NCBI RefSeq assembly: GCF_000313135.1
Contig: NW_004457271.1
Span: 23,035-70,534, forward strand
Length of the DNA: 47,500 bases
Source: Acanthamoeba castellanii str. Neff
Taxonomy: Eukaryota > Discosea > Longamoebia > Acanthamoebidae
Direction of reading: 5' to 3'
Made by a program: the position numbers and the translations under genes. The notes under the pieces are model-generated. The model was not told where the DNA came from and searched no databases. It saw only the letters and a program-made list of their open reading frames with translations. Shown here one piece after another: positions 1 to 47,500 of the stretch; positions within the stretch are counted from its first letter, which is position 1; the number at the start of each line of letters is the position of its first letter.

Positions 1-2
1 GC

Positions 3-92
3 TCGCTCGTGATTGCAGGAGCCGGCGCCGGCTACTTCCTGTTCGCTCGCCTGCGCCGCAACGTCGTCATCAACGAAGCCGGATGTCATTAG
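3..92 (+). CDS. 3' end of a gene, C-terminal membrane-anchor-like tail (5' part outside window)
   Basis: The first 92 bases read as the last 29 codons of a protein ending in a TAG at 90-92. The residues are SLVIAGAGAGYFLFARLRR followed by a short polar tail, which looks like one hydrophobic, glycine/alanine-rich helix with a basic stop-transfer end. This suggests a C-terminal transmembrane anchor, but family and function cannot be told from so little. An alternative is that the exon begins at a splice acceptor (TTGCAG at about 13-18) so that only the part from GAGAGYF onward is coding. The 256 bases that follow, up to the next start codon, show no gene. Confidence 0.45.
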   Translation, partial: SLVIAGAGAGYFLFARLRRNVVINEAGCH

Positions 93-348
93 TATGTATC
101 GGGTCCTATCCCGCGAGGGCCAGGCCACGCCCTTCTGTACAAAAAGCCTCACATTCACTTGCGAACGCCTCTATTCAGCCAATGAAGCTGGAGTACCCTT
201 AACTTGCCTCTTTAACTTTAGGTGAGCAACCAATGGGCACGCACGACCGCTGAAGTGAAAACCCTGCTTCATCCACAAATGAGCACCTTCTTCTTATACC
301 CGCTACCGGTAGGCCAGTGCGTTGTACAACACAAGCAAAGAGAGAAGA

Positions 349-2508
349 TGAAGAAGGTCAAGGTGGTATTCGGAGAGTCGCGTCTGCTCATTCCGTGCGG
401 CGATGGCAAGGACAAGGTGGAGCGTCTCGTGGAGGACATCAACAAGCGCTTCCAGAGCCACCTCGGCGACCCCACCGCCCGGGCCAAGGAGCTCACCACG
501 TCCGACGGCTTCCTCGTTAATCCGCACGACGTAATTGATCACGTAATCGACGACAGCGTGGTGCTGCATGCGCTCGACTACGCGACCTGGCTCAAGGTCA
601 ATCTTACTCTGCTCGAAAAGGCCGGGCACAACCTCATGCGCCCCGACTACGCGGGCGGCAACTGGCGTCCGCCCTACCGCTACGCCGAGATCGGCAAGCA
701 CAAGCACAACAAGATTTACATCAAGATCGGCTCTGCTTCCGATGTCGTGGATCGGCTGGAGCTGTTCGATCTCGAGAGCCTGCGCACGTTCGGCAAGGAG
801 AACGACCGCGCCCTGATTGCCCACAAGGAAGTCAAGGAGACCACGGACGGCACCGCCTGGGATTGGTCCGTGCAGGTCCACTTCATCATCGAAAAGGGCG
901 TCGTCGTTGCTGCCGAGCTCTCCGTTCGGAGCACCAGGTTCCTCCTCCCACATTGCACAACAAAGATCGACATCGTGATTTGATTTTTTAATTGTTCGAT
1001 TTCTCTTTTCTGTTCTGCTTTGCAGTGATGCTCGTCCTCAGATTGAGGTGGTGCCCATCAACGGAGACCTCACCCTGGGCGCTGCCGTGGTGAAGCAGAC
1101 CGCCTCCTTCCCCAAGCCGGCGAAGGCCTACACGCTTCCCGAGACCAAGACCGAAGGACCCGCCTACGACGCCAAGGACTTCATTTCTGGTACCCCTACC
1201 CCCTTTCATGTGCCTGTTCACGTCATGCACAGGAGTGCAAGTCCTCCTGCATTGCTTCACTGCATCGTGATGACCTCATGAGTGATCGTCTTGCTCTGCA
1301 CCCACAGCCCACCTCGCGCCTTCGGGCATCGTTGAGAATCCTGTGCCCGAGAATGTTGCCAAGGGCGATCTGGGCATCGAAATCAAGCAGAAGGACGCCA
1401 CCCAGCCCGACCAGGTACGGTGCACTCACGCACGCACCTGCACCAACGTAGTGCACCACTCGCTTACGGTTCCTGCTCGTTCTCGCGCAGAGCTGGGCCT
1501 CGGGTGGAAGGTACTCGAATCTTTCTACAACCACCTTGCCCTTTTCAATCCGCTCGAGAAGGACGTCGCAATCGTCAAGGTCAAGTCCGAGTACGAGAAG
1601 GACGGAGAGTGGATCGAGATGAAGACCAGGTATCTTGCCTTTCACCCGTTTACCTTCCTCTTAGGGCTGTCGTGGTTGCTTGTTTCCTCACAAACCTGGC
1701 TGCACCAACAGGCTTGGTTCGAAGAGCGGTTACTACCGCTACTCCATGGGCTACCACGATGACGGCTTCGTGCTCGAGCCCAACCAGAGGCTCAACCTTG
1801 CCATTGAGAGCGCCGTCGAGGTCAAGGCTGCCCAGTACGATCGCGAAAGGTATACCATAGTCTGCCATCAGCTCCACAACCTTCTTCTTTTCGTGTACTG
1901 ACGTATTCGCTTTCTCACTCGCAGGCGGGCACACCACTCGCTTCCCTCTCCGTTCCGCATCCGTATCACCATCGTTGACAAGGAGGGCAAGAGCTCGCAG
2001 CTGGTGATCGAGCACTCCAACCAACCGCTCGTCCTCCCCACCAAGGAGTCGAGGGACAAGTCGGAGGACCGCGTCTGCGACTTCTGGATCTCTGCCGACG
2101 ACATCGACGGCGAAGCTCGCGTCTGGATCGAGGCCTACCACGTGCCCGAGGAGCACCGCGTGCAGTTCGCGAGCAAGCCCTCGGACAAGAGCAAGTACTG
2201 CTACAAGGACGACCTCGACTACCTCTTCTACCTCGCCAAGAAGGACAACAAGACCGAGATCGAGGTCGAAGAGCTCACCACCCAGGTACCACCACCTTTC
2301 TTTTGTTCGAGTCTTTGCTTCTCTCGTTGACTGTCCACTCAACTTATTGTGATTGACATCACAGGATGAGGGCCGGGGATACTCGCAGAAGGCCACCGCG
2401 CTGGTGGACCTGGAGAACAACTGGGTCTACGCCTTCCGCTTCGAGATCAAGACCAACACCTCCACCACCGTCGGCCACTACCTCCTGCCCGACCTCACCA
2501 AGGCCTGA
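349..2508 (+). CDS. Protein with PAR3 N-terminal (CR1/PB1-like) domain, rest unknown
   Basis: Start ATG at 349, stop TGA at 2506-2508. The exons I read are 349-937, 1026-about 1192, then about 1308-1415 and three or four more, with clean GT-AG borders. The N-terminus (MKKVKVVFGESRLLIPCGDG) closely follows the pattern of the animal PAR3 N-terminal domain: V-x-F-G-x-x-R, then PCGDG, then a helix beginning KV, then an acidic D-D pair near residues 68-72. In animals this ubiquitin-like fold polymerises PAR3 head to tail. I see no PDZ domains. The remaining roughly 500 residues are soluble, mixed alpha/beta and rich in charged residues (for example DFWISADDIDGEARVWIEAY); I do not recognise them. 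Known: the family's role in polarity scaffolds. Inferred: self-association. The gene is followed 87 bases later by the acylphosphatase-like gene on the same strand. Confidence 0.8.
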
Positions 2509-2595
2509 ACTGGTCTTGTCAGTCACCATCACTGGCCGTAAAATAATTTCTCACTTGAGGCCCATAAAATAAACACAAAGCAAAAAGCACACAAG

Positions 2596-3113
2596 ATGAG
2601 TGGGGTAAGCTGCGTGCGCTACTTTCAGGCTATGGGGGCTGTGCAGAACGTCATGTTCAGGTGCTTCTTCTTTTCTCACAACCGTTCCGCAACCCTGCCG
2701 AGCAAAGTAAGGTGGTTATTCGGGGGGGGGGGTGATGTAGGCAGACGCTGATGCGAGGAGCACAGAAGCGAGGGCTGGAGGCCGGAGCGTCCAACGCGAA
2801 GCACGACAGGCACATGGTCGAGCTGACACTGCAGTGTGCCGCTGGCGATGACCCGGCCACGCTCGAGGAGGTGGTGGACTTTCTGCGGTCGGGCCGCCAG
2901 TTGAACAGTTGGGGTGCGCGTGTGGAGCAGCTCGAGGAACTGCCCCACGGTAGGCCCATCAGCGAGTGCGCACCGCCACTCTTCTTTCTGTTCTTCTTCA
3001 CACACCTTGCTTTTTCTGACGTTGGCCTCGTGTGTGTCGCGTGTAGGCACGAAGTGCACACGGGCAACGTTGACAACTTCCAGTGGAACTCCAACGTGGA
3101 GATGTACCTCTGA
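2596..3113 (+). CDS. Acylphosphatase-like protein
   Basis: I read three exons, 2596-2660, 2741-2949 and 3055-3113, giving a protein of about 110 residues, near the usual 90-100 for acylphosphatase. The start region carries AMGAVQNVMFRQT, matching the family phosphate-binding loop G-x-VQG-V-x-FR; the catalytic arginine is present but the second glycine of the loop is asparagine. The next helix (MRGAQKRGLEAGASN) ends with the asparagine that corresponds to the catalytic Asn. The second half (ATLEEVVDFLRSG, then WGARVEQLEEL) fits the second alpha/beta unit. The usual reaction is hydrolysis of acyl phosphates in the cytosol. Because of the loop change activity is uncertain. The acceptor chosen for the last exon (after CACGAAG) is the one that keeps the frame open to the TGA at 3111. 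Confidence 0.72.
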
Positions 3114-3217
3114 TGTACAGCAGAGCGTAACAACGAGTGAGCGTTTGTGTGGTGACTGTACAGAAGTGATTTATGTGTTCGAGCAAGCAGGTTCTTGATC
3201 TTCTTCTTCTTCTTCTT

Positions 3218-3933
3218 CTAGAAGAGGGTGCACTGCTCCTTGCCGCCCAGCTTGCCCAGGCTCTTCATTCGTCGCAGCGAACCCAGGCCCGACTTGCCGC
3301 CGCTCTCCTTTCTCTTCTTCTTGTCGCCTGAGTCGCTGGCGCACTCGATCGACTGGCGGATGGCGCGCACCAGCTCGAAGAAGGCCTGCTCGACGTTGAC
3401 GCGCGACTTGGCCGACGACTCGATGAAGGGGCAGCCGAACGACTTGGCCAGGTCGGCGCCCTGCGAGGTGGCGACCACCCGCGAGTCCTCGAGGTCGCAC
3501 TTGTTGCCCACCAGCACCATGGGCACCCGGTCCTCCTCCTTGACCCTCAGGATCTGCTCGCGGAACACGCTGAGCTCCTCGAACGACGACGTCGACGTGA
3601 TGGAGTAGATGCACAAGAAGCCTTGGCCGGTCCTCATGTACTGGTCCCTCATCGCACTGTAGGTGTATACCAGATATGGTGGGTGAAGACGAGTCATAAG
3701 AAAAGGTGATGGTGATAACAAAGATGATAAAGGGCGAACCTGAACTCTTCTTGGCCGGCGGTGTCGAGGATGTCGAGCAGGCAGGTGGTGCCGTCGATCT
3801 CGACCTGCTTGCGATAGGAGTCCTCGATGGTGGGGTCGTAGTCGTCCATGAACATGTGGTTGATGAGCTGGATGGTGAGGGCCGACTTGCCGACGCCACC
3901 AGTGCCCACTACGACCAGCTTGTACTCAATCAT
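3218..3933 (-). CDS. Ras family small GTPase with CAAX box
   Basis: Two exons, 3740-3933 and 3218-3656, joined within GAG TTC AG|T GCG so that the switch II reads [19 protein letters not shown]. The protein begins [20 protein letters not shown], has the effector loop [13 protein letters not shown], the guanine-specificity motif NKCD, the ETSAK-equivalent ESSAK, and a basic C-terminal region ending in the prenylation box CTLF. All GTP-binding motifs are present, with Gly12 and Gln61 as in wild-type Ras. Position 11 is threonine where most Ras proteins have alanine. The hypervariable region ([13 protein letters not shown] and onward) is longer and more basic than in human Ras and lacks an extra cysteine, so membrane binding probably relies on prenyl plus basic charge. 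The phenylalanine at the end of the CAAX box suggests geranylgeranylation rather than farnesylation. It is transcribed away from the carboxypeptidase gene. Confidence 0.96.
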
Positions 3934-4215
3934 TCTTGCGTTTGGATGTACGGGTGCGATGCTGCTTGTTGGTGTCGGATGTGTTAGAGTGGCCGCTTAC
4001 GCGAGTGGTATTGTGCTGGTCGGACCTAAAAATAACTCGCTTGCTGAATGGCTGGAGCTGCTGATTGGCCAGGCTTGCGTCAGCTGAATAAATATGTGGC
4101 ACATTTCTCGTGACTTTTCTCCTCGAAGGAAATGCCTTTTCTTTTTTAATATTCGGCTGCCGAGTTCTTCGCCGAGAGCCGACGAGCATTCTCACTCCGC
4201 GCCCGCCACTCGACA
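3934..4215. promoter_or_regulatory. Bidirectional promoter region, Ras / carboxypeptidase
   Basis: A 282-base gap between two divergent start codons. It contains an AATAAATATG stretch at about 4087-4096, roughly 120 bases before the carboxypeptidase start, and a pyrimidine-rich T-run near 4139-4148. Assignment as promoter rests on position only. Confidence 0.4.
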
Positions 4216-6564
<2,349 letters not shown>

Positions 6565-6672
6565 GAAGTAAGCGCGCTGTGGCAGCTGTACTCGTACATT
6601 CTTTAAATTCCTTTTTGTCAGTCGAGAGCGCGGGGAGGTGGTGGGGCTTGTTGGGGTGTGGCGTGCAGGAAT

Positions 6673-8425
6673 TCAAGACAGGGCGTAGGACACGGGTGCG
6701 TAGCCCTGGTTCTTGGTGAGGGTGTAGATGACCGTCGTCCAGCACCAGATCATGGTCCACGTGACGGCCAGGAAGGAGAACCGCAGCACCCGCTTGCCCG
6801 GGTTCTGTTCGCGTGGCACCTGCACCGTAAGCGCCACCCACGTCATCCCGCCTCCAATAACTGTCGCCGTGTGCGTGTGCGGTGTCGTGTAAGTGCGTGT
6901 GAGTGTGGGTGCATGTGAGTGCGTTAGGGACGGGTGTGAGGGCGGTGGGTGACGGTGCGTACATAAGGCGGCCATGATGAGGCCTTCGACGATGGTCTGC
7001 GAGTAGCCGCCCCGGAACAGCTGGATGCCGCCGGAACGCGTGAGCGCCACCAGCGGCGCGCCTCGAATCATGTTCCAGTGCATGCCCGACATCGTGAATG
7101 CGTACACGCTCTGCGCACGCACACGCAACACGCACCGCACACGCACCAACGCACACGCACACGCACACAGGTTACGGTTGTCAGAGAACAGAGGGAGAGG
7201 GAAGTCGTACCATGGCGGCGATGAACCAGAACATGGGGATCTGCATGATCACGACCAGGTCCCGCCAGTGGTAGGCGAAGAAGAGCGCGCACAGGGCGAT
7301 AATCACCAGCGGGACGGCGTTGGTCACCATCCAGTGTGTCTTTGGCGCGCTGATCTGCCATTTCATTACATTCAACAACCAACCAACCAGAGCAAGAGCC
7401 AAGAAAACAAGAGAATGATGTGTGTGTGTGCGGGCATACCCGCTCGCCGGTCATGCGGCTCAGCCAGGAGGCGAGCTTATCGGGATGGGAGACCTCGGCG
7501 TTCGATGCGAGTGCGAAGTGCGTATTCAAGTTCCACGCGTCACCGCTGGCCACGAACGCCACCGCCGGAACGCTGTCCACCCCAAACTATGGGGCAGTTC
7601 GTCCCGCGGGTGAGCGCGACACCGTGATGTGTCGTGTGTGTCGTGTGTGTCGTGTGTGTCGTGTGTGGTTACCATCTCATAGGCCTGTGGCGAGGTGTGC
7701 GGCCAGAGCTCGGCAAAGTAGACCGGCCTCCGCTGCTGAGACTGGGAGCCTGCTCCCGCATCGTAACCTTGCTTCACCAAGCCCAGCACATACTCAGCAT
7801 ACCTTCACGCACCCCACGCCACACGACACGCCGCGACACGCACGACACGACACGCGTCTGTCATTATTGTGTCTTCATGGCAATGCAGACACGCGCGCAC
7901 GTACCGGCATGGCTCGCACTTGGGGTCGTTCGTAGAGAAGAGCAGCACGAGGGCGTAGTCCCGCTCGTAGGGCTGCTTCACGAGCTCGTCGATCCGGGCG
8001 TCGTTGAATCGCAGCATCGCCAGGCCTCGCCTGCGCACCACCCACCACCGCCGGCGCCGTCATTGACGTCAGCTCCATGCGGGGGTGGACGTGGGGAGGG
8101 GAGGGGGCGTGTGCGGGCACTCGTTTCGCACCTTTGGGCGGCAGCGTGCAGCTTTGCGATGCGCTCGCTGGCATCAACTTCGGCCGAGGCAGAGGCGAGC
8201 GCTGCGATGGCGACGATGATGAAGATGACGAAGAGGCCGGTGTACCACGCCCGGGACAATCGCAGCACGCTGCCGCTCAAGCCCCGCGGCCTGGTAGTTT
8301 ACAATCAGATAAAAAATAACAAAATTGAAAACAAATAAGAAATTGTTATAAAATATAAAATAAAGTGTTCTCATCTAAGGAGGTACGCACGCGACGTTGG
8401 GCTGAAGGCTGCCGAGCGCACCCAT
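6673..8425 (-). CDS. Oligosaccharyltransferase subunit OST3/OST6 (TUSC3/MAGT1 family)
   Basis: The first exon is 8391-8425 (MGALGSLQPNV), the next starts at 8290 after a 100-base AT-rich intron, and the stop TGA lies at 6673-6675. After an N-terminal hydrophobic segment (YTGLFVIFIIVAIAALASA) comes a thioredoxin-like luminal domain with the redox motif CEPC (within NDPKCEPCRY) and a cis-proline-type SVPAV. Four membrane helices follow, including VPLVIIALCALFFAY and IPMFWFIAAMSVYAF. This is the family plan: an oxidoreductase subunit of the ER oligosaccharyltransferase that holds cysteine-bearing substrates near the glycosylation site; family members have also been linked to magnesium transport. 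One intron boundary (TTAT|GTACGC to TTGGAG|GCGGG) was chosen because it restores the GMTWVALTVQVPREQ helix. The gene is divergent from the PARP gene with only about 100 bases between starts. Confidence 0.93.
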
Positions 8426-8525
8426 GCAGTGTCGTCCCCGCTGGTCGAAAAAACAAATGAAAAGAAAGGGAAAAAACCTTGGAAAATATAACAAAAATTA
8501 TGCACCCCTTTTCTGGCCCAGAAAA
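8426..8525. promoter_or_regulatory. Compact bidirectional promoter, OST3/6 and CUE-PARP genes
   Basis: Only 100 bases separate the two divergent ATG codons (8425 on minus, 8526 on plus). The gap is A-rich on the plus strand (runs of A around 8448-8500) and contains AAAATATAACAAAAATTATG. Any promoter elements of both genes must fit here or lie within the first introns. Confidence 0.4.
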
Positions 8526-11478
8526 TGGAAGCCAACAAGCCGGCAGCACCAGCAGCTCCTCGGGCAGACATGTCTGACGAGTACCGCAAGATAGTACGGT
8601 GGCCCCGACCCTTGCCATTGTTATGATTTTGTTTTGTTGTTTTTTATAAACACAGACACGTCTGTCCAGACTGCGGGAGTGCATGGGCTGTTTCCCGGGC
8701 TGCGACGTCGGGGCATCTACGACATCGTGGTCAAGGAGAAGGGCGACGTTGACAGGCACCGCTACCCCCTTCAGCCACCCCTTTCTTTGCTCGCCTTTGA
8801 AGAAGGAGAGAAAGAGTTGAGAACACTGACGGTGAAGTGAAAACTGTGTCGCATCGTCCACGCAGGGTGACCAGCCGCATCCTACGGGTTCTCGACAAGG
8901 CCGCCAGGTGCGCCATCCACACACACACACACAACACACAACACACACAACACGACACAACACGCGCCCCGACAAAACACGCGGCACGCAGAATGACACG
9001 CGCCTGGGGAGGCTCACGCAACATTGGCTTTCGATCGATGTAGTGGGCAGTCGTTGGTACCCAAGGAAGCGGCCGAGCGGGCCTTCCAGGGTCCCTGTCC
9101 CGCCGGACCACCGGAAGATCAGGGCAAGGGCAAGGAGCGGGTGCACGAGCTCCAGACGGCCCGGCAGCGGGAGCGCGAGATCGGGGAGCTGCTGGACCTG
9201 TTTCCGGCCCTGCCGCGCCACCGCCTCGAGGCGGCCTACGACGCCCACGGCCAGCACCTCCAACCCACCGTCGACCACCTCCTCACCGCCGCGGCCGACG
9301 ACAGCATCGACAACAATAACAACAGCGGCGCTGCTGTCGATGTGGCTGTCGATGGCGACAAAGGCAGCGATGAAGAAGAATGATGAAGATGACGATGATG
9401 ACGATGATGACGACGACGAGGAAGAGGAAGAGGGGTTGAAGTTTAGGTGCATGGAGTACTTGAGGGAGCGGTGGGGGCAGTACGCGGACCAGCTGCACCG
9501 GCTCACGCCCGAGGTGGGGCGCGAACTTCAGGACCACGTGCGCGCGTACGGCCTCCCGGGCGCGCACGCCCGAGCGCCCGTCATAGAGCCCGTGGCCCTC
9601 TCGCCCGAGGAGGAGCGCGCACGCGAGGACCTCAACTCCGTCTTTCTCTTTGCCCTCACCTCCACCTCCTCCGACTCTTCTTCATCGTCGTCTTCTTCTT
9701 CTTCGTCGTCGTCGTCGGCGTCATCGGGGCGAAATGACAATCTGAGACTGAGCAGCGAGGGTGTGGCCGCCTCGGTACGTTACGCTCTGCGCTCACGGTT
9801 GTGTTGGGCCGCGGCACTCACGCGCAGAGAGCACTATGTTGGTGGGCGGTGGGTGCAGGCCGGGTGGATGGCGGAGTGGGAGGAGATGGAGCGGCGCGAC
9901 GAGGAAGTGGCGCGTGCGTTGCAGCGCGAGGAGGACGAGCGCGCAGCCGACATCGAGCGCAAGGACGAGCAGCTGGCCCACCTCATCGCCGTCCAGGAGC
10001 GGCGCCAGGAGGCCCTCCGCCGGCGCCGGCGGCAGGAACAGACCATCGCCGCGGCCGACGAGGCGAGACGGCGGCGCGAGGCCGACGACGCCGAGTACGC
10101 GCGTACGCTCCAGGAGCAGTTCGACGCGGAGAAGAAGGGGGACGCGGAGGTGAAGCGCATGATGGAGCTGATGGAGGAGGAGGAGGCCTCGATGTCGCTC
10201 ATCCGCCAGCTGCTCGGCCATGAGAAGCAGTTCCGGGGCCACCACCATGCTGAGGACTTGATGAAGCACTCGGGTACGTTCATCTGTTATTGCACTCCCC
10301 AAGACACGACGTACACGACGCACGCGCAACTGACGCGTACGACACACACACCACACACAACACGCACGCACACACGGCACGCACACGGCACACGGCACAC
10401 AGACGATCAATTGTGCGAGGCGCTGTTTGCCGGGAACATTAACGAGTTCCTCACGGAGGACACGCGACAGGTGACCGACATCAAGCGGGTGCTGCAGGTG
10501 GAGCTCGTGCGTCGCTTCATGGCCAAATGGCTCGAACTCAAGCGCACCTACGGTACTCCTGCCCACACACGCACACACACACACGCCCGCACGTGTGGCT
10601 GACGGGCGGGTTAGGGTCCTACGCGGAGGAGGCGCGGCCGCGGTTGGGGTTCCACGGGACTCCCGAAGCGAACATCCCCAACATCCTCCAGCAGGGCCTG
10701 CTCGTGCCCGGCACCCACGGCGTCATTAACCGCACTGACGACGGTACCCAGCCCATGCCCTTCTATTCCTTTCTGTTACCCGCCATTGACGTGCGTGTGC
10801 GTGCGCGCGTGGTTCGGGCCTAGGCTATTACGGGGCGGGTATCTACCTGTCGCCGGACGCCAGGACCTCGCTCGGCTATGCGGGCGGGTGCGGCAAGCTG
10901 CTGGTGTGTGCGGTGCTCATGGGTCGCATCTACAAGTGCGAGGACCTCATGCACGGCGCCCCTTGCACGCCCGGTACGTCCGCCCAGATCGATGCCTCCA
11001 TTGAATCACACTCGTACTTGGCAACACCACCGGCTGCTGACCCATCGATGTGGGTCCACGTCACGCCTTTCTCGGCCGCGGCAGGCTTTGATAGCCACAT
11101 GTCGCCCTGCGAGGGTGAGCTCATTTTGTTTGAGGCCGCCCAGGTTCGTGGCCGCATTCACGACACGACACTACACACACGCTCCACACACGACACGCAC
11201 GGCACGCGACACGACACACACGGCACATGCCGATGTTAACACAAGTTGGCTGGAACGAGCAGGTGCTGCCGTGTTTCGTGATTACCATCGCCAGCGCCGT
11301 GCAGCGGCCCATGCCCACACCGGCGCCACCGTACCAGTCGACGGCCCACCTCACGGCGAAGAAGGCGGCCAAGGCAAAGGGCGGGCGCACGCCCAAGACC
11401 ACCGCCAAGCTGAAGCGTCAGCGGAAGCTCGCGCGTCGCGCCCAAAGAGCGGCCAAGGGCGGACGCAAGAACAAGTGA
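8526..11478 (+). CDS. CUE/UIM-like ubiquitin-binding protein with PARP catalytic domain
   Basis: Probable start ATG 8526 (MEANKPAAPAAPRADMSDEY); stop TGA at 11476-11478. Order of parts: a short N-terminal domain (RRGIYDIVVKEKGDVDR); a CUE/UBA-like three-helix unit at about 9175-9290 (IGELLDLFPALPRHRLEAA); an acidic then poly-serine linker; a long charged helix region at about 9860-10200 with two UIM-like motifs (DEEVARALQREEDE and DDAEYARTLQEQFD); and a PARP catalytic domain at about 10610-11310. The PARP part shows FHGTPEANIPNILQQG (His), YYGAGIYLSPDARTS (Tyr) and GELILFEAAQV (Glu), so the H-Y-E triad is complete and NAD-dependent ADP-ribosylation is plausible. The C-terminus is a lysine/arginine-rich tail. 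The reading frame changes at about 9335-9385, between the CUE unit and the acidic stretch; a one-base assembly error or a very short intron could explain it. A split into two genes is possible but less likely. Confidence 0.8.
9394..9430 (+). repeat. Acidic codon tract (GAT/GAC/GAG)n in CUE-PARP gene
   Basis: A run of GAT, GAC and GAG/GAA codons giving about 17 consecutive Asp/Glu residues, immediately after the apparent frame change. A second low-complexity tract at about 9669-9725 encodes polyserine. Such tracts are prone to length change and sequencing error. Confidence 0.8.
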
Positions 11479-11609
11479 GAATCATCGCTTGACTGTCTCG
11501 CATCATCAACCTGTGTACTGCATTATTCATAATATTCAATTTCATTATTATTATTATTTTTTAGTTGAACATGAACATGACCATATAGGTGTAGATGGGC
11601 GGGTTGGGA

Positions 11610-12266
11610 TCAGGGGAGGACGGTGAAGTCGAACACGATGACGCCGTCCTTGGGGTCGAGGAGCGGACCCACGAACTGCTTGAAGGCGTCGTGGTGGGGA
11701 TCGTAGGGGAAGTGGAATGGACGGCCCACGAAGTAGTTCCTCTCCGCCACCGACGCGAAAGTCGAGATATACCCTAAAATTTTCATCCAATACTGGCTTT
11801 ATCCACCGCACCGGAGTATTTTAAACCAAACAGTTTTCTTCAGGATATGGGGTACCTTGCTCCATGCCCTGGTCCTTGCCCTCGGGGCTGTTGGGGAAGC
11901 CGGCGTCGAAGGAGACGATGTAGGGCCGTCCCGTGGTGGTGTTGACACACTTGTGCAGCAACGACCGGTACACCGTCATCACCTCCTGTGGTGTCGCGGA
12001 TTGGCTTCAGGATGGCACGAGAGAGAGAACTGAGAACAGTGAGCGGCGGAGCGCTCGAACCTTCCTGGTCTGCGCAGAGACGGACGGGAGGAACTTGAAG
12101 CTGACGAAGTGGCGGACCAGCCCCGCATCAGGGTTGGGCTGCGCGTCCTAAGAGGTCAGCCAAGGCTGGGCCAACTAAGGCGAGAGGGAACTACCTGAGC
12201 GTGGGCGGTGGCCAGGAAAGTGGCGATGGCCAGCACTGTTAGCAGGACGATGGACAAGCGGCTCAT
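11610..12266 (-). CDS. Secreted stress-responsive A/B-barrel (Dabb) domain protein
   Basis: Four exons from ATG at 12264-12266 to TGA at 11610-11612, about 150 residues. Residues 1-25 are a signal peptide (SIVLLTVLAIATFLATAHAQ). The mature part starts VRHFVSFKFLPSVSAQTRKE, the first strand and helix of a Dabb ferredoxin-like domain, and later shows YISTFASVAERNYFVGRPFH, the typical segment where a short helix is followed by a Tyr and a His-Phe near the strand edge. It ends GVIVFDFTVLP, the last strand. Dabb proteins normally dimerise into an alpha/beta barrel in the cytosol or plastid; export of one is less usual. Substrate or role is unknown. The exon joins CAAG|GG and AAG|GAG keep the frame. 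Confidence 0.8.
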
Positions 12267-12575
12267 TGTTTGTTTGTTTGTTTGGTTTTAGTGCGCTCTT
12301 TGCGCCGGCGTGTGTTTGATGGCGCACGAGAGCGAAAAGACAACACCAATTCCATTCTTGAAGACATGTGGAGGAAAATGCCTTGTTATTCCCTATTGGT
12401 CCCTCCTATGTGGATAAATCCCCTTGTGCACTGGAGAAAAAGAAAGGTCACATGGCCCAGAGGTGGGACCTCCTTTGGCGATATCATGGAATGTAGTGTA
12501 GTGTAGTGGCCAACTTCTTTTTAGGTTCTGCAGTTGATAGTCTCAAAACGTACTGACGGACAGAGTTCGTTTTGT
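12267..12575. other. Intergenic region upstream of the Dabb gene
   Basis: About 310 bases between the Dabb start and the end of the LCAT gene, both on the minus strand. It should hold the LCAT 3' end and the Dabb promoter. A (TGTTT)n run at about 12267-12284 lies directly upstream of the Dabb ATG, and a short GTAGT tandem at 12493-12508. No gene seen. Confidence 0.6.
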
Positions 12576-15500
12576 TCACTTGGCGCGCAGGCGAGGCGGA
12601 ATGATGACGGATCCGTCGTGCAGTGGCGGCGCATTGTCCGGCTCATTGTCCCGAGGTTGGTCACCTATGTAGGGCGCAGGTGAGAATGTCAGCACACAAG
12701 ACATGCCCAACGACACGACACGACACGACACGACACGACACGACACACTCGGTTGCGGGCGGGCGGGCGCACCTTTTCGGCCGACGTAGGGGGAGGAAGT
12801 GGGCGTGGAGGCGGGCGAGAAGGTCTCAGATGAGGAGGTTAGGGTGAGGTCATCCTTCGACCCGCTCTCGTCTTCGTCCTCGTCGGAGTGGTCGCCTGCG
12901 ATGTCGTCTACCTCGTCGTCCTGCCCATATTTCTCTGCGCGAAGACGGCAATGTCAACAACACCACACACGACACACACGGCACACCACACACGGCACAC
13001 ACGACACATACGACACACACGCGCGCGCGTGAACACACGTACTTAGGTATTTCTTTCCGCGGACGGTGAGTTGCGCGGGCGACTTGATCTTCTTGGGCTT
13101 GTCGCAGATGTACTCGATGAGCTTCTTGAAGAAGAGCCGGTTGTTCAGGATCTCCCTGTGCTCCACCTGCATCATCACCGTCTTCCCTTCTTCAGCCCGA
13201 AGAACGAAGAGCGAAGAAGAGCGAAGAGCGAAGAAGAGCGAAGAGGAAAGGAGGCGTACGCCTTCGAGCTCGTCGATGCGGAGCTCGGGGATATCCTTGC
13301 GCCAGCTGGCGCAGTGGTTGAGGGACGCGTAGGTCACCGTTCCGTCGCCTGCGATGGTCATACAACGCCGTCAGCGATTGCAGGTCAATTGCAAGCAGCC
13401 AAAAGGCGTCGACGCACCAGACGCGTAGCCCTTGCGACCGGTGAGCTTCTCTATGCACGGCTGCAGAGTCTCCGCCGTCTCAAACCCGACGCCCTGCGAG
13501 CCACCGAGTGAGCCAACGTAACTTTGCCGCGACACACACGCCACACGACACACCACACACAGTTCACAAGCTTGCGTGGTGGGTCTCGTACGCCGGCGAT
13601 CTTGAGGCAGGCAAGCTTGGGGTCCTTGGCGTCGTACTGGGGGTTCTCGTCGAGGACCCACCACTGGGCCTCCTTCTCCTTGTCCTTGCGGCGGTAGAAG
13701 TAGATACGCTCGGTGTCGAGGTTGGTGCCGTAGATGGCGTAGAGGCGGTTGAGCGGGGGCGCGGCCACGATGGGCCACTCGCTCTCGTCGTCGCCTCCAT
13801 CGGAATACACCGGGTCGCTGACGTAGTACTTGCTGAAGATCTCCACCGTTTTCTGCAACACGCACACGACGATACAACACGACACCATGTGCCCGAGACA
13901 CACGACACGACACACACGGCACATGGTGTCAGCGAGCGCAAGGCTGCGTGAGCCGATCTGCGCCGATAGAGCAGCGTACCTGGGCGCCGGCGATGGGGAA
14001 GAACTTCCAATAGGGAACGGACTGATGCGGCTTGGCCTCGTCGAGCTTGGCATAGATCACGCCCACGCCGAGGTCGTCGTATTGCCTGGGATTGGGCGGC
14101 GTTGTGTGGGTTTGGGTTGGGAGAGGTCGGGTTAGGTTGTACTGCGCAGCACACCTGCGTTGGCGTTGGCGTTGGCGTTGCGTAGCGGTGCTGGGTCGCT
14201 GTACAGCTTCGAGATGGGCATGAGCGCGGGGGTGCTGCCGAGGGTGCGCCCGAAGGCCTTGGCTTCGCGGGACGAGAGCAGGAGGTCCATGCCGAACCGA
14301 TCGCCGGAGATCTGCGTCCCCCGTACCACATTCGGTGTGCGCCCAACCACGAGCGTGAGTGAGTGAGCGTGATTGAGCGGGGGTCGATCAAAGGCACGGG
14401 CGTACCATGCCACGCACGCACTTGGGCGAGCCCAGGAACGGCGCACCCACCGCGACGAACGTGTGCACGTTCTCGTCCAGCCACCTGCGCGACCCCGTGC
14501 GCTACAGCGCCGCACAACAGCCGAGCGTCAACAACAACACAGTGAGTGTCATCGAGTCTCGACAAGGTTCGATGGGAGGGGAAATCGAACCTTGACCACC
14601 CACAGGCAGAAGTACTGGATGATTCGGTTGCCCATGGAGTGGCCCAGGAGCACCACCTGCGCGGCACATCGTCGATTGAAGAAGTCTTGGTCAGTCGACA
14701 GACAGACAGACGCCATCAGCGAAGCAGCGGTGGCGGGCGAGGCGTACGGGCTTCTTCTCGCGCTTGGCCATCTTCTCGATCGCGGTCATGAGCCAGGTGA
14801 AGTAGCCGTCGCGTTCCTGTGTGCGTAGACGCCAAAGGCCAGCGGGCGTGAGACAGCGTCGCGCGCGCACAGGTGCGGTGGCGGCGTGGTACGTACCTCC
14901 AGGTAGAAATAGGGGAGGCGCCAATCGTACGGCGCCGTGAGGAGGTTGACGCCGTCCGTGTAGCCGAGCGACTCCAGATTCTCCACCAGGGGACCCATCA
15001 CCTGCGAGTGCACCACCACACGCATTAACACAACACGACACACGACACACGACACACACAACTCTCGGGCTGGGTCAGTTGATGGTGGTGGCGTACGTAG
15101 GAGAGGGAGCCCGTGAGCAGGCCCGGGTCGAGGTAGGTCACGGCTTGCTTGCCCTGGATGGCCCGCACTTTGATGCCGGCGGGGTCGCTGCGGCAGTCGT
15201 CGCCGTGGAGGCACAGGTGCTTGATCCAAATGTTCTGGTGGGGCGGGGGGGGGGTGTTTTTGTCAACAAAGAAGCAATCGTCAGCCAATGCAACTTGGCT
15301 GGTGAGCGAGCGAGCGTGAAAGTAAGAAAACAAGAAAACAAGAAGAACGCACCTTGGTACCGAAATCGAGGGTGTCGTAAGCATTTTTGTTTCGCCCAAT
15401 GTCGAACTTCCTGATGTGTTTGGGTGTGGGTGAATACGAGCGAGCGCGAGTGAGCGGTCGGTTGGGCTACAACGGCGGTGGCGAAGAAGAAAAGGAAAAG

Positions 15501-15642
15501 AAAAGAGAAGAGCGGAGACCTCTTGACGTTCTGGAGACCGATCTTGTTGAGCGAGATCCACACGCGATCGCCGACCCAGGGCTTGTGGCCCTCGATCACC
15601 TCCAATCCAGACGAGGCGAACCCTGCCCACACCAATTCATGC

Positions 15643-15721
<79 letters not shown>

Positions 15722-16731
15722 CGGCGTCCGTTGTCAACGACTGGACTGGTGCGACCGACGGGCGACCGCCTGGGTTGGGGGCAGCGTACCGGGAACGAGC
15801 ACGATGGGCATGTTCGGGGTGTAGCCCTGCTCGGCCATCTGCTTGCCCAGCTTCTTGGAGATGCCCTTCTGGGTCAACGGCGGGCCGCACATCACCCACC
15901 AGGTGTCCTGAATGAAGTCAGTCTCGAGGTCTTCGAGGAGGACCGAAGCGTCGCCCACGAAGTTGCTCGTTCCTATGTAACGCGCGCCCGGTGAGCGCGA
16001 GTGGTATGGGGTGGTATGATGTGGTGTGGTGTGGTATGGTATGGAAGAAGGGGCGGCAAAGGTTGGTGGTACGTACCGAGGAGGGACCAGTCGTAGAGGT
16101 CGACGTCGAACGTGGCGGACGCCTGTTCGGGCGGGATGTAGAAGAAATAGTTCGCATTCCACACGGGCGCGCTCGTGCTCTTCTTCGTCTTCGTTCTCTC
16201 GCGATTCTGTCCATTGGAAAAAAAAAACATGAAAACACGCACACACCGCACACACACGCACACAGCAACCCTCAGCGAGGATGAATGAAGTGGGATTTGG
16301 GGGGGCGAAGGGGAAAGCGGTACGGCGCCAACGGAAAGAACGACGTAGGGATCGACCACTTTGTCGCCCAGCATTTTGATCTTTCGGCCCTCGACCACCT
16401 TCAGCGTGAGATAGCCCTCCCACGCTCCCATCGGCGGGTTGTACAAATACCTATGCACACACACCGGTCGACCAATCAGCCAAGATACACACACACCACC
16501 CAACAGACACGCATGGCGGCGGTGATGCTGGTGGCGGGTTCGTACTGGAGGTGAATCTCGCCCACGCCGCGCTCCAACTCACGGTGCGCACGACGGCGCT
16601 GTCGTTCCTCCTTCTGCTCGCGTTTCATCTCCCGCTCCTCGGGCGTCAGGTGGTCCTCCGGCTTACCATCGGCGTTGGTCTGCTCGCAATCACAACACAA
16701 CGAACTCGATCAGTCGGGCGAGCCTTGCGTG

Positions 16732-16785
<54 letters not shown>

Positions 16786-18636
16786 TACGGGAGCGCACCT
16801 TGAAGTGGAGGTTGAGACTGATCTCGCCGTGCACGTTCGACTTGCGACCGTGGGTGGGGTGGAGCGGGAACCAGCGCGAGATGTTCTTGTTGTAGGGTAT
16901 GGTATTGAACGGAATGTTGATCCGCCCCTGCGCGTAGTGAATGGCCCCGCAATCCACATATAACGCTTAAGAGAAGCGCAACACAAAACTATTGAACGAA
17001 ATATAGGAAACTGGAGCGGTCCAAGAGCGCGTACGAGGAACAGATTGCGGCCGAACGAGGTGCGGTGCCAGCACGAGATCGTAACGCCACCTTGGTCGTC
17101 TGATTTTTCATTCACCTCACTAGACAGGCACGACGACAGAGTACACAGAGTGACTGCGCCGTTAGGACTGCGATCACAGTCTTCCGAAGCCAGGGGGAGG
17201 GGAAGAGGAAAGAGAAAGAGAGCGTACTAGACGACGGGCTCGGGCTCCTTCCAGACGGGGTTGAGCGTCTTCTTCACGATGGCCGTTCGGACAGACTTGC
17301 CCACCTTCTTCTGCGAATCATACATCGCCACACGACAGAACACATTCGACCCTGCGGGGTGTGCATTTGGTTAAGAAAACGCAATGGTCAGGCGAACGAG
17401 TGCAAAGAAGACATGTCTCGGTGATCGAGCCAAGGGTACCCTTCTTGGTCTTGCCGATGATGTTGCGTCCAGCCGTCACCGCCAAATGCAGCAGCTTGGT
17501 CTATGTGTGTGCGTGTGTGCGTGTGGTGTGTGGGGTGTGTGCGGTGTGTGCGGTGTGTGCGGTGTGTGCGGTGCATGTGTGCGGTGCATGTGTGCGGTGC
17601 GTGTATGTGTGAGTATTGGACACGGGGTGGGAGAATATTCGAGAGGAGCGTGTACGCGAGGTTCGATGAACTTCTGGACGGCGGCGTGGGCGAAGAACTC
17701 GGCTTCGGTGGTGAGGAACTTGAAGAAGCGGCTGAGGAAGGCGGCCTTGTCGTGCGTGTTCACGAACATGCCGGTGGGGAACTTGGGCAGCTTCTTCCTC
17801 AGGTCCTTCTTCATCTCCTTCTTGAGCTGCTCACTCACCCCAACCGCGTGAGAATACTGACACAAAAATCGAACGATATAAAAAATAAAATAATTATTAA
17901 TGACAAATGACAAATAAGGATAACTAATATCATATGAAAAAATAAATAAAAATAAAAAGCAGGAGATAGTTACCGTCTTGTGCAGATTCTGAAATTCATC
18001 GTAGGTACGGGAGATGCAATACTGGGTGCCGTCCTTGTGTTTGATCTCGACTTCGTACACCTGTGGCGACAGAGGCGCCAACAACAACAAACAAACAAAT
18101 GAGCAATCTCTTCGGCAGTAGAAGGGAAAAAGAAGATTAACGACGAGCCGGAGGGAAACGTGCGATATTGGTCTTGCCAATGCCCCACGCCTTGTGGTTG
18201 GTGCACTGGATTTCCAGATCTTTCTTCTCCATCTTGGCCCTCAACACTTCAATCGATTGGCGCAAATCGATTGTCTTCTCTTGCTCGGCGTTCTTCTCCT
18301 TGACCGGGCTGTGCGACGCACAAGGTTTTGGCGCCGTTCGACCGGAGCGCGAACGCAATTTGCCAGTTGGCCAAAAATGATTTAAATTCGATCGCCCGCA
18401 TTGGTGGTTGCTGGGGACAATCTGAACACCACCCCAGGTCGTGGGCGATTGACCCCATTGAAAGACATTCAAAAAAGCCGAGGGAAGCAACCAACATGTT
18501 GGTGGCCATAGAATGGGGCCACATACCAGATGAGTGATGGATTGGTTTCGGGCAGAAGTCGGTGGGCTGCTGGGAGGAACTGAGCGAACAGCGGGCGAAT
18601 GCTGGCCAGACCTGGCGCGTCACAGACATCAATCAT
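12576..18636 (-). CDS. PX-C2-C2-LCAT multidomain acyltransferase/phospholipase
   Basis: Reads from ATG at 18634-18636 to TGA at 12576-12578 through about 20 exons. Order: an alpha-helical start (AQFLPAAHRLLPETNP, then a coiled coil, IEVLRAKMEKKDLEIQ); a PX domain at about 17650-18060 (VYEVEIKHKDGTQY, SRTYDEFQNLH, LPKFPTGMF); a first C2-like domain at about 16800-17510 (KLLHLAVTAGRNIIGKT, VKKTLNPVWKEPEPV); a second C2 at about 16080-16450 (GYLTLKVVEGRKIKMLGDKV, DLYDWSLLGTSNFVG); and an LCAT/PDAT/LPLA2-type alpha/beta-hydrolase to the end. The hydrolase has the nucleophile elbow VVLLGHSMGNR near 14640, the acid loop SGDGTVTYASLN near 13340, and a later His (VEHREILNN) near 13160. The tail is acidic and serine-rich. 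PX and C2 domains usually bring proteins to phosphoinositide or acidic membranes, so cytosolic transacylation or phospholipase activity is inferred. Splice joins near 18100, 16990 and 16490 are unresolved. Confidence 0.85.
12711..12747. repeat. (ACACG)n pentamer repeat
   Basis: About seven head-to-tail copies of CGACA in an intron near the 3' end of the LCAT gene. Related ACACG and ACAC stretches recur in other introns of this gene at about 12955-13035, 13530-13565, 13855-13925 and 15030-15065. Confidence 0.9.
15645..15720. repeat. (CA)n microsatellite, about 38 units
   Basis: Pure CA run on the plus strand inside an intron of the minus-strand LCAT gene, just after the exon encoding FASSGLEVIEGHKPW. 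Confidence 0.97.
16733..16784. repeat. (GT)n microsatellite, about 26 units
   Basis: Pure GT run on the plus strand in the LCAT-gene intron between the end of the first C2 domain and the charged linker NADGKPEDHLTPEERE. Confidence 0.97.
17503..17606. repeat. GTGTGTGCG-type tandem repeat
   Basis: Nine-base units (GGTGTGTGC and variants, then GGTGCATGTGTGC) in tandem within the LCAT-gene intron between the PX and first C2 coding exons. Confidence 0.85.
17852..17972 (-). other. AT-rich intron within the PX-coding region
   Basis: An intron of the LCAT gene that is strongly AT-rich (many AAATAAA and AATTATTAAT words), lying between GAATCTGCACAAGACG and TATTCTCACGCG on the coding strand. It contrasts with the CA/GT introns in the same gene. 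Confidence 0.7.
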
Positions 18637-18748
18637 GACAAGGCGGCCTGGCGTGTAGAAGAGGACTGGTCACGCCAACGCTCATGACAAATATCTCGAG
18701 AAAGAGCAAAGAGCAGCCGGGAAGCAAGAAGAGAGGGTGGTACTATCA
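18637..18748. promoter_or_regulatory. Bidirectional promoter region, LCAT and universal stress protein genes
   Basis: 112 bases between divergent ATG codons. No clear TATA box; the segment is GA-rich on the plus strand near the stress-protein start. Promoter role is inferred from position. Confidence 0.35.
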
Positions 18749-19432
18749 ATGAGCTACTGGAGGCCTGTGTCACAGTCGAGGAAGGACGAAGAGGAGACGC
18801 CGGCGGTGGACATCGTGTGCGTGGATGGGAGCGAGGGCGCCGATCGCGCGATGCAGTTCGCCCTCAGGGAGACGCCGCCGGACCACCGCCTGATGCTGCT
18901 CTTCGGTGCCTACGTGCCGCACAAGGAGGAGCTGTCGTGGGGCACCTTCAGCGTGTCGTCGATGCGCGAGGGCCACTACTGGGACAAGGAGCTGCCCGAC
19001 GTCTACATCAAGTACACCGACATGTGCCAGAAAGCTGGGGTGCGTACAAGTCTCCGGCGGGCGCAGCGCTCACTACCGAGCCGGGCGTTGACGCGTGTCG
19101 TGCCGTGTCGTGTCGTCTTGTGTGTCCCTGCGTGTGCAGCGCAAGTGCGACTTCATCCACTTCCACTTCGATCGCATGAGCAAGTTCGGAGACAGTGTGT
19201 GCTCCATCGCGGATAGGCACCACGCCCAGAACGTCATCCTGGCACGCAGAAGGCGGTCGGAGAGGTCATTCCTCGGGTTAGCTCGGCCTTCTTCTCCATC
19301 GAGTTGGCCACGTCTAACCCTTCCTACTGTGCTTCCAGGAGGTTCTTGGGCTCGGGCAGCCAGGCCGTGGTAGATCGCTGTGGTGATATACCCATTACCC
19401 TGGTCACTGTCAAGCCTGATGAAAGCAAGTAA
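18749..19432 (+). CDS. Universal stress protein (UspA) family, degenerate ATP motif
   Basis: Three exons from ATG 18749 to TAA 19430-19432, about 160 residues. It begins with a short polar leader and then VDIVCVDGSEGADRAMQFAL, the first strand and helix of the UspA fold, followed by HRLMLLFGAYVPHKEE. The C-terminal part (QNVILARRRRSE joined to RRFLGSGSQAVVDRCG, then IPITLVTVKP) corresponds to the nucleotide-binding loop. In ATP-binding members this loop is G-x2-G-x9-G-S/T; here the first two glycines are replaced by a run of arginines while GSGS is kept, so ATP binding is doubtful. Acts presumably in the cytosol. The exon before the last joins GAGAG|GAGG in frame. Confidence 0.88.
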
Positions 19433-19552
19433 GAAGGTGCCACGCCCAAAGGTGCAGTGCTGTAGAAGATGAAGGTTTATTGTGAACACAAGTCAAGCAT
19501 AAAGAGGAGGCAAGGGATAGGGAGGCTGTGCAGAATGGGTGGCCAAGCTTGG

Positions 19553-19895
19553 CTACGTGCGTCGTTCGCTTTGCTGAGGTTGTGCTGGACCGGATTGCTC
19601 CTGCGCCTTGAATTCGTTGTAGCACTTTCGCCAATCGCTCATCTCCTTCGAACAGGCGATAAGATTACGTTCGTTCTTGTTCATGCAATCCTCCAGGTGC
19701 CAATACAACTTGCCGCACCCTACGAATCGTTTAGAAACAGTACAATGATTTAATCTCGAATGAAATCAGTAATCCGATTGTTGGAAGGTGACTGTTGGGG
19801 CGTATGCCGGTACCTTGCTGGTCTACCAACGATGTGAACTCATCGTTGTCCTGTGGATTGTGGATGGGCATGCGTTGCGCCCTTTGCTGTGCCAT
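19553..19895 (-). CDS. COA4: Twin CX9C (CHCH) mitochondrial protein, COA4-like
   Basis: Two exons, ATG at 19893-19895 and stop TAG at 19553-19555, about 80 residues. After a short leader (MAQQRAQRMPIHNPQDNDEF) come CGKLYWHLEDC and CSKEMSDWRKC, two exact C-x9-C helices of the CHCH fold. Spacing and surrounding residues (TSLVDQQGC, DWRKCYNEFK) resemble COA4/CHCHD8, a factor for cytochrome c oxidase assembly in the mitochondrial intermembrane space. Such proteins are imported and oxidised by the MIA40 relay, which needs no cleaved presequence; none is seen here. Other twin CX9C proteins (CMC, COX19 types) are possible, so the COA4 name is moderately supported. It is divergent from the membrin gene and convergent with the stress-protein gene. 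Confidence 0.82.
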
Positions 19896-19945
19896 CTTGA
19901 TGTGATTTGGCAGTTTCCTGTAAATCCTGCAACTGGGCAGTGGTT

Positions 19946-19957
19946 GCTGACGTCAGC
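19946..19957. promoter_or_regulatory. CRE-like palindrome GCTGACGTCAGC in a divergent promoter
   Basis: A perfect 12-base palindrome containing TGACGTCA, the classic binding site of bZIP factors of the CREB/ATF type. It sits in the 144-base gap between the start of the CX9C gene (19895, minus) and membrin (20040, plus). A second half-site TGACGTGG follows at about 19983. Binding is inferred from the motif alone. Confidence 0.5.
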
Positions 19958-20039
19958 TCGTGCTGGCATCCCCCCCCCAGACAGTGACGTGGCCAACAAG
20001 AAGAACGAATCCACCACACGACGAGAATCAAACACAAAG

Positions 20040-20938
20040 ATGCAGGATGTTGCGGGTATAGATGAAAAGTACAAGCAGACGAACAAGCTCCTTATGGATC
20101 TTCGTCTCGAGTTCGAGCAGCTCGAGGCGGCAGGAGAGAATTCGTCCCTCTCGCTACAAGAAACGATTCAGCTCAACCTCACGAGCCTCTCTCGATTGCT
20201 AAATAGCCTGGAGATGGAGTGTCTCCCTTCCCAAAACTCCAAACGCAAGGAGATTTGGAGAATGTACTCTCCCTCCCCCCACTACATCTGCACCCCACAC
20301 TCACTCACGCTTTCCAATAGACGCATTCAGCAGATTGCTGAAGAGTACAAGGACATGAGAAACTCGTTGGGAAGCCTACTACAAAAGAGGCGGTCAAAGG
20401 AACAGGAGGAGGAACAGAGACGACAACTGCTCGGTGAAGGCCGGATGAGGCGACAGGTTTGCCCTCTTCTTCTTCTTCTTCTTCATGTGTTCGTGCGCCT
20501 CCTTGCGTTTGCTTCTGATGTGTGAAGTCCTCTTATCGACTCTATACATTCCTTTCACCAGGCGACGTCGGTCGCGATCGACAACCTGTATCAGGAGTCG
20601 AATTCGCTGGACCGGTCCAACAGGGCCGCACAGAACATCCACGAGATGGGGTCCTCCATCCTCTCCTCTCTTGGCCAACAGAACGAGCTCATCAAGGTAC
20701 ACATAGCGCACATTGCCTTGGTGATTGATGATGATGAACGGTACCTCATTCCTCTGTGTTTGGTTTCATCTAGTCGGCGCACAGGAAGCTGTTGGATGTG
20801 GGTAACACGCTGGGTCTCTCGCGATCGGTCATGCGGATGATCGAGAACCGCCAGAACCTGGACAAGATGCTCGTCTACGGCGGCATGCTCCTCACCCTCC
20901 TCTTCCTCTTCGCCCTCCTGTACTTTTTCAAGTGGTAG
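20040..20938 (+). CDS. GOSR2: Qb-SNARE membrin/Bos1 (GOSR2 family)
   Basis: ATG at 20040-20042, TAG at 20936-20938; exons are joined at about 20264/20322, 20457/20562 and 20696/20774. The N-terminal half is helical (YKQTNKLLMDLRLEFEQLE; SLSRLLNSLEME), as in the Habc-type domain. The SNARE helix runs from about NIHEMGSSILSSLGQQNEL through SAHRKLLDVGNTLGLS, with glutamine at the central layer. It then has VMRMIENRQNLDKM and a single C-terminal anchor, VYGGMLLTLLFLFALLYFFKW. The succession GLSRSVMRMIE right after the SNARE helix is typical of membrin. The protein would act in fusion of ER-to-Golgi vesicles with Golgi syntaxin-5-type partners. Length (about 215 residues) fits the family. Confidence 0.93.
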
Positions 20939-21059
20939 CCGATCGGGTGGTGCGACATGGCGACGGCGACGAGTGATTGTGATATATATCGGATGGAATT
21001 CAACCCTTTCTACAAACGTTACAACACTTCCACGACACAGCCACTCTTCCTCCTCGTAC

Positions 21060-22620
21060 TCACTCCTCGCGCAGGTAGGCGAAGGCGTTGAAGACGAGCG
21101 CCGTGAAGGTCGTCGCCATCGCCTGCGGCACCAACTCGCTGTACAGCACCGGCACCAAACCCTGTGCACACATTCACGTTCGTCAACATGTCTTCATTGC
21201 TGTGCGTGTGCGTGTGCGTGGTGGGCGGCGCACCTGCCAGAAGGCAAGTGGTCCGTGCCGCACAAAGATATCCTCGGCGCAGTGCAGGCCGCTGGAGTAG
21301 CGCGGCGTGCCCAACGCGACCTCGAGGCCGCTGCCCTGGATGGCCATGGTCGTGCTCACCACATACAACGGGCTGCACACGCACATGCGTACGCGCGCGC
21401 TCGATTAGCTCATGCGATGGAAGGCAAGATTGGGGGGGGGCTCACCTGAGCACCAGGTCGCCGAGCACGCTGAACAGGATGTTGCTCGCCGTAGAGGCAA
21501 TGAGGCGCTTGGTCTTGTTGACCTTTTTGCTTCGGGACTTGAAGGGAGGCAGCTTTCGATAGATCCAGTTCGCTATCGTTTCCTGCGTGTCGTCATGACA
21601 GTCGGTGGTTAGAGAGCTGCCAAGAAGAAGATGAAAGGCAGAAGTACTTCTCGGGGCGAGTAGTAGGAATAGATTGCGTCGGACACCACCGAGGTCAGCA
21701 GGTGCGGGATGAACCTATGTAATGGGGATGCAAACCCAGTCAGCCTCACCGAGACTGTGGGTGTGTAAGAACTCGAAGAAAGAGTGAAGGGCGTACGCGT
21801 AGCGGAAGGTGTCGACGTAGTTGATGCTGCTGAGTGTCTGTCCGAGGCCCGTGTACTTGAGCGGCAGAACGGTGACCTCGCCCGCCTAGCACAACAAGGA
21901 GGGAGGTCAGCGAACTGCAGTCAGATTGTGAGAGGAGCAGTGGTGATAGCCTGGGCGGTACCAACTGAGCAAAGAGGCGGTTCTGAGCGATGAAGAAGGG
22001 GAAAGAGGCCAACGAGCCCAACAGCAGACCCAGAGCCTTTGCTCCCAGTCGTCTCTGATGCCATCAAATCAGCTCTGTGCAGGGAGGCAGAAGGGAGAAG
22101 AAGGCGAACAGGGGAACAGTACAAGCTGGGACGCGTCAGACGAGGGCGAGCAAACAGCTACGGTGACCAGCTCCACCACGCTCTGTGCCCACGCCTGCGC
22201 CGTGTGCGCCAGAACGCCTGACACCAAACATTATAATTATAATTATTTTATTAATATTGAATAAATAAAAATTTAAATGTGCAGGCAAGATGAAGAGGTA
22301 CCAGGGTGGAGGAGGTTCAGGGGCTGACGGAGACGTCGGGCGTGAGAATCGATGAGCTTGGCCTCGTGGTGCAGGGCGCGCAGATGGAACTGATGCGTGA
22401 AAGCCGGGTAGGGAAGCGAGATCGAGGAGGTAGCGTAGGTCAGGCGGTGCGCCAACACGACGTGGGGTGCGTAGGAGGACCACCCGATCGTTGCCGCGAC
22501 GATCAATCCTCCCGCAGTCCAGAGACCCATCTCATCATCATCACTATTCTTGCCTGGGCCTCCACCCGCACCCAAGCTCGAAGACGACCGCGACAGCCTC
22601 ACCGACGGATTACGCGGCAT
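21060..22620 (-). CDS. Mitochondrial carrier family protein, SLC25A46-like
   Basis: From ATG at 22618-22620 to TGA at 21060-21062, about six exons. The N-terminus is polar and disordered (RLSRSSSSLGAGGGPGK), followed by hydrophobic segments (WTAGGLIVAATIGWSSYAP; LGLLLGSLASFPFFIAQNRL; ASTASNILFSVLGDLVLS). The stretch PLYVVSTTMAIQGSG occupies the place of the carrier signature P-x-D/E-x-x-K/R but the charged residues are gone, as in SLC25A46 and MTCH proteins that sit in the outer mitochondrial membrane and shape membranes instead of transporting. YSSGLHCAEDIFVRHGPLAF followed by WQGLVPVLYSEL is the matrix-helix and next-helix pattern of the family. Orthology to SLC25A46 is a reasonable guess, not proven. 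The first intron (about 22212-22305) is AT-rich. Confidence 0.7.
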
Positions 22621-22695
22621 GCTGGTGCTCTGGCCTATTCAACTACTTTCGATTTCAAATTCATTCATCATTTATTTTTATTTTTTGGCGCCAGG

Positions 22696-23349
22696 CTACT
22701 GGCCAGGCTCAAGCGGGATCCTGAAGACGAAGCAGAGCCCGCGCCGGTCGGTGAGAATGAACTGGCGCACCGAAGGCACGAACGTGAGGGACAGTTCGTG
22801 GTCTCGACCGAAGGCGTCGTACAGGAGCTCCTCGATCGTCAGCCGCTGGTGGCACAGTACCAGTTCCTCGCCCTGAGTGTTGTCGCAGGAAGGGGCCATC
22901 TCCGTCCACGCGCCCTCGCCAAACGTGATGTTGTGCTGGCCCGAGACGCGCCAGCGCCCGCTCCCGCTGTTGAAGGTGGACCTGATGTGGAACCCGAAGT
23001 CTGGCTTCAAGGTGAGGGTTACCCGAGCGATCGCCCGAGGAGTGAATGAACCCACAGGGCTAGCATGAGGAGAGGGTGGAGCGTCGATCGAGTGAAGGTG
23101 GAGCACGGTGCCCATGACGGCTTGCAGGCCGTGCGGGAGGAGGTGGGTGGCGATAACGGGTGGTAGCGGATGGACTGCGGGCAGGTGGTGGTCATTAGTG
23201 TAGTTGGGCGGCGGCATGATGGCGTGCGCGGTGCCCAGACAGTAGAGCACGTAGACCAACGCAGCCACCCCCACCACTGTGCCAATCCTCGACGAACGCT
23301 GGAGCGTGGCGGAAAGAGGAGAAGGTGGATAGGCGGTAGCAGTACGCAT
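22696..23349 (-). CDS. Unknown protein with one N-terminal transmembrane segment
   Basis: A single uninterrupted reading frame of 217 codons, ATG at 23347-23349, TAG at 22696-22698. Residues about 22-42 (IGTVVGVAALVYVLYCLG) form one hydrophobic segment, so it is a signal anchor or uncleaved signal. The remainder is mostly beta-like (ARVTLTLKPDFGFHIRST; WRVSGQHNITFGEGAWTE) with one potential N-glycosylation site at Asn-Ile-Thr and another at Asn-Tyr-Thr. Two Cys residues lie close together around SCDNTQGEELVLCH. I do not recognise a family. Its lack of introns sets it apart from most neighbours. Only about 75 AT-rich bases separate its stop from the start of the carrier gene on the same strand. 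Confidence 0.65.
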   Translation of the reverse strand: MRTATAYPPSPLSATLQRSSRIGTVVGVAALVYVLYCLGTAHAIMPPPNYTNDHHLPAVHPLPPVIATHLLPHGLQAVMGTVLHLHSIDAPPSPHASPVGSFTPRAIARVTLTLKPDFGFHIRSTFNSGSGRWRVSGQHNITFGEGAWTEMAPSCDNTQGEELVLCHQRLTIEELLYDAFGRDHELSLTFVPSVRQFILTDRRGLCFVFRIPLEPGQ

Positions 23350-23611
23350 GGTGGTCGTGTATTGTTATGATGGCCTTGTTTGTTTGTGCTGCCTAGTCAC
23401 GCCAAGTCCCCACTGCCACGTCACCGTGTAATACGCTTGTGTAGAGTAAATAAAATAAATAATTGAACACCAGCTCTCCTGCCTCTCGATATACACCATC
23501 CTCATCCTCGCCACCACTTCTTCTTCTTCACCCGTGTCCTCCTGTTGTTCCTCTCTTCCATGCCTCCGCATGGAGAAAAAAACTGTGCAACGCGTCGCTG
23601 TCGAGAAACTC

Positions 23612-24849
23612 TCAGCAGCTGCAGCCCGGCTGAGGCGGAGCGTTGGGGTCGCTCTCCGGCTCCTCTGGCGGCTTCAACGTGATGCCCGTATCGGAAGGAG
23701 CCTTGAATAGATGATCAAGGTGAAAGAGATCAGCCACGACAAACAGCTCGCCAAGTAGAAGATATGAGAGTTCCGCTTACCTTGCCGGCGATCTTCCCGT
23801 CATTGTTGGCCTGAGACAGGTTGCTCTGGATGATCTCTGTGTGCATAAGTAAGGCCTCGGTCAGTGAATGCGGTCATGCAGGGCGATCACAAGAAGCGCG
23901 TACCCTTGATGAGGTGCGTGAACGCCTTCTCGATGTTGGTAGCGTCCTTGGCGGAGGTCTCGATGAAGAACATATTCTCTCTAGCCGCCACCTTCTTTCC
24001 CTCTTCGACGCTCACACACCGCTGCGATATTCCGAAGAAACAGAGCGATGAGACGATTGAGTGTAGACGTTGTGCAGGCCTTGTTAGAGAGAGATAGACT
24101 TACGTTTTCGCTCAAATCGAGCTTATTGCCTACGAGCGTGACAACAACGTCCTGAGTACAGTACTTGTCGATCTCCTACGTGGCGAAAACGCGCTCATAG
24201 CCGTGAGATGCTGGTTCGCAGCTTGGAATTGCAAGCGTTGCGTCTTGTACGTGCATACCTCAAGCCATTTGGGAATGGAGTCCAATGACTCCCGAGACGT
24301 GATATCGTACACAACCAAAGCACCCTGGGCTCCGCGGTAGTATCTGGGGATCATCATTAGGAACAGGCACGGCGTGCACGCGCATGGACCCTTGAAGCAG
24401 AGTTTTGGTGAGGATGACGTACGCGCTGCTGAGGGCACGATATCGTTCTTGCCCGGCTGAGGTGGAAAAATCGCGAGATTGGCGGATGAGATTTAGAAGG
24501 CGCGAGTAGTGGTGATGCAGTAGAGGCGTACCCGTGTCCCATACTTGCAGCTTTACTTGCTTCTTGCAATCCTTAGTGCTGTCATTAGACGTTTCGACGG
24601 CCATGTTCTTTGTGGCAAATGCCACACCAATCGTAGTCTTGGAGCTCTCCTCGAACGTGTCGTTGGTAAATCGAGACATGATGTTCGATTTGCCAACGCC
24701 AGAATCGCCCACGATGACGACTGTGTAAAGAGACAAAGATCAGATTGTGCATTGAGCAGAGCAGCGGGAGATTGCGGCGCAACATAGAATTTTGAGACAA
24801 ACGAACTCTTCAGAAGGTAATCGGGCGTATCGGAAGCGTCGCTGTTCAT
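23612..24849 (-). CDS. Rab GTPase, Rab11-like
   Basis: About seven exons from ATG at 24847-24849 to TGA at 23612-23614. The N-terminus [14 protein letters not shown] joins [20 protein letters not shown], the P-loop; the switch I is [15 protein letters not shown], the switch [21 protein letters not shown], the guanine motifs are GNKLDL and ETSAK. The C-terminus ends PGCSC, a C-x-C double geranylgeranylation signal. [17 protein letters not shown] and the IGV-FAT segment in switch I fit the Rab11/RabA branch, which runs recycling endosome and contractile-vacuole traffic in amoebae. The linker between GNKLDLSEN and [13 protein letters not shown] is split by an intron. An insert of about ten residues ([20 protein letters not shown]) lengthens the hairpin between switch I and II compared with standard Rabs. 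Confidence 0.9.
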
Positions 24850-25134
24850 TGTTGCGGATGATGCAGGGGTTCTTGATGGAATCAGTGGGTTGTTATCGAT
24901 TTGCAAAGCTGCTTGATCTCTAGGCCACAAAGAAACTCCTTTCTTAGCCTACGCGTGTCTCAACGATCGGCGAACTGCTGGGCGTTGGCACGAAATACCC
25001 CAAAATTTGCTCCTTTCAAACTGCGCTACGCCCTTTTCGCGTGTTTTCGTTCTTGTCCTGTCCGGAAAAAGCCCGCCACCCTTCACAGAGAAAGAACGCC
25101 AAGACATCAGTGTCAGTGTGGTTTGGGGCGGGTG
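24850..25134. promoter_or_regulatory. Divergent intergenic region, Rab and folate-receptor/filamin genes
   Basis: 285 bases between divergent ATG codons (24849 minus, 25135 plus). No clear TATA box or long repeat. It presumably contains both promoters. Confidence 0.35.
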
Positions 25135-28100
25135 ATGGGGTCACGGTGGGCTCCACTGCTCGTGCTGCTCGCATTGGTACTGAGTAGCGGCAGCGCTGCG
25201 ACAGGGACATTGGAACCGCTGCAGTGCCCCTACCAAAACGAAGAGGCACCGCACAAGGTGCCCCGCCCCCCGGGCTACCCTCTCCAGTGCCCTGCTAGGC
25301 TGACGCGTGCACCTACTTGTGCAGCCACAACCGCCCATCACGACATGTTCGTCGTATGCGGACAATGCGTGCTGCGATCACCGCGACACAAACGACCTCA
25401 TCCGTTGGCTCTACGTCTCGCAGAAGCGTGGCGGGCAGGACGGCACCAACGGCGAGTGCCTCTCGCTTCTCCACATCATGCGATGCGGTCTGTTGTGCTC
25501 GCCAGCGCAGGCAGACTTCGTCGAGAAGACCAATCCCATGCAGTCCAGCTCTAAACTCAAGCTGGCGGCATCGCCGCAGATGCCTTACACCTACAGGCTG
25601 TGCTCCTCCTTCTGCGATCGCCTGTACGCTGCGTGCAGTGACGAAGGAATGAGAGAGGTTGAAGAGGCGGAGGCCGGACCAACATGGGATGCTGCGATGA
25701 CCTGGGACTCTGAACATTCGTCCACCGCTGCAGAAGAGTTCTGCAAGTCGATGGCGCCATCTGACGTCGAGATCGTTGTGGTTGAGGACATTCCTACCAA
25801 GTCTGGGTTCGTGTCTTTTCACCACGAATGCCCATAGAGGTGTGGACCTCTAATGGAGACTCGCTTTCGCGAATCTATAACACACAGGGACGGCCACAAG
25901 CACCTGTGCTTCAACGGACGGCCGACTACGGCGAGCGCAAAGACGTCGTTCGCCTATGGCCAAGGTCTGACAGCAGACTTTGCCGGACGGTGGAGCTTCT
26001 TCATTCAGGTCTGTCCCACCTTTTGCTGTATCGTGGCCTCTCCCTCGTTGACGTGTTAGCGATGGCTGGCAGGCGGTGGACGCACAAGGCGAAGAGGTGC
26101 GCGACGGAGGTGACCACTTTATGGCCAGGGTGCAGCAGATTCCGGAGGGAGTGAGCATCGATGTAGAGCAGACCGACATGTCCAATGGCCTCTACTCGGT
26201 TTCGTTTGTTCTCAGCGACCCGGGTGGGTAACCTGACAGTCTTCTCTGCGTGCCGTGCAACGACACTAATGCTTGAGAGCGGATTCCAGGTCGATACAAG
26301 ATATCGGTGCTGCTAGAAGGTCAGCACGTAAGCAACAGCCCTACGTACACCACGATTGTCGACCACAACAAGTGCCTTGTTCCCAAGACCAACCGACGTG
26401 CACAACGGGTTCGCTTTCTTGTCACAGAATCTTGCCTCGGTCACTTGACTCGCTAAAGTCTTTGTACTTGAACTCAGCCCGAGCCGCAGCTGAAGAGATG
26501 CAAGTGGTACAACGAGAAGGCTTGCTGCACCGCTGACAAGGATCGGTCAGTTGACCAGTGGATGGCCAAGGCGATCAACCCCCTCTTCAAGGTATGCCCG
26601 TTGTTCACCCTTGTGTCGACGGCAGTCAAATGACCTCGTCACCCCCTCCCGGCCAGCACAAGCCCAATTGCCAGGCTTTGTTTGAGGACCTGTGGTGTGG
26701 CTACGAGTGCAGCCCCCACCGACCTCACTTCCTGGACCCGTATGACACCATCAACGAAGAGCAAGGCATGCGAATCTGCTCGTCTTTCTGCAAGTCGCTC
26801 TATGGGGTACATCGCGCAGAGAGCGCAGTTGAGCGATGATTTCTTGTGAACTAGGTCTTACGGTACTTGCTTTACGCCAGGAGTGTAAGGATACTCCGAT
26901 CATGGGCCTCACCATTCGAGCCGTGTATGCGCGGCACCAGGTACGCCAAAGAATGAAACACGGACCGTGCACACAGTGGCCTGATGCGATTCAACGCACC
27001 ACAGGACTTTTGCATGGCCAATACACCGAACAACTTCCTCCGGGTGACCGTGACGGATACGCATTGCTTCAACGGCACAAAGGCTGAGCTTTCGCCAGAG
27101 CGGACGTATGTCTACGGGCGTGGGACGAGCGGGGTGGCTCCAGCAGGTGCCTCCTTACACTCAGCTCGCTTGGGGGCGTTACTCACCTTGTGCGAAAACC
27201 CTACGCAGGCCAGCAGATGCCTGTCCACGTCCAGGCCATAGACATTCACGGCCAGCCGATGACGACAGGAGGCGAACAATTCACCATGCACGTGGACGGT
27301 ATGCCACACCTCTTTTCTTCGCCCACTTCTCTGCAGTCCCGTGACTTACTCACTCAATCCGACAGGCCCCGATGTGGATAAATCGGCCATCGTGGACCAT
27401 AAGAACGGAACCTACACTCTGCTTTACCGCGTCTCCAGAGCTGCGCTGTACAACATCTCCGTCTACCACCAAGGCATCCTATTGGATCAAAGGTCGTAGC
27501 GACACTTACTACATTGGCCCACTCCACACGCAACATTCATTCCCTTTCTCCAGCCCGTTCACGGTGATGGGCAGAGCGGGTCCAACCGACCCTTTGGCTT
27601 CACTGGTCCAGGGTCCCGGGCTCTACCTTGCCATGGCCGGACTCCCGGCCACGTTCACCGTGCAGGCCAGGTACTCGTATCGGACTCTCAGTCACCAGCA
27701 CTTCTCCCCATTGACTGGCTCTCGTCCAGGGATGAGTTCGGCAACGCGAGGGCCAATGAAGATGATGTCGTTCACGCATACTTTTCTGGTCCACTCAACG
27801 TGATCGTCGATGTCCTCCACAAGGTACGCGATGCACCATCAACGTGCAACAGAGCGTCTACATTGAGTCTTCCATTCTCTCTCGCCGGTGCAGGGAGAGG
27901 GACTGTACGAGGCGCGGTACGCGACCAACCTGGCCGGCGAGTACATGTTGCGGGTCACGGTCAACGGATTCCAAGTCCCCGGCAGTCCGTTCCTTGTGAG
28001 GGTGGAAGCCGAAGGTACGGTCCAGCTAATACCACTTGCGTGAGTCATGTATTTGCTGTTTTCTCACTACCGCACGCAGAAGAGACCTTCGCCGCCAAAT

Positions 28101-28707
28101 GCGAGATCAGAGGTGCAGCTGCGAGCAGGGGCATCTCCCGAGCAGTGAACACGTTCGAGATCATCGCCAAGTACCCTCCTCCACCTCATCTCTGCCCTCT
28201 TGCTCGGCGCGACTCTCGCTTTCACTGACCGTCCCGCAGGGACTACTACGGTAACATTCGCGGTGAGGGAGGCGACCTCTTCCGAGTGCACTTCCAAGAC
28301 GAGTTCGGGTGTGCCCTGCTTGCCGCTTCCTTCCATTTACTGGTTGCAAGGCGACTAACCCCATCGCCGCCTTCTCTCCAGTGACCGCGTCGGGGAAGCC
28401 GACGTGAGAGACCTACGGGACGGCTTCCACGAGGTGACCTACCGCCTCAACACAGCTGGCAGGTACATGATGTACATCGAAATGCTGGAACCGTCCATGC
28501 GGTACGCCTTCGCCACTCTTCGCGCCGTGTTGCCGTTCTGACACAATCGCGAATGTCACCAACCACAGAGACGAGACGTGGTCTCCGGTGGCTGTTGGGC
28601 CGGTTGACGTCGCAAGCCAACCGGCCGTAGTCGTCTCATCCCAACTCAAACCCGGCAGCGCCACAAGGCTTGGACACGACACCCGGTCCTCGCGGCCTAA
28701 GTTGTGA
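25135..28707 (+). CDS. Secreted mosaic of folate-receptor-like Cys-rich domains and filamin-type Ig repeats
   Basis: ATG 25135, about 15 exons, TGA at 28705-28707. Residues 1-24 are a signal peptide (APLLVLLALVLSSGSAA). The first Cys-rich domain (about 25317-25840) has CSSYADNACCD, then HIMRCGLLCSPAQADF and LCSSFCDRLYAACSD; a second (about 26478-26960) has CKWYNEKACCTADKD, FEDLWCGYECSPHRPHF and ICSSFCKSLYGEC. Both follow the folate receptor/riboflavin-binding pattern. One filamin/ABP280-type repeat lies between them (VDAQGEEVRDGGDHFMARV; DMSNGLYSVSFVLSDPGRY) and three follow, with HKNGTYTLLYRVSRAALY, ARDEFGNARANEDD, VPGSPFLVRV and AKDYYGNIRGEGGDLFRV. The first intron (about 25255-25320) has several equally good borders. 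No transmembrane helix or GPI signal precedes the stop, but AAGTT|GTGAGT at the end is a good splice donor, so a further exon with a hydrophobic tail (about 28740-28890) is possible. Ligand unknown; binding or adhesion is inferred. Confidence 0.82.
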
Positions 28708-29163
28708 GTTGTAGTTGGTGGGTTGGTGGTCAGGTACCAGGCAAGGCTACAAGCTGACTTTGCGTGGTGTGTCTCGTATCAGTTTCGTTTGCTTCCCACT
28801 ACCCTTGAACCAAGCACCACCTGGTCAATGCATCACGCTTCATTTTCGTCTGCTTTTCCTTTTCCAAGCTCTTCTTTCTTGAACGCGCGCTTTCTTGTGG
28901 GCCTCGTGTGTTGCGTGGCGCCAAGTGCCAAACACAACAGACAGGTCCAACTCGCACACCACCACTCCGGGCTCGCGGTTGTACTCCCCCTCCAGTCGAC
29001 GACGCAAACACTACATTAGTGCACCTTATTGCAATTCTCGATTATCTGAGATAGATAGGTACCATTCCTAATTCACAATTCATAAATCACATTCACACAT
29101 GCTAACGATTCCACATGTTACAGAATAAGGAAGAAGGGATCTCTACAGGTTAAACACGCAAAA
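28708..29163. other. Intergenic region before the TPT transporter
   Basis: 456 bases holding the 3' end of the folate-receptor/filamin gene and the promoter of the transporter. A reading stretch at about 28743-28890 with a hydrophobic end could be a missed last exon of the upstream gene. The last 150 bases are AT-rich with no clear motif. Confidence 0.5.
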
Positions 29164-31078
29164 ATGGGATTAATGCCAGAGATGAGCGCTGGACAAGCGG
29201 CGGTGGTGTCGATCCTGCTGTGGTGGGTCACCAACATCTTCACAGTCATTGCCAACAAATGGATTTTCCAAATCCTCCAATTCGCCTACCCGCTCACCCT
29301 CACCGGAGTACGTAGCCCCGCACGCACGCACATGAACATGCACACGGAGAGGGACTCACGGTGATGGTGGTGCTTCCCTGCGCAGGTGCACATGCTGGTG
29401 TGTAGCGTCGGAGCCTGGCTCACTCTGCGTGTACGAAGTCGACACACGCTTCAATAGCACATACAGTTCCACGTGTCTTCTCGCTCACTGGCTCTTCGTG
29501 GTCGTGTGGTGATGGCCTTCATCATGCCGGCACCTGCAGGTGTTCAAGGCGGTGCCCTTCGTGCAGATTCCTCTGGCCAACTGTCTCACCAACGTCTTTC
29601 CTCTCGCGTACTGCTTCTTCACCCTCTTCTCTCCCACCACACAGAGACACTCAAGTCGCTGGCTTACCTCCTCACCTTCTTTTTGGTGTCATGTGTTCCC
29701 TTCCCCCGTGCGCAGGCTTATTTTCTTTGTTAATATCATCCTCGGCAACATCAGCTTGCGATTCATTCCGGTTTCCTTCATGCAAACCATCAAGGTACGT
29801 TCACCACCACCACCACATGCACCACGCCCACTCCGTGGATCGCTCGCTCTGCACCCGTGTATGGTGGTTACCCACAAAGCTCAACTCTTCCTCTCTCTCT
29901 CTCTCTCTCCTTTCAATCAACATAGTCTGCGGTGCCAGCGTTCACTGTGTTGCTTCAAGTGTTTGGACTGGGGATGTACGTGTCCTAGTGTCGCTCTTCA
30001 CTCGCTCACACAGTGCGCAGTGCCTAATTGCCATTCCGCGGTACGGTACAGGACTTTCCCCCGGGGCACCTACCTGGCGCTGGTCCCCGTGGTGGGCGGC
30101 GTGGCGATGGCCACCGCTACCGAAGTCAACTTTGAGATGATCGGTTTCACCTGCGCGCTCGTCGCGTGTCTCACCACTGGTACCGGTCGCGCTCATGATG
30201 TTCGTTGGTCTGCAGCTGGCTGCTCACTGATATAATCACAACTTCCTATTGTGTGCACAACAGCCGTGCAGAGCGTGCTGTCCTCTGTTCTGCTCACGGG
30301 TCAATACCGTTTGGACTCAGTCAACCTTTTGTACTACATGGTACACGCTCACGCCCGCCTCACTCGCTTCAATTCCCATTCCGTTGCTGACCGCGCACGC
30401 TCTCGGGCCACCGTGGCACGCTCAGGCTCCGCTTGCGTTCCTGGTCAACCTGCCCTTTGCCTGTACGCACACTCCGGCCCATCTCCACCATACGTGCGCA
30501 CTTCCTCACACTAAATTTTCCCCTTTCTCAATGACGTGCAGACTACTTCGAAGCCGAAGACGTGATGAACCGTTCCTACGTGGACGTCAGCGCGCACGAG
30601 ATCGTCCTGCTCCTGTTCCTCTCTGGCTTTGTCGCTTTCCTTCTCAGTACGTGCTGCTCCGCGCCATTCGTATTTATCGGTCTCGCGCGCGTGTGCACTC
30701 AGACACTCACCTCCGTTTGCCAACAGACCTGAGCGTGTTCTTCGCCATCAAGTCGACGTCGGCCCTCACCTTCACCGTGTTCGGTAACCTCAAGGTGGTC
30801 ATCGTCATCCTCCTGTCCGTTATCATCTTCCAGAACGAGGTATAGACCGATATCTCTTCACTGCGACCGCACACGCTGCAGACCTGGACACCAACTCATC
30901 ATCTTCATCTTTCTCTTCAATGCAGATCACGGCCTACAATGGAATGGGTTGCGTGGTGGCATTCATGGGCATCTGCGCCTACAGCTACCAGGAGTACACC
31001 ATCAAGGAGCAGAAGCGACTGGCTGCCTTGGAGGCCGTCAAGGTCGAATCCCTCGAAGAAGAGAAGGCCGACGCCTAA
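29164..31078 (+). CDS. Nucleotide-sugar/triose-phosphate type transporter (TPT, SLC35 family)
   Basis: ATG 29164, TAA 31076-31078, about ten exons. The translation gives a chain of about ten membrane helices with no signal peptide: WWVTNIFTVIANKWIFQ (the conserved first helix with its N-K pair), FAYPLTLTGVHMLV, FKAVPFVQIPLANCLTNVFP, NIILGNISLRFIPVSFMQTI, SAVPAFTVLLQVFGLG, YLALVPVVGGVAMATATEVN, FEMIGFTCALVACLTTAVQS, LLYYMAPLAFLVNLPFA, TSALTFTVFGNLKVVIVILL, and NGMGCVVAFMGICAYSY followed by a lysine/glutamate-rich cytosolic tail. FNLIG/FEMIGFT and the SALTF-V-GN-K block are hallmarks of the TPT family. In amoebae without plastids such proteins sit in Golgi or ER membranes and exchange nucleotide sugars or phosphates; the substrate cannot be told. 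Confidence 0.9.
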
Positions 31079-31544
31079 GTCGAAGCAACCAACCAACCAT
31101 ACCATACGATACCATACCAACGTATATTGCGATCGACTGCCGCTGCAGGTGGTCCGGGGGGACGACGAGGAGCGCGGGGAGCAGACGGGTCCGGCGGAGT
31201 GGGCCGAGGAGAAGAGATGAACAAGGACAAGGGAGACAGAGAGCGGTCTCCCCGCCATAGATGTGCTCACACACGACAACCAACCTCACCAAACATTTGG
31301 CAAACAAACAACCAACCTTCATCACCACAACGTGACCATAACGTTGTTGTTGCCTCGCGGTCCTTATGAACAGGGGCACCCTCGAAAAGGCGGTGTAGCG
31401 CTCTGCTTACTTCGCACCAGAGACAAGATCGACTTTTTCACTCGAAGATTCCATCTCTCCTCCATCTACACAGTTATTCCATCGAACAAGAGCCAGGCTG
31501 TACAGAAAACCTGACCACGCTTGCACATAAGAGGGGAAGGGAAG
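31079..31544. other. Intergenic region before the TBC-TLDc gene
   Basis: 466 bases between two plus-strand genes. It starts with repeats of ACCATACGATACC type at about 31096-31122 and continues with GC-rich then mixed sequence. No open frame with recognisable protein content; expected to hold a 3' untranslated part and the promoter of the next gene. Confidence 0.5.
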
Positions 31545-34500
31545 ATGGAGGATGATAGCAAATTCAGATTTGGTGGCTTGCGCGATGCTGTGGACGATTT
31601 CATCGACGAGTTCGAGGAAGTGGATGAGGAAAGGAGCCACGGTGCCGCCACATCGGTGGGTTCTGCAGCCGCACCATCATCGTCAACAGCAGCAACGAAC
31701 CTGTCGCCCTGGGGATTCGTGATGATGAGCGAGGACGAGCGTCGTGAGCTGGTGCAGCGCCTACAAGCGGCGGCCAGCGCCCCGCCTCCTTCGCTCCATC
31801 TTCGGTGGCGCCTCTCCCACCCTCTCCCTTCGCAGCAGCAGCAGCCAGAAGCAGCAGAGCCAACCAACAAGGAGGCCGAGTGCACCGAGGCAGAAGCAGA
31901 ACAACAGGTGGCGGAGGAGCAACAACAGGCCGAGGAGGCATTCGAGAAGGAGGAAGAGGTGAGGCTGGCCGACGATGGGCTCGACCAGACGTGGACCTTC
32001 ACCACCGACTCGCTCTCCTTCAACGTACCACCCAACAATCCAATTTATTACATATATTTGCAGCAAATTTTATTTATTATTTGAATATAATAATAATTAT
32101 TATTATTATTTTAAATATTATTAATAATGTTAATAATTATCGTGCAGTCGGTGCCATTCCTGGAGAGCACCGAACGTGCGCCGCAGCCGGTGAGCGCGCC
32201 CCAGCGCAGCACGAGCCCGTGGTCGCTCATCGAACGACCGACACCGGCAACGACCTCTGCCGACGGCGCCCACCAGGACCAGAGCGACAACGCAACAGCG
32301 GCGGCCGCTACAACAGCCGAAGACGCGGAGGTGAGCGGCGGCGGCAGCGAGCCGTGGGTGACGATCGACAAGCAGCCTGTACAGTCGCAGCAGCCGAGCC
32401 CGCGCACCGCCCACGCCTCCGCGGCCGAGGTCGACAAGTACATCGAGGAGGAGTTTGAGCTCACCAAGCTCTCCGCCCGCGAGTACGCTTCTCTGTAGAA
32501 ATCGTGCGTGTAGTGGGGGAAATGCTGATTGTCACCGTGAGTGGCGGTGGTGGCACCACCAGGCTGAAGAATGTGGAGTCGTTGAGGGACGAGCAGGCCT
32601 ACGCCAAGCTGAAGAAGGGACAGAGCTTCCTGTCGAGCGCCAAGGCCAAGCTCATCTCCCAGTGGTCGTCCACCACCATTCCCGCCGACAGGTACCACGC
32701 CGTCGCCATCGCCACCGCCACCTCCACCTTGTCGGAATTCCAAACACGATGGCGGGTCGTGGACTCAACGATGAGTTGGTGGGCCGGTGCTGCCGCGCCA
32801 GAAACAAGTGCGTGCAGGGCCTGCGAAGCGACATCCGGAAGGGCGTGCCGGATTCCAAGCGCGCGCAGGTGTGGCGCACGGCGGTGGGGTGCGTCGAGTT
32901 CGAGCGGGCCTATCCCAACTACTACGCCGACGTCCTCGAACGCGTGTTCGGCAACCGTCTCCCCACCCGGTACCCCACACCGCACACACCGCACACCGCA
33001 CACCGCACACCCCGCACACGCCGCACACACCGCTCACCACGCCTGCCCGGGTGGTGGTGTTGGGTGGTGGCACGAGCCAGGTTCTACCAGGTGCCGGCCT
33101 TTGGTGGCGAGCTTCGCCCCGGCGAGCACTACCTTACAACGCACGGTCTGACCGCCGCCGCCCGCTTGCTCTGGGCTCTCACCATGGTACGAGTGGAACC
33201 GCCAATCTGCTCCCAATCACGCCTTCACTCCGTCGTTGCCTCCTCACGAACGGTGGTGGGCGTGGCGGTAATGGTGTGAACAGGAATACCCCGACATCGA
33301 CTATGTGCCTGCCATTCCTGACTTGGGTGCGCTGTGTGTGTGTGCGCGCGCGCTGGCGTTTGTGTGATTGCTGTCTGACATGTCGCTCGCACGTACCCGC
33401 AACAGTGTGCGTGCTGCTTACGTTCCTCTCGGAGGCCGACGCCTACCTTGTGACCCACCTCATACTCGAACAGTCCCGCGCCAACCGTTGGTATACCATC
33501 CAATCGCTGCTGCTGCTGCCTGGCACTCTCGCTCGTCCGTCAACCGTCGACCCTTGTTCATTGGTCATTGACCGCCATCGTGTCCAGGTATCTCTGTTTG
33601 ACCAACCGCACGCTCACGCTCTTCCTTCACACATTCCGCTCGCTCATCGCCAAGTGCCTGCCCGACGTGTCTGCCCGTATGCGCCCTGCTTTCTTATAAA
33701 AAGCACACACACACACACACACACACATCTATTCATGTAAACCTTGAGATCTACATTTACACTATTGTTGACTTCGCGAGTGCAGACATGAACGTGCTGG
33801 GCGTGGAGGCCGAGCACTTCGCCGACGTGTGGTTCAAGCGCGTGTTTGTGGGCTCTCTCCCCTTCCTCGTACGTGATGACTCCTCTCGTTCACCACCACT
33901 CGGGTGGTCTATGGCCCGCCTGCGACTCATTTGTGCGGCGGGGGGGCTACGTCAGACCGTGCTGCGCATATTCGATTGTTATTTGGCGGAGGGCAGTCAC
34001 GTCCTCTACCGAGTCGGCCTCGCCATTCTCCAAGGCTGCCGACGAGCTCTACTCCGGTACACGACCGCACACGCAGCATCGCACACGCACACGTTGCACC
34101 AGGCTGACGGTTTGGGGCAGGTGCGACACGGCAACGGGGTTCGTGGCGACGGTCGAGCAGGTGGCGCTGCAGATGGTGGACGCTGACGGCCTGCTCAAGG
34201 CGGCCTTCGGGCTCTCCTTCCAGCAGAAGCACACCTCGGCCTTCGACGAGGCCAACAAGACCAAGCTCGCCGGCGTCAGGCAAGTCCCCCCAACCCCTCC
34301 CATTCAGGAATGCATGGAATGCTGACGTCATGTTCTCTCTTGCGAACCAGTGAGCCGCTGTACCAGCCGCTGGTGATGCCCAGCATCACGGAGACGTCGG
34401 AGCTGATGGACGAAGTGCAGTTCCAGGCCCTGTGGTCGATCATCCCCTCGCGCTTCTCCATTCGCGACCCCAAGCTCCTCTTCTCCACCACCAAGCACGG

Positions 34501-35396
34501 GTTCAGGTACTCACCACCACCACCACCACCGCGCACGTCTACGGGCAGTTGCAGGGAGGATTGGGCTCACACTTGCCGTCATCGAATGCTTTCAGTTTGT
34601 CGTCGCTGTTGGAAAAGTGCGACGACGTGCATCCGGCCGTGTTGCTGATTAGGGACAAGAACCGAAGGGTGCGTCGTGCCCTGGCTGTCACTGTGATTTC
34701 ACTTAACACACACCAAACACACACACACACACCACACACACGCGCGCGCGCGCCTGCGCAGGTGTTCGGCGCGTTCTCGACGGAAGGGCTGCGCCTGTGT
34801 CGCCAGTTTGAGAATTATTACGGCACGCCGGAGGACTTCCTCTTCAACCTCGTGCCCGACGTACGTTCAGTTCTGCTTCTCGAGCGCTGTGACTCCGGCC
34901 CCGCGCAACAAACGCCGCTCTTACTCACACGCTGCGCTTCTCGCCTCGGCCGCAACAGGTGAAGGTGTGGCCCTGGTTGGCCGGCCACGCCAAGCACTTT
35001 GTGCGGATCACGATGAGGGGGATCAAGTTTGGCGATGCGTGCGTGTTCCGCGCCTTGACGGCCACCAATGCCATATTATCACGCAGTCACGCTGAACGCG
35101 GTGCGGCAATCGTGTGTGCGGTGTGTGCGGTGCGGTGCGGTGTGTGCGTGTGTGTGCGTGTGTGCACTTGCAGTAAAGGGCTGTGCGTGGACGAAGAGCT
35201 GTGGCACGGCACCAGTGAGAAGAGCAAGGTGAGTTCAGTTCCCCTGCTCCCACATGGCCCACTTCACCTGAATGCTGAACGGCATCAACCAACACAACGC
35301 CCACACCGCGCGAACCAGACATTCGAAAACGAACCGCTGAGCGACGATACGATAGACTTCGACTGCCTAAGCCTCGAAGTATGGGGCTTCAAGTAG
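31545..35396 (+). CDS. TBC-TLDc protein, TBC1D24-like
   Basis: ATG 31545, TAG at 35394-35396, about 16 exons. The first 300 residues are low-complexity and charged. A TBC domain follows at about 32810-34050: LRSDIRKGVPDSKRAQVWRT, then DIDYVPAIPDLVCVLLTF, and VLRIFDCYLAEGSHVLYRVG. It lacks a recognisable I-x-x-D-x-x-R arginine finger and a clear Y-x-Q glutamine finger, as reported for animal TBC1D24, so it may be a Rab/ARF-binding domain without GAP activity. A TLDc domain follows at about 34360-35390: LWSIIPSRFSIRDPKLLFST, HPAVLLIRDKNRRVFGAFST, LCVDEELWHGTSEKSKTFEN, FDCLSLEVWGFK. TBC joined to TLDc is the layout of TBC1D24, tied to vesicle traffic and oxidative-stress protection. The first intron (32024-32146) is a very AT-rich island; another carries CA repeats at about 34707-34742. 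Confidence 0.88.
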
Positions 35397-36163
35397 CCGG
35401 CTTTTCTGGTTCGGTTCTGCTGGGAAGGCCCGCACCTTCTTTGGTCCACACGTTTCCCCAACCACTTGGAAAGACTGTGTTCGGCACCGGCGTGCTGTAC
35501 ACCATCCGCGACGGTCACTGTCGCGTCCGAGGCTCGATGGGCGGCAGCTGCGCGGGGCTTGTTCGCTCTATCGCCACCAAACTTCGAGAGCATGGACCAA
35601 TCCTGAAAGAGGAAGGGTCCGTCGTCGTCTACTGCTCCGTCTACCTCGAGATGGTCCCCTCTTCGAGTCCTCGCCCGCGCCGGCGGGCCAGGCGGGGGAC
35701 GGGGACGAGACACCGCTCGACGACCACAGGCCCTGTTCCCCGAGTGGGAGTTGAGCGGGAGGTGAAGGTGGCCGAGGAGCACGAGGAGCTGGTCCAGAGA
35801 CTACTCTCCTCCTGGTCGTAGGAGTTGGCCAAGGCGGAGGAGGTCGTCAGGGAGGAGTTGACCAAGGCCGACGTGCCGATCCCCAAGGCGCAGCGCTACG
35901 ACCTGAAGACCACTTCGGGCGAGCTCTACAACTTCTTTGAGTTCGAGTTCAACCTCGAGTTGCGCGAGAAGGTTCTTGGCTCGCCAAAGAAGACGCTGGC
36001 CGCGACGAAGGGCGGGAGGAGGCCGCGAGCGATGCTTCCCGTGTGGCAAGCGTCGAGTAGATGGGGCATGCGGATGAAGACGAGCTCGAAGCCTACTGCA
36101 ATCTTGAGCAGCACCAAGAATAAAAAAGCAGTTCTCGACGTGACGCAGAAGATGACAACGTAG
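35397..36163 (+). CDS. Possible gene with apparent frame breaks, unknown function
   Basis: Between the TBC-TLDc stop and the second stress-protein gene, coding-like sequence is visible on the plus strand in changing frames. About 35535-35650 gives LVRSIATKLREHGPILKEEG; about 35655-35730 gives DGDETPLDDH in another frame; 35755-35790 gives VKVAEEHEEL; and about 35822-36163 gives KADVPIPKAQRYDLKTTSGE and YNFFEFEFNLELREKV before a basic end and TAG at 36161-36163. Amino-acid composition and codon use look genuine. No complete model can be built: an intron of only about 30 bases would be needed before GAGTTGGCC, and at least one other frame change stays unexplained. It could be a pseudogene, a gene with assembly indels, or pieces of two genes. 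I recognise no domain. Confidence 0.4.
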
Positions 36164-36240
36164 AGGGTGTATTTACGAGATGCGAGGAAGGAGCAAAACT
36201 GGGTTGAGAGGTGAGTTGAAGGCGTTGTGGGCGGTCCTCT

Positions 36241-36759
36241 TTACTTGGCCACGATCACGTCGCACGAGGCGTGCTGCACGCAGTAGTTGCTCACCGAGCC
36301 CAGCAGCATCCTGCGACAGATTCTGTCTGTCAGTGGCCATTCTGGAAGCTCCAGAGATGAGCGATGAAGGGGAGCAAGGTGTACCTCTTAATGGTACCCA
36401 GACCCCTGGTGCCCACAACGAGAATGTCGATGCCGTGCTCCGTGACGGCGTTGCAAATGGCGTCACGAGGATCGGCCGATTCGAGGAAGAGCGGCTTGGC
36501 AGTGAACTGTGGAGATGGAATTAGGCACGGAGAATTGGTAGGTTCAGATGATCTTGTTCAAGGTGAGTAGAGGGCGTACGCCATCAGCCTCGGCCTTCTT
36601 CGTCCATGTCTCGAGCAGATCCTGCGCAGCAGCGCCCTTGCCCTTCTGCCCAACGGTCACGAAGATCACCTCGTCCTTGTTGGTGAGCAACTTGGCCGCG
36701 ATGGCGTAGGCCTTGTTCGAGTGCTCGCTGCCGTCAACTGCAACCATGTACTTGGTCAT
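36241..36759 (-). CDS. Universal stress protein (UspA), ATP-binding type
   Basis: Three exons from ATG at 36757-36759 to TAA at 36241-36243, about 130 residues. It starts MTKYMVAVDGSEHSNKAYAI, then DEVIFVTVGQKGKGAAAQDL, and ends with ILVVGTRGLGTIKRMLLGSV, SNYCVQHASCDVIVAK. The last part contains the full nucleotide loop G-x2-G-x9-G-S, so ATP binding is expected, unlike the other Usp in this window. A lysine-rich insert (KKAEADG) is split by an intron. Cytosolic stress response is the known theme of the family; no target is evident. An in-frame upstream GTG is not used because the ATG matches the family start. Confidence 0.92.
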
Positions 36760-37105
36760 CTGCACATCAAATTATAAAACATCTTGATTAACTCGCCATT
36801 TCTCCTGCCAAAGCGACCTCAGCCACCGACACGAACCTTGGATGTATTGCTTAGTGGAGGGTGGAAGCGGAGTGGGGTGTTGACAGACTCGTTGGTGAGT
36901 TGATCGATTCAAGATGGCCTGCGGGGCGGCAGGTTATATCAGAGTGTGTGTGGAATTGCGTGCTTTCTGCCCGGCTCGTTGACGAAACGCAACGGAAATC
37001 CCGCGTTCCATTCCTCGAATACCAACAAATATAGTCGACATAAAATGGAAATGGAAAGACTTTCTACAAATTGCTCAACAAGAAGGTGACCTTGACACCT
37101 TCGTT
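36760..37105. other. Intergenic region upstream of the second stress-protein gene
   Basis: 346 bases between two minus-strand genes. It contains TTATATCAGAG at about 36932 and AAATATAGTC near 37026, either of which could serve as a TATA-like element for the stress-protein gene. No coding sequence seen. Confidence 0.5.
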
Positions 37106-40100
37106 TTACACCAACTCCTCAAGGAGGTCGAGATCGCTGCCCTCCTCCTTGTCGGCGTTGTTGGTGGTGCCGTTCTGCTTGTCGGCGCCGGCGCTCTCCT
37201 CCAGGTCCATCTGCTCGCTGCCTTCATCGTCGTCGTTGTTCTGCTTCTTGTCCTGCTCTTCCTTCTTGCCCTTTCTTCCTTCTCCTTGGCTTCTTCCTTC
37301 TTCTTCAGGTCGGGCTTCTTCTCCTCCTTTGCCTCCTCCTCTTCCATCTTATCCTCCTCTTCCTCCTCTCCCTCTTCCTTCTTGGCTCCCTTCGCCTTGC
37401 TGCCCGTCGTCGCCTTCTTCGTGGCGGCGCCCTTGCTCTTGCCGGCGCTGGCCTTCTTCTCCTTTTTCTCTTCTTCTCCTCCTTCTTCCTCTTCCTCCTC
37501 GTCGTCATCGTTCACCGCCTTCTTGGGCGCGCGCTTCCTCTGGCGCGGCTTGACCTCCTCCTGCTCATCTCCCGCCGGGCTGGTCGGCACCGCGTAGTCC
37601 GTGAACGGCAGCAGCTTGTAATCCCTCAGACTGTCCAAGAGCCACTGATGATCATAACACGTGAGACATACAATCGCTCGAGCTGACACGACACACGACA
37701 CGCACGACATACACGACACACGACGCACGACACACCAGAGATTGAGGCGAGAGGTGAGACGTACGTCTTCCTGAACGATGGGCACGGACTTCTTCTTGGG
37801 GTCCTTGGTGAACTTCTCCATCCAGGGCTCGTAGACGGCATCTTTGCCCACGATGCAGTAGTCGGCCTCGAGGTAGGACTCGGTCGCATGCCCGCCGGCC
37901 AGCTCGATCGCCCGCTCCAGCGAGTGCAACGGCACCCGCACGCCGCCGCGGATCATGACCCTCTTCTTCAGCAGCAGACCCTTGTCCTTATTCTGGGCTG
38001 TGTGTCGTGTGTGCACGCATGTTCGGTGTTAGCCTCCGGCGTGTCATTCATCGTGTGTCGTGTCGAAGAGGGTGGTGCGGTACCACGTGCGAGGCGAGCG
38101 GTCTTGGCGCCGGGGAACCAATCGTGGGCTTCGAATTTGTCCTCGGGGAGCCACTTGCCGGCCTCCATGGACTCGATGACCCAGTCCCACTTGAGCACCC
38201 AGATGCCCTTGGCCAGGGACTGGAGCACCTTCTCCGTTCGCTTGTTGCCGCCGCACACCAGGTGGGTGGCGTCCTCGTCGACCTGGGCCTCCCACATGAT
38301 CTCGGCGCTCTTGAGCTGCGAGGCGATGTCGTCGAGCATGGTGCGCTTCTCCTTGTCCAGGTAGCTCGTGACGATGAAGTACGAGGGGAGCTCGACGCCC
38401 TTCTTGCCCTTGCCCTTGCCCTTTGACTCTCTCGGACCCAGCTCCTCTTCTTCCTGCTCTTCATCACCATCTTCGTCTGGTGGAGGCACAACGAGAGGTG
38501 AGCTACACACAACAGGCGACCTCCTCATCTATGCAAGTACTTGCACGTACCCTTCTTCTTGCCCTTGCCTTTGGTGGAGGTCTTCCGCTTCTTGGCGGGA
38601 GGCTTCTTGGACGCGTCGGCCTTCTTCTTGCCTTTGCCCTTCGCGCCCTTCTTGCCCTCGTCGCCCCCCTCCTCCTCCTCCGCCTCGTCGGCTTCGTCGT
38701 CGCCCTTCTTCTTTCCCTTGGCAGCTGCTGCTTTCCGCCCTTCTTGGCAGCGGCGGCCGTCTTCTTGCCGCCCTTACCGCCCTCCTTGTCCTTGTCGGCC
38801 GCCGCGGCGCGCTTCCTCTTGTTGCCCTTACCACCCTTCTCTTCCTCCTCCTCCTCCTTTTCCTCTTCCTCTTCTCGCCGTCTTCCTTCTCTTCCTTGTC
38901 GGCCGTCTTGCCCTTCTTCTGGGCTTCTCGGCCGCCGTCGGCGGCTTTGTCGCCTTGCGCTTGTTGCCCGCCTTTGTCTCCTCCTCTCCGTCCTTCTTCG
39001 TTTCATCCTTCTTCGTCTTCTCGTCGGCTGTTGCAATCAATGTAGTGCGAGAGTCAGTCATCAGATGCGTTTGCCTCAGCCCGGCAGCAAAGGCTCAAGA
39101 AAGAGTCGTTGGGGGTGGTACCTTCGGCGGCCTTCTTGGATCGACCCTCGTCATCGGTGGTGACCTCCTCGTCATCCAGCTCGACGTTGTCGTCCTTCTT
39201 GCCCTTGGCGGCGGCGGCGGCCGTCGTCTTCTCCTTTTTGTCGGCTTCATTCTTTTTCGCCTTCGCGCCGCCGTTGGCCTTGGCAGCTGCTCCCTTGCCG
39301 TTGGCCGCTGCCGGCTTGCCCTTGGCACCAGCCGCTTCCTTCTTGTCCTTGGCCGCGGCTCCGCCCTTGCCTCCACCCAGCTCGGCAGTGAACTTGTTGG
39401 CAGCCAGCAGCTTCTTCTCTTTCTCACATCTGTTGCGCGCAGGCCGAAGATGATCAGTCAGTTGATCTCGAGATTAATCGCGAGCAAAGAAGCAATTGGC
39501 GCTACGAACTGGGTGACCCATTCGGGCGTCACGGTGGGCACTTTGGCTTCGGTGGCCTTGTCGAAGTGTGCCTTCTTACCGGCATCAAAGATGAGATGCG
39601 TCGTCGGTCCAGTGAAGCGGGTTTGCACCTGGTGACGCGAGGGATGGTCAGCGCACTGAAGGTCCGTGTAGCGCAAACGTTGCTCGAGTGATTGAGGAAA
39701 TGGGAAGAATGGGCACCTTGCCGCCAAGGGCTTCGATGGAGGCAGCGATGGCCTTGGCCTTGTCTTCGTCCTTCACGGCGACAAAGGCCTTGACCTCCTT
39801 CCACGACGTAGGCGCCTTGACGGGCTTCTTCTCCTTCTCACCACTGTCCTTCTTCCCGGCCGCTCCCTTGCCCTTGCCCGCCGCAGCTCCTCCCTTCTTG
39901 CCTCCCTTTCCCTTCTTCTCATCTTCGCCTTCTCCACCTTCGCCCTCATCTTCACCATTCTCTTCATCGGCTTCTGCGGCAGCCGCCTTCTTCTTCTCTT
40001 CGGCAGCCTTCGTCGAGGCTGCGTTCTTCCTCAGCGACAGACCGCCTCGCGGCTTGGCCGCCGGCGTAGTGCCAGTCGACTTCTTCGTGTAGGACGCGGC

Positions 40101-40193
40101 CGGCTTCGTCGGACTCGTTTTGCCCTTTTTGGCTGCCGCCGTCTCGCCACCCTCTCCATCCACCTCATCAAACTTGTAGGGATCGTCCGACAT
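37106..40193 (-). CDS. Microcephalin (MCPH1)-like triple-BRCT protein with KE-rich linkers
   Basis: ATG at 40191-40193, stop TAA at 37106-37108. BRCT1 (about 39440-39830) reads SWKEVKAFVAVKDEDKAKA, then RFTGPTTHLIFDAGKKAHFD and VPTVTPEWVTQ. A long alanine/lysine/glutamate-rich linker follows, then BRCT2 (about 38110-38400), ELPSYFIVTSYLDKEKRTML, EDATHLVCGG, GIWVLKWDWVIESMEAGKWL, and BRCT3 (about 37580-37990), LLKKRVMIRGGVRVPLHSLE, SYLEADYCIVGKD, WLLDSLRDYKLLPFTDY. One N-terminal BRCT plus a C-terminal pair, and the order FEAHDWFPGAK right after BRCT2, match microcephalin, a DNA-damage and chromosome-condensation factor whose C-terminal pair binds phospho-H2AX. Nuclear location is expected. 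The frame shifts at least twice in the linker (about 38700-38960) and once in the acidic tail near 37290; composition continues unbroken in each new frame, so assembly indels are likely. Confidence 0.82.
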
Positions 40194-40343
40194 CTTCTTC
40201 GCTGTGTGCTACGCTGCCGTGGTAATTGTAAAACAGAAGATGCCAATCTTTTTTCGTTTGGTCAATTTCTTCGAAGAAATCCAATTTTTTTTGGATTCAC
40301 GGAACAAATAAAATAAATATTTTTGTCAAACGGGCCGCAGGCA

Positions 40344-41330
40344 CTACACGTCCATGTGATCGGCCAGCGCGGTGCGCACCCACTCGGCAACGTCCACGGG
40401 ATCCTGATCGTACTTATGGATGAAGGGATGGTCCTGTTCATAGACATCGCATGGTCAGGCCAGGCACACAGTCAAGGAGTCGCGCCGTGATCCCTTCGCT
40501 AGAGCAATCAACGCACCAACAGTTCGGCGGCAAAGGGTCGCTTTGTGGCGTTCTTGCACAAGCTGAAGAGACCCCAATGTCAGCTAGCTTACATAACTTC
40601 AGTGAAGTGCGAGGTGACACCAGGGCGGGCGTACCAGGCAGCAACAAAGTCGCAGAATTCTTTGGAGAACTGATCGCCAGGCAGGGAGGGTGGGTCGTGG
40701 TTGACTATGGCGTCGTACAGGTCGAAGAACTGCACCACCTAGTAAAGGGAAGAAGCATGGGTGAATGAGTGAGTGGGTGAGTGGTTGGTGAAACAAGGTG
40801 GGAGCGGAGTACTTCTTTCTCTTTGCTTGGTGGTCGGTAGGGGTAGTAGCCCAGGGCGCACTCCATAATCGTCAACCCGAGCGACCACACGTCGGAGTTA
40901 CTGCTGTGAAGCTGACCCGCGATGCGTCCCGGCTGATAGGCAGAGCCGCCACTGACATGTTAGGCCACGACCCTCGCACTCGCACTCGCCACGCAAGCAG
41001 GAGTGGAAGTGGCGGCTGAGAGCGTACGTCCATATATGTTACAGTGCCGGTGAATGTCTCCGCCAGCCCGAGCGTGTCCTTCAGTTGCGTGCTCACACCA
41101 AAATCCGAAACCTTGACCTCCCCTCGCTTATTGATTCTGTGGGTCGGACGACATGAGAACCAGCTGCCCGTCTTGCGACGCCTTACGATGAATCGCGACA
41201 GTGAAACGAAGGAGGCACCCTGCAACGTACAGAATGTTGGCCGGCTTGATATCTCTATGTACAATGTGCAGGTCCTTGTGCAAGTAGGAAAGTCCTCTGA
41301 GGATCTATGCACGGTGGTGTATGGTGTGTG

Positions 41331-41380
<50 letters not shown>

Positions 41381-42380
41381 TGTGTGCGTGTGTGTGTGTC
41401 AGTCTCTGCTTCAGTCAATGCAGGAGCCAGCTTCGGGCGGAGAGACACCGAACCTGAGCGGTCACTTTGGACAGAATGTTCTCCGGCAGCGGCCTGTTTT
41501 TGATCACGTCCGCAAGCGAACCGTCCATGTACTCCAGCAGTATGCGTATGCTGCCCTCCTGCAGTCGATCGAACAGAGAAACAGCCCAAAGCGAGTGAGC
41601 GAGTGAGCAAGAGGGGGTTCCACCGGCGATCTGGTAAGAGTCTAAACACGCACCTCGTAGCTGGCCCCATAGAAGGATACGATGGAGGGGTGCGACGACG
41701 AGTGGTACGTCCGCAGTTCGACAAAGAGCTTGTTCCGCACCTCTTCTGTCACGTCGAGCCCGATCACCTGACGGACAGGACCACCACCGTGTCGCCCACG
41801 GGTCAGACTGAAAGAAAAAGGAGGGGCACACCTCGTCCACTTCCACGCAAGCGGGCAAAAGTGAGGAGTGGGTCGGACCTTCATGGCGAGAACGAGGCCA
41901 GAGGGCCGGTGGCGCACCTTGCGCACGACGGACGAGGCGCCGGAGCCGAGGGTGACCTCGAGGTCCTCCAGGTCCTCGGGCTTGACCTCCAGCTGGACCG
42001 CTCGGGCCGCCTCACCGTTGATACGCAGGCCCGTCCGTCCGATGCGCAGGTCGTGCTCTGTCAGTTCTCCATCCTCCGTCCTGCAGGTCATCATGCAGCC
42101 CCGGGCGGAGTGTGGTGAGGGAACATGTTATCAAAAATAATAAATATCAAATCAAATCATATTATAAAATAAAAGATAAAAGCAAAGGGACATAACCCAT
42201 TATTTATTTTATTTCTTGTTATAATTCAGCGGCCCGCATAATGTTATAAAGTAGAGCTTGAAAGGGGGGGAGGTACATGGAGCGTTCTGGGTTTTCTTCG
42301 TCGGGGACCTCCAGCGGTTTGCTTGTGCCGCTCTTGGACTTGAATTTGTCCAAGAAGCGCGCTCGCCCTTTCTTCAGCAT
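40344..42380 (-). CDS. MAP kinase kinase (MEK/MAP2K family)
   Basis: ATG at 42378-42380, TAG at 40344-40346, about nine exons. The N-terminus is basic ([18 protein letters not shown]) and could serve as a MAPK docking site. The kinase domain reads [20 protein letters not shown] (glycine loop), LVLAMKVIGLDV (catalytic lysine), [16 protein letters not shown] (hinge), [19 protein letters not shown] (catalytic Asp), [17 protein letters not shown] (Mg Asp), [18 protein letters not shown] (MAP2K-type substrate/APE segment) and [20 protein letters not shown]. The gap between DFG and SPER has candidate phospho-acceptors ([12 protein letters not shown]) in place of the two serines of mammalian MEK. 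It should phosphorylate Thr-x-Tyr of a MAP kinase. The first intron (about 42092-42271) is AT-rich and another has a GT repeat. Confidence 0.92.
41332..41399. repeat. (GT)n microsatellite, interrupted
   Basis: About 19 GT units followed by GTGTGCGTGTGTGCG variants, within an intron of the MAP2K gene between the exons encoding NILSKVTAQ and [11 protein letters not shown]. Confidence 0.95.
42092..42271 (-). other. AT-rich first intron of the MAP2K gene
   Basis: Between the first coding exon (ends ...CGCTCCAT) and the second (starts GACGGAGGATGG). The stretch at about 42130-42240 is dominated by AATAAATATC, AAATAAAAG, TTATTTATTTTATTT words. Confidence 0.7.
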
Positions 42381-42456
42381 GATGCCGACCTGCTCTCTTG
42401 CGTGTCGTTCTCTTCCTTTCTTGTGTTTTAGTTTTTATTGATTCAATTTTATTTTC

Positions 42457-42493
42457 TTGTGTTTTTTTGTTTGTGACACACAAAAAAACACAA
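42457..42493. other. Perfect 14-bp inverted repeat with 9-base spacer
   Basis: Bases 42457-42470 (TTGTGTTTTTTTGT) and 42480-42493 (ACAAAAAAACACAA) are exact reverse complements, spaced by TTGTGACAC. The element lies in the 169-base gap between the end of the methyltransferase gene and the start of MAP2K, both minus strand. It could form an RNA hairpin at the 3' end of the methyltransferase transcript or act as DNA; no function is known. Confidence 0.75.
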
Positions 42494-42549
42494 ATATGTT
42501 CGGGACATTCAACATGTTAACTGTGTTGCAAACATATACAACACAAGCT

Positions 42550-43389
42550 TCACTTGTCAGGTTTAACGCACACGAGGATGGTGAAGGTGTCGTTCCACGA
42601 GAGCTCGCCCTCGGGCAGGCTCGCCCGCAGCTCTTCGAGATCGCTCGCCAGCTGGTCCGCCGACAGGTGCTCCTCGGCCAGGTTGGACCAGAAGCGCGAC
42701 GCCAGCAGTGTGAGCCACTCGCGCTTGGTCATCGACAGCGGATACTTGGCCTCGAAGGACTGCAGCTCGAAGCCGGCGGCCTCGATGGCCTCCTCCAGGC
42801 CGTGGCTGGCCCACAGCTTCTCCCAGGTGGCCACCATGCCACGCGAGAACGGGAACTCGGTGCGCAGCGGGCGCAGCATGATCACGACGCGCCCGCCGGG
42901 TGCCAGTCGAGCGTAGAGCGCGGGCCACATGGTGGGCCACTGGTCTTTAGAGATGAAGTGCACCATCTCCTTCATCAACACCCGATCGAACTGGTTCTGT
43001 TCTTCCTCTTCTTCTTCATTTCCGTGGTTGACGATGAACTCGAAGGCGCCAGCGACGACGGGCCGCAGGCCCTGCCTCTCGCGAGCCAGCTCTAGGAGGC
43101 CGGCCGACGGGTCGACGCACACGACCGGGTGGCGTGTCTGGAGGGCGGTGTGGAGGGCGTGGGAGAAGTTGCCGGTGCCGGCGCCCAGGTCGACGATGCG
43201 CGACGCGGCGGTGGCCGCCAGGTGCTGCAGGGCGAGGTCGAGGCACCAGCGGAAGTAGCCGCCGGTCTCCGTGTAGAAGGGGCGCGACTCGTATGCCGCG
43301 CCCTGCCCGTCCCAAAACCCCGTCGCAGTCTTGGTATCGTACTGCTGTGGCGCACCTGCAGTAGCGGCTGCGACCGCAACCTCCTCCAT
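42550..43389 (-). CDS. Class I SAM-dependent methyltransferase
   Basis: A single exon of about 279 codons, ATG at 43387-43389, TGA at 42550-42552. It has the SAM-binding fold in order: an N-terminal helix (TATGFWDGQGAAYESRPFYT), motif I SRIVDLGAGTGNFSHAL, motif II VVCVDPSAGLLELAR, an acidic loop with a Glu run (HGNEEEEEEQNQFDRVL), motif post-II KEMVHFISKDQWPTMW, then LAPGGRVVIMLRP and FELQSFEAKYPLSM. This is a methyltransferase of the small-molecule type (methyltransf_11/25-like). The substrate cannot be read off. The absence of introns contrasts with the flanking genes but codon use is similar, so recent transfer is not obvious. Confidence 0.88.
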   Translation of the reverse strand: MEEVAVAAATAGAPQQYDTKTATGFWDGQGAAYESRPFYTETGGYFRWCLDLALQHLAATAASRIVDLGAGTGNFSHALHTALQTRHPVVCVDPSAGLLELARERQGLRPVVAGAFEFIVNHGNEEEEEEQNQFDRVLMKEMVHFISKDQWPTMWPALYARLAPGGRVVIMLRPLRTEFPFSRGMVATWEKLWASHGLEEAIEAAGFELQSFEAKYPLSMTKREWLTLLASRFWSNLAEEHLSADQLASDLEELRASLPEGELSWNDTFTILVCVKPDK

Positions 43390-43616
43390 GTTGCGTTTGC
43401 TGGGCTTGGCATTATTTTCTTTCGTCTTTTCTTTGTGATTTTCTTGTGTTGACGTGGATTGCCACGTTAAAGTGGCCCGGTGTACCAGTGTTCGGCGAAG
43501 GGGTGCGTATTGACGTTCGCCGCAACTCCTCTTCGGCCGCCAGAAAACCAAGCCGCGGTGGGCAAGTGAGTCGCGCAACTAGGAGTAACGGAAGAGCTAG
43601 CGAGTGGTACACATCT
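43390..43616. promoter_or_regulatory. Bidirectional promoter, methyltransferase and RhoBTB/U-box genes
   Basis: 227 bases between divergent ATG codons. A T-rich stretch at about 43412-43447 follows the methyltransferase start. Role inferred from position. Confidence 0.35.
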
Positions 43617-46600
43617 ATGCAGAACATCAAAGCGGTGGTACGTGCCCCTGATATCCTAGCCACGACACCAGAGTTATTAGTTGAATTAATTCAAATATTT
43701 TTTTTTCAAGCTCTCTTTCTTATTTTCATGTATGCCACCAAGCCAATTTTTCAATTAATTCAATTATGTCTTGATTTTTTTTGCACGTGCGCAGGTTGTG
43801 GGTGACGGAGCGGTGGGTAAGAGCTGCCTGTTGATATCCTACACGACCAACAGCTTTCCCGGCGAATACGTGCCCACAGTCTTTGACAACTACAGGTAAG
43901 TTCTACTCGTGTGGCATGGCCTTCCCCCTTTGTTTGACCGAACCAGACTCACGTCCGTATGTGTGCGTGTGTCTCGACATCAGCGCGAATGTGATGGTTG
44001 ATGGGAGGCCGGTGAACCTGGGCCTCTGGTACGCGCCACGCCACGTCACGCTCTCCCGGGGGTGTGGCCCTGCGTTTGTGGTGCTCTCCCCAGCTAACCC
44101 CCGGTGGCACGAACGCCAACAGGGACACGGCGGGGCAGGAGGACTACGATCGGCTGCGGCCGCTGAGCTACCCGCAGACCGACGTGTTCGTTCTGTGCTT
44201 CTCGGTCGCCAGCCCGACCTCGCTGGAGAACGTCAAGAGCAAGTGGATCGCCGAGATCTCGTACGCGTCCTACTCACCAGCACCAGCCTTGCTCTCGTAA
44301 ACTGACGACGACGACGACGACGACGACGACGTGTGTGTGTGTGTGTGTGTGCGTGTGTGGTGCGTGTGGTGCGTGTGCACCCACCCAGGCACCACTGCCC
44401 TGAAGTGCCCGTAGTGTTGTGCGCCAACAAGGTGGACCTACGCGACGACGATTCAATCATGTGCGCGGGCGACCCCTTTTTTTTATTTGTTTTATTCATA
44501 AAAGCTGATCAACTTTGTTGTTGCCTCCCCGCCAGTTCTCGGTTGAGGGACCGAGGCCAGCACCCGATCACCTACGACGAGGGAGCCGCCATGGCCAAGC
44601 AGGTGCGAGTGCTCTGATAAGTAAGTACTGGATCGGGGCTCGTGGTACTAACCACCTCCTTTGGACGTACATCCGTGGTGACGCAGATCGGGGCGGCCCA
44701 CTACGTCGAGACGAGCGCGTTGACCCAGGCGGGCCTCAAGAACGCGTTCGACGTGATCATGCGGGTGGCCATGGGCGGAGAACGTGCGAGCTCCTACAAG
44801 GGCAAGAAGTCCAAGGGTCGCGGCAAGGGCGGCAAGAGCGCCTACGACGCCAAGCCCGCACTCATCCCTCCGGTACCTCCCCACTCTGTGTGGCTGCACC
44901 AAGCTTCAGCTGAAGCCTTAACATATCACCACACACGCACACACGCACACGCACACGCACACGCACACGCACACGCACACGCACACGCACACAGGTGTTG
45001 CCGAAGCCTACGCACGCGCCGTGGACCAATATCCAGACGTCGACGTTCGCCGACGATTTCAAGGGCCTCCTCGAGTCGTCGGCCGAAGCCGACGTCAAGG
45101 TGCGCGGCGCCCCGCATCTTTTTGGCCCTGACGAGTCGACGAGCGGGGGGACTGAACTTGTTTGAGGTTTATGTGGGAATAGTTCGTGGTGGAGGAGAGG
45201 GCCGTCAAGGCGCACAGGGGTGGTGCTTGCGGCCAACTCGCTCCTCTTCCGCCGCATCTTTGGCGCCGACGGAGCGCAATCGGCCGAGGCTACGACAGCG
45301 GCGGCAGCTGCGACGGTCAAGGCCAAGGCCAAGCAGAGCCAGAGCCAGAGCAACAAGGCCGCAAGCAAATCCAAGAGCAGCACCAGCGCGAAGAAGAAGG
45401 GAAAGGGCGCCGACGACAAGCAGCAGCAGCAGAAGAAGAAGACGAAGAAGAACAAGAAGGAGAAGAAGAAAGAGGAGGAGGAGGAGGCGAAGGTTGAAGT
45501 CGCGGACACGAAAGGCGAAGAGGAGTCCAAGGAAGCCGATGGCGGGGAGGAGTCGGAAGTGCCCGAGCATTTCCTGTGCCCCATCACCCAGGAAATCATG
45601 GCACGTCACACCCAACAGTTACCCACACCACACGCGACCGCACACAGCGCGCGCGCATGCGCGCACACACACACACACACACCACACACCACACACCACA
45701 CACCACACACCACACACCACACACCACACACCACACACCACACACCACACACCACACACCACACACCACACACCACACCATACGCGACCGCACACAGCGC
45801 ACACACTAACTGGTGCCACGCGAGTGCAGAAGGACCCGGTGCTGACGTGCGACGGTCACACGTACGAGCGAACGAGCATTGCCGAATGGCTGCAGACGCA
45901 CTCGACCGCGCCGATCACCGGTGCCGAGCTGGAGAACAAGGCCCTGATCCCCAACCACCTAGTCCGGTCCCAGATCAAAGACTACCTCGACGCCCAGAAA
46001 CAGGGCGGCAGCGGCAGCAAGGCCGGCGCCACTGCAGCCAAGCAGCCCAAGCCTCACTCGGCTCCGGCCGTTGCCGAGGAGCAGAGCGAAAGCGAAAGCG
46101 AAGAGGAAGAGGAAGAGACGGAGACGCAGCACAGGGCCGACGCCGACCCTTCGGTGCCGCCTCTCCACCGTCAGATCAATGCCGGCCAGATCCCCGGCTT
46201 CTCCTCCATCCACCGCGGCCGTACGTCTGGTGGTGGGGAGGAGGGCGTCGCCTACACGATCGGGATCAGCAAGCGCGTCAGCCACGCCGTCTTTGCCAGG
46301 GTGCTCGAGTTCTTCTACACCGGCATCGCCACCATCCGCGACAAGCTGTACAGCTTTGCCCTCTTCTTAACCCCTTCGACCACCCGCTTGCGCTGCGCAA
46401 CTAACGTGTGATGTGCGCAGGGACGGGGTGCAGGACCTGCTGGCGGCGGCGGAGCTGTTCGGGCTCGAGCACCTGGCGACAATCTGCCGCAACGTGATGG
46501 ACGACAGCGAGTTTCTCAACCCGTCGATCGGGACGTGGCTGAACGACGAGGCGGGGGCGGTGGCCAAGCAGCTCTTCCTCAACCGGCCCCTCTTCTCCGA

Positions 46601-46720
46601 CGTGGCGTTCGAAGTCGAAGGGAAGCGCATCCACGCGCACAAGGCCATCTTGATGGGCCGCTGCAAGGTGCTCGCCGCCATGTTCTCCGGTCTCTTTGTC
46701 GAAGACTCCCTCGAGTACAC

Positions 46721-46777
<57 letters not shown>

Positions 46778-47500
46778 AGTGACACCTGTTGCGCTGTTTG
46801 CAAACACACGTTCAGACGATCCCTATCGGAGACACGTCGCTGGAGAGCTTCCTGGCCTTCCTGGAATTCCTCTACACGGACCACTCGCCCATCTGCGAGA
46901 GTGGAGACTCCGTCGGCATTCTCATCCTCGCCAACCGCTTCGGTACTTACCCGTTGCGTGATATGTGTTGCGTGTTGTGTGTGTCGTGCGTGTCGTGTGT
47001 GTCGTGTTGCAATGAGGCTCATAAACGTACACAGGGCTGCCGCGACTGGTCACCCTGTGCGAGCTCTACATCACCAAGGAGGTCGAGACCGCCACCAGCG
47101 ACGGTATCGAGAAGGCCGACATCGACGTGGTGGGCCTGCTTCACCTTGCCGAGCAGCACAACGCCGACCAGCTCGTTGGTACGCACACGCACCTCTTCAA
47201 AGAGAAGTGGCTTCTCGCCATCGTCGTGGTTGTTGTCGGCTGCCCGCGAACCACTGTGCCTGTTTTGATGTCATCAACTCGAAAACAGGGTTCTGCCGTC
47301 ACTTCATCGCGTCCAACTATCAGCCCATGAGCAAGCGGCCCGAGTTTAGCACCCTCGAAGGCGAGAACCTCGAGTACATCGAAGCCAACCAGGTGCGTGT
47401 GGTCCACCTCTTCCTCTGCTTTCTACCATATCTTTCTACCCCCGATGCATCCATCCGGTGCGAATGAACATGAACCGCTGACGGTTCTCGTTTCGTCACA
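43617..47500 (+). CDS. RhoBTB-like GTPase with U-box inserted in first BTB domain (3' end outside window)
   Basis: ATG 43617 (MQNIKAV, joined to [20 protein letters not shown]), running past the window end. Rho domain: [60 protein letters not shown]; all nucleotide motifs are intact. It then has RhoBTB-type [15 protein letters not shown] and the first half of a BTB domain ([35 protein letters not shown]). This is interrupted by a long charged insert (Lys/Glu-rich) and a U-box, [52 protein letters not shown]. The BTB domain then resumes ([38 protein letters not shown]), followed by a second BTB ([35 protein letters not shown]) and a BACK-like region. Such a protein could bind Cullin-3 through BTB and E2 enzymes through the U-box. 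One extra base at 45216-45220 shifts the frame in the first BTB half; two introns look GC-AG (45601 and 46719). Confidence 0.9.
43645..43794 (+). other. AT-rich first intron of the RhoBTB/U-box gene
   Basis: Runs from GTACGTGCCC to TGCGCAG. Much of it is A/T, with a perfect palindrome TTGAATTAATTCAA at 43681-43694 and a near-copy (TCAATTAATTCAATTA) near 43751. Confidence 0.8.
44304..44352. repeat. (GAC)n followed by (GT)n in an intron
   Basis: Nine GAC units (44304-44330) pass directly into about ten GT units, inside the intron between the Rho-domain exons ending KWIAEIS and starting [10 protein letters not shown]. Confidence 0.95.
44932..44994. repeat. (CACACG)n hexamer repeat in an intron
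   Basis: About ten CACACG units, the body of the intron that separates exon ...ALIPP from [10 protein letters not shown] in the RhoBTB gene; it ends in the acceptor CACACAG. Confidence 0.93.
45665..45779. repeat. 7-base minisatellite (ACCACAC)n, about 14 units
   Basis: A short CA run (45665-45681) followed by tandem 7-base units ACCACAC, within the intron that splits the U-box between QEIM and KDPVL. Reading frames through it (HTPHTTHH...) are artefacts of the repeat. Confidence 0.96.
46721..46776. repeat. (CGCA)n tetranucleotide repeat, 14 units
   Basis: Fourteen CGCA units directly after the exon ending VEDSLEYT in the second BTB domain. It is either the 5' part of a GC-AG intron or, if the downstream GTGACA is the donor, an in-frame coding repeat (Ala-Arg-Thr-His)n. 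Confidence 0.95.

What the first reader, a model, noticed from the sequence alone, without database searches (positions are those of the whole stretch)
43617..47500. Rho GTPase-BTB protein with a U-box built into its first BTB domain
Seen: intact Rho GTPase motifs, a first BTB split by an insert, and in the insert a convincing U-box ([34 protein letters not shown]), then a second BTB. Known: RhoBTB proteins have a bipartite first BTB and act as Cullin-3 adaptors; U-box proteins recruit E2 enzymes themselves. Inference: a GTPase-controlled protein with two routes to ubiquitin transfer, one RING/cullin and one U-box. Unlike human RHOBTB1/2, the GTPase here looks able to hydrolyse GTP (Gly12 and Gln61 equivalents kept). 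I know of no described protein with this order, but cannot search.
Basis: partly seen in the sequence, partly recalled or inferred. Interest (0 to 1): 0.92.

Follow-up and report, generated by a model that had tools for sequence, protein, structure and literature searches.

The report
RhoBTB GTPase carrying an internal U-box
An amoeba gene encodes a switch protein of the RhoBTB type in which a second kind of ubiquitin-ligase domain, a U-box, sits inside the first BTB domain at the place where an animal relative carries an insert of unknown purpose.

Summary
Fourteen exons (43617-47392) give a Rac-like GTPase (Pfam Ras 8e-52), a proline-containing linker, half a BTB (profile positions 2-44), a U-box (74 bits, E 1e-20), the other BTB half (56-109), a second BTB (77 bits) and the start of a BACK-like tail. 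Exons 9 and 10 each carry part of the U-box and part of BTB1, so two separate genes are very unlikely. The insertion site matches that of human RhoBTB2 (PMC1257465, passages). The genome is Acanthamoeba castellanii or close (actophorin 76/76 identical); a 2021 review lists only Rac and Cdc42 type Rho proteins there (PMC8305917, passages).

The 'two routes to ubiquitin' idea is only partly supported: the U-box has Gly where 10 of 14 readable U-box-like matches in this genome have Arg/Lys, and no clear Cullin-3 was found in the held, incomplete assembly. Filed as a new variant of RhoBTB.

The parts
43617..47392 (+). Visible part of the RhoBTB-U-box gene: 14 exons (43617-43637, 43795-43895, 43984-44028, 44123-44260, 44389-44460, 44536-44602, 44687-44872, 44995-45099, 45183-45600, 45830-46347, 46421-46715, 46816-46942, 47035-47178, 47289-47392); 3' end not in the window
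   Evidence: Exon borders set by reading; 11 of 13 introns GT-AG, one GC-AG, one TA-AG; GC3 0.73-1.00 in every exon
43617..44776 (+). Rac-like Rho GTPase domain, exons 1 to 7 (part)
   Evidence: PF00071 Ras 8e-52, 2.5e-51; G1-G5 motifs read in the translation
44777..45060 (+). Linker rich in Lys, Gly and Pro ([17 protein letters not shown]), exons 7 (end) and 8 (start)
   Evidence: Translation
45061..45270 (+). First half of BTB1 (up to A2), exons 8 and 9
   Evidence: PF00651 positions 2-44, 24.9 bits, E 2.5e-5, read with X at the frame change
45217..45220 (+). Reading-frame change inside exon 9, between KAHR and VVLAAN
   Evidence: Frames of exon 9; both sides have coding-like GC3, 1.00 (36 bases only) and 0.83
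45265..45561 (+). Left tether, 99 aa, Lys/Glu-rich, 4 of 99 residues ILVFMWY
45562..45991 (+). U-box ([13 protein letters not shown] in exon 9; [15 protein letters not shown]...KDYLD in exon 10), split by the intron 45601-45829
   Evidence: PF04564 74.1 bits, E 1e-20; PDB sequence matches to 1.3e-15; genome search hit at the same place, 46.8 bits for the exon-10 part
45992..46246 (+). Right tether, 85 aa, acidic, 7 of 85 residues ILVFMWY
46247..46508 (+). Second half of BTB1 (B3 onward), end of exon 10 and start of exon 11
   Evidence: PF00651 positions 56-109, 31.6 bits, E 2e-7
46581..47075 (+). BTB2, exons 11-13; phi-X-E-like FVE at 46695-46703
   Evidence: PF00651 6-108, 77.4 bits; FVE aligned to SPOP MEE
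47130..47374 (+). Start of a BACK/3-box-like C-terminal region
   Evidence: PF07707 23.4 bits (cut-off 20.9), positions 2-46 of 103; not among the 12 BACK places of the exon-by-exon genome search

Best explanation
This is a RhoBTB-type gene of Acanthamoeba (A. castellanii or very close), the only Rho+BTB locus found in the held assembly. It has a classical Rac-type switch and carries a U-box in the A2-B3 loop of BTB1, the site where human RhoBTB2 carries an insertion of unknown function. Shown: domain order, the complementary BTB1 halves, and the insertion site. Inferred: the BTB1 halves fold together around the loop; the U-box projects from BTB1 on two disordered-looking tethers (99 and 85 aa); the BTBs dimerise and so pair two U-boxes; the U-box recruits a charged E2 itself and ubiquitylates whatever the GTPase, BTB2 or C-terminus binds, including the protein itself. 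Because the GTPase domain of human RhoBTB is proposed to bind BTB1 and hold the protein inactive, the nucleotide state may gate the U-box here too. BTB2 may in addition dock a cullin.
For: Domain scores and complementary BTB1 halves. Both U-box exons also carry BTB1 sequence, in open frames. Insertion between A2 and B3 in human RhoBTB2 (PMC1257465, passages). BTB1 is bipartite, with an insertion of unknown function, and binds both Cul3 and the GTPase domain (PMC4931677, passages). Only place among 88 Rho-like, 58 BTB and 18 U-box matches in the held genome where Rho and BTB lie within 8 kb. FVE in BTB2 aligned to SPOP MEE. Low-hydrophobicity tethers.
Against: Frame change in exon 9 and a non-GT donor in one intron. 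Gly at the loop-2 position where 10 of 14 readable U-box-like matches of this genome have Arg/Lys may lower activity; among the 7 of these without a RING-like CPxC, 4 have Arg, 2 Gly (this one and L061) and 1 Asn, so Gly is not unique (by-eye alignment). No clear Cul3 found. No fold of the spliced protein was made. No data on expression or activity.
Confidence: 0.6

Rival explanations
1. An ordinary RhoBTB whose ubiquitin ligase activity comes only from a cullin bound by BTB2 (or BTB1); the U-box is an inactive or weakly active E2/ubiquitin-docking insert or a structural spacer.
For: Gly at the U-box loop-2 linchpin position; linchpin identity strongly tunes RING activity, and the authors extend the point to U-boxes (PMC12326332, passages); BTB2 keeps FVE aligned to SPOP MEE and a BACK-like start; human RhoBTBs act through Cul3, bound by BTB1 although that BTB1 also carries an insertion (PMC4931677, passages).
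Against: The U-box is otherwise complete (positions 1-72 of 73, 74 bits) and keeps the CPI and loop-2 Pro positions; non-Arg linchpins exist in working ligases (RBX1 Asn98, PMC12326332, passages); no clear Cul3 found in the held assembly.
Confidence: 0.25
2. A decaying gene (pseudogene) that once encoded this architecture.
For: Frame change in exon 9; TA instead of GT at the donor after exon 11; GC donor in the U-box intron.
Against: GC3 is coding-like in all exons, on both sides of the frame change; GTPase motifs, the whole U-box and BTB2 are intact; no in-frame stop elsewhere in the joined exons. A sequencing or assembly error is the cheaper account of such breaks, but was not tested.
Confidence: 0.12
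3. Two neighbouring genes, a Rac-like GTPase and a U-box/BTB protein, wrongly read as one.
For: None found beyond the fact that Rho-like, BTB and U-box matches also exist apart in the genome.
Against: Exon 7 runs in one open frame from the end of the GTPase into the linker; exons 8-9 enter BTB1; exons 9 and 10 each join BTB1 to U-box in one open frame; Rho, linker and tandem BTB is the known RhoBTB order.
Confidence: 0.02

Closest known systems
Dictyostelium RacA and amoebozoan RhoBTB (Dictyostelia, Variosea)
   Same: Rho domain, proline-rich region, two BTB domains, distinct C-terminal region (PMC8305917, passages)
   Different: No U-box is mentioned for them in the passages read; the review likens RacA's BTB1 to that of RhoBTB3, which has a shorter insert (PMC8305917 passages; PMC4931677 legend). 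Their sequences could not be fetched or compared here.
Human RHOBTB1/RHOBTB2
   Same: Same domain order and a bipartite BTB1 with a large insert (115 residues in RhoBTB2) between A2 and B3 (PMC1257465, passages)
   Different: The human insert is called an insertion of unknown function (PMC4931677, passages), not a U-box; human G12 equivalent is Asn and switch I is flanked by insertions (same source); here both are Rac-like by reading
Stand-alone U-box E3 ligases (plant PUBs, CHIP/STUB1, UFD2/E4)
   Same: U-box matches by sequence (7c96 1.3e-15, PUB12 8.4e-14, CHIP 3.4e-6; UFD2 4e-4)
   Different: Different partner domains; here Gly at the loop-2 position (7c96 has Gln there; that 7c96 is a plant PUB is recalled)

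Membership tests
RhoBTB | N-terminal Rho-type GTPase domain | tested here: met
   Ras 8e-52; G1-G5 motifs by reading
RhoBTB | Proline-rich linker after the GTPase | tested here: met
   [17 protein letters not shown] by reading; short, mixed with Lys/Gly
RhoBTB | Tandem BTB domains, the first bipartite, insertion between A2 and B3 | tested here: met
   BTB1 halves at profile 2-44 and 56-109, BTB2 6-108; site as in PMC1257465, A2/B3 assigned by reading
RhoBTB | C-terminal BACK/3-box-like region | tested here: inconclusive
   BACK 23.4 bits over positions 2-46 of 103; not listed in the exon-by-exon genome search; the rest lies past the window
RhoBTB | Groups with RacA/RhoBTB in a tree of the GTPase domain | not tested
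RhoBTB | Binds Cullin-3 | not testable with these tools
   BTB2 keeps FVE; no clear Cul3 in held assembly
U-box E3 ligase | U-box profile over its curated cut-off | tested here: met
   74.1 bits vs 21.4
U-box E3 ligase | U-box rather than RING: no zinc-ligand Cys/His set | tested here: met
   Only two Cys in the 67-residue domain (CPIT, TCDG), no CxxC pairs (translation); RING profiles stay under their cut-offs
U-box E3 ligase | E2-contact Ile (CPI) and loop-2 Pro | tested here: met
   FLCPITQ and STAPITG in the alignments; the role of these positions is recalled
U-box E3 ligase | Basic linchpin residue in loop 2 | tested here: not met
   Gly; of 14 readable U-box-like matches 10 have Arg/Lys, 2 Asn, 2 Gly including this one; of the 7 without CPxC 4 Arg, 2 Gly, 1 Asn (by eye). 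Not strictly defining: linchpin identity varies among E3s (PMC12326332, passages)
U-box E3 ligase | Ubiquitin transfer activity | not testable with these tools
   needs a bench assay

The most novel reading that the evidence does not exclude
In this amoeba lineage RhoBTB has become a self-contained, nucleotide-gated, single-chain ubiquitin ligase: the U-box inserted into BTB1 replaces the Cullin-3/RBX1 arm, in an organism that has lost or strongly diverged Cullin-3.
Probability: 0.13. Interest if true: 0.85.

Novelty: new variant of a known kind. Interest (0 to 1): 0.62.

Why it matters
The insertion in BTB1 of RhoBTB proteins has no known function (PMC4931677, passages). A lineage in which that very loop carries an E2-recruiting type of domain suggests that the loop faces the place where ubiquitin transfer happens, and gives a way to test it. 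A Rho-type switch, BTB scaffold and U-box on one chain could be a ligase directly gated by GTP. It also adds a RhoBTB to an organism for which a review lists only Rac and Cdc42 type Rho GTPases (PMC8305917, passages).

Tried and rejected
Two-gene reading: rejected, because exons 7, 9 and 10 bridge the domains. Assembly misjoin bringing the U-box in: unlikely, because the U-box is fused in frame to BTB1 sequence on both sides inside two exons and the exons keep coding GC3. Another Rho-BTB or BTB-U-box locus in the same genome: none within 8 kb on one strand apart from this gene; one U-box/BTB pair on C90 is 7.4 kb apart on opposite strands, and one Rho/U-box pair on C124 is 1.6 kb apart on opposite strands (a proximity test only, and the searches score only the best candidates). 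Relatives in prokaryotic genome contigs and viral contigs: none (a single-protein query reaches close relatives only), as expected for a eukaryote gene; these say nothing about other amoebae. Cullin-3: human CUL3 found its best matches in a locus (C44) that is Cul4-like by PDB scores (150 versus 81 bits). C9 is Cul1/2-like, C133 nearest Cul1 (110 bits, Cul3 83), C98 divergent, nearest Cul4A (61 bits, Cul3 36); C78 and C160 not classified. Four contigs (C9, C44, C98, C133) gave Cullin_Nedd8 matches. I take this as 'not found', not as 'absent'. Rfam found nothing over its gathering scores in the window. NCBIfam gave small_GTP over its cut-off and only sub-threshold matches besides, among them Rad18 for the U-box. 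A structure prediction was not run: the tool takes sequences read letter for letter from the DNA, and I judged that this spliced protein does not qualify and that a fold of one exon would not answer the question.
Full report
WHAT WAS CHECKED. The region was read and an exon model built. Fourteen exons between 43617 and 47392 join into a chain of RhoBTB domains: 257 residues up to a frame change and 523 after it, to the end of exon 14. Of 13 introns 11 are GT-AG; the one that splits the U-box is GC-AG and the one after exon 11 begins TA. Third-position GC is 0.73-1.00 in every exon in the assigned frame, 0.86 over the codons counted, and 1.00 (36 bases) and 0.83 on the two sides of the frame change. 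The last visible exon ends at a GT donor, and the sequence after the window could not be read, so the C-terminus is unknown.

DOMAINS. Pfam gives Ras 2.5e-51 for the first piece, U-box 4.1e-20 and BTB 1.8e-30 (two stretches) for the second. Scanned apart: GTPase 8e-52; first BTB half, profile positions 2-44, 24.9 bits; insert with U-box, positions 1-72 of 73, 74.1 bits; second BTB half, positions 56-109, 31.6 bits; BTB2, positions 6-108, 77.4 bits; BACK, positions 2-46 of 103, 23.4 bits. The two BTB1 pieces are thus complementary parts of one domain with the U-box between them. In the exon-by-exon genome searches the U-box part in exon 10 and two BTB2 pieces of this gene were found, but not the BTB1 halves or the BACK-like part, which are short or split by introns. 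PDB sequence matches of the U-box are 21 distinct sequences at E <= 0.001, best 7c96 at 1.3e-15; by their names nearly all are U-box ligases, one (COP1) is a RING ligase (some of these assignments are recalled). BTB2 matches SLX4, SPOP and Kelch-type and other BTBs.

WHY IT IS ONE PROTEIN. Exon 7 carries the end of the GTPase and the linker; exon 9 carries BTB1 helices A1-A2, a tether and the first 13 residues of the U-box; exon 10 carries the rest of the U-box, a second tether and the first part of BTB1b. A separate U-box gene would have to start and end inside these open frames. In the held genome, 88 Rho-like, 58 BTB and 18 U-box matches were listed; all 12 Rho-BTB pairs within 8 kb belong to this gene.

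WHERE THE U-BOX SITS. [quoted passage not shown] BTB1 binds Cul3 and the GTPase domain, and RhoBTB3 has a shorter insert (PMC4931677, passages). Here A2 is LLFRRIF and B3 AYTIGI (by reading), with 99 aa of tether, the U-box (67 aa) and 85 aa of tether between them. The site is therefore the same. RacA's BTB1 is said to resemble that of RhoBTB3 (PMC8305917, passages), so a gain of the U-box in the Acanthamoeba lineage is the simplest history; this is inference, since no RacA sequence could be compared.

THE ORGANISM. A cofilin-type exon of the genome is identical over 76 of 76 residues to PDB actophorin 1ahq; the next match, a second actophorin (7sog), is less alike. That 1ahq comes from Acanthamoeba castellanii is recalled. 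The genome held is 38.4 Mb in 250 contigs. A review that placed Rho GTPases of Amoebozoa in a tree found 5 in A. [quoted passage not shown] this gene is an addition to that list.

MECHANISM. Shown: domains, order, insertion site. From family knowledge: U-boxes recruit E2s; BTBs dimerise and bind Cul3; in the model for human RhoBTB the GTPase domain holds BTB1 in an inactive state (PMC4931677, passages). Inferred: a nucleotide-gated ligase with its own E2 arm. Against strong activity: the U-box has Gly in loop 2 (STAPITG). Of 18 U-box matches 15 were inspected and 14 were readable by eye: 10 Arg/Lys, 2 Asn, 2 Gly including this one. Seven of the 14 have a RING-like CPxC; among the other 7 there are 4 Arg, 2 Gly and 1 Asn, so Gly is a minority but not unique. 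[quoted passage not shown] For a cullin arm: BTB2 has FVE aligned with SPOP MEE; that this is the phi-X-E Cul3 motif is recalled.

CULLIN-3. Cullin-like sequence was found in six contigs. C44 is Cul4-like (150 bits to Cul4A, 81 to Cul3), C9 Cul1/2-like, C133 nearest Cul1, C98 divergent, C78 and C160 not classified. A search with human CUL3 found C44, C9 and C133 only. Cullin_Nedd8 matches lie in C9, C44, C98 and C133. No clear Cul3 was seen; since the held assembly is incomplete, absence is not shown. If confirmed it would favour the boldest reading, in which the U-box has replaced the cullin arm. Against that reading: human BTB1 binds Cul3 although it too carries a large insertion at this site, BTB2 here keeps a Cul3-type motif, and the genome has many other BTB matches (58) that would need a cullin.

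LITERATURE. Ten searches of the held open-access library were made. RhoBTB with U-box gave 6 papers (listing only: five on ubiquitin ligases or protein degradation, one on chorea); RhoBTB with Acanthamoeba 4 and with RacA and Dictyostelium 3, of which PMC8305917 and PMC8847673 were read in passages; four of five domain/Amoebozoa terms 12 (PMC12816148 and PMC4327156 read in passages); RhoBTB insertion terms 11 (PMC4931677 and PMC1257465 read in passages); Acanthamoeba castellanii with U-box and Rho GTPase 2 (listing); cullin 3 with Acanthamoeba 3 (listing); linchpin terms 17, 10 listed (PMC12326332 read in passages); RhoBTB with Amoebozoa 3; BTB with U-box and Acanthamoeba 1 (listing). None of the listings or passages I saw describes this architecture. 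Subscription papers, supplements and annotated proteomes were not searched, so an automatic domain annotation of this gene may exist.

LIMITS. The frame change may be an assembly error, an allele or decay; nothing here decides. No independent copy, transcript, fold or assay was available.

Noticed in passing
window 42553-43389 (-): A class I methyltransferase gene (Methyltransf_25, 9.1e-14) stands head to head with the RhoBTB gene, the start codons about 230 bases apart.
   Followed up: partly
window 3221-3925 (-): Ras-family small GTPase (5.6e-32), another GTPase gene in the same window.
   Followed up: no
window 222-983 (+): Open frame with a Par3/HAL N-terminal domain (1.1e-10).
   Followed up: no
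window 45664-45778, 46721-46776, 44940-44992: Long simple repeats (CACACAC x16.7, CGCA x14, CACACG x8.8) fill introns of this gene, including the intron inside the U-box.
   Followed up: no
G000:C99:165787-165969 (L003): A U-box lies in an open frame of 4825 codons without a stop, unusually long next to the short exons of the gene studied here.
   Followed up: no
G000 (38.4 Mb held): Of 88 places matching the Rho domain (some will be Ras/Rab kin), seven are near full length at 45-67% identity, so the review's count of 5 Rho GTPases for A. castellanii may be low even apart from this gene.
   Followed up: partly
G000 cullin loci C9, C44, C98, C133, C78, C160: No clear Cullin-3 among the cullin matches of the held assembly, although 58 BTB and 12 BACK matches are present.
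   Followed up: partly
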